Below, one piece after another: positions 1 to 64,000 of a DNA stretch of 64,000 bases. Positions within the stretch are counted from its first letter, which is position 1. Each line of letters starts with the position of its first letter. The notes below the pieces were generated by a model. It was not told the origin of the DNA and made no database searches. It worked only from the letters and a program-made list of their open reading frames with translations. Both the position numbers and the translations under genes were made by a program. Origin of the DNA: Flavisolibacter tropicus (GTDB taxonomy: Bacteria; Bacteroidota; Bacteroidia; Chitinophagales; Chitinophagaceae). The stretch lies in assembly GCF_001644645.1 (NCBI RefSeq), contig NZ_CP011390.1, forward strand, positions 1,922,001-1,986,000, written 5' to 3'.

Positions 1-1017
1 CTCGGTGAAGATGCAGAGGACGAAGAGCAAACAGAAAAGCAAACCGTCTCCGTCTTCAAACACCAGCAAGTGCAGTGGCATCACGGCTGGAAGCGGAAGG
101 CCTACAAAGGGCGGCCCAGTGGTGGATGGCGGGCTCGCTTTGTCTCCAACCACACCCACTACAGCACTACCGATGGGGATGCCCGTGTGGCCGTCAAACC
201 CGGCAAGCCCCGCCAGTTAAACTATTTGGGGCAACTCAGTGTCGATACCGCCCATCACGTTATTACTTGTATACAGGCCGACTATGCCAGTAAAAAAGAC
301 TCGCAGTGTTTGCCCTCATTACTCCGGCATACCATTGACAATGTAAAGGCGGTAGGCTTAAAAGTAAAAGAAGTACTCTGCGATGCGGGCTACTCCTCTT
401 CGGAGGCCCTAAAAGCACTGAAGCAGTACCGTGTCACCGGCTATATCCCCAACTTTGGGCAATATAAACCCACCCGGGAAGGCTTCCGCTATTTTGCCGG
501 CGGGGATTATTACCAATGCTCCCGGGGAGTAAGGCTTCCTTTTAAACGCATCAAGGACTCTCATGATGGCACGTACCAGATGCGGGTCTACAGAAGCAGT
601 TCTTTGGATTGCAGGAACTGCCCTTTGAGAAAAACCTGTATTGGTAAAAGTGATTTTAAAAAGATTGAAGACACTGTAGACAAACCCCTCTATGATGAGA
701 TGCATCTCCGGCTACAAACCCGCAAAGCCAAACGTATGAAACGGCTTAGGCAAGCCACCGTCGAACCGGTGATTGGTACCCTGGTGAACTTTTTAGGGAT
801 GCGACGAGTGAACACAAGAGGCATCCAGCTGGCCAACAAGTGTTTGCTGATGGCCGCCGTGTGTTATAATTTGAAAAGACTCCTAAAATGGATGGGGAAA
901 GCCGAAGGCAAAGGCGAAAAAACGCTTGGCCAGCTACTGGTTATGCTGTACTGGCTACCGGTTCTCTACAGCCGAAGAGGAGAGCAAATACAAACCAGCT
1001 TAAGCTACGCTTGCTAA
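1..1017 (+). CDS. IS1182-like transposase, 3' part only
   Basis: The frame is open from the first base, so this is the C-terminal ~338 residues of a DDE transposase whose start lies outside the window. The second catalytic Asp is probably that of 'LCDAGYSS' and the catalytic Glu that of 'ATVEPVIGTLVNFLGMRRV'. Between them is a Cys cluster, 'CRNCPLRKTC', usual in the IS1182 group. It would cut and join the ends of its own insertion sequence. No frameshift is seen in the visible part, so the copy may be active. The IS1182 assignment rests on these motifs; another IS5-superfamily group is possible. Confidence 0.85.
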   Translation, partial: LGEDAEDEEQTEKQTVSVFKHQQVQWHHGWKRKAYKGRPSGGWRARFVSNHTHYSTTDGDARVAVKPGKPRQLNYLGQLSVDTAHHVITCIQADYASKKDSQCLPSLLRHTIDNVKAVGLKVKEVLCDAGYSSSEALKALKQYRVTGYIPNFGQYKPTREGFRYFAGGDYYQCSRGVRLPFKRIKDSHDGTYQMRVYRSSSLDCRNCPLRKTCIGKSDFKKIEDTVDKPLYDEMHLRLQTRKAKRMKRLRQATVEPVIGTLVNFLGMRRVNTRGIQLANKCLLMAAVCYNLKRLLKWMGKAEGKGEKTLGQLLVMLYWLPVLYSRRGEQIQTSLSYAC

Positions 1018-1069
1018 AATCAAAAAACCACATACAAATACTGTTTTAGTTCCGAGTTGTGCAACAGCC
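1..1069 (+). mobile_element. Insertion sequence (IS1182-like), right part
   Basis: The transposase gene is followed by 52 bases ending in 'cgagttgtgcaacagcc' (1053-1069). This resembles the terminal inverted repeats of IS1182-type elements, whose ends often read GGCTGTTGCACAACT. The left end is outside the window, so neither the matching repeat nor a target duplication can be checked. The right boundary is therefore an estimate. Confidence 0.55.
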
Positions 1070-1096
1070 ACTCGTGTTATACAACGGCATCAGGCA

Positions 1097-1516
1097 TCAC
1101 AATTCATGATAATGCGCTTCATTAGGTATTTCTATCCAGCCATCTTCAGGCTGTTTAACGTTGGTTTGCCTGTAGAATTGATAATTGGCCAGTAGTCGGC
1201 ATTGCTGCGGATTTGAAGGAAGCACCTGCACTAAATACCTGTTTCCTACAATATTCCCCCCTAAAGTGATATGCTTACTACTTTGATACACTTGGCCTTT
1301 AAATTTAAACTGATAATAGACAATCTGGCCTCGGGTAGTCACTTCATACTTTGTAATGTACCCAACTACATAGACACCCTTTTGCTCAATAACGGCATCT
1401 TCTTTCTTCTGAAAAAAGCCTACAGCGATGACTATTAAAGCGGTAGCAACAACAATTAGAATTCGCCATTTATTGGCTCTTACAAATTGAAATACGTTAG
1501 CAGGTAGCTGGCTCAT
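1097..1516 (-). CDS. Small single-pass membrane protein, DUF3592-like
   Basis: 139 residues. A short basic N-terminus is followed by one strong membrane segment at about residues 17-36 ('ILIVVATALIVIAVGFF'), then a soluble beta-rich part. That part includes 'GYITKYEVTTRGQIVYYQF' and 'YLVQVLPSNPQQCRLL', a pattern reminiscent of DUF3592 proteins, where a short beta domain sits beside membrane helices. No function is known. It lies just outside the insertion sequence and is read towards it. The ATG start is the only good one. Confidence 0.55.
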   Translation of the reverse strand: MSQLPANVFQFVRANKWRILIVVATALIVIAVGFFQKKEDAVIEQKGVYVVGYITKYEVTTRGQIVYYQFKFKGQVYQSSKHITLGGNIVGNRYLVQVLPSNPQQCRLLANYQFYRQTNVKQPEDGWIEIPNEAHYHEL

Positions 1517-1996
1517 TAGAAGGTTCTCTGAAAATAAAGGTTGTTATTGTTGTTGTATAACTATCAAATATACGAACCACTTTCAGTTTATCACCTTTCT
1601 TAGAATTTAGTCTACCCGGCACATTTACAAGTAGTTGCAGGTGCGCATCCTTTGTTGCCAGAAGCTTGTTTCCTGCTTATCTTCTGCCCTCCGGCAACAA
1701 AGAAACGAACTTGGTTATGTTAAACAGGCAACCTGAAAAACGCACCTGCATATCCTTATACACTGCCCATTTTATCCAGCATTGTTATCTTTGTAGCCCC
1801 TCTTAATTTTTCTTCTTTAAGCTTTTCTTCCTTCATTCTTTTACCCTTGTTTTGAACTTCTTCGGAGATTTCCGAAGGCGTCTCGAAGCAGTCCCGAACA
1901 AGCCTCGAAGGATCTCAAACCCAAATGATGCAATAAGCTCATTTTCAACCATGTATTACGTTTAGATATCCAACTTTCATTTCCTAAAGTGGGGGA
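1517..1996. other. Intergenic stretch, no gene recognised
   Basis: I see no convincing gene here. The stretch is AT-rich and contains the hairpin-forming CGAAG-rich patch listed separately. The open frames that run from here into the tandem array at 1997-2090 have repeat-derived, low-complexity translations. Confidence 0.5.
1857..1913. repeat. CGAAG-rich intergenic repeat patch
   Basis: The patch repeats CGAAG/CTTCG words and contains a small hairpin (CTTCGGA at 1860-1866, TCCGAAG at 1871-1877). It shares the word 'agcctcgaag' and the same overall style with 54283-54350. Both copies are intergenic. Function unknown. Confidence 0.45.
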
Positions 1997-2090
1997 AACG
2001 TGCCCAAACGTGCCCAAACGTTCCCAAAAATGCCCAAACGTGCCTTTTCGTGCCATTTTGTGCCCAAACGTTCCCAAACGTGCCCAAACA
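1997..2090. repeat. Tandem array with 10-bp period
   Basis: Nine consecutive 10-base units start at 2001, 2011 and so on to 2081. Five begin 'tgcccaaa' (2001, 2011, 2031, 2061, 2081), two begin 'ttcccaaa' (2021, 2071), and two are diverged ('tgccttttcg', 'tgccattttg'). The period of one helical turn is kept with no insertion or deletion. Reading frames through it are on both strands and translate to a low-complexity 10-residue repeat, so it is treated as non-coding. Confidence 0.85.
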
Positions 2091-2227
2091 GGGAAGTGAC
2101 CCTTTGGCGCTATGGTATGTTTGCACTGTCATCGTTACTCACCACTGCTACACCGGTTACAGCAGCTAATAGTAAAAAGGACATTTATTATTAAATCAAT
2201 TTTTAAATCACTAAAATTTTATTTTTT

Positions 2228-2869
2228 ATGGCTCGTATTAGTAAGGGCATTTTAGGCCCCGTAAATGGTTTAGTAGGCACTGTAGTAGGCAGCAGCTGGA
2301 GAGGTATTAATTATGTTCGTAGCAAACCTACTCGCAGCAGTAAAGCAGCACCAAGCCAGGCACAGCTGGACCAGCAGTCGAAATTCCGTTTAGTAACCAA
2401 ATTTGTGCAAACCATGGGTGCACTACTGGATTACACCTTTAAAGACTACGCTATCAAAAAAACCGGCCGCAACAGTGCTACTTCATTCTTATTGAAAAAT
2501 GCTGTTACCGGTGCTTCACCCGACTTTACGCTCGACTATCCGCAAGTGCTGATTAGCCGAGGCGATCTGCCGGGAGCTTCGGGAGCAAGTGCCAATGCTG
2601 GCATTGACCGAACGGTAACTTTTTCATGGGCCAATAATACCGGCACCGGCAAGGCCCTGGAAACCGACAAAGCTGTAGTAGTGATCTATTGCCCAATGAT
2701 GGACCGCAGTATCTATAGCATTACCGATGCAACACGCAGAGGAGGTACAACGAATATCGATACCCGTGCCTTTAGCGGGCAAACGGTTCACACCTGGATG
2801 GGGTTCCTGTCGGCCAATGGCAAAGAGGTAGCCAATAGCGTATATACAGGGCAGTTAGTTATCGCATAA
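2228..2869 (+). CDS. DUF6266 family protein
   Basis: 213 residues. The N-terminus 'MARISKGILGPVNGLVGTVV' followed by 'GSSWRGINYVRSKP' is the hallmark of DUF6266, a Bacteroidota family of unknown function. Members share this Gly-rich opening and a beta-rich C-terminal half, here about residues 110-213. There is no signal peptide or membrane segment. It is a single gene with its own terminator downstream, next to an insertion sequence. Its family is often in accessory regions, but nothing here proves a phage link. Confidence 0.8.
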   Translation: MARISKGILGPVNGLVGTVVGSSWRGINYVRSKPTRSSKAAPSQAQLDQQSKFRLVTKFVQTMGALLDYTFKDYAIKKTGRNSATSFLLKNAVTGASPDFTLDYPQVLISRGDLPGASGASANAGIDRTVTFSWANNTGTGKALETDKAVVVIYCPMMDRSIYSITDATRRGGTTNIDTRAFSGQTVHTWMGFLSANGKEVANSVYTGQLVIA

Positions 2870-2901
2870 GTTTTATTGCTTAGTCATAATATTAATTGTT
2901 A

Positions 2902-2927
2902 AAGCCCGCTGTGTCTACAGCGGGCTT
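2902..2927 (+). terminator. Rho-independent terminator-like hairpin
   Basis: Perfect 11-bp stem (AAGCCCGCTGT / ACAGCGGGCTT) with a 4-base loop, 32 bases after the DUF6266 stop. The T tract is weak ('ttgttat'), so termination strength is uncertain. Confidence 0.7.
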
Positions 2928-2999
2928 GTTATATAAGCAATCGGTCAGGTATATCTCCTCACCTTCGCTTCTGATATTATACAGACAATACTTTCTTTA

Positions 3000-3854
3000 T
3001 TACGAAAAGTCTTTACCTACAATCGTCCAATCGTTGTTACCAAAGCCTTTTTCTATCCATTGATCCATTACACCAGCTATAGCAGGTAAGAGTGAGAGTT
3101 GGATGTTGTTTTGTTGAGCAGAATCCAAGAACAACTGAGTGTCTTTTCTAGCCATGGCTAGCTCCCAGGAAGGATTGGTATGATCATCCATAGATAATCG
3201 CTTCAGGCGTGCATCGGCCTGTGCACCGGGGTTCCAATCTTGAAATAATTTCAGTATATCATCAACCCCTACGCCTTGCGCTTTTGCCACACCCATCATG
3301 TCTCTTAAGCCAAAAGCAAAACAAACCAGGAAGGCGTTGCCTATCAGTTTTATAGAGGCTGCTTTGCCTACTTCCGGTCCATAATGAATTAGCTTACCAG
3401 TCATTGGCTTTAGTTCCGGCTCCAGCGTTTTAATTAGCGCTTCATCGCCCGAAATCAGCATATAACCGGTACTATCCAGTGCATTGGCTGGGCCCATAAA
3501 CACCGGTGCATGCTGGTAAGTAACGCCTCTCTCCTTCCAGTAAGCCGTTCTGCGAATAACACCTTCTTTAGATGTAGTGGTATGATCTATAATAATAGCA
3601 CCAGGTGTAAAGCCAGCACTGGCAGCTTCCAGCACTTCATCTACCGATACATCATCTTTCAAGGTTACATGAATGCGGGTGACACCCTGTACCGCTTCTT
3701 TCACATCTGCAAAAGCGGTTGCACCAAACTGTTCCAGCCCCATAGCCTTTGCTGTGGTACGGTTCCACACCTGCACGCTCTCCCCTCTTTTGGCCATAGC
3801 CTTCACAAAGTTGGAACCCAATAATCCCATTCCTAAAAATGCTTTCTTATCCAT
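3000..3854 (-). CDS. NAD(P)-dependent oxidoreductase, 3-hydroxyisobutyrate dehydrogenase family
   Basis: 284 residues, the usual length for beta-hydroxyacid dehydrogenases. The N-terminal Rossmann motif is slightly unusual, 'FLGMGLLGSNFVKAMAKRG' instead of G-x-G-x-M-G. The conserved Lys-x-x-x-Asn of the active site is visible in 'GKAASIKLIGN'. The C-terminal helical domain ('KDTQLFLDSAQ') fits the family. Substrate unknown; glyoxylate/succinic-semialdehyde reductase-like or imine-reductase-like activity are alternatives. It is read in the same direction as the next upstream gene but separated by 91 bases. Confidence 0.8.
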   Translation of the reverse strand: MDKKAFLGMGLLGSNFVKAMAKRGESVQVWNRTTAKAMGLEQFGATAFADVKEAVQGVTRIHVTLKDDVSVDEVLEAASAGFTPGAIIIDHTTTSKEGVIRRTAYWKERGVTYQHAPVFMGPANALDSTGYMLISGDEALIKTLEPELKPMTGKLIHYGPEVGKAASIKLIGNAFLVCFAFGLRDMMGVAKAQGVGVDDILKLFQDWNPGAQADARLKRLSMDDHTNPSWELAMARKDTQLFLDSAQQNNIQLSLLPAIAGVMDQWIEKGFGNNDWTIVGKDFS

Positions 3855-3945
3855 ATCCTTTTTATTAATTACAAGTTTTAAAATTAAACACTACAGGCTT
3901 TCTAGCTATTTAACAACAGGAACTCAACTGCCTTGGCAGGAACCA

Positions 3946-4368
3946 TCAAGTGCCCCAAGCCGTAATTACCAAGGTTCTAGAGCCTCCCTGGTTGCGGTGC
4001 TCGCAAAGATAGATACCCTGCCAGGTTCCCAGTGCTAATTGTCCATTACGTATGGGTATCAATACCGAGCTACCCAATAGGGATGCTTTCAGGTGAGCCG
4101 GCATATCATCGGGCCCTTCATAATCGTGTGCATAGTCGGAATCGTTTTCCTTTACTGTTTTATTGAAGAACATTTCAAAGTCCTTGCGCACTGTAGGGTC
4201 GGCATTTTCATTAATGGTTAGCGAGGCCGATGTATGCTGAATAAATACCTGACAAAGTCCTGTTGTTATCTCACCTAATTGAGGCAAGGCCTGCTCTACT
4301 TCTGCAGTGATGAGGTGAAAGCCTCTACGCTTTTGGGGTAATGCTATGGTTTGCTGATAGATCTTCAT
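3946..4368 (-). CDS. YjbQ family protein (UPF0047)
   Basis: 140 residues, typical length. Family motifs are 'GLCQVFIQHTSASLTINEN', 'DYAHDYEGPDDMPAHLKA', 'GTWQGIYLCEHR' and the final 'GGSRTLVITAWGT'. The conserved His and Asp residues match the metal-binding trimer seen in the family. Members are often labelled secondary thiamine-phosphate synthases because the E. coli protein shows weak activity of that kind. The physiological role is unsettled. No thiamine genes lie nearby. Confidence 0.88.
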   Translation of the reverse strand: MKIYQQTIALPQKRRGFHLITAEVEQALPQLGEITTGLCQVFIQHTSASLTINENADPTVRKDFEMFFNKTVKENDSDYAHDYEGPDDMPAHLKASLLGSSVLIPIRNGQLALGTWQGIYLCEHRNQGGSRTLVITAWGT

Positions 4369-4447
4369 GTACCAACCGTATTTTCTATTTACAAAGTTTA
4401 AAGCAATGATTCAATACTAAAAGCATGCAATTCTGAATAGGTATAAA

Positions 4448-4485
4448 AACAAACAAGGTCCTATAAAACTAGGACCTTGTTTGTT
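4448..4485 (-). terminator. Terminator of the lipoprotein gene
   Basis: Perfect 16-bp inverted repeat (4448-4463 and 4470-4485) with a 6-base loop. It lies 17 bases past the stop codon of the leftward gene at 4503, and a T-rich tail follows on the minus strand. Confidence 0.8.
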
Positions 4486-4502
4486 GGTTTATCTTTTATG
4501 CT

Positions 4503-5024
4503 TTACAGCGGGTCTGCTGTAACCTTAAATTTTGAGTCTGCCTTTACAGTTAACTCTTTTGCCACGCTAGAGCGTAACGTCACATCTGTGTAAAGTGTAA
4601 AGCTCTCGGCTTTTATATACTTATCTAGTTTTGAAGAACCTGGTACTAAATCAATTGCAGAAACACCGGTAGGCACATTATCCAGCGATGCCAGGAGTAC
4701 TTTGTCTGAATTATCCGTTCCTATGTAAATTTTGATCGTTTTCAAAAAATCGAAATTCTCTGCTGCGGGATCTATTATGGTAAGCGACAATTTAGTTAAA
4801 CTGACATCTTTTACCAGGTTGGCGCTTGTATTATTGTTTTTAAACGACTCCTGGGAACTAACCGTAGCTGGAACAGGCGAAATAACAGGTACGTTAATTA
4901 ATCCTGTAGCAGGTATTTTAATATTGCTTGAGTTCTTTATTTCAAACGTGAGTAATTCATTTACTTTTTCACAACTGAATAAACACAGGAGGAATAAAGG
5001 AAGAAAGAAAATAGTCTTTTTCAT
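4503..5024 (-). CDS. Predicted lipoprotein of unknown function
   Basis: 173 residues. The N-terminus 'MKKTIFFLPLFLLCLFSCEK' is a lipoprotein signal with Cys at about residue 18. The mature part is beta-rich and acidic with no recognisable enzyme motif ('LSLTIIDPAAENFDFLKTIK', 'IYIGTDNSDKVLLASLDNV'). It is flanked by its own terminator, so it is probably monocistronic. Likely a surface or periplasmic beta-sandwich protein; that is inference only. Confidence 0.6.
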   Translation of the reverse strand: MKKTIFFLPLFLLCLFSCEKVNELLTFEIKNSSNIKIPATGLINVPVISPVPATVSSQESFKNNNTSANLVKDVSLTKLSLTIIDPAAENFDFLKTIKIYIGTDNSDKVLLASLDNVPTGVSAIDLVPGSSKLDKYIKAESFTLYTDVTLRSSVAKELTVKADSKFKVTADPL

Positions 5025-5188
5025 ATGTTAAGATTAGACAGGCAATTTAGAGCATTACACAAAACGAATTTCACCCTACTTACCTATTCCTTAAAAACCA
5101 TAATTAATTGCTATAGTGTACTTCTTAGAAAAAAGCATTTTGAACAGATCATCCGGCAACACACTTCTTTTCTTACAACAATTCTACA

Positions 5189-6844
5189 CTAAACAGCAGT
5201 AAGCGCTTTTGCTTTCTGGTAAAGCTCTTGTGCATGAAAGGGTTTCAACAATACATCGTTAAAGCCCATATCCAACACCTCTTTACTGGCTATTGCATCG
5301 GCTGTCATTAGCAGCACTGGTCCTGTGTAGCTTTTTTCCTGCCGCAGCTTCTTTACAGTCTCAACACCATCTAACACCGGCATATGCATATCCATTAATA
5401 TCAGGTCGTAGTTTTTATTAGCCAGCTTAGCAATTGCTTGCTCGCCATTGTTGGCTTCATCTACAACTACTCCTTGGCGTTCCAGGTATTTGCGGGTTAC
5501 CATTACATTAATAGGATTATCTTCTGTAATCAACACACTCAGGCCACTTAACTTATCTGCCCATGAGTCTTCTTTTATTTCTTTTACTACTGTTGGCTGT
5601 ATGGCTTTTAGCTTCAGTTGAAACGAAAAGCTAGAGCCTACGTTTGGCGTAGAAGCTACCTGTATACAAGACCCCATAGCCTCTACCAGTTTTTTAGTAA
5701 TAGCCAGCCCCAGTCCTGTACCCCCAAACTGCCGGTTTACGCCGGTATGCGCCTGCATAAACTGCTCAAAAATGCGCTGCTCCTGTTCTTTGCTAAAACC
5801 AATTCCCGTATCTTTTACTTCAAATAGCAGGTCAACCGATTGCGCGGTTGTAGTTATAGGCTTAACATGCAGGCTTACGCTTCCTTCCAATGTAAATTTT
5901 ACAGCATTCCCTATCAGGTTATTGAGGATCTGCGTTAAGCGGGTGGGATCTGCCACTACCACTTCCGGCACTCCTTTATCAAGAGTAGCTTTAAGGCAAA
6001 TACCTTTTTCTTTTGCTTTGGGATCATGTGTTTTGCGTACTTCATCTACCAGCTTTGGCAGGCTAAACTCCACTTCTTCAAGCATTACACTACCTGAAGT
6101 GATTTTGTTGTAGTCCAGAATATCATTTACAATCGAAAGCAGGTTTTTAGAAGCGAACTGTAGTGTATTGATATAGGCCTGCTGTTCTGGCTTTGGGGCT
6201 TCAGTTTGAAGAATTTCTACAATACCTATGATACCATTCAGTGGTGTTCTGATTTCGTGGCTCATGGTAGAAAGAAATTGTTCCTGTGCCGCACGAGCTG
6301 CATCAGCCTCTTGCTTTAGCTCCCTTTCAGTTATAGCCAACCGCTGCAGTTCTTTATTTTGCTTACGCACCTCCAATAAAATACCAGCTTGCTGTGTTAG
6401 CTTGCGAATGGCATTCTTTTGTTCTTCGTTTAGTGTTTTGGGCTGGGTATGACAAACGCACAAGGCGCCAAGGTTATACCCCTTAGGCGAACGGATAGGT
6501 GCACCAGCATAAAACCGAATTCCTGCTTCTATAGTAAATGGATTATCAAAAAAGCGCTCATCTTCTAAGAGATCCTCTACCAGGAAAAGATCATTCTGTA
6601 GAATGGTATGTGCACACATAGAGCCTTCACGCACCATTGTTGTGTCGCCTAATCCAAAATTGGCTTTCCCCCATTGTCTGTGTTTATCGATAAAATTGAT
6701 GACGGAAAAATCGGTCTGGCAAATGAACGCTGCCAGTTCAACCAGGTGGTTGAAGTCTTGATCTTCTTCTGTATCCAGAATTTGGTAAGCGTATAAATCC
6801 TGTATCCGCTTTTCTTCATTAATAGGTAGAGGGGCAGCTAACAT
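5189..6844 (-). CDS. GAF-domain hybrid histidine kinase with C-terminal receiver
   Basis: 551 residues, no membrane segments. Order: GAF domain (about 20-165), short coiled coil, HisKA with phospho-His196 in 'FLSTMSHEIRTPLNG', HATPase with 'NLIGNAVKFT' and 'GGTGLGLAITKKLVE', then a receiver domain with phospho-acceptor Asp485 in 'LILMDMHMPVLDG'. A cytoplasmic hybrid kinase that would sense through GAF and pass phosphate internally to its receiver. No output domain, so a downstream phosphotransfer protein or regulator is expected elsewhere. It is divergent from the kinase at 7168. Confidence 0.9.
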   Translation of the reverse strand: MLAAPLPINEEKRIQDLYAYQILDTEEDQDFNHLVELAAFICQTDFSVINFIDKHRQWGKANFGLGDTTMVREGSMCAHTILQNDLFLVEDLLEDERFFDNPFTIEAGIRFYAGAPIRSPKGYNLGALCVCHTQPKTLNEEQKNAIRKLTQQAGILLEVRKQNKELQRLAITERELKQEADAARAAQEQFLSTMSHEIRTPLNGIIGIVEILQTEAPKPEQQAYINTLQFASKNLLSIVNDILDYNKITSGSVMLEEVEFSLPKLVDEVRKTHDPKAKEKGICLKATLDKGVPEVVVADPTRLTQILNNLIGNAVKFTLEGSVSLHVKPITTTAQSVDLLFEVKDTGIGFSKEQEQRIFEQFMQAHTGVNRQFGGTGLGLAITKKLVEAMGSCIQVASTPNVGSSFSFQLKLKAIQPTVVKEIKEDSWADKLSGLSVLITEDNPINVMVTRKYLERQGVVVDEANNGEQAIAKLANKNYDLILMDMHMPVLDGVETVKKLRQEKSYTGPVLLMTADAIASKEVLDMGFNDVLLKPFHAQELYQKAKALTAV

Positions 6845-7167
6845 AAAGTATTACATAGGATATTTACGCAAAAAAAGCGGATTTTATTGAATTCACGCCT
6901 ACTTTGACTAGAATCATTAGCCAACTCTATCATCCCTAAATAGATATATTCAAGTGACTCCTATAGGTGCAGTTAAGCATTTTACCCCATTTCAGTTTAA
7001 CTAAATGCGGAGAGCATAGACTGGCACTTAGACAAAAGCCCGTTTTTAGCTACTCCCAAATACTCTTAAACCGACTACCCCTGTAGTTCTCTTACCACAC
7101 CAAATTCAAGGTATACAACTAATTATAAGTCAGAATAAATAGTAATTTCGGCTTCATACTCTTAACC
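6845..7167. other. Divergent promoter region between two hybrid kinases
   Basis: 323 bases between the starts of two kinase genes. No gene, strong hairpin or clear TAnnTTTG box is visible. It must hold promoters for both directions. Confidence 0.4.
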
Positions 7168-10100
7168 ATGCAGTCTACAACCATTAGTGGAAGGCCGGCC
7201 CATACCCTTGAATTTTTAGCCGGCGGTGGAGAATTGGGTGAAATGATCAGAAAGTTTGACTGGTCATCAACACCTCTGGGCCCTTTTGAAAAATGGCCTC
7301 AAAGTTTACGTACTTGTATTCGCATTATGCTTACATCCCGCCAGCCCATATGGATTGGCTGGGGGAAAGACCTCATTAAGTTCTATAACGATCCTTATAA
7401 GGCCATTGTAGGGGGCAAGCATCCCTGGGCGCTGGGGTCGCCTGCCTCTATGGTGTGGAAAGACATCTGGAGAGATATTGAGCCTATGCTTAAGCAGGTT
7501 ATGGAAAAAGATGAAGGCACGTATGTGGAGTCGCAGCTACTGATCATGGAGCGCAATGGCTACCCGGAAGAAACGTACTATACCTTTTCCTATACTCCCA
7601 TACCTGGTGATGATGGAAAGACAGAAGGGATGTTTTGTGCCAATACGGACGACACTGATAAAATCATCAGCGAACGTCAATTACGGACGCTAACGCAATT
7701 GGGTAAGCGATTAACGGATTGCCAAAGCAACCGGGATGTTATTGAAAAGACCATCTATACCTTACAGGAGAACCCATATGATTTCCCTTTTGCTCTATTC
7801 CGGACTATCGCCGATGGCAAAGCCATTCTGGAGCGCTCAACACTGTTAGATGCAGAACAGAAAATATTTCCAAAAGATATTCACTTAAACTCTGATGATC
7901 CTGTTGCACTTGCAATAAATATGGCGCTGTATACCGGAGAGCTTCAAGTGTTTAAAAACCCCAAAGAGAGGCTACCAACTGTACCTACTGGTGCATGGCA
8001 GGTGCCGCCAACACAAGGTATTATTATACCCATTATACAAACCGGGATCAATGAACCATATGGCATACTGTCTGTTGGTGCAAATCCATACCGGCTGCTG
8101 AATGAAAAGTATTTGAGCTTTATAACATTGGTAGGCGACCAGGTAGCTACCGCCTTTGCCGATGTGCATGTATTGGAGGAAGAACGTAAACGTTCAGAAG
8201 CGCTCGCCGAAATTGACAAAGCAAAAACCATCTTCTTTTCTAACATCAGCCATGAATTCAGAACGCCACTAACCTTACTATTAGGGCCTATTGAAGAAGT
8301 AATGAATGACCCTGATACCATTGGTGAAAACAAGGTGCGCATGGACGTTGCCTATCGGAATGCCTTGCGCATGCAGCGGTTGGTAAACACCTTGCTGGAA
8401 TTCTCCCGAATTGAAGCAGGACGATTGGAAGGTCGTTTTACCAAAGTGGATATTTGCTCGTTTACACAAGAGTTGGCCAGCACCTTTAGATCAGCCATTG
8501 AGAAGGCTGGCATGCAGTTGAAATTTGATTACAGCGCTATTCAATCGGATGTGTATGTAGATGTAGATATGTGGGAAAAGATTGTACTCAACCTTATATC
8601 CAATGCCTTCAAATACAGTAAAGAAGGAACAATATCTATTTCCGTAAAAGAAGTGAGTCAGAAGATCCTGTTTTCAGTTACAGATACAGGCGTTGGTATA
8701 CCGCAAGATCATCTGAGTAAGATCTTTGACCGTTTTCACCGAATTGAGAATATACAAGGCAGAAGCCAGGAAGGATCCGGTATTGGCCTGGCTATGGTTA
8801 AAGAACTGGTACGATTACACCAAGGCGTTATAGATGTAGAAAGTACCGTTGGGAAAGGCTCTACATTTACAGTGGCTATTCCGGTAGGCTTAGACCATTT
8901 ACCAGAAAACAAAATAGTAAAAGACGCGGCGGCACCTATAACCACGCGCTATGCAAATGCTTTTGTACAGGAGGCCATGAAATGGATCCCTACATCAGAA
9001 TCAGAGTTGCAGGAAGCAGGCCTGCCCATTTCTTCAAAAGAAATTTCATTACTAGACACACCTCCTTCAGATAAAAAATACAAAGTGCTGGTAGCAGATG
9101 ACAACAGGGATATGCGCGAATATCTTGAGCGCTTATTGTCTGTGCAGTTTGAAGTAATTACAGCTGTGGATGGAGAAGACGCCTATCAAAAAGTATTGCA
9201 ACATTATCCAGACCTATTACTCACTGATGTAATGATGCCTCGACTGGATGGATTTGGTTTGCTTGAAAAAGTGCGTCAGCACCCAGACAGTAAAATGATA
9301 CCTGTTATTCTATTGTCGGCACGCGCTGGCGAAGAAGCTAAGGTGGAAGGATTAGAAGCCGGAGCTGATGATTACCTGGTAAAACCTTTCTCAGCTAAAG
9401 AATTGCTGGCCCGGGTAGATGCCAATATTAAAATTTCAAAGACCCGTATTGCTGCAGCCAAGAACCTGAAAGATATAATTCAACAATCACAGATAGCCAC
9501 TACCCTATTGCAAGGTCCATCCTTTGTCATTGAATTGGCTAATGAAAAAGCGCTTGAGCTTTGGGGCAGAAGCCATGAAGAGGTTATCAACAGACCTATT
9601 TTACAAGCCCTCCCTGAAATAGCGGAGCAGGGTTTTGGCTATTTACTGGAAGATGTATTTACCACCGGAAGAATACACAAGGCTTACGAAATACCCGTAG
9701 AACTGGTTCGTTTTGGAAAGCCGGAATTGGTATACTTAAACTTTATTTATCAGCCATTGCGCAATGACGACAATAAGATCACATCTATCATTGCAGTAGG
9801 GCTAGACGTAACTGAGCAGGTAATAAGCCGGAAAAAATTAGAGCAAAGTGAAAAAGAATTAAATGAATTGGCCAATGCTGTTCCACAATTAGTTTGGGCT
9901 GCTAATGAGGCTGGTAAGATTACTTATTATAATGACCGGGTAGCCGAATTTGCTGGTGCCTATAAAAATGAAGATGATACTTGGTCCTGGCAAGGACTTG
10001 TTCACCCGGATGATGCGAAAGCTACTGAAAATGCCTGGAGTCAAGCACTGGAACATGGAACAGTATATCAGGCGGAGCACCGTGTACAAATGAAGGATGG

Positions 10101-10983
10101 CAGCTATCGCTGGTATTTAAGTCGCGGATATCCTTACAAAGATAAAGATGGCAATATCATTAAATGGTTTGGCAGTGCCACCGATATACACGCATCTAAA
10201 GAACATGCAACCATACTGGAAGCGGAAGTAAAAAAGCGCACAGCAGAATTGTCGGAATTGAATGTTTCCTTAAAACGCTCTAACAGTGAGTTGCAGCAAT
10301 TTGCACACGTAGCCAGTCATGATCTAAGAGAGCCACTGCGTAAGATCAAAACCTTTATTGGTCGCTTGGCCGATGATCCAGGCAACTCGTTAACGGAACG
10401 CTCAACTACTTTCGTACAAAAAGTCAATTCAGCTTCCGATAGGATGTTTTCCATGATTGAAGGGGTATTAAACTATTCGGTTCTCAATACTAGTGATCAA
10501 AGAATAGAAGCGGTTCAACTTAGCACGCTTATACAAAACATTGAATCTGACCTGGAGTTACTTATCACGCAGAAAAAGGCTGTTATTCGGTATTCAGCGC
10601 TACCGGTTATAGAAGGATCTGCAGTATTGCTGTACCAGCTATTCTATAATTTGATCAATAATTCATTGAAGTTCTCTAAACCCGACACGCCGCCTGTAAT
10701 AGATATAGATGCAACTGATGAACATGGCCATGAAAAAGAATGGACATTGATCAAAGTACAGGACAACGGAATTGGTTTTGAGCAGGAGTATGCCGAAAAG
10801 ATATTTGAAAGCTTTACACGCCTCAATTCAAAGGATCAATTTGAAGGTACAGGTTTAGGATTGTCCTTATGTAAAAGGATCGTAGAACGCCATGGAGGGT
10901 ATATTGAAGCAACAGGAGAATTGGATAAAGGCGCTAGTTTTTCTATTCATCTTCCGATCATACAAAATCGCAAGAGTATATAA
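7168..10983 (+). CDS. Large hybrid kinase with two histidine-kinase modules
   Basis: 1271 residues, cytoplasmic. Order by eye: PAS-like N-terminus (about 20-165), GAF (180-340), first HisKA with His362 in 'FFSNISHEFRTPLTLLLGP', first HATPase (to ~575), receiver with Asp687 in 'LLLTDVMMPRLDGFGLLEK', two PAS domains (about 800-1015, the second with 'WYLSRGYPYKDKDGN'), second HisKA with His1051 in 'FAHVASHDLREPLRKIK', second HATPase ending 'GTGLGLSLCKRIVERHGG'. The second kinase is of the phytochrome-like kind that pairs with Rcp1-type receivers, and one follows 3 bases later. Two kinases round one receiver suggests signal integration. Confidence 0.9.
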   Translation: MQSTTISGRPAHTLEFLAGGGELGEMIRKFDWSSTPLGPFEKWPQSLRTCIRIMLTSRQPIWIGWGKDLIKFYNDPYKAIVGGKHPWALGSPASMVWKDIWRDIEPMLKQVMEKDEGTYVESQLLIMERNGYPEETYYTFSYTPIPGDDGKTEGMFCANTDDTDKIISERQLRTLTQLGKRLTDCQSNRDVIEKTIYTLQENPYDFPFALFRTIADGKAILERSTLLDAEQKIFPKDIHLNSDDPVALAINMALYTGELQVFKNPKERLPTVPTGAWQVPPTQGIIIPIIQTGINEPYGILSVGANPYRLLNEKYLSFITLVGDQVATAFADVHVLEEERKRSEALAEIDKAKTIFFSNISHEFRTPLTLLLGPIEEVMNDPDTIGENKVRMDVAYRNALRMQRLVNTLLEFSRIEAGRLEGRFTKVDICSFTQELASTFRSAIEKAGMQLKFDYSAIQSDVYVDVDMWEKIVLNLISNAFKYSKEGTISISVKEVSQKILFSVTDTGVGIPQDHLSKIFDRFHRIENIQGRSQEGSGIGLAMVKELVRLHQGVIDVESTVGKGSTFTVAIPVGLDHLPENKIVKDAAAPITTRYANAFVQEAMKWIPTSESELQEAGLPISSKEISLLDTPPSDKKYKVLVADDNRDMREYLERLLSVQFEVITAVDGEDAYQKVLQHYPDLLLTDVMMPRLDGFGLLEKVRQHPDSKMIPVILLSARAGEEAKVEGLEAGADDYLVKPFSAKELLARVDANIKISKTRIAAAKNLKDIIQQSQIATTLLQGPSFVIELANEKALELWGRSHEEVINRPILQALPEIAEQGFGYLLEDVFTTGRIHKAYEIPVELVRFGKPELVYLNFIYQPLRNDDNKITSIIAVGLDVTEQVISRKKLEQSEKELNELANAVPQLVWAANEAGKITYYNDRVAEFAGAYKNEDDTWSWQGLVHPDDAKATENAWSQALEHGTVYQAEHRVQMKDGSYRWYLSRGYPYKDKDGNIIKWFGSATDIHASKEHATILEAEVKKRTAELSELNVSLKRSNSELQQFAHVASHDLREPLRKIKTFIGRLADDPGNSLTERSTTFVQKVNSASDRMFSMIEGVLNYSVLNTSDQRIEAVQLSTLIQNIESDLELLITQKKAVIRYSALPVIEGSAVLLYQLFYNLINNSLKFSKPDTPPVIDIDATDEHGHEKEWTLIKVQDNGIGFEQEYAEKIFESFTRLNSKDQFEGTGLGLSLCKRIVERHGGYIEATGELDKGASFSIHLPIIQNRKSI

Positions 10984-10986
10984 ACT

Positions 10987-11376
10987 ATGAAGAGAGTTGT
11001 TTTAGTTGATGACGACAGGGACGATGCAGAACTGTTTCAAGAAGCCTTAGAAGAGGTAGACAACAATTTACATTTTCAGCATTTTGAAAATGCACAGTCT
11101 GCCTTAACTGAATGGAATACCTCAACGAAAGTATTGCCTGATGTCATTTTTCTGGACCTTAATTTACCGCAGGTTAGTGGCTGGGAGATTTTAAAACATC
11201 TGAGACAAACCAATCACCTGGCAACTATTCCGGTAGTTATGTATACAACTTCATCACAGAAGCAAGAGGCAGAAATTGCTCACAACCTGGGCGCTAATTA
11301 CTTTATTACCAAGCCTACTGATTACAATGAGTTGAAACGATTGTTGACAGAGGTGTTGGGTAAAGTTTTAGTATAA
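10987..11376 (+). CDS. Single-domain response regulator, Rcp1-like
   Basis: 129 residues, a receiver domain only. Acidic pocket 'VLVDDDRDDAELFQEAL', phospho-acceptor Asp in 'VIFLDLNLPQVSGWEIL', and Lys in 'FITKPTDYNELK'. The double-Asp opening and 'DLNLP' motif are typical of Rcp1-type receivers that pair with phytochrome-like kinases. Only 3 bases separate it from the kinase gene, so the two are almost certainly cotranscribed and partners. There is no DNA-binding output; it would act by protein contact. Confidence 0.88.
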   Translation: MKRVVLVDDDRDDAELFQEALEEVDNNLHFQHFENAQSALTEWNTSTKVLPDVIFLDLNLPQVSGWEILKHLRQTNHLATIPVVMYTTSSQKQEAEIAHNLGANYFITKPTDYNELKRLLTEVLGKVLV

Positions 11377-11457
11377 CAACCAGATCCAAATAGATGCCCA
11401 AGAGGTAGTCACACAAAGTCGAAAGAAAGAAGGGGTGTTTTATAAACTTTGGGGTAG

Positions 11458-12081
11458 CTAGAAATCTACACTAAAAGATGCTACTCCAAAATTATCTGAA
11501 CTAAAAGGGCTGAAATAAAAAAAGCCTGCCCTGCACCTTCCAAAATAGTATTCAGCAAATAGGCCGCGCTGAAGTTCCAGATCGGATTCAAACAACCTTG
11601 TCCTTTGAGCCATAAGACCTGTACGTATTGCCTTAATTGGTCTTATAGCTAATTCTGAATACGTATAAAAGAAGTTATTTTCTTTCGTTTTAAAGTCAAA
11701 CAGGTATTCACTTTCAGAATAGAAATCAAACTTCTTATAAATGATCTCCGTTTCTAAACCAGGCGCTATACCATTTGTATTTCCAAAAACAACGCCCCCC
11801 ATGGGCACCAGTACAAACTCAACGGCTTTGCCAAACTTAAATCTCCGTCCTGCCCAAAGAGATGCGGTGTTCTTGTCTTCATAATTATAGCGGCCTTCCA
11901 GGTGTAGCGTTTTGTGTCGGGCATAAAAAGTAGGATTAAAAAAATCCTTTTCATCAGGGATAATGAATAATTCAGCCCAGGCTGAAAATTTCCATTGAGA
12001 ACTAGTAGAATCGATTTTATTCTCTTGTGCCGACAATTTTAATGAGGCAAAGCCTAGTAATAACAATAAATACTTTTTCAT
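11458..12081 (-). CDS. Predicted outer-membrane beta-barrel protein
   Basis: 207 residues from the ATG chosen because it opens a clean signal peptide, 'MKKYLLLLLGFASLKLSAQ'. The mature part alternates aromatic and polar residues ('FYARHKTLHLEGRYNYED', 'FYSESEYLFDFKTKENN') and ends in Phe ('VASFSVDF'), the classic outer-membrane barrel C-terminus. It starts 2 bases after the stop of the membrane-protein gene at 12084, so the two form an operon. Function unknown; perhaps a pore or scaffold working with that partner. Confidence 0.65.
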   Translation of the reverse strand: MKKYLLLLLGFASLKLSAQENKIDSTSSQWKFSAWAELFIIPDEKDFFNPTFYARHKTLHLEGRYNYEDKNTASLWAGRRFKFGKAVEFVLVPMGGVVFGNTNGIAPGLETEIIYKKFDFYSESEYLFDFKTKENNFFYTYSELAIRPIKAIRTGLMAQRTRLFESDLELQRGLFAEYYFGRCRAGFFYFSPFSSDNFGVASFSVDF

Positions 12082-12083
12082 AT

Positions 12084-12740
12084 TTATCCCCCCAATGCAA
12101 TTGTTATTGCCACCAGCAGTATTCCAATTAAAGTGACGGCAGCACTCATTTTCCATTTACTGAATCCTGCATATTTAGCCACCGACCACCCACATAAAAA
12201 CATCATTATTATAGCAACCAAGTTTGAAACTCTTAAAGCAAGCATTGTATTATGCATAAATACAAATGGCACAACAACGGGGAAAGTTGTAATAAATACA
12301 AGGATAAAAAGAGCTATAGCTCTCTTTATATCATTAAATGTCAAATGCACTTTTCCTGAAACGCCGGGAAGTTTCATTAATCTACTTCTTATTTGCTCCA
12401 AATCCTCTTTCTCTAATACCGAGGCTACTACGGGTGGCAAGGCATGAGAAATGCACCTTCTTGCTTTTTCTTTGTCTGAGGTTTTTTGAATAGAATCGAA
12501 TATTATTTTGTTTCTGCTATTTTGAGCTAAGACTCCAATGAGGTACATGGTTGCATCAACAAACCCCCAAGCCAGATTACAACCAATTGCACCAACAAGT
12601 AATTGCCTAATTTCAGCTCGATGAGTATTGGCAATACTAATTGAGCAAGTAAAGCTGAGCGCCATTATTAATCCGAACAAGATTTCTTCCGCTCGATCCA
12701 TCGGATTCAATAACCTTGGAGATTTGACAAAATCTTCCAT
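12084..12740 (-). CDS. VIT1/CCC1-like integral membrane protein
   Basis: 218 residues, about five membrane helices: two near residues 18-80 and three in 145-217. The opening 'NPMDRAEEILFGLIMALSFT' and the layout (two helices, a ~60-residue cytosolic charged part, three helices) resemble the VIT family of divalent-metal transporters. The family's Glu-rich metal-binding region is not obvious, so transport of iron or manganese is only a suggestion. It is cotranscribed with the outer-membrane barrel gene. Confidence 0.6.
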   Translation of the reverse strand: MEDFVKSPRLLNPMDRAEEILFGLIMALSFTCSISIANTHRAEIRQLLVGAIGCNLAWGFVDATMYLIGVLAQNSRNKIIFDSIQKTSDKEKARRCISHALPPVVASVLEKEDLEQIRSRLMKLPGVSGKVHLTFNDIKRAIALFILVFITTFPVVVPFVFMHNTMLALRVSNLVAIIMMFLCGWSVAKYAGFSKWKMSAAVTLIGILLVAITIALGG

Positions 12741-13008
12741 AAAAAGAATTTAAACTTCTAAAGCTCCGTACCCTTGCTGCCGTTGTCACTTCTTGACGCC
12801 GTAATAATGGCCATATTGAAAACTCCATATTATTTGACAGCAAGAGGCAGAAAAATTTAGGTCACCGAAAGATTTATTTGCAAAGTTACTTGTGGACGCT
12901 GCCTAGTATCTTAACTTATCTGGGATGGCAGGCTTGAAAACTAATTGATACAAGGAAAAATGATCAAAGAGAAAGCAATCATTCTTTTGGTAGACTGATA
13001 ATAAAAAA

Positions 13009-13034
13009 AAGGAGTCACATTTCTGTGACTCCTT
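13009..13034 (-). terminator. Terminator of the tRNA unit
   Basis: 11-bp stem (AAGGAGTCACA / TGTGACTCCTT) with a 4-base loop, then a run of T on the minus strand. It sits 12 bases beyond the 3' end of tRNA-Pro and would end the leftward tRNA-Ser/tRNA-Pro transcript. The rest of 12741-13008 shows no gene. Confidence 0.8.
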
Positions 13035-13046
13035 CGTTTGTTTTTG

Positions 13047-13120
13047 TCGGGAAGACAGGATTCGAACCTGCGACCCCCTGGTCCCAAACCAGGTGCGCTA
13101 CCGGCCTGCGCTACTTCCCG
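13047..13120 (-). tRNA. tRNA-Pro (anticodon TGG)
   Basis: 74 bases. The acceptor stem CGGGAAG / CTTCCCG pairs perfectly, with discriminator A. The anticodon stem CCTGG / CCAGG encloses loop TTTGGGA, giving anticodon TGG (Pro). The T-loop 'GGTTCGAATCC' is standard. The 3' CCA is not encoded. Confidence 0.95.
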
Positions 13121-13182
13121 GTCCTGTTATCGGGCTGCAAAGGTAAGTGTTCTTTACATTCCGATAACATTTTATTTTTCAG

Positions 13183-13273
13183 CGGTGAGGGAGGGATTCG
13201 AACCCTCGGTAGAGCTTTAAGGCCCTACGACGGTTTAGCAAACCGTTGATTTCAGCCACTCATCCACCTCACC
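13183..13273 (-). tRNA. tRNA-Ser (anticodon GCT)
   Basis: 91 bases with a long variable arm, as in class II tRNAs. The acceptor stem GGTGAGG / CCTCACC pairs perfectly, with discriminator G. The anticodon stem ACGGT / ACCGT encloses TTGCTAA, giving anticodon GCT (Ser). T-loop 'GGTTCGAATCC'. It lies 62 bases upstream of tRNA-Pro in the same direction. Confidence 0.95.
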
Positions 13274-13330
13274 TCCTTTTGCAAGGGGTGGCAAAAATAA
13301 AGGTAAGTGTCGAATTACCAAAAAAAAGAA

Positions 13331-13366
13331 ACCCCAAATTCTAAAATTAATTTTAGAATTTGGGGT
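13331..13366 (-). terminator. Perfect palindromic terminator of dnaA
   Basis: A 36-base perfect palindrome (two 18-base arms, no unpaired loop bases by sequence), followed on the minus strand by a T-rich run. It lies 21 bases past the dnaA stop and separates dnaA from the tRNA genes. Confidence 0.85.
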
Positions 13367-13387
13367 CTTACTACGTTCTTTCAATGT

Positions 13388-14821
13388 TTACAAAGAAGCC
13401 AATTGCACTTTTTGCTGCAACTCCATTACATTATCTCTGAATACACCATCAGTATCCATCAAATCTTTTACAGTTTGACAAGAGTGTATAACTGTAGTAT
13501 GATCGCGGCCACCAAAGTGTTCTCCAATAGTCTTTAAAGAATTTTTCGTGAATGCTTTTGCTAAATACATTGTTATCTGACGTGCCTGCACAATCTCACG
13601 CTTTCTTGTCTTTTGCAACAATTTATCATAGGCCACATCAAAATAATCACACACCAGTTTCTGAATGGTATCGATTGTAATTTCCTTGCTTGATGATTTT
13701 ACAAAGTTCCGCAACACTTTCTTAGCTAATTCCAAATCTATTTCTCTACGGTTTAGCGAAGATTGTGCCAACAAAGAAATCAATGCGCCTTCTAACTCGC
13801 GCACGTTATTATTAATATTATAAGCAATATACTTAACAACCTCTGATGGCATCTCCAATCCATCATTCTTCATTTTACGCTCTAATATTTCAATGCGGGT
13901 TTCATAATCCGGCATTTGAATATCTGCGCTTAACCCCCAACGGAAGCGGCTTAATAAACGCTCTTGTACCCCTTCCAAATCTTTTGGCGGCTTATCGGAA
14001 GTTAACACCAGCTGCTTACCTGATTGGTGCAAGTGATTGAAGATGGCAAAGAATGCATCTTGAGACTTTTCAGCTTTATTAAAGAATTGCACATCATCAA
14101 TGATCAACACATCGATCAACTGATAAAAATGAATAAAATCATTGATGGCATTATTGCGGCTATGATCAACAAACTGATTGATAAACTTTTCAGAGCTCAC
14201 ATATAACACCACTTTATTTGGGTGCAAACGCTTTACATCATTACCTATTGCCTGCGCAAGGTGCGTTTTACCAAAACCCACACCACCATATATTACTAAA
14301 GGATTGAAAGAATTAGCACCTGGCTTTTCTGCAACGGTTTTGCCTGCACGACGAGCCACACGATTACAATCGCCCTCTACATAAGCATCAAATGTATAAA
14401 TAGGATTTAGCTGCGGGTCGATATGCATTTTTTTCAACCCTGGTATCACAAACGGATTTTTTACTGGTGTATTGACCACCAAAGGGAAATCCATTTCATT
14501 ATTGGAAAATGATTTATAGCCATGACCAGCTACATCAACCGTTACGGGCTTATTGTAATTGTTACCGCCGTCTACCATAATACGGTATTCCAGCTGGGCA
14601 TCTTTACCCAACTCTCTTTTCAGCGTTTTAGCCAACAGGTTTACATAATGCTCCTCTAAGTACTCATAAAAGAATTGGCTAGGCACCTGAATGACTAGTA
14701 TTTTTTCTTTTAAAGCAACTGGCTTAATGGGCTCAAACCATGTTTTGAAATGCTGCCATTCTACGATGTCTTTTATGATAGACAAACAGTTGGTCCAAAC
14801 GAGATTGGCATTTTTCTCCAT
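13388..14821 (-). CDS. dnaA: Chromosomal replication initiator protein DnaA
   Basis: 477 residues, full length. Domain I ('NCLSIIKDIVEWQHFKTWFE') is followed by a linker. The AAA+ domain has Walker A 'YGGVGFGKTHLAQAIGN' and Walker B 'VLIIDDVQF'. C-terminal domain IV carries the DnaA signature 'GEHFGGRDHTTVIHSCQTV'. It binds DnaA boxes and melts oriC to begin replication. It has its own palindromic terminator. Two facing DnaA-box-like sites lie upstream, suggesting autoregulation. Confidence 0.98.
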   Translation of the reverse strand: MEKNANLVWTNCLSIIKDIVEWQHFKTWFEPIKPVALKEKILVIQVPSQFFYEYLEEHYVNLLAKTLKRELGKDAQLEYRIMVDGGNNYNKPVTVDVAGHGYKSFSNNEMDFPLVVNTPVKNPFVIPGLKKMHIDPQLNPIYTFDAYVEGDCNRVARRAGKTVAEKPGANSFNPLVIYGGVGFGKTHLAQAIGNDVKRLHPNKVVLYVSSEKFINQFVDHSRNNAINDFIHFYQLIDVLIIDDVQFFNKAEKSQDAFFAIFNHLHQSGKQLVLTSDKPPKDLEGVQERLLSRFRWGLSADIQMPDYETRIEILERKMKNDGLEMPSEVVKYIAYNINNNVRELEGALISLLAQSSLNRREIDLELAKKVLRNFVKSSSKEITIDTIQKLVCDYFDVAYDKLLQKTRKREIVQARQITMYLAKAFTKNSLKTIGEHFGGRDHTTVIHSCQTVKDLMDTDGVFRDNVMELQQKVQLASL

Positions 14822-14869
14822 GTATATCGAACAGTTTTAGAATATGTTATTGAATTAATGAACAGTTAG

Positions 14870-14890
14870 TTTTTCACAAGATGTGTATAA
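14870..14890. promoter_or_regulatory. Two facing DnaA-box-like sites upstream of dnaA
   Basis: TTTTTCACA on the plus strand (14870-14878) and TTATACACA on the minus strand (14882-14890), 3 bases apart. Both fit the relaxed consensus TTWTNCACA. They lie 49-69 bases before the dnaA start codon, a place consistent with autoregulation. Only two sites are seen, too few for an origin. Confidence 0.5.
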
Positions 14891-14943
14891 ATAAATTTGG
14901 ATAGGACAACGAATATCTAAAGGAAGTTCGAGAAAAAAAATTT

Positions 14944-15885
14944 TTATATCTCAGTTTTTTGTGTAACTAATATGGATTGCGCTGAAATCATTTTTTTCTT
15001 GCTAGATTTTTCAAAAATAAAATCCAACCTACCCAGTTGTATACCCGCAAATCCGACTTGATTGATCAATACATCATCCCCCTTTTTATTCTTTATGACT
15101 ACAGGTGCATCCAGGAACGTATGTGTATGACCTCCAATGATTAAGTCAATATTTTCCGACTCTTTTGCCAACACCTTGTCACACATTTTATTCTGATCTT
15201 CTTTATACTCATAACCTAGATGTGACAAACAAATAATCAGATCACAACCTTTTTGTTTTAATTCTGCGCTATATCTATTTGCCTGCTGAATGGGATCTAA
15301 ATATTTTGTATTACCAAACAAATTGGCGGGCACCAATCCATCCATTGCAATACCCACTCCTAAGATACCAATCCTCAACCCTCCTTTCTTAAAAATCTTG
15401 TAAGGTTGAGAACGTCCTTCCATAGGCGTATTGGCAAAATCATAGTTACTGATAATCAACGGAAAAGAGGCATGCCGCTCTAACTGCAAGGCCAAGTTCC
15501 CTAACCCTGCGTCAAAGTCATGATTACCAATCGTTGTGGCATCATAACCCATAGAAGTCATGGCTTTGATCTCCGGCTCCCCTTTATATATATTAAAATA
15601 AGGAGTGCCCTGAAAAATATCACCAGCGTCTAATAATAACACGTGCTCTTCCTGCTTTCGGATCTGCTTTATGAGTTGTGCGCGAGCTGCCACCCCTCCT
15701 AATCCTTGATTACGACTCCCATCCATAGGGAAAGGATCTATGCGACTGTGTGTATCATTTGTATGAAGGATCGTTAACTTATGCGGCGCTTCAAAATAAG
15801 ATGCTGCATGTGTCAGTTTAGAACCTACCAGAAAAGCTCCAGTTGTAAGTGCTGATTGTGTTAAAAACTTTCTTCTATTGAGCAT
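14944..15885 (-). CDS. 5'-nucleotidase-type metallophosphoesterase (catalytic half)
   Basis: 313 residues from the ATG giving 'MLNRRKFLTQ'. A Tat-type or long Sec signal (Arg-Arg-Lys-Phe-Leu) precedes the phosphoesterase. Metal-binding motifs are 'LHTNDTHSRIDPF', 'LLDAGDIFQG', 'TIGNHDFDAG' and 'IIGGHTHTF'. This corresponds to the N-terminal catalytic domain of UshA/5'-nucleotidases; the C-terminal substrate domain is a separate gene just upstream, overlapping by 11 bases. Likely exported and active on nucleotides together with that partner. A GTG three codons earlier is a weaker start. Confidence 0.88.
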   Translation of the reverse strand: MLNRRKFLTQSALTTGAFLVGSKLTHAASYFEAPHKLTILHTNDTHSRIDPFPMDGSRNQGLGGVAARAQLIKQIRKQEEHVLLLDAGDIFQGTPYFNIYKGEPEIKAMTSMGYDATTIGNHDFDAGLGNLALQLERHASFPLIISNYDFANTPMEGRSQPYKIFKKGGLRIGILGVGIAMDGLVPANLFGNTKYLDPIQQANRYSAELKQKGCDLIICLSHLGYEYKEDQNKMCDKVLAKESENIDLIIGGHTHTFLDAPVVIKNKKGDDVLINQVGFAGIQLGRLDFIFEKSSKKKMISAQSILVTQKTEI

Positions 15886-16633
15886 TGGATACACGATTGT
15901 CTTCGGTTGCAGAAATATTTTTTCCTTGAGATTTCAATACTTTGATATAGTCAAAGATTGCATCACGCATTAAATAGCCATTTGTTTGCTGCGGAATAGG
16001 CTTTAGCATAGCAGCATTATCACCACCGTTTGCCACATAATCAGAATTAGCGATGATGTATGTTTTATTTAAATCAAGCGGCACCCCTCCTACCTTCACA
16101 TTTACAGCTTTTTTATTTTGTATCTGCATAGTAAGTCCAGCTACTGGCCAGCCACCATGTGCAGCCGTTAAATCCAGGAATTGCTGCAACACATCGCCTT
16201 TTACTTTTTGCAGAATCAATAAATTGTCAAATGGCATTATTTCAAACACTTTACCACGAGTTACAGGACCAGCTGCCAACTGATTAATACGAATACCTCC
16301 ATAATTAACAAAAGCTGCATCTACAGCCACGCCATATTTTTCTTTAGCCATTACATACATAGCATCAGCCATAAAATTATTCAAGCTACCTTCTGGCATT
16401 TTTTTATCTAAAGTCTTTTCAGCAACACCAATTACCTGATTCATCCCTCTTTCCACACTATCTCTATAGGGCTGCATCAACTGCAGCATGCCTGAATCCT
16501 TAGGCACTTCGGCTGTTATCCGATAATCCTTATACTCTGTTTTAGTAGGTAGAAATAATGTATTACAAGAAGCTAAGAAACAGAGCAGTAGAGCGATGGG
16601 CATACTCTGTATTTGTTTTCTAAAAGTGCGCAT
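15875..16633 (-). CDS. 5'-nucleotidase C-terminal domain lipoprotein
   Basis: 252 residues from the ATG of 'MRTFRKQIQSMP'. A lipoprotein signal ends at Cys in 'ALLLCFLASCNTLFLPT'. The body is the 5'-nucleotidase C-terminal domain: 'GSLNNFMADAMYV', 'FVNYGGIRI', 'FEIMPFDNLLILQKVKG' and 'YIIANSDYVANGGD'. It has no metal-binding half, so it would hold and present the substrate for the catalytic protein encoded by the overlapping downstream gene. Confidence 0.88.
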   Translation of the reverse strand: MRTFRKQIQSMPIALLLCFLASCNTLFLPTKTEYKDYRITAEVPKDSGMLQLMQPYRDSVERGMNQVIGVAEKTLDKKMPEGSLNNFMADAMYVMAKEKYGVAVDAAFVNYGGIRINQLAAGPVTRGKVFEIMPFDNLLILQKVKGDVLQQFLDLTAAHGGWPVAGLTMQIQNKKAVNVKVGGVPLDLNKTYIIANSDYVANGGDNAAMLKPIPQQTNGYLMRDAIFDYIKVLKSQGKNISATEDNRVSNAQ

Positions 16634-16779
16634 GTGTTTGAAATTCTGGGCCAAAATTAGGTGGTGCCTGCTAAAATCACTCTTTTCATTCTTTAATTGA
16701 AATTTAAAACTTTTGTGATGGCAGATAAATCCTTTTGTAACACCTTTGCATCATCCATTTTTCAGGATAACTACCTGAC

Positions 16780-18348
16780 ATGCAACAGAAAATTACAATT
16801 AAAGTACTGCCATCAGAAGCAGCTAGTGAAAATTCGGTTAAACAAGTAATTGCACAAAACTGTGCTGTAAAGCCTGAACGCGTAACCGGCTATACTATTT
16901 TAAAAAAATCACTCGATGCACGTAGCCGACAGGCCTGGTTCCACCTTACACTAAACGTATTCATTGATGAACCGTTTAAACAAACTACTCTCCCTCCCTT
17001 ACTACTACATGATGTTAGTCAAGCCGAACACACCGTAGTGGTGGTGGGTGCTGGCCCTGCCGGCTTATTTGCAGCTATACACTTGATTGAATTAGGTGTT
17101 AAGCCCATATTACTAGAACGAGGGAAAGATGTAAGAGCCCGCCGACGCGACCTGGCAGCTATGAACAAAGAAGGTGTTGTGAATCCAGAGAGTAACTACT
17201 GTTTTGGAGAAGGAGGCGCCGGCACCTATAGCGATGGTAAGCTTTATACACGCAGCACTAAAAGAGGCGATGTACAACGCATTTTGAATATTCTAGTACA
17301 CTTTGGGGCTGATGAACGCATCTTATATGAAGCACATCCCCATATTGGCACTAACAAGTTGCCGCATATTATTACCGCTATGCGGGAAAAAATTATTGAA
17401 TGTGGCGGCGAAGTACGTTTTGATAAAAAGCTAACTGATTTTACTGTTGAAAAGGGTCACATCACCTCAGTTACAACTGCCGATGGTGATAGCATACCTG
17501 CCAAAGCCGTATTATTAGCAACAGGTCATTCTGCACGCGATATATTTGAATTACTCCACAACAAGAAATTACAAATAGAGTTTAAACCCTTTGCATTAGG
17601 TGTGCGGGTAGAGCATCCACAGCACATTATTGACACGGCTCAATATCATTGCGATATACGTAGCGAACACCTGCCACCTGCTGCATATAGCTTAGTGCAA
17701 CAAGTGGATGGTAAGGGTGTTTTTTCTTTTTGTATGTGCCCCGGCGGCATTATAGCCCCAGCTGCAACTGCTGCTGGTGAGGTCGTGGTTAATGGTTGGT
17801 CGCCCTCCAAACGCAACAACCCATATGCTAACAGTGGTATTGTTGTAAATATTGAAGAGAAAGATATACAGTCATTTAAAAAACATGGTCCCTTAGCTGG
17901 CATGCTCTATCAGCAAGCCGTGGAACATAAAGCCTTTAATGTTGGGGGCGGTAAACTTGTTGCTCCTGCACAACGCATGGAAGACTTCTTTAAAAATAAA
18001 GTCTCATCTGATCTCCCTGATTGCAGCTACTTGCCAGGCATTCATGCTGCAGATTTGCGCAAGGTTCTTCCTACCCATGTACACAAGGCACTTCAAACCG
18101 GCTTCAAAGAATTTGGGAAAAAGATGAAAGGCTACTTTACCAACGAAGCCGTTGTGGTTGCAACCGAAAGCCGGACATCGTCGCCTATACGGATACCCCG
18201 ACATAAAGAAACCCTGCAACATCCGCAGGTTACCAATTTGTATCCTTGTGCGGAAGGTGCAGGGTATGCTGGAGGTATTGTTAGTGCTGCTATGGATGGC
18301 GAAAAGGTTGCCGAAGCAATAGCAACTTATTCACTATCCTTACTTTGA
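16780..18348 (+). CDS. FAD-dependent dehydrogenase of the COG2509 type
   Basis: 522 residues. An N-terminal ~85-residue domain, then the FAD-binding Rossmann motif 'VVVVGAGPAGLFAAIHLIE', then 'CFGEGGAGTYSDGKLYTRS', a very conserved feature of this family. The C-terminal end has 'LYPCAEGAGYAGGIVSAAMD'. The family is widespread and its substrate is not known. It overlaps the 3' end of the convergent gene at 18327 by 22 bases. Confidence 0.88.
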   Translation: MQQKITIKVLPSEAASENSVKQVIAQNCAVKPERVTGYTILKKSLDARSRQAWFHLTLNVFIDEPFKQTTLPPLLLHDVSQAEHTVVVVGAGPAGLFAAIHLIELGVKPILLERGKDVRARRRDLAAMNKEGVVNPESNYCFGEGGAGTYSDGKLYTRSTKRGDVQRILNILVHFGADERILYEAHPHIGTNKLPHIITAMREKIIECGGEVRFDKKLTDFTVEKGHITSVTTADGDSIPAKAVLLATGHSARDIFELLHNKKLQIEFKPFALGVRVEHPQHIIDTAQYHCDIRSEHLPPAAYSLVQQVDGKGVFSFCMCPGGIIAPAATAAGEVVVNGWSPSKRNNPYANSGIVVNIEEKDIQSFKKHGPLAGMLYQQAVEHKAFNVGGGKLVAPAQRMEDFFKNKVSSDLPDCSYLPGIHAADLRKVLPTHVHKALQTGFKEFGKKMKGYFTNEAVVVATESRTSSPIRIPRHKETLQHPQVTNLYPCAEGAGYAGGIVSAAMDGEKVAEAIATYSLSLL

Positions 18349-19319
18349 CGACTAATCAAAGCCTTATTTTCTTGCAACTGGTTTTTCTTAAACCATTTCA
18401 TTTGTTGCTTTAATGCTTTCTTGTCCTGGTCTGTCATACTGCTGGTTAACAACGGAGTTAAATCTGGCTTTCCAGCATCAACCCAACTGGTATACAAAAA
18501 GTCAGAGAATAAGTTAGCCGATCGAATTGCCTGATCAGTTACGGTACTGCCTAAACGACTACTATAAGCTCTTGCGAAGTCAGAAGAGTAACTTTTCACC
18601 TCACGGCCTCTACGTATTTGTGTACGAAACTTTGTGCTGTCTACAAAGTCTTTAGATGTTTCCTTTTCTAAGCGAAAGACATCAGGCACCAATTGATGTG
18701 CGTGACGTAGCGCCTCCCAAACAGCCTGCTCTGGACGCTTTAAGTATTTGGCTTTATGGCGACTGCTTAGATTGTAAGTGTTAATTTCAATTTCCGGCAC
18801 CACACTTTCCCATAAACTATGCAATCCTTTCTGCCCAGTCATTTGCCCATCATAATTAATAGTAGTATGCAATGGCACATGCGCATCTTCAATATAATGT
18901 CCTAGGTCTGTAGCGTAAAACAGTATACTGTCTTTATTCTTCTGCCGGAAGGCATTTGTCAACTGCTCTTTCACACTCATTATCACATAAGGCACATAAC
19001 CATACTCGAACAATGTATCCTTAGAATATTTAGCTACCGCTTCATTCCATGTAAGTGGCATTTTCCAGGCAGCCGAATCACCATAAGCTTCAAAATCAAT
19101 AAAGTGTTTTGAAGCTTCGGTACTATCTTTTGTTCTTCGCTCATCTGGACGAGGAGCGTTTTTAACAATATAGTCCAGGTTTTTATAGAAAAAGGGCTGC
19201 ATGTCTTTCGGCAATTCATAAACCGCTAATTGATGGATGGTACGGTGCATTAGAAAACCCCAGCTACTCAATCCAATTAGAACAAACAGACCAACTATCC
19301 ACACTATCCGCTGTTTCAT
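18327..19319 (-). CDS. Exported zinc-dependent phospholipase C / S1-P1 nuclease-like protein
   Basis: 330 residues. N-terminal signal or anchor 'IVWIVGLFVLIGLSSWGF'. Trp-Gly near the mature N-terminus, then His residues spaced as in the zinc-cluster fold: 'MHRTIHQLAVYEL', 'SKHFIDFEAYGD', 'DLGHYIEDAHVPLHTTINY' and 'GLHSLWES'. These match the trinuclear zinc site of phospholipase C and P1 nuclease. Whether it cuts phospholipid or nucleic acid is open. Convergent 22-base overlap with the flavoprotein gene. Confidence 0.8.
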   Translation of the reverse strand: MKQRIVWIVGLFVLIGLSSWGFLMHRTIHQLAVYELPKDMQPFFYKNLDYIVKNAPRPDERRTKDSTEASKHFIDFEAYGDSAAWKMPLTWNEAVAKYSKDTLFEYGYVPYVIMSVKEQLTNAFRQKNKDSILFYATDLGHYIEDAHVPLHTTINYDGQMTGQKGLHSLWESVVPEIEINTYNLSSRHKAKYLKRPEQAVWEALRHAHQLVPDVFRLEKETSKDFVDSTKFRTQIRRGREVKSYSSDFARAYSSRLGSTVTDQAIRSANLFSDFLYTSWVDAGKPDLTPLLTSSMTDQDKKALKQQMKWFKKNQLQENKALISRQSKDSE

Positions 19320-19466
19320 AGTTACTTTATTTTTTTTGCAAAAGTCTCAAAAACAAACGAAACTGAACTATAAATTTCATTGTTACAATACTCGGAATCC
19401 ACCACTCATCAAGAATTTCAAAAATATGTACCTTGAGCCTATAATTTGTCAAACAAACACTGCACC

Positions 19467-20402
19467 ATGCCATTACTAGAGTTACGTAACCTTAAGAAAT
19501 ATTATGCTACCCAAAAAGCGGTAGACGACATTTCCTTCTCGATTGAGCCCGGTCAAATCTTTGGACTGCTAGGCCCTAACGGAGCTGGAAAAACGACATT
19601 GCTCCGCATGATAACCGGTATTTTCTATCCTGATGATGGCCAGATTCTTTTTGATGGCAAACCGTTCAACCCAGAAAAAGATATTCAACATATTGGATAC
19701 ATGCCTGAGGAAAGAGGTTTGTATAAAAAAATGAAAATTGGTGAACAAGCCCTTTATCTGGCTCAGCTCAAAGGCTTAAGTAAAGACCAAGCCTTACAGC
19801 TTATTAAGGAATGGTTTGTTAAGTTGGAAATGCAAAGCTGGTGGAATAAAAAAGTAGAAGACCTTTCAAAAGGTATGTCGCAAAAGCTACAGTTTGTTAC
19901 TACAGTGCTACATCGCCCAAAACTGATTATACTGGATGAACCTTTTAGTGGTTTAGATCCTGTAAACAGCAATGTTATTAAAGAAGAAATCTTCCAATTG
20001 GCAAAATCTGGTTCTACAGTCATCTTTAGTACTCACCGCATGGAACAGGTGGAAGAAATTTGCGATCATATAGCATTAGTGAACAAAGGCCAGAAAATAT
20101 TAGATGGCACAGTAAAAGGTGTAAAGCAGCGGTTCAAGAAAAATCTTTTCCGCATTGGCTTTGAAGCACTACCTGCTATTAATACCAACCAAGCATTTGA
20201 AGTGGTAAAAGAAAACAATGATCAATCATTAATTGTAAAGATCAACGACGGATACACGCCCAACGATGTATTGCGCTTTTATTTGCAAGGCAATACGCCA
20301 ATCACTTCCTTCAGTGAGATACTGCCTTCATTGAATGAGATCTTTATTCAACTGGTAGAAGGCACGCCAGCTAGCCGTCAATTTCAAAACGTTACCGCAT
20401 AA
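19467..20402 (+). CDS. ABC transporter ATP-binding protein (NatA-like)
   Basis: 311 residues from ATG of 'MPLLELRNLKKYYAT'; an in-frame TTG 7 codons earlier is rejected. Walker A 'GLLGPNGAGKTTLLRMITG', signature 'DLSKGMSQKLQFV', Walker B 'LIILDEPFSGLDPV' and the switch His in 'IFSTHRMEQ'. The C-terminal ~95 residues form the DUF4162-type extension of exporters of this class. It pairs with the permease gene 9 bases downstream and powers export of an unknown substrate. Confidence 0.93.
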   Translation: MPLLELRNLKKYYATQKAVDDISFSIEPGQIFGLLGPNGAGKTTLLRMITGIFYPDDGQILFDGKPFNPEKDIQHIGYMPEERGLYKKMKIGEQALYLAQLKGLSKDQALQLIKEWFVKLEMQSWWNKKVEDLSKGMSQKLQFVTTVLHRPKLIILDEPFSGLDPVNSNVIKEEIFQLAKSGSTVIFSTHRMEQVEEICDHIALVNKGQKILDGTVKGVKQRFKKNLFRIGFEALPAINTNQAFEVVKENNDQSLIVKINDGYTPNDVLRFYLQGNTPITSFSEILPSLNEIFIQLVEGTPASRQFQNVTA

Positions 20403-20411
20403 TATATACAC

Positions 20412-21731
20412 ATGAACAAGATTTGGATCATTATAAAAAGAGAATACATTACCCGTGTTCGTAAAAAAACATTCTTACTCACGACAATTCTTACCCCACT
20501 ATTGTTTGTGGGCTTTATGGCGTTTGTCATTTTCATGACTGTCCGAAACATGTCGCATGAGAAAGTGGCGGTAGTTGACCCTGCCGGTTATTTAAAATCC
20601 AGCTTAGAAAGTAGCAAAACTATCACCTACTCTTTTGCTAATGATGTAGACACTGGCAACTTTGTCAAAAGAGGATATTCGGCTGTACTATTTGCACCAC
20701 ACACCAGCATCAACCAAACGTCGAACTTCAGGCTGATTACTGAAAAAAGTTTGAATGCTGCAGCAAATAGTAAGATTGAAAAAGATATAAGCCGTGCTTT
20801 AGAAAATAATTTGATCAGCCAGGAGTTAAAGATCGATCCCAAACGTATTGACTCGATTAAAACCAGGGCAGAAAGCGTAAGCATCAATACCAGTAAAAAA
20901 GGAGAATCCGGCTTACAAAACAGCAGTTTTGAGGTAGCCAGAAGCATTGGTTATGTAACGGCTTTCCTGATCTACATTACTTTATTGATTTATGGAACCA
21001 TGGTAATGCGTGGTGTTACTGAAGAAAAAACCAATCGCATTGCTGAAGTGATGGTATCATCGGTTCGTCCATTCCAACTAATGTTGGGTAAAATCATAGG
21101 TATTGGAGCTGTAGGTATTACCCAATTTTTAATATGGATTGTACTAATTGGTGTATTGAGCTCTGTACTAACATCTATGATTCCACCAGAAGTGTTACAA
21201 CAAGCCCAACAAGCCAGCGAACAAATTCCAGGGCAAAGCCAACAAGGCACTGAAGCTCTACGTAACCTTGCGCAAGCCCAAGTAGCACTTAATACCATTA
21301 ACTGGGGATTAGTTATCAGTTGCTTTATCTTTTATTTCATTGGAGGCTATCTTTTCTATGCTTCCTTGTTTGCAGCAATTGGCAGTGCAGTAAATGAAGA
21401 TCCCCAAGATGCTCAAAGCCTTATGTTCCCCATAACGTTACCTGTAATCTTAGGCATTATCATTATGATTAATGCCATCAATGATCCCGGGGGCTCGCTG
21501 GCTACATGGTCTAGTCTTATTCCTTTCTTCTCGCCCATTGTAATGATGGCCCGTATACCATTTGGTGTGCCAGATACAGTACCCTACTGGCAATTGGGAA
21601 CTTCAATGCTTCTATTAGTGTTAGGCTTCTTATTTACCACTTGGCTTAGCGCCAAGATCTACCGCACCGGTATTTTATTATATGGTAAAAAGCCAACCCT
21701 AAAAGAAATGGCTAAGTGGATCACACGATAA
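20412..21731 (+). CDS. ABC-2 type permease (NatB-like)
   Basis: 439 residues. A first membrane helix at about 20-44, a large external domain of ~125 residues, then a cluster of five or more helices from about 175 to 425. This is the ABC-2 permease layout of NatB-like exporters. A Gln-rich insert ('QASEQIPGQSQQGTE') sits between helices. It is the membrane partner of the ATPase just upstream. A terminator follows 24 bases after the stop. Confidence 0.92.
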   Translation: MNKIWIIIKREYITRVRKKTFLLTTILTPLLFVGFMAFVIFMTVRNMSHEKVAVVDPAGYLKSSLESSKTITYSFANDVDTGNFVKRGYSAVLFAPHTSINQTSNFRLITEKSLNAAANSKIEKDISRALENNLISQELKIDPKRIDSIKTRAESVSINTSKKGESGLQNSSFEVARSIGYVTAFLIYITLLIYGTMVMRGVTEEKTNRIAEVMVSSVRPFQLMLGKIIGIGAVGITQFLIWIVLIGVLSSVLTSMIPPEVLQQAQQASEQIPGQSQQGTEALRNLAQAQVALNTINWGLVISCFIFYFIGGYLFYASLFAAIGSAVNEDPQDAQSLMFPITLPVILGIIIMINAINDPGGSLATWSSLIPFFSPIVMMARIPFGVPDTVPYWQLGTSMLLLVLGFLFTTWLSAKIYRTGILLYGKKPTLKEMAKWITR

Positions 21732-21754
21732 TAAATTATTGATTTATCAAACTG

Positions 21755-21783
21755 AAGTCCTGCCTCCGCGCAGGACTTTTTTG
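21755..21783 (+). terminator. Terminator of the ABC exporter operon
   Basis: Stem AAGTCCTGC / GCAGGACTT with a 6-base loop, followed by a run of T. Confidence 0.85.
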
Positions 21784-21964
21784 TATTGTCAATTTGGCAA
21801 CCTGTAAAGAATGACCTAGATAATGGCTAGTGATCTACAGTCGTTCATTTTTTATTTTCTATTAAATCAATTTATGTAAGGTTCAATTTAAGCAACATAT
21901 ATTTTAAATCCTGTTTATATATCTATCGCTTAAAGGCTGCCCAAATCAATGCTAAAACCTACCT

Positions 21965-22008
21965 CAACTTTACTCAACTCCGTAATGTTAGGGAGTTGAG
22001 TAAAGTTG
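21965..22008. repeat. 17-bp inverted repeat (long hairpin)
   Basis: The arms 'caactttactcaactcc' (21965-21981) and its exact complement (21992-22008) enclose a 10-base loop. No T tract follows on either strand, so it is not a standard terminator. It lies ~180 bases past the ABC exporter terminator. Confidence 0.75.
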
Positions 22009-22219
22009 GATGGTACTATAACTGGCATTTGCCCCATCTTTATCATTAACTGATTCACTGGCTTTATTAAAAGAAAATGATGCCATTTAGAAATACTAGA
22101 TATATAGGGAATAATTAAATAGTCCCTTTTTGAATCCATATACTCGTCAAACACATCTGTAGCCTTTGTTAAATAAAAGACAATTGGATGAACGGCTGAC
22201 CAACATACGAACGCCATCG

Positions 22220-22227
22220 TATATTTG
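22220..22227 (+). promoter_or_regulatory. Candidate -7 box TATATTTG
   Basis: Matches the Bacteroidota -7 consensus TAnnTTTG, 34 bases before the ATG of the coiled-coil gene. No TTG at the usual -33 spacing is evident. Confidence 0.35.
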
Positions 22228-22261
22228 TACGAAACATTTCGTCACTATAAAACCATTGTTT

Positions 22262-23011
22262 ATGAAACGCAACGCATCTATTGGAATTGTAGCCGTTTTG
22301 ATACTGGCTGGCTTTATAACCATTGCCCAAAACCGTTCTTCCTCCTCTCGCCAACAACAAACATTCATTAAAGACACCATACCCCAACACCGAGATGGAA
22401 AAGTGAAAGATTTTGATGAAGCCTTGCAAGAAGTAGATAGAGCTATGCAAGAATTAGATGTTCAACTGAAAAAGCCTATACCTTCTATTCCTCCTATTGA
22501 GGTAGAAAAAATGAAGGCAGAACTGGATAAAGCATTGAAGGATATTGACCCTGAAAAAATGAAAGCTGAAATAGATAGGGCTATGAAGCAATTTGATGCA
22601 GATAAATTAAGAGCCGATATTGAAACATCTATGGCTAAAGTGGATATGGAGAAAATGCGTAAAGACATTGAACGTATTAAAGAAGTAGAGCTTCCCAAGA
22701 TTGAAGAACAGATGAAAAATATGCGTCCCGAAATTGAGAAGTCTCTTAAAAAAGCAAAAGTAAACATAGAAAAAGCAAAGGCAGAAATCAAGGAATACAA
22801 AGACTTTGAAAGCAGTTTAGAAAAAGACGGATTGATCAATAAAAAGCAGTACACTATTGAACACAAGAATGGAGTGCTTACTATTAACGGCCAAAAGCAA
22901 CCTGAAGCTGTTTATAACAAGTACCGTAGCTTTTTAAGCAAACACAAAGATCTTACCTTAAAGAAAAATGAGGAAGGACTGGATATCAATAATGAACATG
23001 ACGAAGACTAG
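22262..23011 (+). CDS. Exported coiled-coil protein of unknown function
   Basis: 249 residues from the ATG of 'MKRNASIGIVAVLILAGF', a signal peptide or anchor. The region from about residue 40 to 200 is a long Lys/Glu-rich helix with repeated 'EKMKAELDKAL'-like and 'EKMKAEIDRAM'-like units, a coiled coil. The last ~45 residues are charged and hydrophilic. No enzyme motif. Likely periplasmic and structural or a chaperone; this is inference. Confidence 0.65.
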   Translation: MKRNASIGIVAVLILAGFITIAQNRSSSSRQQQTFIKDTIPQHRDGKVKDFDEALQEVDRAMQELDVQLKKPIPSIPPIEVEKMKAELDKALKDIDPEKMKAEIDRAMKQFDADKLRADIETSMAKVDMEKMRKDIERIKEVELPKIEEQMKNMRPEIEKSLKKAKVNIEKAKAEIKEYKDFESSLEKDGLINKKQYTIEHKNGVLTINGQKQPEAVYNKYRSFLSKHKDLTLKKNEEGLDINNEHDED

Positions 23012-23034
23012 AAGGTTTCGTAACTTGCCATACC

Positions 23035-23060
23035 GTCCCGCACAGCAGCGGGACTTTTTT
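23035..23060 (+). terminator. Terminator after the coiled-coil gene
   Basis: Stem GTCCCGC / GCGGGAC with a 6-base loop and six T residues. It ends 5 bases before the next start codon. Confidence 0.85.
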
Positions 23061-23064
23061 ATTT

Positions 23065-23610
23065 ATGTATATGTATTACATGGCCATAGTATTGCCTGAA
23101 GAATTAAATAAAGAAGTATTAAGCTATAAACAGTACATGCTGGATAAATACAATTGTAAAGTAGGCCTAAAATCACCAGCTCATCTCACTATTATTCCTC
23201 CCTATTGGATGCAACGTGAAAAAGAGCAAAGCTTACTAAACCAGTTGGATGAAATATGTCTACGAGTAGAACGATTCCCTATTGCTACAAAGAATTTTTC
23301 AGCATTTAAACCTCGCACCATCTTTATTGATGTAGATGTGGATGAGAAATTAAAACACTTCAAAAAAAGAGTTGATCATTTTTTCCTTGATCACCAAGAC
23401 TATGGCGCCAAGGTTGACACACGTCCTTTTCACCCGCATATCACTATTGCAACTAGAGACCTCTACAAAAAATCCTTTGCAGAAGCCTGGGCCTATTTTG
23501 AATCTAAAGAATTTGCTACAGCTTTTACAGGAACAGGGCTTTCTACGCTACGACACAACGGAAGAAGCTGGGATATTTTACATTTATCCCGTTTTCAAAA
23601 CGCAGACTAA
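23065..23610 (+). CDS. 2'-5' RNA ligase / cyclic phosphodiesterase family protein
   Basis: 181 residues, usual length. The two H-x-T motifs of the 2H phosphoesterase superfamily are visible: 'PAHLTIIPPYW' near residue 34 and 'FHPHITIATRD' near 125. Members hydrolyse or form 2'-5' phosphodiester links in RNA or cyclic nucleotides; the substrate here is unknown. Three ATGs occur within 16 bases (23065, 23071, 23080). The first is given, but the second yields the more usual N-terminus. Confidence 0.85.
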   Translation: MYMYYMAIVLPEELNKEVLSYKQYMLDKYNCKVGLKSPAHLTIIPPYWMQREKEQSLLNQLDEICLRVERFPIATKNFSAFKPRTIFIDVDVDEKLKHFKKRVDHFFLDHQDYGAKVDTRPFHPHITIATRDLYKKSFAEAWAYFESKEFATAFTGTGLSTLRHNGRSWDILHLSRFQNAD

Positions 23611-23621
23611 AGCGTAATAAA

Positions 23622-23648
23622 AAAAGGATGCTTTTTGAGCATCCTTTT
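23622..23648. terminator. Bidirectional terminator between convergent genes
   Basis: Stem AAAAGGATGC / GCATCCTTTT with a 7-base loop, with A and T runs on either side so it can work for both the gene ending at 23610 and the one ending at 23669. Confidence 0.8.
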
Positions 23649-23668
23649 GAATATCATTTAAGGTAGCC

Positions 23669-24064
23669 TTAAAAATCAAAAAACTGTGATGGTCCTGGCA
23701 TGAAATCAAAAGAAGCATGCTCTTCCATCTGGATGTTTAATTGCTGCGCTTCATCTACGCGGGCAATGAATTTTTCCTTAATTACTTTTTTGTATCCTTC
23801 TTTCTCAAATACAAAGCGGTAAGTAGTACCAGGCTTGAGATCAGTAAAGGAGTAGTTGCCGTGCGAGTCGGTTAAGATTACCTTTTCCTTCTTGGCATTA
23901 GAATATGCAGTAACGCTAACATTGCTTAAAGGCTTTTTAGAGTCAAGCGTAAACACACCTCCAATAACATCGCTTTTTTTAGCATTTTCCTCACCAGTAT
24001 TTGCACTGGCAAAAAATGAAAAAACAGTTATAAAACAGCTAAGCAGTAAATATTTAAGTTTCAT
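23669..24064 (-). CDS. Exported carboxypeptidase-regulatory-like domain protein
   Basis: 131 residues from the ATG opening 'MKLKYLLLSCFITVFSFF', a signal peptide. The mature part is one Ig-like carboxypeptidase-regulatory domain: 'VIGGVFTLDSKKPLSNVSVT', then 'VILTDSHGNYSFTDLKPG'. Such domains are common in Bacteroidota at the front of TonB-dependent receptors but here stand alone. Function unknown. Confidence 0.78.
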   Translation of the reverse strand: MKLKYLLLSCFITVFSFFASANTGEENAKKSDVIGGVFTLDSKKPLSNVSVTAYSNAKKEKVILTDSHGNYSFTDLKPGTTYRFVFEKEGYKKVIKEKFIARVDEAQQLNIQMEEHASFDFMPGPSQFFDF

Positions 24065-24129
24065 GCGTTGGTGACTTGAGCGGTTATTCAGGACACACTT
24101 TACCAAACTAACGAGGTAAAGTTATTTTT

Positions 24130-25113
24130 TTAAATTGGATTTTGCAAAGCTTCGTTAAACTCCGCCCATAACTTTTTCACAATTAAGCCAGCAGGCAATA
24201 TATCTTCCAATAATGCGCTCACCTGACCTATTTCTAACTCTCCTTCATCCATATCGCCTTCATGCATTCCTCGTTTGGCCCGCGCCCTTCCTAACAACTG
24301 TTTTAGCTCTTCCTCATTAGCTCCTCTTTTCTCAGCATCTTGTACTGCTTCAAAGAATTTATTCTTCAATAGCCGAACGGGAGTTAGCTTTTTCATTGAC
24401 AGTTGCGTATCACCTTCCTTTGCCTGAATGATCGCTTGTTTAAACAATGGATGAGAGGACGCTTCCTCACTGGCTACAAACCGGCTTCCCACTTGCACTC
24501 CGTCCGCACCCAACACCATGGCTGCCAGCATTTGCCGGCCAGTAGCAATTCCTCCTGCAGCTATTATGGGGATAGTCACCGCCCTCTTTACTGCGGGCAC
24601 CAACACCATTGTAGTAGTTTCTTCTCTTCCGTTATGACCGCCTGCTTCAAAACCTTCAGCCACCACCGCATCGCAACCTGCTTCTTGAGCTTTCAAGGCA
24701 AATTTGCTACTGCTCACAACATGCACGACAGTAATACCATGATTTTTAAAATGCTGTGTCCAAGTCTTTGGGTTGCCTGCTGATGTGAAGACAACCTTTA
24801 CACCTTCCTCAATAATTATTTGGATGTGTTTTTCCAGGTCGGGATAGAGCATGGGCAGGTTTACTGAAAACGGTTTATCAGTTGCTGCTTTACACTTTTG
24901 AATATGTTCACGAAGCGTATCGGGGTACATGCTGCCGGCCCCGATCATTCCCAGACCACCAGCATTGCTGACCGCACTGGCCAGCTTCCAGCCACTCGCC
25001 CAGATCATGCCCGCCTGAATAATAGGATATTCAATGCCAAAAAGCTGGGTAATACGGTTCCCTGGCCCCCGAAGAGGAAACTTAGATATGTTAGTATTAT
25101 AAGTTACGGACAT
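24130..25113 (-). CDS. Nitronate monooxygenase family protein
   Basis: 327 residues, a FMN-binding TIM barrel. Motifs: 'EYPIIQAGMIWASGWKLA', 'AVSNAGGLGMIGAGS', 'DAVVAEGFEAGGHNG', 'IIAAGGIATGRQMLAAMVLG' and 'ADGVQVGSRFVASEE'. These match class II nitronate monooxygenases and the related FabK-type enoyl-ACP reductases. Oxidation of nitronates is the usual label; a role as enoyl reductase cannot be excluded by eye. It stands between two other leftward genes. Confidence 0.88.
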   Translation of the reverse strand: MSVTYNTNISKFPLRGPGNRITQLFGIEYPIIQAGMIWASGWKLASAVSNAGGLGMIGAGSMYPDTLREHIQKCKAATDKPFSVNLPMLYPDLEKHIQIIIEEGVKVVFTSAGNPKTWTQHFKNHGITVVHVVSSSKFALKAQEAGCDAVVAEGFEAGGHNGREETTTMVLVPAVKRAVTIPIIAAGGIATGRQMLAAMVLGADGVQVGSRFVASEEASSHPLFKQAIIQAKEGDTQLSMKKLTPVRLLKNKFFEAVQDAEKRGANEEELKQLLGRARAKRGMHEGDMDEGELEIGQVSALLEDILPAGLIVKKLWAEFNEALQNPI

Positions 25114-25282
25114 GCCTTAAAATGAGTAATTGTTCACTAAATGACGTTAAAGCAATTGCTTGTGCAATATAGGTATTGGGCATTAGACATGCCCTGATAA
25201 TGACTATATGATAAAGGAGTAGCTAAATTCGATGAGACCTACCTACACCTAAGTTTCCCCTTCGGGGGCCAGAGGCCAGTCT

Positions 25283-26275
25283 TTATCCTAGGTCTATATC
25301 TGTATTATCGCCGATATTTAATGTTCTGGTTTCTCCGCGTATCCCGGTGTCGGAACCAATGATGGAGTAGTCCAATACAATATCAAACAAGTTAGAAAAG
25401 GATCCTATTATGGAGTTTTTGATAATAGAAGCTTCAATGGTGGTATTCTCTCCAATAGTAACGTTAGGCCCAATAATAGAGTTCCGGATATCACACCCCT
25501 TACCAATTCGCACGGGCTGTATAATAACTGTATTTTCATAAGCCTGTGAAGACATGATACTTCCACCAAACTTTTTTAGCAGTGTGGCATTTGATTCCAG
25601 TAAGGTTTCACGCTTACCACAATCAAACCAGCTTTCCACCTTAAAGGCTTTAAACTGTGCGCCCTTTTTAATCATGCAGTCAATAGCGTCGGTAATACTA
25701 AACTCACCATGTGTTTTAAGGCCCTGCATAATATTAGCTTCTAGACATTCAAAAAGCAGGTTGCTCTCCTTTATCTTATACACGCCTACCAGCGCCATAT
25801 TGGATTTTGGAATCTGCGGCTTCTCAATTACATGTCTTACAATATTATCGCCATCTATCTCAGCTACACCAAAGCTGCGGGGGTCATCCACCTTCTTTAC
25901 GCCCAGCATCGAATATTCACTCTTCAGCACTTCATCGATAGGGTATTCCGTAATGGTATCACCCAGCACCACAAAGATCTCATCTCCCTTCACCAGATCG
26001 CGAGTAAGCTTTAATGCATGGCCTATCCCCTGGCGGTCATTTTGATGAACAAAATGTGACTGCAGAAACGGGTGTTCTTTTTTTACATAGTCCTGGATCT
26101 TTTCACCCAAGTACCCTACTACAAAAATGAATTCGTTGATACCCGCGTTCTTTAGTTGTTCGATAATAATGCTAAGAACAGTTTTTCCAGCCAAGGGGAT
26201 CAGGGCTTTCGGCTGAGTATAAGTATGTGGTCTAAGTTTAGTTCCAGCTCCGGCTACCGGGATTATTGCTTTCAT
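25283..26275 (-). CDS. Sugar-phosphate nucleotidyltransferase with beta-helix domain
   Basis: 330 residues. The N-terminal Rossmann-like nucleotidyltransferase domain opens with 'IPVAGAGTKLRPHTYTQPKA', where the usual Arg after GT is Lys. 'FVVLGDTITEYP' carries the metal-binding Asp. From about residue 245 hexapeptide repeats ('IRNSIIGPNVTIGENTTIEA') form a left-handed beta helix. It would make an NDP-sugar such as dTDP-glucose or GDP-mannose for cell-surface polysaccharide. The substrate cannot be read from sequence. Confidence 0.87.
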   Translation of the reverse strand: MKAIIPVAGAGTKLRPHTYTQPKALIPLAGKTVLSIIIEQLKNAGINEFIFVVGYLGEKIQDYVKKEHPFLQSHFVHQNDRQGIGHALKLTRDLVKGDEIFVVLGDTITEYPIDEVLKSEYSMLGVKKVDDPRSFGVAEIDGDNIVRHVIEKPQIPKSNMALVGVYKIKESNLLFECLEANIMQGLKTHGEFSITDAIDCMIKKGAQFKAFKVESWFDCGKRETLLESNATLLKKFGGSIMSSQAYENTVIIQPVRIGKGCDIRNSIIGPNVTIGENTTIEASIIKNSIIGSFSNLFDIVLDYSIIGSDTGIRGETRTLNIGDNTDIDLG

Positions 26276-26492
26276 TCGCGTGTGTTTTGATGGCCGCTTT
26301 CACTCAACTGTCTCACCGCCATCATGAACAAAAAAACTAAATAGTTTTAAAAGGAGCCAACAAATTTACAGCAAATCTGCTAAAGGAAAATAGCGTGTGT
26401 CATACTTACTATAAGGCTCAACCCTATTTTTGCACAAAATTGACGGGAGTTTACAATCCAATATATTGTATCTCTCCCTAAATTGTTCGTCA

Positions 26493-26500
26493 TATTTTTG
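26493..26500 (+). promoter_or_regulatory. Candidate -7 box TATTTTTG upstream of glyA
   Basis: Fits TAnnTTTG, 64 bases before the glyA ATG. A second copy, TATTTTTG, lies at 26425-26432. The nearest TTG to the first (26466-26468) is 24 bases upstream, longer than usual. Confidence 0.3.
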
Positions 26501-26564
26501 AACAAGTTTGGGTTACCAGCTAAAAGAACTGAAGCCAGCAACCACAAACAGGAAACAAAATATT

Positions 26565-27851
26565 ATGGTAAGAGATAAACTAGTATTTGACATTATCTAC
26601 AAGGAGTTGGAGCGCCAACGCAATGGTATTGAATTGATTGCCTCTGAAAACTTCACCTCCCTGCAGGTAATGCAGGCTATGGGATCTGTAATGACCAACA
26701 AATACGCGGAAGGCTATCCTGGCCGCCGTTACTACGGTGGCTGCGAGTTTGTTGACCAAACCGAGCAATTAGCCATTGATCGTATTAAAGAAGTATTTGG
26801 TTGTGAATACGCCAATGTGCAACCGCATAGTGGCGCACAAGCTAATACAGCGGTATTCTTAGCTACCCTACAGCCTGGCGACAAGATACTAGGCCTTGAC
26901 CTAAGTATGGGCGGCCACTTAACACATGGCTCTCCAGTAAACTTTTCTGGGAAAAACTACCAGGCCCATTTTTATACAGTAGATCGTGAAACTGGTTTGG
27001 TAAACTATGAGCAACTGGAAGAAGTAGCTCGCCGTGAGAAACCTAAAATGATCATTTGCGGTGCTTCTGCTTATAGCCGCGACTGGGATTATGCCCGCAT
27101 TCGCAAAGTGGCAGATGAAGTAGGCGCGCTAGTAATGGCAGATATAGCCCACCCTGCCGGTCTAATTGCCAAAGGCTTGCTGAATTCTCCTTTTGAACAT
27201 TGTCATTTTGTAACCTCTACCACCCACAAAACGCTGCGTGGCCCAAGAGGTGGTGTTATATTGATGGGTAAAGATTTTGAAAACCCATTTGGCTTAAAAG
27301 ATCCTAAGGGCAATACCCGTATGATGTCGCACGTATTGGACATGGCGGTATTCCCTGGTGCACAGGGTGGCCCGCTGGAGCATGTTATCGCTGCAAAAGC
27401 GATTGCTTTTGGTGAAATTCTGACTGAAGACTTTACCAGCTATGCCAAGCAAATACAAAACAACGCACAAGCAATGGCTGCTGCGTTTGTACAACTTGGC
27501 TATAATATAATCAGCGGTGGCACAGACAACCACTTAATGTTGATTGACCTTCGTAATAAAAATATTACTGGAAAAAAGGCTCAGGAAACCCTTGATAGAG
27601 CACACATTACCTTGAACAAAAACGCGGTTCCTTATGATGATAAGAGCCCATTTGTAACTTCAGGTATTCGTGTAGGGGTTCCTGCTATTACCACCCGCGG
27701 CTTAAAAGAAGCAGAAATGGAGAAAGTGGTAAACCTGATTGACAAAGTGTTGATGAATATCGATAACGAAACCACTATTAGCGAGGTACAGAAAGAGGTA
27801 CATCAATTGATGGGTAACTTCCCTTTATATGCTGAATTAGGTTTTCAATAA
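26565..27851 (+). CDS. glyA: Serine hydroxymethyltransferase
   Basis: 428 residues from ATG '[18 protein letters not shown]'. A longer frame opening with TTG is not supported by the family length. Motifs: '[20 protein letters not shown]', '[17 protein letters not shown]', the PLP-binding Lys in '[15 protein letters not shown]', and '[17 protein letters not shown]'. It converts serine and tetrahydrofolate to glycine and methylene-tetrahydrofolate in the cytoplasm. DUF4293 follows 20 bases later and is probably cotranscribed. Confidence 0.97.
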
Positions 27852-27871
27852 AGCCGAATAAATAAACGTTT

Positions 27872-28288
27872 ATGATACAACGCAAACAAAGTTTATGGTT
27901 ATTGTTAGCTGCAGCGTTTGATGCAACCACCTTTCGTTTCCCGATTTATAGCGGCGATTGGATGAAGGACACTACACCTGCGGCTATTGACCTGAATGCC
28001 AATACCACCATTTGGTTTACCATTCTAACAGTACTGGTTGGTGGATTAGCCTTTGTCAATATCTTTCTTTTTAAGAATCGTAAAATGCAATTACGCTTGT
28101 GTTTCCTTGGCATCTTTATCACACTGGCTTTATTGGCACTCTATTTTTTAGAGATCAAAAACTTCTATAGTGGAAATATTGCTCTATGGGCTATCTTTTA
28201 TGTAGGGGCATTGATTTTCTTTTTCCTGGCTATACGTGGTATTCGCCACGACCAAAAGCTAATCAAAAGCTTAGATCGATTACGATAA
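27872..28288 (+). CDS. DUF4293 family membrane protein
   Basis: 138 residues. Opens 'MIQRKQSLWLLLAAAF', the DUF4293 signature of Bacteroidota. Four membrane helices at about 7-24, 50-70, 75-95 and 105-125, ending in a short basic tail. Function unknown. It follows glyA closely and a terminator ends the unit. Confidence 0.85.
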   Translation: MIQRKQSLWLLLAAAFDATTFRFPIYSGDWMKDTTPAAIDLNANTTIWFTILTVLVGGLAFVNIFLFKNRKMQLRLCFLGIFITLALLALYFLEIKNFYSGNIALWAIFYVGALIFFFLAIRGIRHDQKLIKSLDRLR

Positions 28289-28305
28289 GTAGAAAAGCTA
28301 CATAC

Positions 28306-28335
28306 AAAAAAGAGGAGCCTTGAGCTCCTCTTTTT
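28306..28335. terminator. Bidirectional terminator
   Basis: Stem AAAAAGAGGAGC / GCTCCTCTTTTT with a 5-base loop between the convergent DUF4293 and uvrA genes. The A and T runs allow use in both directions. Confidence 0.85.
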
Positions 28336-28361
28336 ATTTACCATTATTCAAAACAATTCTA

Positions 28362-31217
28362 TTATAAGTAACGCCCCGTATGGCTTTCTTTCACTTTTTT
28401 CAATCCTTCAGGTTTTCCAGCATACACCAGGCTACCTCCATCTGCACCGGCCTCTGGCCCTAGATCAATTACCCAATCTGCACTTTTGATCACATCGGTA
28501 TTGTGTTCAATAACCAATATAGAGTGTCCTTGGTCAATCAAGGCATTGAATGAAGCCAGGAGTTTTTTGATATCATGAAAGTGAAGACCCGTAGTCGGTT
28601 CATCAAAGATGAACAAGATCTTTCCGGCAGCTTTACCTTTTCCAAGGAAAGAAGCCAGTTTTACCCGCTGCGCCTCCCCACCCGATAAGGTATCAGACGA
28701 CTGCCCCAGCTTCACATAACCCAGTCCCACATCGCTCAGCGGCTTGATAGCATTTACAATCGACTTCTCGTCTGCAAAAAACGCTACTGCATCATCCACA
28801 CTCATCTCAAGCACATCAAATACACTCTGGCCTTTGTACTGTACTTCCAGCACCTCTTCCTTGAACTTACGTCCATGGCATACTTCGCAGGTCAGGTGTA
28901 CATCCGCTAGGAACTGCATTTCTACAATTTTTTCCCCTTCACCCTTACATGCGTCGCAACGGCCTCCATCTACGTTAAAGGAGAAGTGTTTGGCCTGAAA
29001 ACCGCGGATCTTACTTAAAGGCTGTGCAGCAAACAGATCGCGTATATGATTCCAAGCCTGAATATAGGTCACAGGATTACTGCGTGACGATTTACCAATC
29101 GGATTCTGATCTACCATTTCCACAGCAGTAAGCGATTCAATATCGCCAGTCACAGCTTTATGTAAACCCATTTTCTCTCCCGGCTCACCCAGTATTTTTT
29201 GAATAGCAGGATATAGAATATGCTTTACGAGAGTTGTTTTACCACTACCGCTTGGTCCACTTACTACACTCAGCACATTGAGTGGAAATTCAACCGTAAC
29301 ATTCTTTAAGTTATGCTGACGGGCGCCTTCTACTACAATAGAGTTTTTCCATTTGCGTACCTGCTTGGGCGGGTCTATAGAATATTCACCTTTAAGGTAT
29401 TTACCGGTCAGGCTCTTAGGATTAGCTATCAGCTCATCATAATTACCAAACGCTACTACCTCTCCTCCCAAATGTGAAGCCAGCGGGCCCATATCCACAA
29501 TATAGTCCGCTTCACGCATCATCATTTCATCGTGTTCTACTACAATTACAGTATTGCCTAGATCACGCAACTCCTTTAATACACTGATCAAATTAGCTGT
29601 ATCACGTGAGTGCAAACCAATAGAAGGTTCGTCCAGTATATAGAGCGAGTTGGTCAGATTGCTACCCAAGCTACGTGTTAGTTGTATCCGTTGGCTCTCA
29701 CCACCACTTAGTGTGTTGGCCAAACGATTTAAAGTCAAGTAACCCAATCCCACTTTCAGCAAGGTATCGATGCGATGTTCTATTTCCAGGATCACGCGCT
29801 TACCAACTGTTCTTTCATATTCTGAAAGTGTAGTAACAGCATGGTCAAACCAAACCTTCAGGTCTTTTACCGGCATATCGCTCAACTCACCTATATGCCT
29901 ACCTGCTACTTTTACATACAGCGCTTCTTTACGTAAACGTGAGCCACCGCACTCCGGGCACTTAGTACGCCCTCTATAGCGACTTAACAATACACGGTAT
30001 TGCACCTTATATAGGTTCTGCTCTACTTCCTTAAAAAAGTCGTGGATCCCTTCAACAAACTGGTTACCATCCCACAACGTCTTATATTGGTGCGGGGTTA
30101 AATCTGCAATGGGTGTGTGTACAGGGAAATCAAAGCGACGGGCTGCTTTAACAAATCGTTCGCGCCACAATCCCAGCTTCTCTCCTTTCCATGGAGCAAC
30201 CGCCCCTTCATACAGACTCAATAATTTATTAGGGATAACCAGGTCTTCATCAATACCCAGCACCATTGAGAAACCCTCGCAGGTAGGGCAAGCTCCATAA
30301 GGATTATTAAAGGAAAACAGGTTGGGGCTAGGTTCTTCAAACTGCATACCATCCAGCTCAAAGCGGTTGTTGAACGAAAGGAGCTTCTCGCCATTTACTT
30401 CTACATACACATCACCTTCGCCTTCGTAAAAGGCCGTACCAATAGAGTCGCCCAGGCGGTGTTCATCATCTTCATCAAACTCCTTGGCCACAATCCTATC
30501 AATCAGCACATACACATTTTCTGGATATTGAAAGGCTGTTTTCAAATCATCGGCATTTTGCAGCAGATCCTCTATATGATAAGTAGTACTTTCAATAATA
30601 GGGTTTTCCTTTTGGGTGCGCGACATGGCCGAAACGTAGATACGTGTAAAGCCTTTTTGCATTAAGATGTTCAACTCCTCCCGGATATCGCGGTTTTGGT
30701 GTTGCTTAAAGGCTGCCAGTATAAACACCTTACTGCCGGTCTTTACTACCTTAATGGCGTTCAATACATCCTTTACATCATCTTTCTTTACCACTCGGCC
30801 CGAGATGGGCGATATGGTTTGACCGATGCGGGCATACATTAGGCGGAGATAGTCGTAGATCTCAGTCATACTTCCCACCGTACTACGCGGTGTACGGGTA
30901 ATGACTTTTTGTTCAATGGCAATAGCAGGCGCCAGTCCCTTAATGTAGTCTACATCTGGTTTATCCATGCGGTTCAAAAACTGCCGCACGTATGCACTCA
31001 GGCTCTCTGCATAGCGGCGCTGCCCCTCAGCATACAATGTGTCAATGGTAAGGGAGGACTTTCCCGAACCCGACACCCCGGTTACCACAATCAGTTTGTT
31101 GCGCGGAAAGGATACATCAACATTTTTAAGGTTATGTACCCTGGCGCCTTTTATAAAAATGACATCGTCAGGAACGACTGGTGCCTTTGTTTTTCGTTTA
31201 TCCACTGCTGTCTTCAT
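28362..31217 (-). CDS. uvrA: Excinuclease ABC subunit UvrA
   Basis: 951 residues from ATG 'MKTAVDKRKTKAPVVPDD'. It has two ABC ATPase modules, Walker A 'GVSGSGKSSLTIDTLY' and 'GPSGSGKTTLVKHILYP', each with 'LSGGESQR' or 'LSGGEAQR' signatures and 'DEPSIGLH' / 'DEPTTGLH'. Zinc-finger Cys pairs are seen in 'YGACPTCEGF', 'RTKCPECGGSR', 'GGRCDACKGEG' and 'LTCEVCHGRKF'. It finds bulky DNA lesions with UvrB in nucleotide excision repair. No sign of a shortened UvrA2-type copy. Confidence 0.97.
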   Translation of the reverse strand: MKTAVDKRKTKAPVVPDDVIFIKGARVHNLKNVDVSFPRNKLIVVTGVSGSGKSSLTIDTLYAEGQRRYAESLSAYVRQFLNRMDKPDVDYIKGLAPAIAIEQKVITRTPRSTVGSMTEIYDYLRLMYARIGQTISPISGRVVKKDDVKDVLNAIKVVKTGSKVFILAAFKQHQNRDIREELNILMQKGFTRIYVSAMSRTQKENPIIESTTYHIEDLLQNADDLKTAFQYPENVYVLIDRIVAKEFDEDDEHRLGDSIGTAFYEGEGDVYVEVNGEKLLSFNNRFELDGMQFEEPSPNLFSFNNPYGACPTCEGFSMVLGIDEDLVIPNKLLSLYEGAVAPWKGEKLGLWRERFVKAARRFDFPVHTPIADLTPHQYKTLWDGNQFVEGIHDFFKEVEQNLYKVQYRVLLSRYRGRTKCPECGGSRLRKEALYVKVAGRHIGELSDMPVKDLKVWFDHAVTTLSEYERTVGKRVILEIEHRIDTLLKVGLGYLTLNRLANTLSGGESQRIQLTRSLGSNLTNSLYILDEPSIGLHSRDTANLISVLKELRDLGNTVIVVEHDEMMMREADYIVDMGPLASHLGGEVVAFGNYDELIANPKSLTGKYLKGEYSIDPPKQVRKWKNSIVVEGARQHNLKNVTVEFPLNVLSVVSGPSGSGKTTLVKHILYPAIQKILGEPGEKMGLHKAVTGDIESLTAVEMVDQNPIGKSSRSNPVTYIQAWNHIRDLFAAQPLSKIRGFQAKHFSFNVDGGRCDACKGEGEKIVEMQFLADVHLTCEVCHGRKFKEEVLEVQYKGQSVFDVLEMSVDDAVAFFADEKSIVNAIKPLSDVGLGYVKLGQSSDTLSGGEAQRVKLASFLGKGKAAGKILFIFDEPTTGLHFHDIKKLLASFNALIDQGHSILVIEHNTDVIKSADWVIDLGPEAGADGGSLVYAGKPEGLKKVKESHTGRYL

Positions 31218-31229
31218 AATAATGCCTTG

Positions 31230-31237
31230 CAAATGTA
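31230..31237 (-). promoter_or_regulatory. Candidate -7 box TACATTTG of uvrA
   Basis: On the minus strand TACATTTG lies 12 bases before the uvrA ATG, giving a very short leader if used. Confidence 0.35.
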
Positions 31238-31465
31238 CACTCCTTTACTAAGTTCTTTAGCGAATTATCGTTAACATTTATTTGGCGAAAAGAATATAAT
31301 ATTTCTGGGGATAGGTATTGCTCATGTTGTAAAAGACCGCTATTTTTATGACAACAATCTATTAATACCGTTACCGACAAACACACTACGCCTATCGTAT
31401 TGATATTTACTCCGAAAATTTTATTGTTCTCTATCCCTTAGATCACCTAAACCCTAGGAGTAATT

Positions 31466-32047
31466 ATGACACCTTTATCTAAACTATCTGATCATGAGCT
31501 CATACAATCTTTTGTTTTGGGCAATACTGGAGCATTTGAATGCTTAGTACTACGTCATAAAGACAAGCTCTACACTTCTATCCACTTCTTAGTTAAGGAC
31601 AAGTATCTTGCCGAAGACATCTTTCAGGACGTATTCATCCGAGTAATTGATACCGTTCGTGGTGGTCGCTATACAGAAGAAGGTAAGTTCTTGCCATGGG
31701 CTATGCGTATTGCCCACAATCTATGTGTGGACCACTTTCGTAAAGTAAAACGTACGCCAACAATAAAAACGGGTGACGATACAGATATTTTTGAAATCCT
31801 TAACTTTACGGAAGAGAGCCCCGAGGAAAAGTTAATAAAAAAGCAAAGCCATAACCGGGTTAGAGACATGCTAGATCTACTGCCTGAAGACCAGCGCGAG
31901 GTGATCATTTTAAGGCATTATGCTGATTTAAGCTTTAAAGAAATAGCAGAAATGACTCATTGCAGTATCAATACCGCATTAGGGCGTATGCGTTACGGCT
32001 TGATCAATCTGCGTAAAATGATGGTACAAAAACAAATTGCTTTATAA
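31466..32047 (+). CDS. ECF-type RNA polymerase sigma factor
   Basis: 193 residues. Region 2: 'LVKDKYLAEDIFQDVFIRVI' and 'FLPWAMRIAHNLCVDHFRKV'. Region 4: 'DLLPEDQREVIILRHYADLS' with the helix-turn-helix 'FKEIAEMTHCSINTALGRM'. It directs RNA polymerase to alternative promoters. No anti-sigma gene is next to it, unlike many ECF factors. An AGGAG six bases before the start is one of the few plausible Shine-Dalgarno sequences in the window. Confidence 0.92.
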   Translation: MTPLSKLSDHELIQSFVLGNTGAFECLVLRHKDKLYTSIHFLVKDKYLAEDIFQDVFIRVIDTVRGGRYTEEGKFLPWAMRIAHNLCVDHFRKVKRTPTIKTGDDTDIFEILNFTEESPEEKLIKKQSHNRVRDMLDLLPEDQREVIILRHYADLSFKEIAEMTHCSINTALGRMRYGLINLRKMMVQKQIAL

Positions 32048-32126
32048 CTTTTTGTCATTCTTTGTCTCCGACCGCAATAAAAATTGCTTGCCGCGGAAGG
32101 CTGATGAAGAATGACACCTAATTAAG

Positions 32127-32154
32127 AGCCCCGCCTAGGCGGGGCTTCTTTTTT
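32127..32154. terminator. GC-rich terminator after the sigma factor
   Basis: Stem AGCCCCGCC / GGCGGGGCT with a 2-base centre and a T tract. It lies between the sigma-factor gene and the convergent DedA gene. Confidence 0.85.
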
Positions 32155-32227
32155 ATCGCAGATTACTTTGTTTTTTATAGATTGCGCTGATGGGTGCCCG
32201 AAAGGCGAATCATTTTCATAGCTGCAC

Positions 32228-32875
32228 TTATGCCTTCTTCTTGCTTCTGCCTCGCACTATTTCAATAATGGGTGGCAAAATAGAAAGAAGAATGATTCCA
32301 AATATTACATAGGTAAAGTTGGATTTGATAACTGGAATGCCGCCGAAGAAGTAACCCAGGAAAAGAAAGCTGGCTACCCAAAGCACACCGCCAATCACAT
32401 TATAGAATGCAAAACGGCCGTACGACATTGTACCTACACCAGCCACAAAAGGAGCAAACGTGCGGATGATAGGGATAAAGCGCGCATAGATGATCGTCTT
32501 ACCACCATGTTTGTCATAAAATGCCTGGGTTTTTTCCAAGTATTCTTTTTTAAGCAATTTGATTTTGCCACTAAAAGCTCGCGGTCCAATATAGTCGCCT
32601 ATATGAAAGTTCACCAGGTCGCCCAGAATAGCCGCCACAATCAGAATACCACACATCAACAAAATACTCAGCCCACTCTCTGGCTTGGCTATTATAGCAC
32701 CAGCGGCAAAAAGCAAGGAGTCACCGGGCAAGAATGGAGTTACCACTAACCCTGTTTCAGCAAAAATGATGAGGAACAAGATCAGGTACGTCCAGGTTTT
32801 ATAATCACTTACAATTTCTACCAGGTGTTTGTCAATATGCAGGATAAAATCAATGATGGCTTGGATTGCTTCCAC
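32228..32875 (-). CDS. DedA family inner-membrane protein
   Basis: 215 residues, five to six hydrophobic segments. Family motifs: 'FAETGLVVTPFLPGDSLLF', 'LGDLVNFHIGDYIG', 'YDKHGGKTIIYARFIPIIRT' and 'FAPFVAGVGTMSYGRFAFYN'. DedA/SNARE-associated proteins are linked to lipid (undecaprenyl phosphate or phosphatidylethanolamine) flipping and membrane homeostasis. The start codon appears to be GTG. Confidence 0.92.
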   Translation of the reverse strand: MEAIQAIIDFILHIDKHLVEIVSDYKTWTYLILFLIIFAETGLVVTPFLPGDSLLFAAGAIIAKPESGLSILLMCGILIVAAILGDLVNFHIGDYIGPRAFSGKIKLLKKEYLEKTQAFYDKHGGKTIIYARFIPIIRTFAPFVAGVGTMSYGRFAFYNVIGGVLWVASFLFLGYFFGGIPVIKSNFTYVIFGIILLSILPPIIEIVRGRSKKKA

Positions 32876-32989
32876 TATTTGCTTTTTTGAATTGGGGCAA
32901 AAGTAAAGGAGCCATGTATTAAAAGGTCAAGCGGCTATAAGATTAGGGAAACTTTTTACTCTCGATAGAGGGGATTGCTTTGAGAGAAA

Positions 32990-33316
32990 TTAAAACCTAC
33001 GGATATAGAGAAGGCCATCCATAGCTTCTTTGGCCTCCTTTATATGCTCGTTTGTATGCTCTTTATATACTTTATCTAATTCAAAGAAATTCATGCGCAA
33101 CACCTTATAGCGTGCATACCATTTTTTAAATAAGAATATCCCGAAGCTTACTATCAAAAGCGTAGCAATACCAAACACTAACAAACCCTCATACTTAGCT
33201 ATAAGACAAATCACAAGCCCCAGACCAGCAAATACAATAGCAAATTTTGCTAGCATACTTACCAGCTGATTCTGAAGCTTTTCCAGATCTTTTTGTATTT
33301 GTATAAGATGCTTCAT
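32990..33316 (-). CDS. Small two-helix membrane protein
   Basis: 108 residues. A short amphipathic N-terminus ('LIQIQKDLEKLQNQL'), two adjacent membrane helices at about 22-60, and a charged helical C-terminus. No family recognised. It stands alone in the same direction as the DedA gene. Confidence 0.5.
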   Translation of the reverse strand: MKHLIQIQKDLEKLQNQLVSMLAKFAIVFAGLGLVICLIAKYEGLLVFGIATLLIVSFGIFLFKKWYARYKVLRMNFFELDKVYKEHTNEHIKEAKEAMDGLLYIRRF

Positions 33317-33460
33317 ACGAAAGCATGGACTTAATAAACAAATTACAAAATATAATTTTTAAGTCGTAGCCTCCTGTACAATGTGATCAGAATAAAAAAT
33401 CCTATTTAAAAGGAACCACGCTGTCGCATTCTTACAACTATTCATTTTATGAAGAGATAG

Positions 33461-33468
33461 TAGTTTTG
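33461..33468 (+). promoter_or_regulatory. Candidate -7 box TAGTTTTG
   Basis: Matches TAnnTTTG, 14 bases before the cupin ATG. Confidence 0.35.
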
Positions 33469-33482
33469 CCCAAATTTCGCTT

Positions 33483-33842
33483 ATGCCCTACCAGCATCAA
33501 ACTCAACCCTTTGTAGTGCCCACTACTGATGGGAAATTAATAGAAGAGCATTTTGGACTGGCCTCACTTGCCAGCAACAACCTTAGCATTGCGCATATGA
33601 TAGCGCCACCCGGCTGGGGCGAGCCTTTTCAAACCCCTACGTTTGATGAATACACGTTGGTAAGCCGAGGCAAAAAACAAATTGAAGCAGATGGTGAAAC
33701 TATTATTGTTTCTGCAGGTCAGTCTATTTTAATTAAAAAAGGTACCCGTGTCCGTTATTCCAACCCGTTTGAAGAGGAGTGTGAGTATTGGAGCGTTTGT
33801 CTTCCGGCTTTTTCAATGGAGGAGGTAAATCGGGAAGAATAA
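33483..33842 (+). CDS. Cupin-domain protein
   Basis: 119 residues, a single cupin barrel. 'GWGEPFQTPTFDEYTLVSRG' corresponds to cupin motif 1 with only part of the usual His/Glu metal ligands. 'SAGQSILIKKGTRVRYSNP' corresponds to motif 2. With few His residues it may bind a ligand rather than a catalytic metal. Function unknown. Confidence 0.75.
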   Translation: MPYQHQTQPFVVPTTDGKLIEEHFGLASLASNNLSIAHMIAPPGWGEPFQTPTFDEYTLVSRGKKQIEADGETIIVSAGQSILIKKGTRVRYSNPFEEECEYWSVCLPAFSMEEVNREE

Positions 33843-33864
33843 CCAACCCAAGCACTAGGCTTTA

Positions 33865-33945
33865 GTGAAACGTCAAACGTGAAAGGGCGCTGACAGAACA
33901 AGCTAATCTTACATAGAAAAAGCACTTCTTACCGGGAGTGCTTTT
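33865..33945 (+). repeat. Dispersed intergenic element, copy A (7-bp repeats plus terminator)
   Basis: Starts with three 7-base units, GTGAAAC GTCAAAC GTGAAAG (33865-33885). A spacer with 'aatcttac' (33905-33912) follows, then a terminator-like hairpin AAAAGCACT / AGTGCTTTT (33918-33945). Copy B at 56571-56657 has the same parts in the same order and orientation. The hairpin would end the cupin transcript. Confidence 0.7.
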
Positions 33946-34382
33946 CTGTTAAAGTAAGAAATAGGCTGCCATTCCCTTAAATCCGCCATCCCTCCTCCGC
34001 TCTACCTTGCCTATTCCTTCACCCTACCTTCATGGCTACGCCTCTGTCCCTTCATGGTTACTCCGTATGGAAGACTAGGTTACTCCGTATGGCAGCCTAG
34101 GTAACTCCGTATCTCACCCGTACCTCGGCCGATCCTTGACCCTACCTCACCCGTACCTTGACCCGTATGTCGTCATCCGGTCACCTTTATAAACTCATTA
34201 GAAGTAGTAAAAAAAAGTGTAATAAGAAAGGCAGAAAACACCTTAAAGGAAGACCCTAAAGATACCAAAAATGCGGGTACAGTTGCCGGCAAGATGGTTT
34301 GGCTTGCAGCGTGTAGCCGCCTGCCGCGCGGCACTCCCCTTTAGGGGCTGGGCATGCGCCCGCTTAAAATGAGTTATCTTAA
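33946..34382. other. Intergenic region rich in short repeats
   Basis: No gene recognised over about 440 bases. It contains the 22-bp tandem array (34056-34112) and neighbouring C-rich words such as 'ctcacccgtacct' occurring twice (34113-34125, 34146-34158). Confidence 0.55.
34056..34112. repeat. 22-bp tandem repeat, three units
   Basis: Units begin at 34056, 34078 and 34100, exactly 22 bases apart. The first two share 'ggttactccgtatgg' and the third reads 'ggtaactccgtat'. The last 7 bases of each unit vary. Too few and too short for a CRISPR array. Confidence 0.75.
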
Positions 34383-34883
34383 TTAAATAATTGACCTCTT
34401 ACGGCTCCAGACAATAAAGTCGGTTGGGGGTATTGTATTAACATCTAATTGGCGCAGCATGGTTACCAGTTGTCCTCGATGGTAGGTACCATGGTTAAAT
34501 ATATGAAGCAGCATTTGATATATAGCCTGCTTGAACTTTTCGCGTTTGGTGTTATAGTAAATAAACTCATGCTCAAACATATGTTCGGTAGCATTGGAAA
34601 TCCACTCATGCCACTGCTGGGACTGCTGCATCAAGCTCTTCGCAACATCACTGACAGAGCCCGTAAAGTTTTCACTTGGCCGGTTAATGTTTTCCAATAG
34701 CTTCATACGTTGCCACCAGATAGATTCAGCATCTAGCATGTGTAGCAGCGTAGCTTTCAAACTTGGAAAAGAACTAACTATATGCTGTTCCTGAAGGGCT
34801 TCCGGCAGTTTTTCGATTGTTTCAAAAATCTGTTGGTTTGCCCATAGGTGGTAGGCTGAATACTGGGTCAATAATACTTTCAT
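34383..34883 (-). CDS. DinB family protein
   Basis: 166 residues from ATG 'MKVLLTQYSAYHLWANQQIF'; an ATG 11 codons earlier is also possible. A four-helix bundle of the DinB/YfiT type. The metal-binding His pattern is 'LLHMLDAESIWWQRMK', 'MLLHIFNHGTYHRGQLVTML'. Members are metal-dependent, some acting as thiol transferases; the role here is unknown. Confidence 0.85.
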   Translation of the reverse strand: MKVLLTQYSAYHLWANQQIFETIEKLPEALQEQHIVSSFPSLKATLLHMLDAESIWWQRMKLLENINRPSENFTGSVSDVAKSLMQQSQQWHEWISNATEHMFEHEFIYYNTKREKFKQAIYQMLLHIFNHGTYHRGQLVTMLRQLDVNTIPPTDFIVWSRKRSII

Positions 34884-35138
34884 AATTGTAAATGGTTGCT
34901 GGGCATATATTTCCATTACGAATTAACAAATAACATTTGTCTTACCTATCATTTTTTTTAAAAGAAGTGAGGAGAACGTCTACAGACCACAATCTAAAGC
35001 CAAGAATTAAAAAGTAATAAACTATGATCCAACCAAAGCTGAGATTTAGGCTACAAGCCAAAGAAACCAAATAGCTGACAATAAGTACATTGAATATTAC
35101 CTTAACATTGTAATGATAGAAAACGCAATAAGAATAAA

Positions 35139-35591
35139 ATGAATATCAATATTAGAAAAGCTGTCAAGGAGGATTGCGGACGCATACTTGAATTAGTGCA
35201 TGAGCTTGCTCGTTATGAACGTGCGCCAAACGAAGTAACAGTAACACTGGAGCATTTTGAACAAAGTGGCTTTGGTTACAAACCAGTATGGTGGGCCTTT
35301 GTAGCTGAAGTGGATGGGGTAGTGCAAGGCTTTGCACTCTATTATATTCGCTTTAGCACCTGGAAAGGTCAGCGTATGTACCTGGAGGATTTTTATATAA
35401 CTGAGCAAATGCGTGGAAAAGGCCTTGGTAAGTTATTGTTTGACCGATTGATCAAAGAAGCGCAACGCCGTAATCTCAATGGTATGCAGTGGCAGGTGCT
35501 GGAGTGGAACGAACCGGCTATCAACTTTTATAAGAAATACAACGCCGCCTTTGATGGCGAATGGCTCAATTGTGGCATCTACTTTAAATAA
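35139..35591 (+). CDS. GNAT family N-acetyltransferase, diamine acetyltransferase-like
   Basis: 150 residues, single GNAT domain. Acetyl-CoA-binding motif 'EQMRGKGLGKLLFDRLIKEA', preceded by 'MYLEDFYITE', and the C-terminal 'QWQVLEWNEPAINFYKKYNA'. The match to spermidine/diamine acetyltransferases (SSAT) is close by eye in 'WWAFVAEVDGVVQGFALYY' and 'FSTWKGQRMYLEDFY'. Likely acetylates small amines. Confidence 0.85.
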   Translation: MNINIRKAVKEDCGRILELVHELARYERAPNEVTVTLEHFEQSGFGYKPVWWAFVAEVDGVVQGFALYYIRFSTWKGQRMYLEDFYITEQMRGKGLGKLLFDRLIKEAQRRNLNGMQWQVLEWNEPAINFYKKYNAAFDGEWLNCGIYFK

Positions 35592-35618
35592 AAAAGCCCC
35601 GCATTAGGGGGCTTTTTT
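35592..35618. terminator. Bidirectional terminator
   Basis: Stem AAAAGCCCC / GGGGCTTTT and T run between the convergent GNAT and fabD genes. Confidence 0.85.
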
Positions 35619-35629
35619 ATTATTTATTT

Positions 35630-36520
35630 TTAGTTCACACCATTAGTTTGAACCTCTTTATTAATCTTTAAGATCAGCCCTTGTAATACTTTACCAGGAC
35701 CAGCCTCTGTAAAGGTGCTGGCTCCGTCTGCAATCATGGCTTGCACACACTGTGTCCACTTAACAGCCCCGGTTAATTGATCAATCAGGTTCTGCTTGAT
35801 TTCGTCTTTATCCACCACTCCTTTTGCTACCACGTTTTGATAAACCGGGCAGGTTGGGGTCATAAAGCGGGTATCTTCAATAGCTTGCTGCAACTCCTGG
35901 CGAGCAGGCTCCATCAATGGAGAGTGGAAAGCACCACCTACTGGCAAGATCAATGCTCTTTTAGCTCCGGCAGCTTTCATTTGCTCACAAGCAATCTCTA
36001 CTCCTTTAATTGTTCCAGAGATTACCAACTGGCCTGGGCAATTATAGTTGGCCGGCACCACGATCTCACCGGTTTCAGCCTGCACTTTTGCACAAATTTC
36101 TTCTACCTTCTCATCAGCTAGGTTCAACACTGCTGCCATCGTTGAAGGGGTTTTCTCACAGGCTTTTTGCATAGCCTGAGCGCGTAGACTTACCAAACGC
36201 AAGCCATCTTCAAAACTCAAAGTGCCATTAGCTACCAAAGCAGTAAACTCTCCCAAAGAATGACCAGCCACCATTTCAGGGCGGGCATTATCGATACTTC
36301 TGAAGGCTATAATGGAATGCAGGAAGATTGCCGGCTGGGTAATATTGGTTTGCTTCAGGTCTTCTTCACTGCCGTTAAACATAATATCGGAAATGCGGAA
36401 GCCTAAAATCTCATTAGCTTGTTCGAATAACTTCTTGGAAAAAGCACCATTTTCATAATGGTCTTTTCCCATTCCGGGAAACTGGGCACCTTGCCCAGGA
36501 AATACAAATGCATGTTTCAT
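35630..36520 (-). CDS. fabD: Malonyl-CoA:ACP transacylase
   Basis: 296 residues from ATG 'MKHAFVFPGQGAQFPGMGKD'. Active-site Ser in 'EMVAGHSLGEFTALVANG', catalytic His in 'LPVGGAFHSPLMEPARQEL', and substrate-gating Arg in 'LVSLRAQAMQKACE'. It moves malonyl groups to acyl-carrier protein in fatty-acid synthesis. No other fab gene is next to it. A 13-codon longer ATG frame is not supported by the family N-terminus. Confidence 0.96.
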   Translation of the reverse strand: MKHAFVFPGQGAQFPGMGKDHYENGAFSKKLFEQANEILGFRISDIMFNGSEEDLKQTNITQPAIFLHSIIAFRSIDNARPEMVAGHSLGEFTALVANGTLSFEDGLRLVSLRAQAMQKACEKTPSTMAAVLNLADEKVEEICAKVQAETGEIVVPANYNCPGQLVISGTIKGVEIACEQMKAAGAKRALILPVGGAFHSPLMEPARQELQQAIEDTRFMTPTCPVYQNVVAKGVVDKDEIKQNLIDQLTGAVKWTQCVQAMIADGASTFTEAGPGKVLQGLILKINKEVQTNGVN

Positions 36521-36616
36521 AAAACAATTGTCTTGGCTAGCGACATATTCATCACTCACAAATGCACATTCGCCGCCTATTTTTTTGCGAAAGTAAAGGA
36601 AATGAAATTGATGGCC

Positions 36617-37216
36617 CTAACTCAGGTCAGCGGAGATCAACTTCAGGAATTCACTACGTGTAATCGAATTATTTAATAATTCACCGTCAAAAGCAGACGT
36701 TGTGGTTACCGAGTTTTGCTTTTGAACCCCGCGCATCATCATACAAAGGTGCTTAGCCTCAATTACTACAGCTATACCCATAGGGTTCAGGCTTTCTTTA
36801 ATAGCTTCCAAAATTTGGGTTGTCAGTCGCTCCTGCACTTGAAGACGGCGAGCAAATACATCTACCACTCTTGCCAATTTGCTCAGGCCTGTAATATAGC
36901 CATTAGGGATATAGGCAATATGCGCTTTACCATAAAAAGGCACTAAGTGGTGTTCACACATACTGTACAACTCAATATCTTTTACAATAACCATCTCGCT
37001 GACATGTTCTTCAAAACGGGCTGAATTCAGAATCGTAACCGCATCCTGATGATAACCCTGCGTCATGAACTGCATGGCCTTTGCCATACGCTCAGGGGTC
37101 TTTAATAAGCCTTCGCGTTGGGCATTTTCCCCTAATAAAGTAATAATGTCTTTATACTTCCCAGTCAATTCTTCTGTTATTTCCAGATCGTAGTGCTCTG
37201 ATTTATGGTAAGCCAT
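36617..37216 (-). CDS. folE: GTP cyclohydrolase I
   Basis: 199 residues. Zinc and active-site residues: '[20 protein letters not shown]' (Cys, His, His) and '[20 protein letters not shown]' (second Cys). Also '[20 protein letters not shown]' and '[10 protein letters not shown]'. It makes dihydroneopterin triphosphate from GTP, the first step of folate, biopterin and queuosine synthesis. Two PTPS genes lie just upstream in the same direction, so a shared pterin pathway is likely. Confidence 0.97.
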
Positions 37217-37297
37217 TCTATTTGCGATTTTAGATTTTAGATTGTGAATAAGTAATCGTGAACGGGACTAATTTATTGACCATTCATAATTCACCAC

Positions 37298-37714
37298 TCA
37301 CGCTACTGGGTATTCAACATAGTTGCGAGGTGTTTCGTATAATCTAATATACAGCTCCAACTTTTCTTCTAAGTGAGGACGCAGGAGATTATAGATTACG
37401 ATGGCTATATTCTCAGCCGTTGGGTTCAATGATTTAAACTCCTCTGTATCCAGATTGAGATTCTTATGATCAAACTTTTGAAGTACATATTTATTGGCCA
37501 GCAAAGAGAGACGTTTTGTATCCATTACAAAACCGGTTTCATCATCAATCTCCCCTACTACTTTGATCTCCAGCTCATAATTATGCCCATGAAAGTGAGG
37601 CCAACTGCATTTTCCAAATACTTCAGTATTGCGTGCCTCATCCCAGTCCATATTATACAATCGATGAGCGGCATTAAAATGTTCTCTGCGAAATACGGCT
37701 ACTTTCTGTCCCAT
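37298..37714 (-). CDS. 6-pyruvoyl-tetrahydropterin synthase family protein (paralogue 2)
   Basis: 138 residues. Zinc His residues in 'EHFNAAHRLYN' and 'HFHGHNYELEIKV', catalytic Cys in 'VFGKCSWPHFHGHNY', catalytic Asp-His in 'KFDHKNLNLD', and substrate Glu in 'YIRLYETPRNYVEY'. The spacing Cys-x5-HGH resembles eukaryotic-type PTPS (PTPS-II) more than QueD (Cys-x3-HGH). It would turn dihydroneopterin triphosphate into 6-pyruvoyl-tetrahydropterin. Confidence 0.9.
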   Translation of the reverse strand: MGQKVAVFRREHFNAAHRLYNMDWDEARNTEVFGKCSWPHFHGHNYELEIKVVGEIDDETGFVMDTKRLSLLANKYVLQKFDHKNLNLDTEEFKSLNPTAENIAIVIYNLLRPHLEEKLELYIRLYETPRNYVEYPVA

Positions 37715-37723
37715 ATGGTTGAT

Positions 37724-38134
37724 TTATTCGCCAAAATACTCAACATAGATACGTGGCGTTTCATATAACTTAATACAATATAACTGAACTCCTTCTGGCA
37801 AATGTTTAGCCAATTGTTTCCAAATCCCAATAGCAAGATTCTCTGTAGAGCAGAATTGCCCCTCTAGGAAGTCTACATCCATATTAAGGTTGCGGTGATC
37901 TACTTTTTCAATTACCTGATCTTTAATCAAAAGACTTAAGCGCTTTACATCCATTACAAAGCCAGTGTCGGGGTGGGGCTTTCCTTTTACAGTTACCAAC
38001 AGTTCATAGTTGTGCCCATGCCAGTTTTCATTTGCGCATTTACCGAATACCTCTTCGTTCTTTTCTTTAGACCAGGAAGGATTATATAATTTGTGCGCCG
38101 CATTGAAATGCTCCACACGTGTCAAATACACCAT
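37724..38134 (-). CDS. 6-pyruvoyl-tetrahydropterin synthase family protein (paralogue 1)
   Basis: 136 residues, clearly homologous to the gene 9 bases downstream. Key residues are kept: 'EHFNAAHKLYNPSW', 'VFGKCANENWHGHNYELLV' (Cys-x5-HGH), 'EKVDHRNLNMD' and 'IKLYETPRIYVEYF'. As all catalytic positions remain in both copies, either both are active on related substrates or they form a mixed hexamer. A TATCTTTG box lies 20 bases before the start. Confidence 0.9.
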   Translation of the reverse strand: MVYLTRVEHFNAAHKLYNPSWSKEKNEEVFGKCANENWHGHNYELLVTVKGKPHPDTGFVMDVKRLSLLIKDQVIEKVDHRNLNMDVDFLEGQFCSTENLAIGIWKQLAKHLPEGVQLYCIKLYETPRIYVEYFGE

Positions 38135-38154
38135 TCTTTTCCTAAAATTTTTTG

Positions 38155-38162
38155 CAAAGATA
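38155..38162 (-). promoter_or_regulatory. Candidate -7 box TATCTTTG of the pterin genes
   Basis: Fits TAnnTTTG on the minus strand, 20 bases before the first PTPS start codon. It may drive PTPS1-PTPS2-folE. Confidence 0.4.
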
Positions 38163-38360
38163 ATCGCAGACGAGAGGATTTAGGAAGGATTAGCTGGATT
38201 TTGGGAGTTTAACGGCCTTTCCAACCTATGCAAGGCACTAATATATATAGGCAAGACTTTTCCATGAGAATCCCTTTTAAAGGCAGATTGCACAACAAAA
38301 CTTCATACTTTACCCCCTTAAGTAATCTGCAAAATCTATTACAATCCATTCATCCGCGAT

Positions 38361-38368
38361 TATTTTTG
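38361..38368 (+). promoter_or_regulatory. Candidate -7 box TATTTTTG of mqnB
   Basis: Fits TAnnTTTG and ends only 4 bases before the mqnB ATG, implying a leaderless or nearly leaderless transcript if used. Confidence 0.4.
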
Positions 38369-38372
38369 CACC

Positions 38373-39023
38373 ATGTCATTGCTCCTTTGTGCCGCTACCC
38401 CCTTCGAGATCCAGCCTACCATTAATTTTATAAAAGAACGTCAGTTAGACAGTCAAATTACCGTTTTATTTACGGGTGTAGGATTAATGGCAAGTGCCTA
38501 TACTTTAACGAAACAAGTTTCTTCCCAACAGCCAACTATGATTATCCAAGCTGGCATAGCAGGTTCTATTGATCCAAATCTTGCTTTAACTCAAGTAGTG
38601 GCTGTAAAAACAGAAGTGGTTGGAGACTTGGGCGTAGTAGAGCAAAATAGCTTTCGCGACCTGTTTAGCTTAGGCTTTATTCAGAAGGACCTATCCCCTT
38701 TCCAAAATGCTTTACTTGTAAATAACAATATATCTGATTTTGCTGGTGAGCTTATCCAAGTAGCCGGTGTTAGTGTCAATGAGATTTCAACGGACAAAAA
38801 CCGCATTGCCTATTACCAACAAATGCTAGGCGCTCAAGTAGAAAGTATGGAGGGTGCCGCCCTTCATTTTGTAGCTTTGCAGGAAGGGATTCCCTTTTTA
38901 CAGCTTCGCTCTATATCTAATTATATAGGAGAACGAAACAAGCAGGCCTGGAAACTGCAGGAGGCTATTGACACATTGAATATAAAACTACAAGAGCTAA
39001 TCATTAAACAGATAGGATCATGA
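38373..39023 (+). CDS. mqnB: Futalosine hydrolase
   Basis: 216 residues, nucleoside-phosphorylase-like fold. 'LLCAATPFEIQPTINFI', 'VLFTGVGLMASAYTLTKQV', 'QAGIAGSIDPNLALTQVV' and 'VESMEGAALHFVALQEGIPF' (catalytic Glu region) are family motifs, as is 'LRSISNYIGERNKQAWKL'. It releases hypoxanthine from futalosine in the alternative menaquinone pathway. Its TGA overlaps the ATG of mqnD in ATGA, so the two are translationally coupled. Confidence 0.92.
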   Translation: MSLLLCAATPFEIQPTINFIKERQLDSQITVLFTGVGLMASAYTLTKQVSSQQPTMIIQAGIAGSIDPNLALTQVVAVKTEVVGDLGVVEQNSFRDLFSLGFIQKDLSPFQNALLVNNNISDFAGELIQVAGVSVNEISTDKNRIAYYQQMLGAQVESMEGAALHFVALQEGIPFLQLRSISNYIGERNKQAWKLQEAIDTLNIKLQELIIKQIGS

Positions 39024-39840
39024 AACTGACACTTGGTTTTTCACCTTGCCCCAATGACACATTTATTTTTGACGCATTAGTTAATAAAAGATCGACACGC
39101 AAGGATTTGACTTTGATGTGGTGCTGGAAGACGTACAAACCTTGAACAATTGGGCGAATGAAGGCCGCCTGGATATATCTAAACTAAGCTTCCCGGCTTT
39201 TTTCAATAACGCAGAACAATATGCTTGCTTATCTGCAGGGTCAGCATTAGGTAAAGGCGTAGGACCGCTGCTGATTGCAAAAACGATGGTCAGTGTTCCC
39301 GATGTGGCGCATTGTAAAATTGCCATTCCAGGAGAAAACACTACGGCCAATTTCTTGTTGAACTTTGCTTTCCCAACAGCGCAGAACCGAATACCTATGC
39401 TTTTCTCTTCAATAGAGGATGCTGTTCTGAAAGGAGAAGTGGACCTTGGCGTCATCATTCATGAAAACCGGTTTACCTACCACCAAAAGGGCTTGGTAAA
39501 AGTGCTTGACTTGGGGGAGTATTGGGAAACCAAAACAGAAAAAGCCATTCCATTGGGCTGTATTGCTATAAAGCGATCACTTTCACAAGACGTCATTCAA
39601 AAGGTAGACGCTCTTATTAAAGCAAGTCTGCAATATTCATATACACACTACCCTACCCTTAGTCCTTATATAACGGAACATGCCCAGGAAATGGACGAAG
39701 CGGTAATGCGCCAACATATAGAATTGTATGTGAATGAATTCTCGCTAGAGTTGGGTGAAACTGGCAAGGAAGCCATTGAGCAGTTTTACCAGCTTTATCA
39801 GCAGCAGAAAGGGACTAAATCCATTGATTTATTTGCCTAG
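39020..39840 (+). CDS. mqnD: 1,4-dihydroxy-6-naphthoate synthase, with an apparent one-base frameshift
   Basis: The gene starts at the ATGA overlap with mqnB and reads 'MKLTLGFSPCPNDTFIFDAL', the exact MqnD N-terminus. After 'VNK' the frame is lost at the A run 39086-39089 and stops at 39143-39145 (41 codons). From 39088 the next frame reads 'KIDTQGFDFDVVLEDVQ' and is open to 39840, with 'LGVIIHENRFTYHQKGL' and 'LGCIAIKRS' of the family. One missing A explains everything. The enzyme makes the naphthoate precursor of menaquinone, so a sequencing error or very recent mutation is likelier than an old pseudogene. Confidence 0.85.
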
Positions 39841-40010
39841 CATACTGGTCAAAGCCTGTTTGTAAAATTGTATTAAGCGAGGTAAGGCCTCCTTGTGATT
39901 AATAGGCTTTAGATATGCCCTTATAAATGACTGCGTCACAGGCGCAGTCTACTATCCTCTACCAGGTATTGTGCTCGCAATTTCACCTCGTCACGCTTAA
40001 AGTAACAATA

Positions 40011-40826
40011 TCAGCACCAATGAGGCGCCAAAACGGTATCAAAGATTTGTTTAGTACACTGGGAATCAAATACTTTATCGCGATATTTTCCTACCCAACG
40101 GATACCTTGAATAGCATTGGTCAAAAAGCATTCATCCGCTTTTAGTAACATATTCTCAGGAAGTTCACCCTGCCCCACTTTCCATCCTTTTTCTTTTAAT
40201 TCTTGTAAAAGGAAACGTCGCATAACGCCGTTTATACATCCCTGGTCTAAAGCTGGAGTAAACAATTCGCCGTCTTTTATAATAAAAACATTAGCCTTTG
40301 AGGCATCGGAAATATGATTATAAGTATTCAATACCAGGCTTTCCTGAAGTCCTTTTTCTTCGGCATATCTACCAGCCATAACATAGGGTAAATAATTGGC
40401 TGTTTTTAGGTTAGCCCATACATCACAAGCCTTACGTGCATAAGGATAAGTATCAATGACAAGGCCTTTTTCGTTCCACTGCATCACACGTTGATCCATT
40501 GGAATAGCCTCAATTGTATAACCGGTTGTATTTTCCTCATCCCGATAAACAGCCAACCGAACACGCGCCAGGTCTATGCAACCATTTTCAGTACAAAGCG
40601 CTAATATGCTTTGCTCCAATTCGTTTGGAGTGAAAGACTGATGTATTTGAAGCAGTTTTATACTTGTAAGTAAGCGGTCAAAGTGAAAAGTTTTTAATAA
40701 TAATCGGCCACGGTAAACTTTCATCGTTTCAAAAATACCTTCTCCCCATTTATAACTACGGTTGCTTACAAATAAGACTGGTTGATTATCTGGAAAGAAG
40801 ACACCATTATGACAAACAAAAGGCAT
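40011..40826 (-). CDS. Class IV aminotransferase, aminodeoxychorismate-lyase-like
   Basis: 271 residues from ATG 'MPFVCHNGVFFPDNQPVL'; a longer frame would start inside the upstream terminator. PLP Lys is in 'NLKTANYLPYVMAGRYAEEK'. Other motifs: 'SNRSYKWGEGIFETMKVYRG' and 'ECFLTNAIQGIRWVGKY'. The pattern fits PabC (p-aminobenzoate for folate); branched-chain or D-amino-acid aminotransferase is an alternative. It stands alone. Confidence 0.85.
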   Translation of the reverse strand: MPFVCHNGVFFPDNQPVLFVSNRSYKWGEGIFETMKVYRGRLLLKTFHFDRLLTSIKLLQIHQSFTPNELEQSILALCTENGCIDLARVRLAVYRDEENTTGYTIEAIPMDQRVMQWNEKGLVIDTYPYARKACDVWANLKTANYLPYVMAGRYAEEKGLQESLVLNTYNHISDASKANVFIIKDGELFTPALDQGCINGVMRRFLLQELKEKGWKVGQGELPENMLLKADECFLTNAIQGIRWVGKYRDKVFDSQCTKQIFDTVLAPHWC

Positions 40827-40835
40827 GAGCACAAA

Positions 40836-40863
40836 ATAAAAAATGCCCGGCAAACACCGGGCA
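40836..40863 (-). terminator. Terminator of the response regulator at 40890
   Basis: Stem TGCCCGG / CCGGGCA with a 6-base loop, followed on the minus strand by TTTTTTATTTTG. It lies between the regulator and the aminotransferase gene. Confidence 0.85.
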
Positions 40864-40889
40864 ATATATTTAAAAGTAAAAACTTGCCT

Positions 40890-41558
40890 CTACTCTTGTG
40901 TAATGATTCCAGCTTTTACAGCATACATTACAAGGCCAGCCATTGATTTAGCACCTGTTTTTGATTTCAGCTTGTCCCGAATAGCTTCTACCGTTCGGGG
41001 ACTAATATCTACCAAGTCAGCAATCTCTCTTGTACTTTTCTCCTCACACATATACCGAAGTATCTTTTTTTCTTTATCAGTCAACACTACTTCGTTTACG
41101 ACTTGCTCTGGCTCTCGTTTTGTGCGGAGACCTGTAAGCATTGCTTTATTGGTAAGGTCATTAAAAAAGAACTCGTCTTCATAACAGGTCTTTATCGCCT
41201 GATAAATAACCTCTGCGTCCGACTCCTTAGTTAAGTAAGAATTAGCCCCTATCTCCATCATCTTCGTAATCATTGAGTGATCGTTATGCATAGATAGCAT
41301 GATCACTTTTACATCTGGATGTAGTTTTTTGATTTCGGGGAGTGTAGATAGCCCGTCCATGATAGGCATTTGTATGTCTAGTAGGATAACATCGGGCTTT
41401 ATATGTTTTAGTAAATTCAGAAGCTGCATTCCATTTTCAGCCTCTGCCACTATATGAATGTCCTTTCGGGCAGATAAAGAAGTTCTAACCCCGGTACGGA
41501 ATAAGTGATGATCGTCGGCAATGGCTACTTTAATAACGCCAACCTCGGTAGTTCTCAT
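40890..41558 (-). CDS. NarL/LuxR-type response regulator (A)
   Basis: 222 residues. Receiver: 'KVAIADDHHLFRTGVRTSLS', phospho-Asp in 'DVILLDIQMPIMDGLSTLPE', Lys in 'SYLTKESDAEV'. LuxR helix-turn-helix: 'VLTDKEKKILRYMCEEKSTR' then 'EIADLVDISPRTVEAIRDKL'. It binds DNA when phosphorylated. No kinase is adjacent; it resembles the regulators at 42465 and 45347. It has its own terminator. Confidence 0.92.
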   Translation of the reverse strand: MRTTEVGVIKVAIADDHHLFRTGVRTSLSARKDIHIVAEAENGMQLLNLLKHIKPDVILLDIQMPIMDGLSTLPEIKKLHPDVKVIMLSMHNDHSMITKMMEIGANSYLTKESDAEVIYQAIKTCYEDEFFFNDLTNKAMLTGLRTKREPEQVVNEVVLTDKEKKILRYMCEEKSTREIADLVDISPRTVEAIRDKLKSKTGAKSMAGLVMYAVKAGIITQE

Positions 41559-41684
41559 AAAAGCATTTTAATTCAGTGTATCCAACTGCAATGTTAGTGA
41601 ATGTCCTTGTATTAGAAAAAGTACAAAGATGAATTCACTCTCGGTAAAATACGGTTATATTTATTGTTATACAAATCAAGGGAG

Positions 41685-42443
41685 TTACTTCTTATAAGCG
41701 GTTATATATGCCCGGGTGTCGCCCATTTTGAAAGGCTTTTTCCGGGGCGTGCTATAAATACCGTCAATAAGTAATCCAGCACCACTTAGCAATTCTCCTA
41801 ATTCAGGCAACGTAAAAATGTAATCAACACCCTTAAAAGATTCTGCGCGGCCGTCTGGAGTTACTATTGTATGCTCTGATTCTATGCGAGAAGGGTTAAA
41901 CAAGTAACGGCAATCATGCAGGTACTTATACTCGCCTGCATAAAACCATTCTTTTTCTTTAAAATGACGGATAGCAATTTCACCCAACATCCAGGTGTTA
42001 ATGATAAAACACCCACCAGAACGCAAATGCGCCGATATATTGGCAAGTATTTGCTGTGCTTCCTCCTTGCTAAAAAATGAAAAGCTATTGCCCATGCAAA
42101 TAGCAGCATCATATGATTCTGACAATTGCATATTCATGAGACTATTCAACTGTGTCTTTACTGAAAAGTTCTCAGCTATTGCTTTCTCTTGAATTTCTTG
42201 AATATAATCGGAAAGGTTATCAACGGAGGTAACGGTATGACCTCTTTTAGCCAGCTCCAATGTATGCCTACCATATCCACACATAAGATCTAATACGGCA
42301 GCACCAGGCTGTAACATAGCCGCTTGTTCAATAAAATCGGCTTCAGCTTCGGTTAGTCCATCCGGTACTAACCGGCGCCATACATCTTTATATATACCGA
42401 AAAAAAAGGTATCGTTAATGTTGTCTGAAATTGAGGAGCTCAT
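41685..42443 (-). CDS. Class I SAM-dependent methyltransferase
   Basis: 252 residues. SAM-binding motif I is 'AAVLDLMCGYGRHTLELAKR', followed by 'VTSVDNLSDYIQ' (acidic ribose ligand) and 'SYDAAICMGNSFSFFSKEEA'. A C-terminal domain holds 'GGCFIINTWMLGEIAIRHFK'. Substrate unknown. It lies between two response-regulator genes in the same direction; the 21-base gap to the upstream regulator suggests cotranscription with it. Confidence 0.87.
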   Translation of the reverse strand: MSSSISDNINDTFFFGIYKDVWRRLVPDGLTEAEADFIEQAAMLQPGAAVLDLMCGYGRHTLELAKRGHTVTSVDNLSDYIQEIQEKAIAENFSVKTQLNSLMNMQLSESYDAAICMGNSFSFFSKEEAQQILANISAHLRSGGCFIINTWMLGEIAIRHFKEKEWFYAGEYKYLHDCRYLFNPSRIESEHTIVTPDGRAESFKGVDYIFTLPELGELLSGAGLLIDGIYSTPRKKPFKMGDTRAYITAYKK

Positions 42444-42464
42444 TTAGCGAAGGTAGTCAGGTTT

Positions 42465-43121
42465 CTATTCTAGAAGTTTATTACGCATTGCATACATTAC
42501 TAAACCCGCTATTGTTTTGGCGCCCACTTTCTCTTTCATTTTCTGGCGGATTGTTTCTATGGTACGGGGACTTAAGAATACAACCTTTGAAATTTCTTCT
42601 GTAGTCTTGTCTTCAGCAATGCACTTCAGTATGCGTATTTCTTTCTCAGAGAACTTTACAGGATTAGGATAGAATTGACGTACTGTTTTACGATGCTGGA
42701 GCTTTAACAAAACGGCTTTATTGACAAGATCGTTGAAATAAAAGTCGTCATTCATGCACGTTAGAATAGCCTGGTAGATTTCATCAGGATCAGTTGTCTT
42801 CGTCAAATAAGCGTTGGCTCCCAACTCCATCATTTTAGTGATCATTTCCTGATCATCGTACATAGTAAGAACAATGATCTTTATCTCCTCATACTCTTTA
42901 CGAATTAAACTAATGGCATTGATACCATCTAATTCTGGCATGCGGATGTCCATCAGCAATACATCTGGTTCTTTGATCTTCAGCTTATGAATCAGGTCTT
43001 TGCCATCTTCAGCCTCCCATAATATCTTAAGATACTCCCGATCTTTTAGAGCCATACGGATACCATCTCTAAAGATTTTGTGATCATCGGCAATTGCCAC
43101 CTTGATTTGTTGTGCAGTCAT
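42465..43121 (-). CDS. NarL/LuxR-type response regulator (B)
   Basis: 218 residues. Receiver: 'KVAIADDHKIFRDGIRMALK', phospho-Asp in 'DVLLMDIRMPELDGINAISL', Lys in 'YLTKTTDPDEIYQAI'. LuxR domain: 'FSEKEIRILKCIAEDKTTE' then 'EISKVVFLSPRTIETIRQKM'. Close paralogue of regulators A and C. It is divergent from the peptide/membrane-protein/kinase unit, with 535 bases between, and probably cotranscribed with the methyltransferase. Confidence 0.92.
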   Translation of the reverse strand: MTAQQIKVAIADDHKIFRDGIRMALKDREYLKILWEAEDGKDLIHKLKIKEPDVLLMDIRMPELDGINAISLIRKEYEEIKIIVLTMYDDQEMITKMMELGANAYLTKTTDPDEIYQAILTCMNDDFYFNDLVNKAVLLKLQHRKTVRQFYPNPVKFSEKEIRILKCIAEDKTTEEISKVVFLSPRTIETIRQKMKEKVGAKTIAGLVMYAMRNKLLE

Positions 43122-43656
43122 TTTGTAAATGCAGTTTAATCGATTGAGTACGAATCCACTATGTAAGTAACAAAACTAATAGATTTTGATATGAATCATA
43201 ATTAATCCAAATTAACTTCTTATTTAATGGCTATACTTCCTTGATACTATTCGTAAAAATACGAACTAACACTTAGCTATTTTACGATAAACCCCAAACA
43301 CAAGTAGTAAGAAAAAACACTACACTTCTTATAATCAGCCGCAGATTTTAGCTTTAAGTACTGGTTCTACTCATTTTGGCCAACAAAAGCTACGTTTTTA
43401 GCTAACGCTAAAAGTATTGTTGAAAGAAAGAAGTAGATAAAACCCCTTTGCCGAAAATTAGCCATAGTATTTTTACTATGCACACATCGGATATTTACCT
43501 AATTTCAACTAGTGCCATTACGAGCTTTTTTACTTTAAAAGTCAGCACAGACAAGCATTTGAGGTAAAAAGCACAATCTCCTATCCCAAATACCCTATTG
43601 AAAACGGTCATGAGAGCCCTCATTTTTACACCCTAAACCGAAAAAACAAGCAAATT
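43122..43656. other. Large divergent control region
   Basis: 535 bases between response regulator B (leftward) and the 24-codon peptide gene (rightward). No gene is seen. It holds a small hairpin CATAGTA / TACTATG (43463-43480) and an inverted word 'tagctaacgcta' near 43400. Large size and position between signalling units suggest regulatory binding sites; none is identified. Confidence 0.45.
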
Positions 43657-43731
43657 ATGACACCGAAAGTATACAGACTAGCTCCTCCGCCCGATACTGA
43701 TGTTATTTTAGGAAACTGGTGGGAAGATTAA
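43657..43731 (+). CDS. 24-residue peptide, possible leader or signal peptide
   Basis: An open frame of 24 codons opening 'MTPKVYRLA', then three Pro (10-12), 'DTDVILG', and ending 'NWWED'. It has no Cys and no membrane segment. It sits 47 bases before the membrane-protein gene and directly before a terminator-like hairpin. That it is translated is not proven: there is no clear ribosome-binding site, as is usual here. It could be a leader peptide for attenuation or a secreted or processed signal sensed by the downstream kinase. Confidence 0.4.
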   Translation: MTPKVYRLAPPPDTDVILGNWWED

Positions 43732-43756
43732 TAATCCTTATTACTAAATAATTATA

Positions 43757-43806
43757 AAGGTTTTCTATATTTGGCTAATGGCCAAAACTATAGAGAACCT
43801 TTTTTA
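43757..43806 (+). promoter_or_regulatory. Terminator-shaped hairpin with the next gene's ATG in its loop
   Basis: The left arm 43757-43775 pairs with the right arm 43781-43801: about 17 to 18 pairs, one G-T pair and two bulged bases. A T run to 43805 follows. The loop 43776-43780 contains the ATG (43778-43780) of the membrane-protein gene. Folding would both hide the start codon and look like an intrinsic terminator. Confidence 0.6.
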
Positions 43807-44455
43807 TTGGCTTTCTTTTGCGACAGACGCCCTTTTAATATTCTGGATACTGTTAACTTACAGTCAGAGTAAACGCCTTGGCCCTACATGGCTGTTACTA
43901 ATTTATACAATAGTAAACCTCGCTATTAACGCTTCGGTTGAATTCTTGCCCCCTAAATCAGTATATCCTATTTATGCAAGTTTTACCTTAATAGAGTACT
44001 TGCTATTTTCCATATTTATTATAAGTTTTACAAAAAACACACTTTTTAGAAAAGTTGCCATTGCACTTAGTACACTATTTAGCTTGGCGTTACCTATCTA
44101 TTATATAACTACAGGTCAACATTTTCTCGACTCAGTTCCAATTGGCATAGAAACGATACTAATCATACTTTTCTCCTTTTATTATTTTTATGAACAGATG
44201 AACGATATAGAAAATCATTACATCTACAATCGCTATCACTTTTGGATTGTTACAGGAATGATTATATATCTATCAGGATCATTTTTCATCTACATCTTTG
44301 CCAACCATGTTGAAAGGGTATTATTATATAAATATTGGTTTTTAACCTATATTTTCTATGTAATTAAAAATATTCTCTTTATAATAGGTGTCACAATCTA
44401 TGGTAATCAATCCAAGCAAAAGACCTTTAAAAACCTTAAACCTTATTTAAACTAA
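43778..44455 (+). CDS. Multi-pass membrane protein, putative sensor partner
   Basis: 225 residues, six or seven hydrophobic helices, with little outside the membrane. Aromatic-rich ('LFYWLSFATDALLIFWILL', 'IILFSFYYFYEQMND') and ending in a basic tail. No transporter or enzyme motif recognised. It precedes a NarL-type kinase lacking its own large sensor domain by 22 bases, so it may detect the signal for that kinase; this is inference. Its ATG is inside a hairpin loop, and no other in-frame start is near. Confidence 0.65.
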   Translation: MAKTIENLFYWLSFATDALLIFWILLTYSQSKRLGPTWLLLIYTIVNLAINASVEFLPPKSVYPIYASFTLIEYLLFSIFIISFTKNTLFRKVAIALSTLFSLALPIYYITTGQHFLDSVPIGIETILIILFSFYYFYEQMNDIENHYIYNRYHFWIVTGMIIYLSGSFFIYIFANHVERVLLYKYWFLTYIFYVIKNILFIIGVTIYGNQSKQKTFKNLKPYLN

Positions 44456-44477
44456 CTGCATTCCGTAACCCGACGTT

Positions 44478-45311
44478 ATGTTTTTACTTCAAGCTACTAA
44501 AACAACCGACTCTTCCCTTATCCTTTTATTGGGCACAATCGGCATGTTAATACTTGTTATTGGCTTGGTAGTTTTCATAATCCTTCACCAACGCAAGGTT
44601 AGCCGATACCAACTTCAATTGCAACGACTGGAACAAGAACAACAAAAAGTTTTAATTAATGCTTCTGTGCGCCTGCAAGAAGAAGAACGCCAACGCATAG
44701 CTGCAGATTTACACGACGACGCAGGCCCCTTACTGGCAACAGCTCGTTTATATTTAAGCGAAAATCTGGTTAACCAGGATAAAGCCACACAGTTACAATC
44801 CATTTTTCAAGCCCGTCAGATTTTAGACGATACCATCCAACTAGTACGGAATATTAGCCATAGCCTTATGCCGCCAACGTTGAAAAACTTTGGACTGGAA
44901 TCAGCAATAAACGACCTGACTCAAAAAATAAGCGGAGCTGGAAGTATTAACGCTAGTAGCAGATTTCACGAGTATAAGGAGCGCCTAAAACCTGAAAAAG
45001 AGTTATTGGTATTCCGGATCATTCAAGAATTAGTCAACAATATCTTGAAACATAGCAATAGCAGCTTTATTCATATAACACAAAATCGCCAAAATAACCA
45101 CTTTGTATTACGTGTTCATCATGATGGGCGGGGCATAATACAATCAGACTTTGAAAAACTAAACAAGAGCAATATAGGGCTGGGATTAAAAAATATAAGC
45201 AGCCGCTTACGTGTAGCACATGGTAAAATTTACTTTGAAAAGGACGCTTCACAAACGTATTACAAGGTAACAATTGAAATACCTTTAGATGATCCCTTTG
45301 AGTCTAATTGA
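44478..45311 (+). CDS. NarL-type sensor histidine kinase
   Basis: 277 residues. One membrane helix at about 14-36, a short coiled coil, then HisKA_3 with phospho-His in 'RQRIAADLHDDAGPLLATAR' and HATPase with 'IIQELVNNILKHSNSS' and 'NIGLGLKNISSRLRVAHG'. There is almost no extracytoplasmic sensor, so input may come from the upstream membrane protein. It is followed 35 bases later by its likely partner regulator. Confidence 0.92.
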   Translation: MFLLQATKTTDSSLILLLGTIGMLILVIGLVVFIILHQRKVSRYQLQLQRLEQEQQKVLINASVRLQEEERQRIAADLHDDAGPLLATARLYLSENLVNQDKATQLQSIFQARQILDDTIQLVRNISHSLMPPTLKNFGLESAINDLTQKISGAGSINASSRFHEYKERLKPEKELLVFRIIQELVNNILKHSNSSFIHITQNRQNNHFVLRVHHDGRGIIQSDFEKLNKSNIGLGLKNISSRLRVAHGKIYFEKDASQTYYKVTIEIPLDDPFESN

Positions 45312-45346
45312 TAATCAGTAATTTAACGCCTTTTAGTGCGCATTTT

Positions 45347-45997
45347 ATGAAAACAATTAAAGTGGCGATTGCCGATGATCATAAGATTTTCCGCAAAGGG
45401 GTAATTCTCTCCTTACGGCCGTTTACCAATATAAAGTTTGTTCAGGAAGCTGGTAATGGCGAGGAACTACTTGAACAATTGCCCTCCACTGAACCCGATG
45501 TTGTTCTCATGGACCTACGGATGCCGTTGAAAGATGGTATCGAAACTACTAAAGTATTAAGCAAGCAATACCCCAATATCCATGTTATCGTTTTAAGCAT
45601 GTATGAGGACGAACGGTTTGTTTATCATATGATGGAAAATGGCGCACATGGCTATTTACTCAAAAACGCGGAGCCACAGGAAATACGAAAAGCTATAATG
45701 GATGTTCATGAAAAGGGATATTACCTGAACAATTTTGTAAATCGTATTTTATTAAAGCGGTCTCACTCCCGCCAAAAAACCGTCCCTTCTATTCTTAATG
45801 AGATCACACTAACAGACAAGGAAAAAGAGGTACTTCAGCTAATCTGCATGGAGTTTACAGCCCAGGAAATTGCTCAAAAGATGGAAATCAGCCCGCGGAC
45901 CGTAGAAGCTATTAAGGACCGCTTGATGGAACGTTTTGGCAGTAAGAACACAGCCGGATTAGTATTTTTTGCTGTTAAAAACAACTTGGTTGATTAA
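45347..45997 (+). CDS. NarL/LuxR-type response regulator (C)
   Basis: 216 residues from ATG 'MKTIKVAIADDHKIFRKGV'. Phospho-Asp in 'DVVLMDLRMPLKDGIETTK', Lys in 'GYLLKNAEPQEIRKAI'. LuxR domain: 'LTDKEKEVLQLICMEFTAQ' then 'EIAQKMEISPRTVEAIKDRL'. It is the cognate regulator of the kinase just upstream by position. It shares strong similarity with regulators A and B across the divergent region. Confidence 0.93.
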   Translation: MKTIKVAIADDHKIFRKGVILSLRPFTNIKFVQEAGNGEELLEQLPSTEPDVVLMDLRMPLKDGIETTKVLSKQYPNIHVIVLSMYEDERFVYHMMENGAHGYLLKNAEPQEIRKAIMDVHEKGYYLNNFVNRILLKRSHSRQKTVPSILNEITLTDKEKEVLQLICMEFTAQEIAQKMEISPRTVEAIKDRLMERFGSKNTAGLVFFAVKNNLVD

Positions 45998-46059
45998 TTT
46001 CTAAGCGTATATCGCCCTAAATTCTCCTTTTGGCATAAACATTTCCTTTCTTTGCAGCA

Positions 46060-46671
46060 ATGGATATCATAGACGCTTCTTACTTGATCAGTAGTCCTTC
46101 TGTAGATAAATGCCCAAAACCTGATAAGCCGGAGTATGCGTTTATTGGTCGTAGCAATGTGGGCAAAAGTTCTCTTATAAATGCCCTGACAAGTAAAAAA
46201 GAACTGGCTAAGGTATCTTCATCTCCCGGTAAAACACAGCTTATCAATCACTTTGTTGTTACAGCAGGCAATGACCGAAAGGAATGGTACTTAGTAGACT
46301 TGCCGGGTTACGGTTATGCTAAGCGTTCAATGTCGCAGCGTAAGACGTGGGAAAAGATGATTGAAAATTACATCCGCCAACGCGAGAACCTTATAACGCT
46401 TTTCGTTTTAATTGATAGCCGACATGAACCACAGGCCCTTGATTTAAAGTTTGTCAATCAATTGGGCGAATGGGGCATACCCTTTACACTAATATTTACA
46501 AAGGCCGACAAAACGACTCAGCGTGAAACAGCTGCCAATGTAAAGCGATTTTTAGAAGCATTGAAAGAAACCTGGGAAGAGCTACCTGCGCATTTTGTAA
46601 CATCGGCAGTAAAACACACGGGTATCCGGCAAATCCTATCTTATATAAACGAATTAAACGTTACTAACTAA
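46060..46671 (+). CDS. engB: Ribosome biogenesis GTPase EngB (YihA/YsxC)
   Basis: 203 residues. G1 'GRSNVGKSSLINALTS', G2 threonine in 'SSSPGKTQLINHFVV', G3 'LVDLPGYGYAKRS', G4 'IFTKADKTT'. A TRAFAC-class GTPase needed for 50S ribosome assembly. Typical length and domain structure. Confidence 0.95.
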   Translation: MDIIDASYLISSPSVDKCPKPDKPEYAFIGRSNVGKSSLINALTSKKELAKVSSSPGKTQLINHFVVTAGNDRKEWYLVDLPGYGYAKRSMSQRKTWEKMIENYIRQRENLITLFVLIDSRHEPQALDLKFVNQLGEWGIPFTLIFTKADKTTQRETAANVKRFLEALKETWEELPAHFVTSAVKHTGIRQILSYINELNVTN

Positions 46672-46721
46672 GTGTTTACTTTATTCTTAATAAAGCACTA
46701 TCTTGTCATCCCGTAACCTGT

Positions 46722-46901
46722 ATGACTAAATCTCAATTAGAAAAATATATTGCAGCGTTTTTGTTTATAGCCGTAGTGATTGCATTTTCTTATGCCGAAA
46801 AAGAAAGCAAGAAGATCCAGGTATTATATACTGCAACTAAACTCCATAACAACACGCCGTTGGCAATAAAGCCCAATGCTGTTTCACAAACTATTAAATA
46901 A
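46722..46901 (+). CDS. Small single-pass membrane peptide
   Basis: 59 residues, too short for most gene finders' defaults. 'MTKSQLEKYIAAFLFIAVV' leads into a membrane helix at about residues 8-24, then a polar Lys-rich tail. It fills the gap between engB and the convergent YkuK-like gene almost exactly. No family recognised; translation is unproven. Confidence 0.4.
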   Translation: MTKSQLEKYIAAFLFIAVVIAFSYAEKESKKIQVLYTATKLHNNTPLAIKPNAVSQTIK

Positions 46902-46904
46902 GCT

Positions 46905-47378
46905 TTAGCTAACTATCTTATTGGCACAACTGCTACTGGCAAATGCTTCTGGCTTTGCCTTGAAAGCAAAACCCATCCCTAAGATATATCCCATTGCTTC
47001 CCGCAAGGCATCATTGCTCTTAAAGTTTGGGTTCGTATTTATATCGGCATGCACCTCCATATCTATATTATAAATAGTAAAGAGATTACATAGCTCATAG
47101 GCTATTTCAATACTCTTGGCCACCTCTACAAGCATCCGTTCTTTAATAGAGTATTGCTGGTAAGTACGTTCATTATGAATGAACATAAAGCCTCCATGAC
47201 CCTCCCTGAGAAAAACAATAACAGTAGCAAATTCCGTTTCTTGTCCCTTAACCTGGGAGTCTGTACCAATACAAACCTTAAGGTGATAACCCGCAGCTGT
47301 TTCTCGGGTTATAACTTGTTCAACAGCGTCATAAATAGGTAGGTGTATAGTTTCCCCGTTGAATTTTCTCCAGCGCAT
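46905..47378 (-). CDS. YkuK family RNase H-like protein
   Basis: 157 residues. Opens 'MRWRKFNGETIHLPIYDAV'. RNase H-fold positions: 'VCIGTDSQVKGQETEFATV' and 'DMEVHADINTNPNFKSND', with conserved Asp and Asn residues of the DUF458/YkuK family. Function is uncertain. The C-terminus 'GMGFAFKAKPEAFASSSCAN' is typical. Confidence 0.85.
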   Translation of the reverse strand: MRWRKFNGETIHLPIYDAVEQVITRETAAGYHLKVCIGTDSQVKGQETEFATVIVFLREGHGGFMFIHNERTYQQYSIKERMLVEVAKSIEIAYELCNLFTIYNIDMEVHADINTNPNFKSNDALREAMGYILGMGFAFKAKPEAFASSSCANKIVS

Positions 47379-47382
47379 AAAA

Positions 47383-47413
47383 AAGGGTTTTCCTAATTTA
47401 CTGAAAAACCCTT
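47383..47413 (-). terminator. Terminator of the metalloprotease gene
   Basis: Stem AAGGGTTTT / AAAACCCTT with a T run on the minus strand, 32 bases beyond the protease stop. Confidence 0.7.
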
Positions 47414-47444
47414 AATGCACCAAAGCTTATAAACGACGCTACTA

Positions 47445-49049
47445 TTAACGTTTTATGAATTTTTCAACGGCAGAAGCGCTTCCATTTGTAAAACGAATCA
47501 AATAGCCACCCATGCTTAAAGTCGGTATCCCAATGGTTGTTCGTCCTTCTTTCCCTTTTCCCTGTAAGAGTACTTTTCCATTAAAGTCTGTGATCAAATA
47601 CTCGAAACGGGTAGGGCTATTCACCTGTAAATCGCTACCAGACACCCATGTACTCAACAATCGGGGCATTTCGGTTGCATCAGTATAATGCAGGGTGATG
47701 ATATTGGAAAACGACTGCTTTCCATTGTCAAAATGAATATTTAATCGGTATTGAATAGCCCCTGTAGCGGTTGGAGTATATTGATAGGCTCTATCGTTTA
47801 CTCCTAAGCTAGCCAACGTTTGGAAAATATGCCCATTTAAAGAATATTCCAATTGCTGACTTTCAATAGCCTCATCAGCATCTATTATCCAACTCAAATT
47901 GTGTTTATTTTTCTGGGAAATGCCTTTTAATTCCAATTTCCGCAAGGGCAAAGGGGTTACATCAATCAAATTGCCTTGTAATGAATAAGAACCCAAGCTA
48001 CCATATTCACTTGTATTTGCATTTCCGGTACCATCAATTCTTAGGTAGTAAGTGCCTTCACTCAACAAAGTATCAACGATTGAATTAAGCAGTGTAGATG
48101 GGTTATATGAATTCAAAAGATTCTGTGAACCATCTAGCAAGTCCACTTGCATATCTAAGTTAGAACCAGAATTCTGACTAGCTACGTGATAAGGCGTGGC
48201 ATTTAATCGGAAAATCGACTTTTTACTCATTTTAAATTTGAATACATCGACATCGTCAGATTTACCTATAATGCCATCAAGAATAAATTGATTATTAGTA
48301 AACGTAGTATAGGTAGCGTCTACAAATGTATTGGAATGATCATCAGTCCGGTAACCAAAACCATTTTTAGCACTGGCAATAGTCTCCAGATCATTTTGAA
48401 CAGTAGAGCAGGAAGTAGGCGTAGGCCCTAGATTCCATACGGTGAAATTCTGGTAATACCCTACGCCCATGATAGGCGCCCAGCCTGTTTCTCCTTCCCC
48501 TATTCCTGCATTATATTCTGCAGTTCGTGCGCAACTGGCGTTATAGCTTGATTGATGACGCAGCCCCAGTGTATGTCCTGCTTCATGAGAAGCAGCCTCA
48601 GCTACTGCTTTTGCATTATATCCAAGTAATGCCGTAAAAATGAAGCTAGGCGTATTATCTCCCCAGGTAAAAGAGTTTACAAATGAAACCCCGCCTGCGC
48701 CATTGCCATACCATTCATTAGAAGTAGTAATAATTACCCGCATGCGCTTTGCTTGCGGCGCCTGCCAATATCGGGTAGAATCTGTTGTTATATTGATATT
48801 AAAGGGCCGAAAATCTTCAGCCACACGGTTAAATACTTCAGTAACCTGGCTAGTATTCAAACCTGCAGTACCACAAACAATAGGACCAGTTGAATTCCAG
48901 TAGGTGCCATTTATAGTTTGTCCATCAAAATCCAGGAAGATAACTGCTTGCGCGGCAGGATAACTATTATACACAGGCAGTTGAGCTGATGCAATAAAGC
49001 CAAACACTGCAAAGAAAACCAATAGCACGGATTGGTAAACACTTTTCAT
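47445..49049 (-). CDS. Secreted zinc metalloprotease with T9SS sorting domain
   Basis: 534 residues. Signal peptide 'VLLVFFAVFGFIASAQ'. Zinc site 'EAASHEAGHTLGLRHQSS' (H-E-x-x-H-x-x-G-x-x-H, metzincin type). A PPC-like domain (about 245-360, with 'DVDVFKFKMSKKSIFRLN') follows. The C-terminal ~75 residues are a type A T9SS sorting domain, ending 'GGYLIRFTNGSASAVEKFIK'. It would be exported across both membranes and kept on the surface or released. The upstream small exported protein is likely cotranscribed. Confidence 0.9.
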   Translation of the reverse strand: MKSVYQSVLLVFFAVFGFIASAQLPVYNSYPAAQAVIFLDFDGQTINGTYWNSTGPIVCGTAGLNTSQVTEVFNRVAEDFRPFNINITTDSTRYWQAPQAKRMRVIITTSNEWYGNGAGGVSFVNSFTWGDNTPSFIFTALLGYNAKAVAEAASHEAGHTLGLRHQSSYNASCARTAEYNAGIGEGETGWAPIMGVGYYQNFTVWNLGPTPTSCSTVQNDLETIASAKNGFGYRTDDHSNTFVDATYTTFTNNQFILDGIIGKSDDVDVFKFKMSKKSIFRLNATPYHVASQNSGSNLDMQVDLLDGSQNLLNSYNPSTLLNSIVDTLLSEGTYYLRIDGTGNANTSEYGSLGSYSLQGNLIDVTPLPLRKLELKGISQKNKHNLSWIIDADEAIESQQLEYSLNGHIFQTLASLGVNDRAYQYTPTATGAIQYRLNIHFDNGKQSFSNIITLHYTDATEMPRLLSTWVSGSDLQVNSPTRFEYLITDFNGKVLLQGKGKEGRTTIGIPTLSMGGYLIRFTNGSASAVEKFIKR

Positions 49050-49116
49050 AAGGAGGAACGCCTAAAGGCTGTTTTAAAAGGATTGGATTAAGAAGGGTAC
49101 GAACTAAAAACGGGCA

Positions 49117-49581
49117 CTATTCACTTAGAAGATCATATAACTTTGTCTTTGACAAGACATAAAGACCATTTTCTATTTGCAATTCAAAAGCATCGCCATG
49201 CTTAAAACTCACAATACGTCCTTGATAGGAAAAGCCCCCATTCTCATTGTGCATACGCGTCAATGTAAAGGTGGCACCTAAACGGTTGGTAGATTTTATA
49301 ACGATGCTCTTTAAGTTAGGATCAGTATTATCAGACTTTGATACTACTTTCCCTTGAAAACGCAGAGTCTTAGTTAATGGAATGGAAATCGAATGTTCTT
49401 CAGGGCTATCTAACAATTCATCTACTACATTAATATCAAAAGGAAGTTTTGATGGTAAATCATCAAATAACGCCGGCTTATTATAATCCGGCTCTCTGAG
49501 CGGAAACTTGTTTTGAGCCGCAGCGCTCAATGCAAATGCATGAAGGAGCATGCAGAGCGTGCCAATCTTAATGGTTCTCAT
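49117..49581 (-). CDS. Exported protein upstream of the metalloprotease
   Basis: 154 residues from ATG 'MRTIKIGTLCMLLHAFAL', a signal peptide. The mature part is a small beta-rich domain: 'TKTLRFQGKVVSKSDNTD', 'SIVIKSTNRLGATFTLTRM' and 'FELQIENGLYVLSKTKLYDL'. No family recognised. It is 67 bases upstream of the protease gene, so an inhibitor, chaperone or propeptide role is possible but unproven. Confidence 0.55.
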   Translation of the reverse strand: MRTIKIGTLCMLLHAFALSAAAQNKFPLREPDYNKPALFDDLPSKLPFDINVVDELLDSPEEHSISIPLTKTLRFQGKVVSKSDNTDPNLKSIVIKSTNRLGATFTLTRMHNENGGFSYQGRIVSFKHGDAFELQIENGLYVLSKTKLYDLLSE

Positions 49582-49770
49582 AGTATTGGTTTTCAAAGTC
49601 AGGATAAAAACGTTCGTGACTCCTTTCAGAGCCAAGGTTTTCATTTAAGGCACGAGAACACAAATGTTTTAAAAAACTTTGTAATATGGAAAGGGTTTCT
49701 GTATAAACTGAGGAAATTAAGTATAAACTCTCACAATCTAACGATAACACTACATAGTAAAACTACGTAG

Positions 49771-50139
49771 CTAATAATTACCAATACTTAGCATCACTAA
49801 CGTACAGCCTATAACCGGTTCTATACCGTTCTCTTTAGCCTTTGTAATCAGTTGTTCATTTTCCGTACCGGGATTAAAAATGATCCGTTTGGGCTTTAAG
49901 TCCAATATATAATCAATATACTCTCGCTGATTCATTGGGTTCAAATACAGCGTTACAGTATCTACACCGGTAACCGGCAAATGGTCTTTTTCAATTTGAA
50001 CATCCCCTACCTTACCAAGTTTCTTTCCAATAGCCACAACGGGGTGACCATGGGAGGCCAGCTTATTAATAGCCAAATAGCTATAGCGGGCAGGATTATC
50101 AGACGCACCTAATACCAATGTTTTCTTTGCCTGTGCCAT
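49771..50139 (-). CDS. CoA-binding domain protein
   Basis: 122 residues, one Rossmann CoA-binding domain: 'TLVLGASDNPARYSYLAINK', 'HPVVAIGKKLGKVGDVQIEK', and 'IFNPGTENEQLITKAKENG'. The family binds CoA; single-domain forms have no assigned reaction. It follows the phenolic-lipid-type operon by 42 bases in the same direction and may be cotranscribed. Confidence 0.88.
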   Translation of the reverse strand: MAQAKKTLVLGASDNPARYSYLAINKLASHGHPVVAIGKKLGKVGDVQIEKDHLPVTGVDTVTLYLNPMNQREYIDYILDLKPKRIIFNPGTENEQLITKAKENGIEPVIGCTLVMLSIGNY

Positions 50140-50181
50140 GTGCTAATTCTAGTTTGTGCTTAAAAATACAAAGGGCGTGCC

Positions 50182-51339
50182 TTAAAACGGCTGACCATGC
50201 GTTTTTCGAATGACAGGGCGGGCTAGCAAAGGGAACAAGCGGAAGAGTCCAACAAAAAAATTGCTGAGTATGGGTTTGCCAAAAAAGCGCTGCAATCCTC
50301 TTCCCATTTGCATACGGCCACCAAATGCTTTTAGCCACTGTTCCTTATACAACGAAACCAACTGATCAAAGCCTATCACCCCCTTTAAATACTGCTCTAC
50401 AAATAGAGCAAGCATTTTGCTACTGTGCAGTGCCATACTCATCCCATTGCCGCAAAGTGGTGTTATCATCCCTGCCGCATCGCCAAGCATCAGCACCCCA
50501 TTTTCCACCCAAGTTTTTCGGCTAAAGCTGATCTGCGCAATGGTTACTGGAAAATCATTCTCATGGGTACTCTGCTTTAATACAGACGCCAAAACGGGGT
50601 TTTTGCTCAATACGTTTTGTTCCAACTCGCGGATCTGACCGCCAGCCTTTTTCAACATAGCTGCAGTGGTTAAATAACACAGGCAATATTTTCCGTTTTC
50701 AATCTCAGACACGCCGCAATACCCATTTTCAAAATTATGCAAGCCTATTATTGAAGGCTGCTTGATACCTGCTACATGATATTTCACGGCAATGTAGTTA
50801 TTCAACCTTCGTTCCTTACTATTGATAAAGGATCGCTTCCACTTCACATCCAGGTTGCTTCGCTTGCCATATGCTCCTAAACAAAGGCGCGCTTCTATTT
50901 CACTACGAGTTGAAGAGCCATCTGAATAATGAACGTGATATTGGTTGTTATCCAATACCACATCTTCTACTTTTGAACCTTCCTTTATAACAACCCCTTC
51001 CCTTTTGGCAATCTTATATAATTCATAATCCAGAGTATAGCGACTAATACCAAAACCACCCAATAGCAGTTTTGTTTTAAAGGCCGTGCCGTTAGGAGCT
51101 GTTAATAAAAGACTGTCAATGATAGGCAACCGCATTTCTGACAAAGGCACCCCTAATGCTTCTAAGAAAGGCCAGGCTTCTTTACTAACATACTCACCAC
51201 ACACCTTATGAAAGGGATAAACTTCTTTTTCAAACAATATGACCCGAAAGCCTTTTCGTACTAACTGAATTGCTAGCGAAAGCCCAGCCAGCCCGCCTCC
51301 AATAATTACTACATCATATTGTTGTACTTGCTTTTGCAT
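50182..51339 (-). CDS. FAD-dependent oxidoreductase (SrsC-like or geranylgeranyl-reductase-like)
   Basis: 385 residues. FAD motif 'YDVVIIGGGLAGLSLAIQLV', then 'FEKEVYPFHKVCGEYVSKEA' (the Cys-Gly-Glu of geranylgeranyl-reductase/hydroxylase families) and 'VLMLGDAAGMITPLCGNGMS'. Its ATG shares one base with the stop of the methyltransferase gene (TAATG). In an srsABC-like pathway it would hydroxylate the phenol ring towards a quinone. Reduction of a prenyl chain is the alternative. Confidence 0.88.
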   Translation of the reverse strand: MQKQVQQYDVVIIGGGLAGLSLAIQLVRKGFRVILFEKEVYPFHKVCGEYVSKEAWPFLEALGVPLSEMRLPIIDSLLLTAPNGTAFKTKLLLGGFGISRYTLDYELYKIAKREGVVIKEGSKVEDVVLDNNQYHVHYSDGSSTRSEIEARLCLGAYGKRSNLDVKWKRSFINSKERRLNNYIAVKYHVAGIKQPSIIGLHNFENGYCGVSEIENGKYCLCYLTTAAMLKKAGGQIRELEQNVLSKNPVLASVLKQSTHENDFPVTIAQISFSRKTWVENGVLMLGDAAGMITPLCGNGMSMALHSSKMLALFVEQYLKGVIGFDQLVSLYKEQWLKAFGGRMQMGRGLQRFFGKPILSNFFVGLFRLFPLLARPVIRKTHGQPF

Positions 51340-52037
51340 TAAATGCTACAAATTATTAACCACCGGAATGCCCACTCCCATCGACATAAAACATTATGCA
51401 GCCCTGCTTTCTTCAAAAGCCGTCTCCACTCCTCTTTATGAAAACCGCGCATTACAGAAATGGGCGCATCATTTTTAACAAGGTAACTTTTTGAAAAGAG
51501 CTGTGTTAATAGTTTAATGGAATAGTAAGCTACCGGGTGGCGCTGCAGATCATTTATAAAAAATCCTTTTTGACTATTCGCATTCATCCACTTTAATTGA
51601 TCTACCAACTCATCATCTTTAAAATGGTGTGAAAACAAAGAAGAGAAAATAATGTCAGGTTTCTGATCAAACTGCACATCTCTGTAATCCGACACTAAGA
51701 ATTGAATGCCTTGATTAGCTACATTTTGCTTTGCATATTCAACACACTCCTTATTAATATCTATACCGGCAAGAGTTACGTCAATATGATTTTTGGCTGC
51801 CCACTTTTTAATTACACGCAAATTATCACCACCTCCACAACCAATTTCCACGATATTCCAGTTTTGCTTTGTATGATTTGCAACTAGTAGTTGCACCCCC
51901 TTAAGCGTAATGCGATGCCCTCCCAACAAATGATTAATGGTATCCAGCTCAGCCATATTCTGCCGGATAGCTTCAAATGGAATAGCATTGCCATCCAATA
52001 ATTCTTGTTGGTATGATCGGTATTTAAATGAAGGCAT
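51339..52037 (-). CDS. SAM-dependent methyltransferase of the T3PKS operon
   Basis: 232 residues. Motif I 'WNIVEIGCGGGDNLRVIKKW', acidic residue in 'LAGIDINKECVEYAKQNV', and 'KPDIIFSSLFSHHFKDDEL'. Start and stop each overlap neighbours by one base (TAATG junctions), so it is cotranslated with the polyketide synthase and the flavoprotein. It probably methylates the product of the synthase. Confidence 0.88.
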   Translation of the reverse strand: MPSFKYRSYQQELLDGNAIPFEAIRQNMAELDTINHLLGGHRITLKGVQLLVANHTKQNWNIVEIGCGGGDNLRVIKKWAAKNHIDVTLAGIDINKECVEYAKQNVANQGIQFLVSDYRDVQFDQKPDIIFSSLFSHHFKDDELVDQLKWMNANSQKGFFINDLQRHPVAYYSIKLLTQLFSKSYLVKNDAPISVMRGFHKEEWRRLLKKAGLHNVLCRWEWAFRWLIICSI

Positions 52038-53113
52038 TAATAATGGGCCGTAAAAGTTTCTACTGTTAAGCCAGGACCAAGAGCCACACCTACCATTTTC
52101 CGTATTGCATTTTTATCAGCCAGCATTCTCTTTAACACAAACAAGATAGTGGCAGAAGATAAATTGCCGTGCTGTTTCAAAACATCATATGAGTGTAGCA
52201 GTGCTGGTGGATTAATTCCAGTGCTTTTTTGCATGGCTTCTAAAATTCGTTTTCCGCCAGGATGCAGGCACCAATGGGAAACATCGTTTCGTGAAGCCCC
52301 ATCTAATACTTTATCCATCACCTCAGAAAAATCTTCTTCAATCAGATCAGGCACATAACTGGTTAAGGTCATCAGGAATCCAGTAGAAGATATCTCCCAG
52401 GCCATGTCCCGCTTGCCTTTCACTATCACCTCACTATGAAAAGAATCAATTGTTAAGCCTTCTAATGGCACGTCATCGCTTACCACAAGAGCAGCAGCAC
52501 TGCCATCGCCAAAAAGCATGGAGGAAATAATATTATCGAGTGTAGCCTCCCGTTGAAAATGTAGTGTACATAGCTCAGTGCAAACAATTAGCACTTTAGC
52601 ATTACGCTCCGCTTTACATAAGGCATCTGCCAACCGCAAAGCATGAATAGCCGCATAGCATCCCATAAAGTTGACGGATGTACGGAAGATGCTTTTACCC
52701 AAATCCATCATATCCATCACTTGCAGATCCAGCCCGGGTGCACTCATGCCCGTACAGCTTACTGTTATAAAATGAGTAACCTCATGGTCATGTAGCACAT
52801 TGTGCAGGCAATCGCGTATGGCATCTACAGAAAGCAATGGTGCTTGTTTATGATAAATAGCCATCCGCTGTTCCAAAGTAGGGAACGGCTCCAGTCCCTC
52901 GCTTTGCGGATAAAACTTCCATTCAGACAAAGGACGCCCGTAATCTGATACTACGGAAAAACGCTTCTCTATCCCACTTTGATTATACAGGTACCGCATC
53001 TTACGACGATCAGCTTCAGTAGGTGCATAAACCATTTGCATAAACTGTAAAATATCTGCTTGTTTGTGGCAAAAAGCTGGCACCGCCGTTCCTATAGAAA
53101 CTATCTTACTCAA
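52037..53113 (-). CDS. Type III polyketide synthase
   Basis: 358 residues. Thiolase fold with catalytic Cys152 in 'TSVNFMGCYAAIHALRLAD', His in 'VSHWCLHPGGKRILEAMQ' and Asn in 'DVLKQHGNLSSATILFVL'. 'FITVSCTGMSAPGLDLQVM' is the N-terminal family signature. It builds an alkylpyrone, alkylresorcinol or similar from fatty-acyl and malonyl-CoA. The start is TTG inside the last codons of the UbiA gene (8-base overlap); no ATG fits. Confidence 0.93.
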   Translation of the reverse strand: MSKIVSIGTAVPAFCHKQADILQFMQMVYAPTEADRRKMRYLYNQSGIEKRFSVVSDYGRPLSEWKFYPQSEGLEPFPTLEQRMAIYHKQAPLLSVDAIRDCLHNVLHDHEVTHFITVSCTGMSAPGLDLQVMDMMDLGKSIFRTSVNFMGCYAAIHALRLADALCKAERNAKVLIVCTELCTLHFQREATLDNIISSMLFGDGSAAALVVSDDVPLEGLTIDSFHSEVIVKGKRDMAWEISSTGFLMTLTSYVPDLIEEDFSEVMDKVLDGASRNDVSHWCLHPGGKRILEAMQKSTGINPPALLHSYDVLKQHGNLSSATILFVLKRMLADKNAIRKMVGVALGPGLTVETFTAHY

Positions 53114-53969
53114 AATGGTTCAGTATTATAAGGGTTAAGAAATAGCCGGTGGTTCCTAAAGTAGAAATGACATTCATCCGCAGGCTGTTCTTAAAATTAG
53201 CCTCTTTTTCATCTTTCCAGACCTTCCTAAACCAATGTAGAAAAAATCCGACCACAGGCATCGTAAATAACAGGAACAAGTAAAAAAGCTTCAACTTATT
53301 TTGCTCTTTAAAAAATACGAATAGAGCAAAAGCGGCGCCCCCAAACAAAAGGGCACTGAACAGAAATGTACCGCGTTTACCTAGCAAATAACTGATAGTG
53401 ATAACCCCATCCTTCTTATCATCTTCATGTTGATAAATCTGCGTTAGTGGATATAAAGCCCCAATTAGCAAACTGGCAATCAAACACGGAAGCAAAAGAT
53501 GAAAAGTGGCTGTATTCGAATCAATTGATTTATAGGTACTATAAAAAATAACGGCCCCCTGAAATATAAAAACGGTAAGGAAGCCAATAAAAGGATATTG
53601 TTTCAATCGAATGCCCCGATAGCTATAGGCGCGTGATGCCAGTATATAAAGCACTACCCCTACCCCCAAAACCGAGCTCACATAAAAGGAAAGCATCAAC
53701 GCCACTAAATCCATGACAATACTAACCAGGAAGAGCTCCTTTGTTGGTTGCAGAGGTTTAGATAAACCACCTATTGGCGACTCATCCCTATCCATATAAG
53801 AATTATAGCCATTACTGGATGGATAAACCAGGAAGTGGAGAATAATGAAAATAACCAGAGCTTTACCCCATGACACATCAGGTACCTGGCTTATAGCAAA
53901 AAGATAAACCGGCAACAGGAACAGTGAGAAATGGAACCGCAATAGTTGAAGGGTGGAGCGTTGAAACAT
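53106..53969 (-). CDS. UbiA family prenyltransferase
   Basis: 287 residues from ATG 'MFQRSTLQLLRFHFSLFLLP', about eight membrane helices. Asp-rich motif 1 'NSYMDRDESPIGGLSKPLQ' and motif 2 'QIYQHEDDKKDGVITISYLL' bind the prenyl diphosphate through magnesium. It joins a prenyl chain to an aromatic acceptor. It is first in the operon and overlaps the polyketide synthase gene, so its acceptor may be the synthase product. Confidence 0.88.
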   Translation of the reverse strand: MFQRSTLQLLRFHFSLFLLPVYLFAISQVPDVSWGKALVIFIILHFLVYPSSNGYNSYMDRDESPIGGLSKPLQPTKELFLVSIVMDLVALMLSFYVSSVLGVGVVLYILASRAYSYRGIRLKQYPFIGFLTVFIFQGAVIFYSTYKSIDSNTATFHLLLPCLIASLLIGALYPLTQIYQHEDDKKDGVITISYLLGKRGTFLFSALLFGGAAFALFVFFKEQNKLKLFYLFLLFTMPVVGFFLHWFRKVWKDEKEANFKNSLRMNVISTLGTTGYFLTLIILNHFE

Positions 53970-54485
53970 AATTGCCAACGATGATCTTCTATAAATATAG
54001 GTGGAATTATAGGTAATTAGTAAGTAAAGACGGGAACTGATAATTCATTTACACTCCCTGCCTGTTCAATGCTCTTCAAGAACCTTTGATGCCTCTCACT
54101 CTCCGCAGCCTGGAAGGGTATTTAATAACCCTAAATTTTACACTATATCTTTATATATACAATGGATGGCACAAAATAAGGGTGTGCGCCAGCAGCTAAC
54201 CACTTGTACTCTTTTATGTTGCTGAAAGCAGACGTTAGAGGCTGCTCTATCTCTCCCTTACCTTTTGCTGCACCTATCGTCGTGACCGCTTCGGGACTTC
54301 TTCGAAGCGTCCCGAAGAAGTCTAGAAGAAGCCTCGAAGAAAGTACGAAGGTGGGCGCAACAAATCCCCCACAAAACGTAAAAAAGAGTGAAGAAAGGAG
54401 AAAGAAACCAGAAGCGGCTAATCTTTAATACAGAACTAATGGCTGCTTGCACTTCCTTTAATATGAGAATCAGTAATTTAGGACC
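53970..54485. other. Intergenic region with CGAAG-rich repeat
   Basis: About 516 bases between the leftward UbiA operon and the rightward phosphoesterase gene. No gene recognised; frames crossing 54204-54452 are repeat-derived. It contains the patch at 54283-54350 and presumably the promoters of both flanking units. Confidence 0.5.
54283..54350. repeat. CGAAG-rich intergenic repeat patch (second copy)
   Basis: Inverted repeat CTTCGGGAC (54289-54297) / GTCCCGAAG (54309-54317), then further TCGAAG and CGAAG words. It shares 'agcctcgaag' and style with 1857-1913. Confidence 0.5.
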
Positions 54486-56363
54486 ATGAAAACAACCGTC
54501 TCCTTACTATCATTTTTGTTACTCCTAGCTAATGTAGTAACGGCTCAATCTACACCTTTTCGTTTTGCCTTTATTTCTGATACCCATATTGGCTCACCCA
54601 ATGGCGGCGCGGAAGAAGATCTACGCCGAACGGTAAAGGCTATTAATGATAGAAATGATGTTGATTTTGTCGTTCTTACTGGCGACATCACAGAACTGGG
54701 AACCAATAAGCAGCTGGCATTGGCTAAAGCAATTCTGGATAGCCTGAAACTGAAATACTATATCATCCCGGGCAACCATGATACCGGCTGGAGTGAATCT
54801 GGTGGCTTAGGCTTTACCAGAACCTTTGGCGACGACAAATTTCATTTCGTTCATAATGGTATTCACTTTATTGGCTGCGCTTCTGGTCCTTATGTACGCA
54901 TGAGCGATGGCCATATACCTCGCCACAACATGAACTGGCTGACAAAAGAAATCAATAAGATCGGAAAAGATGAACCCATCGTTTTCCTGAATCACTATCC
55001 TTTGGATAATGGGCTGGACAACTGGTATGAAGTGATCAACCTACTGAAAACAAAAAATACAGTGCTGGCCTTATGTGGTCATGGACATAATAACCGCCCG
55101 GTAAACGCGGAAGCTATTCCTGCAGTAATGGGTCGCTCTAACCTGAGAGCCAAGCAAGATGAAGGCGGCTATAACCTGGTAGATGTTACTAAAGATTCTT
55201 TCCTGTTTACAGAGCAGAAGCCATTATCCAGAATAGAAAAAAAATGGAAAGCGGTAGCTTTTGCCAGACAAGATTATAAAAGCAATACTTCTTTTCCTCG
55301 CCCGGATTTTTCTATCAATGAAAAATATGCAAACGTAAAGCCTACGTGGACATTCTCTTCTGACGCCAATGTAATTTCTACACCGGCTGTATCCAATGGC
55401 CTGGTTGTATTTGGCAATCAAAATGGTGAAATGCAAGCTCTACAACTGGCTTCAGGTAAAAAAGCCTGGGCGTATAAAACAGCTGGTCCTATCTTTTCTT
55501 CTCCTGCTATCAGCAATGACCGAATTGTTTTTGGCTCTGCTGATGGTTCTGTTTATTGCCTGACTACAAAAGGTAAGCTGGCTTGGAAAGTTTCAACTAA
55601 AGCAGCCGTTCTGGGTTCGCCTTTCATTGAAAATGGCACTGTGTATATTGGTGGTAGCGATAGTTGTTTCCAGGCTATTGACTTAGCTACAGGAAAAGAA
55701 AAATGGCGCTTTCATGGTCTTACCGCAGCAGTTACCAGTCAGCCAGTTGTTTATAATAACACACTGTTCTTTGGTGCGTGGGATACACATTTGTATGCCT
55801 TGAACAAAACAAATGGACAGTTATTGTGGAAATGGAATAATGGATCGCCTGTTCCCAACTATTCACCAGCAGCTTGTATTCCGGTTATTAAAGACGACGT
55901 AGTATATGTAGTGGCCCCCGATCGCTGCTTATCTGCTATTGATGTGCAGTCGGGTAATACCTTATGGCGCACCAAGGAAGCTACCGTTCGGGAATCGCTT
56001 GGCTTATCTACCGATGGCAAACTGATCTATGGAAAAACCATGCAGGACACTATTGTAGCGTTTACTACAAATAAAGAAAAGCCGCAGCTGGCTTGGGCAT
56101 TTAATGCTGGCTTTGGTTATGAGCATACACCCTCTATGTTAATTGAAAAAGATGGGATTGTATTCTTTGGCACCCGTAGTGGAGTAGTTTATGCCATTAA
56201 CCCTTCAAATCAAACGATCAATTGGGCTTATAAAATCGATAACTCCATGGTAAACACAGTGAATGTGTTGAACGGAAAACAAGTGATTGCGTCTACCATG
56301 GATGGGAAAGTAGTATTGTTGGAAGCAAAAACTAACGACGCATACGGGTTAACAACCAAATAA
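54486..56363 (+). CDS. Exported metallophosphoesterase fused to a PQQ-like beta-propeller
   Basis: 625 residues. Signal peptide 'VSLLSFLLLLANVVTAQ'. Phosphoesterase motifs: 'FAFISDTHIGSPNGG', 'FVVLTGDITELG', 'YIIPGNHDTGW', 'FLNHYPLDNG', 'ALCGHGHNN' (residues 25-200). From about 285 to 620 follow propeller blades of the PQQ/BamB type, each with a 'G.v.F.G..dG..yal...tG...W' pattern, e.g. 'NGLVVFGNQNGEMQALQLA'. A surface or periplasmic enzyme with its own binding platform. The substrate is unknown. It overlaps the small convergent lipoprotein gene by 32 bases. Confidence 0.88.
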   Translation: MKTTVSLLSFLLLLANVVTAQSTPFRFAFISDTHIGSPNGGAEEDLRRTVKAINDRNDVDFVVLTGDITELGTNKQLALAKAILDSLKLKYYIIPGNHDTGWSESGGLGFTRTFGDDKFHFVHNGIHFIGCASGPYVRMSDGHIPRHNMNWLTKEINKIGKDEPIVFLNHYPLDNGLDNWYEVINLLKTKNTVLALCGHGHNNRPVNAEAIPAVMGRSNLRAKQDEGGYNLVDVTKDSFLFTEQKPLSRIEKKWKAVAFARQDYKSNTSFPRPDFSINEKYANVKPTWTFSSDANVISTPAVSNGLVVFGNQNGEMQALQLASGKKAWAYKTAGPIFSSPAISNDRIVFGSADGSVYCLTTKGKLAWKVSTKAAVLGSPFIENGTVYIGGSDSCFQAIDLATGKEKWRFHGLTAAVTSQPVVYNNTLFFGAWDTHLYALNKTNGQLLWKWNNGSPVPNYSPAACIPVIKDDVVYVVAPDRCLSAIDVQSGNTLWRTKEATVRESLGLSTDGKLIYGKTMQDTIVAFTTNKEKPQLAWAFNAGFGYEHTPSMLIEKDGIVFFGTRSGVVYAINPSNQTINWAYKIDNSMVNTVNVLNGKQVIASTMDGKVVLLEAKTNDAYGLTTK

Positions 56364-56499
56364 TGAGTCCTACAACCAGCACTACAACAAAAATACCCAC
56401 GGCCATACCGGCCCGGAAAATATCGCCAATCACTTCACAAGAAGAGAGCGAAATAGCCACTGCTATAAGCCAAACTCCAATGTACTTAAACTGTTTCAT
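56332..56499 (-). CDS. Small lipoprotein with one membrane helix
   Basis: 55 residues from ATG 'MKQFKYIGVWLIAVAISL'. A lipobox 'SLSSC' (Cys ~20) is followed by 'EVIGDIFRAGMAVGIF' and a membrane helix, ending in 'TRMRR'. Bacteroidota carry many such ~55-residue proteins, often mislabelled phosphatidate cytidylyltransferase; no enzyme domain is present. Its 3' end overlaps the convergent phosphoesterase gene. Confidence 0.7.
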   Translation of the reverse strand: MKQFKYIGVWLIAVAISLSSCEVIGDIFRAGMAVGIFVVVLVVGLIIWLLTRMRR

Positions 56500-56570
56500 T
56501 TCCTGTCTTTTGTAGTTAGTACTACAAAAGACAGGCCGATTGGGAGGAGGGCTTTGCGCAGGGCTTATTC

Positions 56571-56657
56571 GTGAGACGTGAAACGTCAAATGTGAAAGGA
56601 TTCCTAAGATCAATCTTACTTTACATGAACAAAAGCACTCCTTAAGGGAGTGCTTTT
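56571..56657 (+). repeat. Dispersed intergenic element, copy B (7-bp repeats plus terminator)
   Basis: Four 7-base units, GTGAGAC GTGAAAC GTCAAAT GTGAAAG (56571-56598), then 'aatcttac' (56612-56619), then a hairpin AAAAGCACTCC / GGAGTGCTTTT (56631-56657). Same order as copy A at 33865. It sits before guaB. Confidence 0.7.
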
Positions 56658-56751
56658 GTTTTTATTGCCATATTTCCAATCTATCAGCTCATTAACTATG
56701 TTTTCCTCCTAATCCCTAAAATCTACCCAAATCGTGGTTCTGACATTTCCC

Positions 56752-56759
56752 TATCTTTG
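56752..56759 (+). promoter_or_regulatory. Candidate -7 box TATCTTTG of guaB
   Basis: Fits TAnnTTTG and ends 3 bases before the guaB ATG (56763), implying a leaderless or nearly leaderless message. Confidence 0.4.
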
Positions 56760-56762
56760 CAC

Positions 56763-58244
56763 ATGGCTGCAAACAACAACAACTTCTCCAGGAATTTCAT
56801 TGAGGGCTTAACGTTTGACGACGTATTGCTGGTTCCAGCTTACTCAGAAGTCCTTCCCCGTGATGTAAATATTAAGACACAATTAACCAAGGACATTACC
56901 TTGAACATACCCATGCTGTCAGCAGCAATGGATACAGTTACCGAGGCATCTCTGGCTATAGCACTAGCACGGGAGGGAGGTATTGGCATTCTGCATAAAA
57001 ACATGAGTATTGAAAAGCAGGCCGATCAGGTGCGCAAGGTAAAGCGTAGTGAAAGCGGAATGATCATTGACCCGATAACGCTTACCCACGATGCTACAAT
57101 TGGCGACGCTCAGCGCCTGATGCGTGAAAACAGAATTGGTGGTATTCCCATTGTAGACAACAACGGTCATTTAGCCGGTATCCTAACCAATAGAGATTTG
57201 CGTTTTGAAGAAGATTTCCAACGAAAAGTGAGTGAAGTAATGACCAAAGAGGGTCTTATCACCGCACCAGATGGAACGGATCTGAAAAAAGCAGAAACCA
57301 TTTTCCGTCAGAACCGTATTGAAAAGCTTCCTGTAGTTGATAAAAATGGTAAGCTCATCGGTTTAATTACATACCGTGATATTTTACAAGTAACCTCTTA
57401 CCCCAATGCTGTAAAAGATAATTTTGGCCGTTTGTTAGTAGGTGCTGCAATAGGTGTTACCCGCGACATATTGGACCGCGTATCTGTATTACAGCAGGTT
57501 GGTGTAGATGTGGTTTGTTTGGATAGCGCACATGGACATACAAAAGGTATTATTGATGCGCTGAAGAGCGTTAAGAAGAATTTCAAAAACCTGAACGTTA
57601 TAGCAGGCAATATTGCCACAGCTGCAGGAGCAGAAGCGCTGGCAGAAGCAGGTGCCGATGCAGTGAAAGTTGGTATTGGCCCAGGCTCTATTTGTACAAC
57701 CCGTATTGTAGCAGGAGCTGGTGTACCACAATTAACAGCAATCATGCAAGCTCGTGAAGGATTGAAAAATAAAAATGTTCCATTAATCGCCGATGGTGGT
57801 ATCCGCTATACTGGCGATATGGTAAAAGCCTTGGCAGCTGGTGCTGACTGCGTAATGATGGGTAGCATCTTTGCCGGTACAGAAGAAAGCCCTGGTGAAA
57901 CCATCATTTACGAAGGTCGTAAGTTCAAGGAATACCGTGGTATGGGTTCATTAGGAGCGATGGCAACAGGTAGCAGCGATCGCTATTTCCAGGATCCAGA
58001 AGCCGATGTAAAGAAATATGTACCAGAAGGTATTGAAGGCCGTGTAGCTTATAAAGGTCAATTAAAAGAGATCGTTTACCAGTATGTTGGCGGCTTAAGA
58101 GCCGGTATGGGATACTGCGGTGCAAATACAATTACTGAATTGAAGAACAGCACGTTTGTAAAAATCACGAATGCAGGCATGCGCGAAAGCCATGCTCACG
58201 ACGTAGAGATTACTCGTGAAGCGCCGAATTATAGTAGGAAGTAA
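56763..58244 (+). CDS. guaB: Inosine-5'-monophosphate dehydrogenase
   Basis: 493 residues from ATG '[18 protein letters not shown]'. A TIM barrel interrupted by two CBS domains (about 95-205). Catalytic Cys in '[18 protein letters not shown]', IMP site '[20 protein letters not shown]', and flap '[20 protein letters not shown]'. It oxidises IMP to XMP, the committed step of GMP synthesis. A strong palindromic terminator follows. Confidence 0.97.
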
Positions 58245-58286
58245 TTTACATGTCGACAGGTTATTAAGTTGACAGGTTGACCTAAT

Positions 58287-58324
58287 AAAAAAGAAACACC
58301 CTCAATTGAGGGTGTTTCTTTTTT
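58287..58324. terminator. Perfect palindromic terminator after guaB
   Basis: Two 19-base arms form a perfect palindrome beginning with A6 and ending with T6, usable in both directions between guaB and the convergent DUF2339 gene. Confidence 0.88.
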
Positions 58325-58391
58325 ATATAACTCATTTTATCCTTATCATACTTCCTTGTCAACTTTTCAACCTGTAAACTTATCAACTTTA

Positions 58392-59741
58392 TTACTGAGC
58401 CCCATCATTATCCACAAACAGCTTTTGCTTGAACTTTTGATAGAAGAAAGAAATGATCAACAGCAAAGCGCCTAATGTTAAATAGGCTATTACTTTTTGA
58501 ACTGTTGAAAAGCGGGAACTATCTAAAGCAATCAACTTTAGAAGTGTTAATCCCATCAACCCAATACCTCCTAAACGCAGCACTACCATTTTCTGCCAAG
58601 CCCCCCATACAAATAATAATACAGCCATTAACAACCAGATAAATGTGACCGATACCCCATCCCACTCCATGGCTACAAATAATATGATCAGAACAAAGGA
58701 AGCAACAAGATGAGCATGATTTAAAAGCTCCTCGTTTTTGAATTGCAAATGATAAATCCAGGCTTGCACACCTAGAAACAAACCAAAGCAACCTGTAACA
58801 ACTGCCAGTGGCTGATCCTCCATAGTGCTAGCCAGTACAAAAATAGCTCCCAGGTAAAGTGCAATGTTATTTACTAACTGCCGGTAAGACTCTTCGCGCG
58901 TAAGTGGTTCCTCGCTTTGTATACGTCGGAGTAAAATACTAACGGTGAACAATGCAAAAAACACAGTGCCGAAAACTACGCCTATCCATGTTTGTGAAGA
59001 ATTAAAGCGCATCATGCTCCACCCAATAAACAACATCCAAGTTAGTGTAAGTGCTATGCGGCCCACCGTTTTCCACAACTTTTTGTAACTCAGGTAAAGT
59101 ACACCTATATCTATAATAAGGATATATAGAAAGAACAGGTCTGCCCTGTCGGCGTTGCGGCTAATCAAAAAAGGGATACCATATGCACCAACCATACCCA
59201 ACAAGGCAATTTCCTGGCGGTTATAAGAACTAGCTTGTATAACCGTAAACGCTGTAAAGGCAGCCATTATTAAAAAAGCAGCTGTGTTTGGTAACATCTG
59301 GTAGTAGACTGCGGCTGCATAGGTTGTAAAATAAACCGAAGCCATGGCGCCACTAAAAAGGATAGCACTGAATAGCAGGTAGTCCTTTTTTAGCTTTAGA
59401 GATAATATAAATAGCAGTATACCAGCCCCATACGCTAAGGCTATGCGTGTGAGAGGAGAAATCAACTCTTGATCAATAGCGTATTTAACACCAATAGATA
59501 GTCCGATCACTAATACAACAATACCCACAAGATGGATCAACCGTAGGCCAATGAAGTTTTCCCATACTAACCTAGGCGTCCTATTGCGTGTTTGGTTTTG
59601 TATGGTTGGTATTTTATAGGAGGGATCTAACCGTTGTAATTGACGTTGCAGTTCTTGTATTTTATGATATTGCTCTACAACCTGATGTTGCAAATCAGCC
59701 AGTTCTGCTTTGATCGTTTCAATAGAGTGCTTGTCGTCCAT
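58392..59741 (-). CDS. DUF2339 family membrane protein, short form
   Basis: 449 residues from ATG 'MDDKHSIETIKAELADL'. A coiled coil (about 5-35) leads to 'ENFIGLRLIHLVGIVVLVIG' and about 12-13 hydrophobic helices, with 'IALAYGAGILLFILSLKL' and 'ALLGMVGAYGIPFLIS' typical of DUF2339. Family members often reach 800 or more residues; this one stops at half that length without a visible frameshift. Function unknown. Confidence 0.85.
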   Translation of the reverse strand: MDDKHSIETIKAELADLQHQVVEQYHKIQELQRQLQRLDPSYKIPTIQNQTRNRTPRLVWENFIGLRLIHLVGIVVLVIGLSIGVKYAIDQELISPLTRIALAYGAGILLFILSLKLKKDYLLFSAILFSGAMASVYFTTYAAAVYYQMLPNTAAFLIMAAFTAFTVIQASSYNRQEIALLGMVGAYGIPFLISRNADRADLFFLYILIIDIGVLYLSYKKLWKTVGRIALTLTWMLFIGWSMMRFNSSQTWIGVVFGTVFFALFTVSILLRRIQSEEPLTREESYRQLVNNIALYLGAIFVLASTMEDQPLAVVTGCFGLFLGVQAWIYHLQFKNEELLNHAHLVASFVLIILFVAMEWDGVSVTFIWLLMAVLLFVWGAWQKMVVLRLGGIGLMGLTLLKLIALDSSRFSTVQKVIAYLTLGALLLIISFFYQKFKQKLFVDNDGAQ

Positions 59742-59848
59742 GCATACACTTTGAAGCAAAGTAAGCAGATTAACCGATTGTTTTTAACATTTAACACAGC
59801 CCAGCACTACCCATTTTAACTATCTTTCCGCTGAAAAGAGACTTTACG

Positions 59849-61018
59849 TTGAGACGCATATTTACCCTGCTTATTTCTGTACTTATTAGCTTCACTGGAT
59901 TTTCTCAAACTGACTCATGCCATTTACGCATTAGCCTGCTTACCTGTAGTCCAGGTGATGAGCTCTACTCTACTTTTGGCCACAGTGCCATGAGAGTACA
60001 GGATATATATACAGGTGCTGATCTCATTTATAATTATGGCACCTTTGAATTTGGTCCTGACTTTTATACAAAATTCATACAGGGTAAACTGTTATATTTC
60101 TTATCTATTCAGGACTATTCGGATTTCGTAGCCTCCTATGCCTGGGAGAAGAGAGGCATACAAGAACAGGTGTTACAACTCTCCTGCGCTGAAAGTCAAC
60201 AGTTAGCAGAAGCTTTACAAGTAAACTCTTTGGAGGCTAACCGTTACTACCGGTACGACTTCTTATTTGATAACTGTACCACTCGCTTACGGGATATTGT
60301 GGCTAAAAACAGCGGTCAGCCCGTTATCTATGATACAGTCATTCCTCAAAAAGCTCCCACTTTCCGCAATCTTATACATAGTTATTTAAATGCCGGGGAA
60401 CAATACTGGAGCAAACTAGGAATTGATATCTTATTAGGTAGAGACTTGGACAAGCCCGTTACTAACCAGCAGGCCATGTTCCTACCAGATTATTTGATGA
60501 AAGGGTTTGACAGTGCTACTTCCAGTGGGCGACTATTAGCTGCACCAAGACAGATTCTCCTACCCCGGCCTGTTTTAGCAAAACAAAATTCGCCCTTTAC
60601 ACCAATGGTTGTTTTTAGCAGCCTGTTAGCAATAATCATTGTTTTATCCTTTATTCCAAAGGAAGGTGTACAAAAGCTATTGTCTGTATTTGACTTTTTG
60701 TTTTTCTTTAGCCTTGGATTAACGGGCCTACTGTTATTGTTTATGTGGTTTGGCACCAATCATACGGTTTGCCAGGATAATTATAACTTGATGTGGGCTT
60801 TACCAACGCATACTATTGCCGCATTCTTTTTATGGAAAAAGGCAAAATGGGTACAGTATTATTTGTTGGCTACAATCATCGTACAGTCACTTTTACTTTT
60901 AGGCTGGATATTCTTACCCCAACAACTAAATATTTCACTCATACCTATCGTTTTATTGATTTTGTTACGCTCCTGGCTGCTTATTCAAAAACCATTTGAC
61001 AAAACTCAAATAGCATAA
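59849..61018 (+). CDS. DUF4105 family protein (Lnb N-terminal-like) with membrane C-terminus
   Basis: 389 residues. Signal peptide 'MRRIFTLLISVLISFTGFSQ'. The periplasmic DUF4105 part has 'LLTCSPGDELYSTFGHSAMR', 'LIYNYGTFEFGPDFYTKFI', 'RYYRYDFLFDNCTTRLRDIV' (Cys and His positions kept). From about residue 250 five hydrophobic helices follow. The start codon is TTG; no nearby ATG suits the signal peptide. The alpha/beta hydrolase follows 3 bases later. Confidence 0.87.
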   Translation: MRRIFTLLISVLISFTGFSQTDSCHLRISLLTCSPGDELYSTFGHSAMRVQDIYTGADLIYNYGTFEFGPDFYTKFIQGKLLYFLSIQDYSDFVASYAWEKRGIQEQVLQLSCAESQQLAEALQVNSLEANRYYRYDFLFDNCTTRLRDIVAKNSGQPVIYDTVIPQKAPTFRNLIHSYLNAGEQYWSKLGIDILLGRDLDKPVTNQQAMFLPDYLMKGFDSATSSGRLLAAPRQILLPRPVLAKQNSPFTPMVVFSSLLAIIIVLSFIPKEGVQKLLSVFDFLFFFSLGLTGLLLLFMWFGTNHTVCQDNYNLMWALPTHTIAAFFLWKKAKWVQYYLLATIIVQSLLLLGWIFLPQQLNISLIPIVLLILLRSWLLIQKPFDKTQIA

Positions 61019-61021
61019 CGC

Positions 61022-61810
61022 ATGATCTATCAGCAAAAGCGACTGCATTATGAGGTAATCGGCAAGGGACCGGCGGTACTACTAGTGCATGGATTTGGAG
61101 AAGACAGTTCGGTGTGGCGAAATCAGAGAGATGCATTACCTGGGTTTCAACTGATTTTACCCGATCTGCCAGGAAGTGGTTCTTCTGAAATGATAGATGA
61201 TATGAGTATGGAGGGCTTAGCAGACAGCCTGCTGGCCATATTAGATCAGGAACAAATAGACCAGTGTATACTGATTGGGCATAGTATGGGTGGTTATGTG
61301 TCCTTGGCCTTTGCTGAAAAATATGCTGATCGGTTAAACGGACTGGGATTGTTTCATTCTACAGCATTTGCAGATTCAGAGGCCAAGATTGAAACAAGGA
61401 GAAAAGGGATTCAATTTATTCAGGAGTATGGAGCCTTTGCTTTTTTAAAAACCAGCACTCCTAACCTGTTTAGTCCTATGACAAAAGCGAACCAGAATCA
61501 CTTGGTGGAAGAGCAGGTACAACGATCCGCTTCATTTACAGATGCAGCACTCATCAGTTATTATGAGTCTATGATCAAGCGTCCGGACCGAACTGCCCTA
61601 TTGAAATTAATGACATTGCCTGTATTGTTTATTATGGGAAAGCATGATACAGCTGTACCGTTACAAGACAGCTTACAACAATGTCATTTGCCAGCCTTAT
61701 CCTATGTGCACATTCTGAAAGAATCTGGACATATGGGCATGCTTGAGCAGGTTACAGAAAGTAACAAGTATTTACTTGACTATATATTGGATACATCCAA
61801 AATAAGCTAA
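61022..61810 (+). CDS. Alpha/beta hydrolase
   Basis: 262 residues. Oxyanion motif 'LLVHGFGEDSSVWRNQ', nucleophile Ser in 'CILIGHSMGGYVSLAFAEK', acid in 'LFIMGKHDTAVPLQDS', catalytic His in 'ILKESGHMGMLEQ'. A serine hydrolase of the esterase/lipase/dehalogenase fold; substrate unknown. It starts 3 bases after the DUF4105 gene, so the two are cotranscribed. Confidence 0.92.
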   Translation: MIYQQKRLHYEVIGKGPAVLLVHGFGEDSSVWRNQRDALPGFQLILPDLPGSGSSEMIDDMSMEGLADSLLAILDQEQIDQCILIGHSMGGYVSLAFAEKYADRLNGLGLFHSTAFADSEAKIETRRKGIQFIQEYGAFAFLKTSTPNLFSPMTKANQNHLVEEQVQRSASFTDAALISYYESMIKRPDRTALLKLMTLPVLFIMGKHDTAVPLQDSLQQCHLPALSYVHILKESGHMGMLEQVTESNKYLLDYILDTSKIS

Positions 61811-61818
61811 CATCCAGC

Positions 61819-64000
61819 ATGCGCAAAGCATTTTTTATACTAATCCTGCTCTGCTCTTCAAGCATGGCATTTGCCGACCATTTAAAGGGTGGGTTCTTTA
61901 CGTATCAATATCTTGGTCCCGGTGCATCTGCCGGAGGCAGCCGCTTTAGTATCACACTAACCTTATATATGGATTGTAATGCCAGAGATGGCGGACAAGG
62001 CAGCCAGGTTGACCCCACCTTAAACTTTAGCTTTTTTGATGCTACTAGTTATGCATTGATCAAAACAATTAATGTTCCAGTAAGTAATAAAGGCAATCTG
62101 ATAAGAGGCACTGATGACCAATGTATTTCCGGCAATCAAGCAGGTTGCTATTACAAGGTTATTACCTACGTACTTGGAGAAATTGATCTTCCTGCCAGAG
62201 CTGGAGGTTACACGGTTTCTTATCAGCGTTGTTGCCGGATTAGTGGAGTAGATAATATTATCAGCTCTAATACGGTTGGAAACACTTATTCTATTACAAT
62301 CCCAAGTACGGCGGCTTTAGTCAGCACTAATAGCAGTGCTACCTTTCAGGTAAATGACACAGCCGTTGTTTGTGCCAACACCCCATTCACCATTCCCTTT
62401 TCAGCAATGGATCCTGATGGTGACCAGCTACGTTATGAATTTTGTAGCGCCAATAGCGGAGGTAGTACCTCTGTACCTGCTCCTGATCCTGCAGCCCCAC
62501 CACCCTATAGTGATGTAAATTATTCAAGTGGCTTTAGTGGTAGCCAGCCCATGGGGCCTGATGTTACAATTGATCCAGTAACAGGCGTTATTACTGGTAT
62601 TGCGCCAAGCATCAGAAACTCAGGAGAATTCGTAGTAACCGTTTGCGTAACAGAACTTAGAAATGGCGTACCGGTAGGAAAAACGCGTAAAGAGCTACAC
62701 GTGAAAGTTGGAAACTGTAATTCAACTAAGCCTACACTGGAAAAAGAATATGTCAATTGCGATAACCCTACGCTGACTTTTGAGAACAAAACACCTAGCA
62801 GTGAGATCAAAACTTATGATTGGGATTTTGGAGTTGATGGTATTACAACAGACGTTTCCAACCAGACAAAACCAACCTATACCTATCCTACCCCAGGAAC
62901 ATATACCGTTACGGTGGTAACGAATAAAGGCCAACTTTGCTCTGAAACGACTACAGCACAGGTAAAAGTTTACCCTGGCTTTTCTGCCGACTTTAAAGTA
63001 GACGGTATTTGTATTCAAAAGCCAACCCAATTTACAGATCAAACAGTAGCACAGCATGGTGTAGTGAATAAATGGTCATGGGATTTTGGAGAAACAACTT
63101 CACAAACAGATATTTCAACAGCACCAAGCCCTTCTTACCAATATCCATTAGCTGGAATTAAATCTGTTCGGCTAATTGCAGGCAGTAGTGTTGGTTGCTT
63201 GGATACAGCCATAAAACAAATTGAAATATTTGAAAAGCCACCTTTACGAGTGCTTACTAAGGACACATTAATGTGTAAAGGCGATACTACGCAACTAGGC
63301 GCATTCGGAAATGGAAACTTTACGTGGACACCTCTTTCAAACATACAAAACGCCAGTACGGCCACCCCTTCCGTATGGCCAATAACAACAACAACCTATC
63401 AAGTAGAGTTGAACGACAATGGCTGTATCAATACGGACTCTATAAGAGTAAGAGTGGTCAACTTCGTAACGCTGCAAGCCATGAACGATACCACTATTTG
63501 TCTGAAAGATTCTGTGCAACTTAATGCCAATACGAATGGCTTACGTATGCTATGGACACCTTCCGGCGAGATAGATGATCCAACCATAGTAAATCCAAAA
63601 GCTAAACCAACGTCATCAAGTACTACTTATACTATTACTGCGCGTATAGGTCGCTGTGTAGATACTGATGATGTGATCGTAAAAACAGTTCCTTATCCTT
63701 TAGTAGATGCAGGTGAAGATGCAACCATCTGCTACGACACACCTATTCAACTATCTGGCACAACAAATGGTGCACAGTATAGTTGGTCGCCGGCTAATGC
63801 GCTCTCTAACCCTACAGTTTTAAACCCTATAGCACGACCACTTAGTTCTATAGAATATGTGCTAACTGCACAGAACCCAACGAGTGGCTGCCCTAAACCT
63901 AACTACGACACCGTATTAATTAATGTATTGCCTCAGATCATTCCCAGCGCAGGAAACGATACAGCTGTTGTAGTTGGCCAATCATTACAACTTTTGGCTA
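61819..64000 (+). CDS. Large PKD-domain surface protein, 5' part
   Basis: At least 727 residues, cut by the window end. Signal peptide 'MRKAFFILILLCSSSMAF'. An N-terminal domain (about 20-300, with 'GGFFTYQYLGPG' and 'YTVSYQRCCRISG') is typical of Bacteroidota gliding-motility-associated/adhesin proteins. Two PKD-type domains (about 320-480; 'YDWDFGVDG', 'WSWDFGETT') follow. Then come repeats of the form 'D.t.iC...i.L......y.WsP...l..P....P.a.P', e.g. 'DTTICLKDSVQLNANTN' and 'DATICYDTPIQLSGTTN'. Likely exported by T9SS to the cell surface for adhesion or motility. It starts 8 bases after the hydrolase gene. Confidence 0.85.
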   Translation, partial: MRKAFFILILLCSSSMAFADHLKGGFFTYQYLGPGASAGGSRFSITLTLYMDCNARDGGQGSQVDPTLNFSFFDATSYALIKTINVPVSNKGNLIRGTDDQCISGNQAGCYYKVITYVLGEIDLPARAGGYTVSYQRCCRISGVDNIISSNTVGNTYSITIPSTAALVSTNSSATFQVNDTAVVCANTPFTIPFSAMDPDGDQLRYEFCSANSGGSTSVPAPDPAAPPPYSDVNYSSGFSGSQPMGPDVTIDPVTGVITGIAPSIRNSGEFVVTVCVTELRNGVPVGKTRKELHVKVGNCNSTKPTLEKEYVNCDNPTLTFENKTPSSEIKTYDWDFGVDGITTDVSNQTKPTYTYPTPGTYTVTVVTNKGQLCSETTTAQVKVYPGFSADFKVDGICIQKPTQFTDQTVAQHGVVNKWSWDFGETTSQTDISTAPSPSYQYPLAGIKSVRLIAGSSVGCLDTAIKQIEIFEKPPLRVLTKDTLMCKGDTTQLGAFGNGNFTWTPLSNIQNASTATPSVWPITTTTYQVELNDNGCINTDSIRVRVVNFVTLQAMNDTTICLKDSVQLNANTNGLRMLWTPSGEIDDPTIVNPKAKPTSSSTTYTITARIGRCVDTDDVIVKTVPYPLVDAGEDATICYDTPIQLSGTTNGAQYSWSPANALSNPTVLNPIARPLSSIEYVLTAQNPTSGCPKPNYDTVLINVLPQIIPSAGNDTAVVVGQSLQLLA

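Follow-up and report, generated by a model that had tools for sequence, protein, structure and literature searches.

A conserved UbiA-type III polyketide synthase-methyltransferase-flavoenzyme operon of Bacteroidota with an altered UbiA metal motif, and its probable role in making a prenylated phenolic lipid

Background

The closest described system to the locus considered here is agqABCD of the actinomycete Actinoplanes missouriensis, in which alkylresorcinols made by a type III polyketide synthase (PKS) are subsequently prenylated and hydroxylated (PMC10896814), with agqA accompanied by agqB to agqD (PMC7692728) and a membrane-bound prenyltransferase described as O-prenylating a small polyketide (PMC4044012; further precedent in PMC3569393). 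Because agqABCD already joins an alkylresorcinol synthase, prenylation and hydroxylation, and one hierridin-like cyanobacterial cluster likewise bears a prenyltransferase (PMC8086630), the addition of a UbiA gene to such a set, which a preliminary description of the present DNA had implied to be novel, finds no support as a novelty. Agq-like clusters are reported in Micromonospora (PMC9967187), and a UbiA gene lies near the loseolamycin PKS (PMC7587189). SrsA alkylresorcinols are described as being oxidized to alkylquinones, and two tested planctomycete PKSs, from the three-gene operons of Gimesia maris and Rhodopirellula baltica, as yielding 5-pentadecyl- and/or 5-heptadecylresorcinol in Corynebacterium glutamicum (PMC10896814). 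T3PKS clusters have been counted in Flavobacteriaceae (PMC7440613). Among the matches listed, open-license titles and abstract openings describe no type III PKS-UbiA pathway in Bacteroidota; the main text of PMC9248904 makes no mention of T3PKS, type III, resorcinol, prenyl or UbiA, nor does PMC6274091 of Agq, UbiA or prenyl.

The four-gene locus and its conservation

The window is a stretch of 64,000 nucleotides from Flavisolibacter tropicus, and the minus-strand open reading frames listed in Table 1 agree with the earlier claim of four leftward genes overlapping by 8, 1 and 1 bases. The UbiA, type III PKS, methyltransferase (MT) and FAD oxidoreductase identities first given to these genes likewise hold, all Pfam scores lying above their cut-offs: PF01040 at 71.7 bits (cut-off 34.2), with a predicted intramembrane helical fold, places the first product in the UbiA prenyltransferase superfamily, PF00195 and PF02797 at 100.1 and 69.7 bits (27 each) place the second among type III PKSs, and PF13649 and PF01494 reach 46 bits (27) and 53.4 bits (22) in the third and fourth. 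An in-frame TTG upstream, at 53978, is a possible alternative start for UbiA; the ATG at 53969 agrees with the family consensus start.

Table 1. Features of the locus, in positions of the window
Feature	Position	Strand	Details
UbiA-superfamily intramembrane prenyltransferase (predicted)	53106..53969	-	287 aa, ATG start; motif 1 NSYMDRD, motif 2 QHEDD
Type III polyketide synthase	52037..53113	-	358 aa, TTG start; Cys152/His284/Asn317
Class I SAM methyltransferase (MT)	51339..52037	-	232 aa; motif EIGCGGG
FAD-dependent oxidoreductase, group-A monooxygenase / geranylgeranyl-reductase superfamily	50182..51339	-	385 aa; probable ring hydroxylase
CoA_binding_2 protein	49771..50139	-	122 aa; PF13380 84.1 bits

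A scan of named genomes yielded at least 576 confirmed relatives, and since 75 of the best 80 loci keep the UbiA-PKS-MT-FAD order and orientation, the four-gene arrangement is far beyond chance. Loss of this linkage in relatives had been named beforehand as a possible refutation of the initial proposal; the genes instead stay together. The five exceptions comprise three loci truncated by a contig end (L066, L052, L081), one that begins within the PKS (L045) and one with UbiA-PKS and no detectable MT or FAD (L010); in two UbiA genomes (L162, L168) the MT or FAD gene is absent near the PKS. The distribution extends past Chitinophagaceae, a spread that the preliminary description overlooked.

As in agqABCD, PKS, MT, flavoenzyme and UbiA are encoded together, and by gene functions and descriptions the type III PKS has prenylating and hydroxylating partners in both; unlike agqABCD, the present operon belongs to another phylum and has its UbiA gene first, the agqABCD gene order and the agqB and agqC roles being taken as general background. 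The agqABCD product is said, after Awakawa et al. 2011, to be alkyl-O-dihydrogeranyl-methoxyhydroquinones. We take srsABC of Streptomyces griseus to encode a PKS, a methyltransferase and a flavin hydroxylase in the order seen here, presumably with no UbiA; going by descriptions of its methylated phenolic lipids and alkylquinones, it shares three functions with our locus. The analogy drawn earlier with PKS-MT-flavoenzyme operons for phenolic lipids gains from the same trio in Deinococcus, Roseomonas, Methylobacterium and planctomycete loci. These genes run head to tail in Deinococcus, Roseomonas, Sphingobium (where the third is annotated just as NAD(P)-binding) and Methylobacterium, adjoin on opposite strands in Psychrobacter, and follow the order MT-FAD-PKS in the planctomycete locus. 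The three functions are also common to hidABC (hierridins) and the planctomycete operon, but the usual order there is MT-FAD-PKS, and the planctomycete locus inspected has no UbiA. The PKS of locus L086 is 36.1% identical to that of the window.

The polyketide synthase

The catalytic triad noted at the outset is present and near-invariant among 81 aligned rows, with Cys152 and His284 in every row and Asn317 in 80, the remaining row being a gap; Cys182 aligns with a position that is Cys in the pks18 chain 1ted and Phe in 1tee. The best PDB relatives are Steely1, 4b0n (polyketide synthase III), 7cb3 and pks18. Placement in an unrelated type III PKS clade, which would have told against the initial proposal, is not what the tree gives: the protein clusters with PKSs from most of the remaining PKS-MT-FAD loci and apart from DpgA, the exception being that of L188 on a long branch. 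This tree contains no characterized alkylresorcinol synthase, leaves out the PKSs of L154 (G166) and L187 (G030), both overlooked by the ORF filter, has long and unsure branches for L089, L188, L090 and L088, and does not hold its outgroup on one side of a branch. The sole group on which we rely is therefore a 26-row set with support 100/97, made up of 12 Chitinophagaceae, 13 other UbiA-bearing genomes and one Psychrobacter plasmid with no UbiA annotated nearby. DpgA identity was rejected because NF042429 scores 155.8 bits against an equivalog cut-off of 425 (the Nonomuraea PKS L089 scores 636.6 bits). A protein search with a planctomycete PKS returned no named characterized alkylresorcinol synthase among its best 120 matches.

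The methyltransferase and the flavoenzyme

The MT carries E.GCG.G, as do all but one of the 78 relatives longer than 200 aa (79 rows), and scores 134.2 bits with NF004851, under the cut-off of 243. For the FAD protein the best NCBIfam match is TIGR02032, the geranylgeranyl reductase family, at 108.6 bits (cut-off 158.8). Its predicted model (pLDDT 88) matches flavin halogenases and 3-hydroxybenzoate 6-hydroxylase in Foldseek, and its best PDB matches by both sequence and fold are halogenases. Two motifs were counted in the 72 rows over 350 aa, out of 77. WxWxIP is the motif of flavin-dependent phenolic halogenases; WxWx[IL]P is missing from all 72 rows, and the halogenase reading raised by the best matches was set aside on this account, the stretch aligned to the motif reading GYCG in 71 of the 72. 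YxWxFP, the substrate motif of geranylgeranyl-type reductases, is found in none of them either, and with the score under its cut-off the protein falls outside the TIGR02032 family. In 14 genomes with no UbiA match at 1e-30, an FAD protein of this type is encoded no more than 2 kb from a type III PKS. A Hymenobacter relative (39%) stands near an isonitrile synthase. The planctomycete study leaves its FAD oxidoreductase without a settled role (PMC10896814).

An altered metal-binding motif in UbiA

A single-sequence search of the PDB with UbiA gave no match at E <= 1, and a profile search gave one at E 0.00098. The family has a feature absent from the preliminary description: the first Asp of motif 2 is replaced by Gln (QHEDD; Q180 counted from the ATG, Q183 from the TTG) in every one of the 219 rows, of 221 aligned, that have a residue at this site, and the Asp at +8 of motif 1 is not conserved, S, T, G, E, K, Q and others standing there. 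The canonical pair of intact motifs, NDxxDxxxD and DxxxD, is thus not present. Compared with AfUbiA, whose residue roles we take from the description in PMC4106721, one of the four Mg2+-binding acids is gone (D198 to Gln), whereas the counterparts of N68, D72 and D202 are kept and, by our mapping, so are R22, Y139, S140 and the basic region at K146. The Gln at the D198 counterpart and the lack of a conserved +8 Asp also set the family apart from ApUbiA and MenA. Known bacterial membrane prenyltransferases are described as having typical Asp-rich motifs, such as NxxxDxxxD (PMC4044012), unlike the Gln-type second metal motif here.

Co-occurrence of UbiA and the PKS

In a sample of 295 Bacteroidia genomes (UbiA at E <= 1e-30, strong PKS at 260 bits or more), UbiA is present in all 54 genomes with a strong PKS and in one of the 21 with a weaker one; the Fisher p-value for the pairing was set aside as inflated by shared ancestry. 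In five of the 54, UbiA and PKS lie far from each other or on different contigs, and from five an FAD match at 1e-60 is missing. Seven of the 61 UbiA genomes have no strong PKS. In G590 the PKS is interrupted by a contig end and the UbiA motif is intact; in G427, G404, G490 and G517, which have no PKS, the UbiA homolog is without motif residues or without the motif-1 segment, that of G517 still having Gln; G449 carries a 136-aa fragment retaining motif 1; and G635 is 61% complete. The distant UbiA rows align with less certainty, and these proteins could be old paralogs rather than decayed partners.

Outside Bacteroidia the pairing breaks. Among 86 genomes of the phylum sample with a PKS of at least 260 bits, a strong UbiA occurs in three and a distant one in 34, while 49 have none, "none" meaning no match at 1e-8 with up to six candidates per genome scored; the distant UbiA is unlinked to the PKS in all seven inspected of the 34. 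Eleven of the 49 fall in f24, for which the label "no strong UbiA" includes genomes with a distant Gln-type UbiA. The 295-genome and 395-genome samples overlap in genomes. A tblastn search of a plasmid collection with two UbiAs gave no match, and a scan of viral contigs gave no UbiA relative.

Predicted pathway and alternatives

The protein families, the operon, its conservation, the co-occurrence, the predicted folds and the conserved residues are direct observations, and on these we think it reasonably probable that the four enzymes of the operon form a pathway to a prenylated phenolic lipid, working like agqABCD. Using malonyl-CoA, the PKS would lengthen a fatty acyl starter and close a resorcinol-type ring; the MT would methylate this product; the flavin monooxygenase would add a ring hydroxyl, giving a hydroquinone or quinone; and the UbiA-fold enzyme, acting in the inner membrane with a prenyl diphosphate as donor, would place an isoprenyl group on the ring or on a hydroxyl. 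What we infer are the order of the reactions, their starter and donor, where each group sits, and the structure and function of the end product. The fixed gene order, the three-gene loci elsewhere, the agqABCD precedent, the pairing of UbiA with strong PKSs in Bacteroidia, the retained UbiA residues and the altered UbiA homologs of four PKS-less genomes speak for this reading; the break of that pairing outside the class, the loss of one Mg2+-binding acid and of the +8 Asp, the reductase and halogenase matches of the FAD protein, and the genomes with no MT or FAD near the PKS speak against it.

The cyclization mode of a type III PKS is not fixed by its sequence alone, and the enzyme could equally make an alkylpyrone. 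The presence of pks18, which we take to be an alkylpyrone enzyme, among its best PDB relatives lends something to a pathway in which alkylpyrones or another polyketide, not resorcinols, are decorated by the tailoring enzymes; we nevertheless regard this as unlikely, given that a phenol acceptor suits both flavin hydroxylation and UbiA prenylation and that PKS-MT-FAD operons are linked to alkylresorcinols and hierridins in their descriptions (PMC10896814, PMC8086630). Marginally less unlikely is a phenolic lipid lacking a prenyl group, for which a repurposed Gln-type UbiA, via its altered second metal site, would transfer some other activated group, phosphoribosyl for example, or cyclize the prenyl donor. 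We deem it improbable, more so than either of these, that the FAD protein performs no ring hydroxylation and is a prenyl reductase of the geranylgeranyl type saturating the isoprenoid after its transfer, a step that the "dihydrogeranyl" of the agq product would require: TIGR02032 is its best NCBIfam match and the UbiA pairing suggests isoprenoid work, but the absence of YxWxFP, the occurrence of this FAD type beside PKSs in genomes without UbiA, and the isonitrile synthase neighbor of the Hymenobacter relative tell against it, and it was dropped as a first choice.

Returning to the prenylated phenolic lipid, the Bacteroidota version, as judged from sequence, would be set apart from the known four-enzyme pathway by an unusual and consistently altered enzyme for the predicted prenyl attachment. 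A bolder proposal, which we offer tentatively and hold with less confidence than the pathway itself, is that a Bacteroidia clade of type III PKS has a dedicated partner in a UbiA subfamily of the Gln type, whose second metal site is rebuilt, that across many families of the class the pair makes alkyl-phenol/quinone membrane lipids of an undescribed class, prenylated or modified by UbiA in some other way, and that UbiA decays in genomes that lose the PKS. On this view the Gln would reflect a different donor or a mechanism with one metal. Since the remaining Mg2+-binding residues are retained and the motif has decayed in four PKS-less genomes (readable fully or partly), the constant Asp-to-Gln change offers a natural experiment on how intramembrane prenyltransferases employ their two metal sites. 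If the pathway reading is right, many Bacteroidota families encode an uncharacterized prenylated phenolic lipid, possibly a redox-active or envelope-modifying molecule, and this hidden lipid class is therefore testable in named culturable strains, such as those of Cnuella, Niastella and Flavihumibacter.

The CoA_binding_2 gene is the next on the same strand as the FAD gene, after a gap of 42 bases, and its part in the pathway is doubtful; it occurs downstream in 44 of the best 80 loci of the at least 576 relatives, frequently several kb off.

Organization and conservation of the operon

We found that the four leftward genes constitute a gap-free series of ORFs, confirming the overlaps of 8, 1 and 1 bases read in the preliminary description. 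The four genes are also conserved together: a named-genome scan with the PKS confirmed at least 576 relatives, and tblastn searches with the window proteins recovered UbiA, PKS, methyltransferase and FAD oxidoreductase in this order and strand in 75 of the best 80. The record titles of these 80 name Chitinophagaceae genera, or MAGs labeled Chitinophagaceae, Chitinophagales, Sphingobacteriales, Bacteroidetes and similar. The exceptions comprise one locus in which tblastn with the window proteins found neither methyltransferase nor FAD gene (L010), three at contig ends (L066, L052, L081) and one whose contig begins within the PKS (L045). The CoA-binding gene is also downstream in 43 of the 75 intact loci; counted across all 80, a CoA_binding_2 gene lies near the operon in 44, yet frequently several kb off. 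None of the matches listed for the four proteins reaches a curated NCBIfam cut-off. In the host genome (5.94 Mb, single contig), the N-terminal family of type III PKSs is matched once (E <= 0.001) and UbiA seven times, counting the operon copy; six of these UbiA matches exceed the Pfam cut-off.

Features of the operon and its downstream neighbor
Feature	Coordinates	Strand	Basis	Remark
UbiA prenyltransferase	53969-53106	minus	ORF + Pfam	
Type III PKS	53113-52037	minus	ORF + Pfam	
Methyltransferase	52037-51339	minus	ORF + Pfam	
FAD oxidoreductase	51339-50182	minus	ORF + Pfam	
CoA_binding_2 gene	49771-50139	same as operon		downstream of operon

Pairing of UbiA with a distinct PKS clade

We then surveyed 295 genomes across Bacteroidia, counting UbiA at E <= 1e-30 and strong PKSs at >=260 bits. 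UbiA was present in 54/54 strong-PKS genomes and in 1/21 with a weaker PKS (G635); conversely, 7 of the 61 UbiA genomes, which represent 27 families, lack a strong PKS. Linked, divergent and unlinked arrangements occur: the starts of the two genes lie <=1.4 kb apart in 46/54 genomes and <=3 kb apart in 3/54, with 2/54 separating them by 336 and 720 kb and 3/54 placing them on separate contigs. That genomes keep both genes even where these are far apart suggests a common pathway more than accidental proximity, although shared ancestry also contributes. In a partly overlapping sample of 395 genomes across the phylum, all 26 genomes with a UbiA >200 bits carry a PKS >=378 bits. A PKS >=260 bits occurs in 109 genomes of this sample; within the class 23/23 have a strong UbiA, as against 3 of 86 outside it, where 34 have a distant UbiA (all in the family labeled f24) and 49 none. 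Hence, the pairing characterizes this PKS clade within the class, as well as family f13, but not the wider PKS family.

A 48-row tree placed the PKSs of UbiA genomes and a Psychrobacter plasmid PKS in one set (support 100/97), with the trio PKSs of f24, Deinococcus, alphaproteobacteria and planctomycetes outside it and DpgA far from it. In a small natural control, we checked ten residues in the UbiA homologs of six of the seven genomes that lack a strong PKS, all but G635. Those of G427, G404, G490 and G517, genomes lacking the PKS, have lost several residues or the motif-1 segment; in G590, where UbiA adjoins a PKS truncated at a contig end, all 10/10 are intact, and G449 has only a UbiA fragment, retaining the motif-1 residues. 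This links UbiA motif integrity to PKS presence, with the caveat that the decayed homologs are distant rows and may be old paralogs. The damaged homologs of G427, G490 and G517 (L198, L200 and L203) each adjoin a ~955-aa ORF, in genomes with no PKS match; these homologs are possibly repurposed, non-catalytic versions of UbiA.

Predicted pathway and its alternatives

In one study of planctomycetes, expression of PKSs from two MT-FAD-PKS operons yielded pentadecyl- and/or heptadecylresorcinols, and addition of the G. maris methyltransferase and FAD enzyme led to methylresorcinols; that study left the role of the FAD enzyme open (PMC10896814). Accounts of agqABCD from Actinoplanes missouriensis describe a quartet that includes prenylation (PMC10896814, PMC7692728, PMC4044012, PMC3569393), and in cyanobacteria one hierridin-like cluster carries a prenyltransferase, described as unique there (PMC8086630). 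The operon of the window therefore represents a new variant, widely conserved in Bacteroidota, of an established pathway type. Like agqABCD, it is a four-gene set with predicted prenylation, distinguished by its UbiA subfamily, in which Gln replaces the canonical first Asp of motif 2 (QHEDD). The operon likely works as agqABCD does, and we consider a prenylated phenolic-lipid pathway of that kind the reasonably probable explanation. More tentatively, the Gln-type UbiA may be a dedicated partner of the Bacteroidia PKS clade, making undescribed UbiA-modified alkyl-phenol or quinone lipids.

The closest PDB relatives of the PKS are Steely1, 4b0n, 7cb3 and pks18. Its Cys182, conserved in 81/81 rows, aligns with Cys in pks18 chain 1ted and Phe in 1tee, the position of the acyl-tunnel residue. 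The product class is assigned from operon type, the tree including no characterized alkylresorcinol synthase. The enzyme might instead yield alkylpyrones or another polyketide rather than resorcinols, which we regard as improbable. The wider phylum count of PKS and UbiA marginally raised our estimate for such products, and marginally lowered those for the agqABCD-like pathway and the dedicated-partner reading. The Gln-type UbiA and its strict in-class pairing with the PKS are the part most deserving experiment.

The FAD protein

The top NCBIfam match of the FAD protein, below cut-off, is a geranylgeranyl reductase subfamily; structural matches of its model (pLDDT 88) are flavin halogenases, a Cytophaga flavoprotein and 3-hydroxybenzoate 6-hydroxylase. 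Among the 72 of 77 rows exceeding 350 aa, neither YxWxFP nor WxWx[IL]P occurs, and GYCG is present in 71. The same FAD type lies <=2 kb from the PKS in 14/21 weak-PKS genomes, none of these 14 having a UbiA match at 1e-30; L188, with its FAD-MT-PKS order, is an example. A 39% homolog on a Hymenobacter swuensis plasmid (L209 3887-5071) is two genes from an isonitrile synthase and adjoins a TauD-family dioxygenase, hinting that this flavoenzyme type might also work on other aromatic substrates. Together, the motif absences, the PKS association without UbiA and the isonitrile-synthase neighbor make a ring monooxygenase more likely than a reductase of isoprenoids. In L183, the single f24 locus scanned, the trio FAD is instead closest to PRK08244/UbiH-kind monooxygenases; thus, the flavoenzyme position of PKS trios is filled by differing lineages.

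Other gene neighborhoods

In L188 (4579-10042) the trio is accompanied by SDR, FabA-like and ketosynthase genes; its FAD protein is close to that of the window (410 bits), its PKS is of a different lineage, and its genome has no UbiA match in the phylum sample. In nine loci among L171-L186 (eight f24, one f22) a MATE-like gene adjoins the PKS, followed by a ~1280-aa sensor-kinase-like gene (Pfam on L183 only). The distant Gln-type UbiA of f24 is located away from the PKS, beside a ~299-aa unknown protein; genes for Thioredoxin_9 and a class III aminotransferase also neighbor it in most of the seven loci. Another UbiA (L195, genome position 2483961-2484581) lies beside TatD-like and dehydroquinate-synthase-like ORFs, a neighborhood presumably resembling the ebo cluster.
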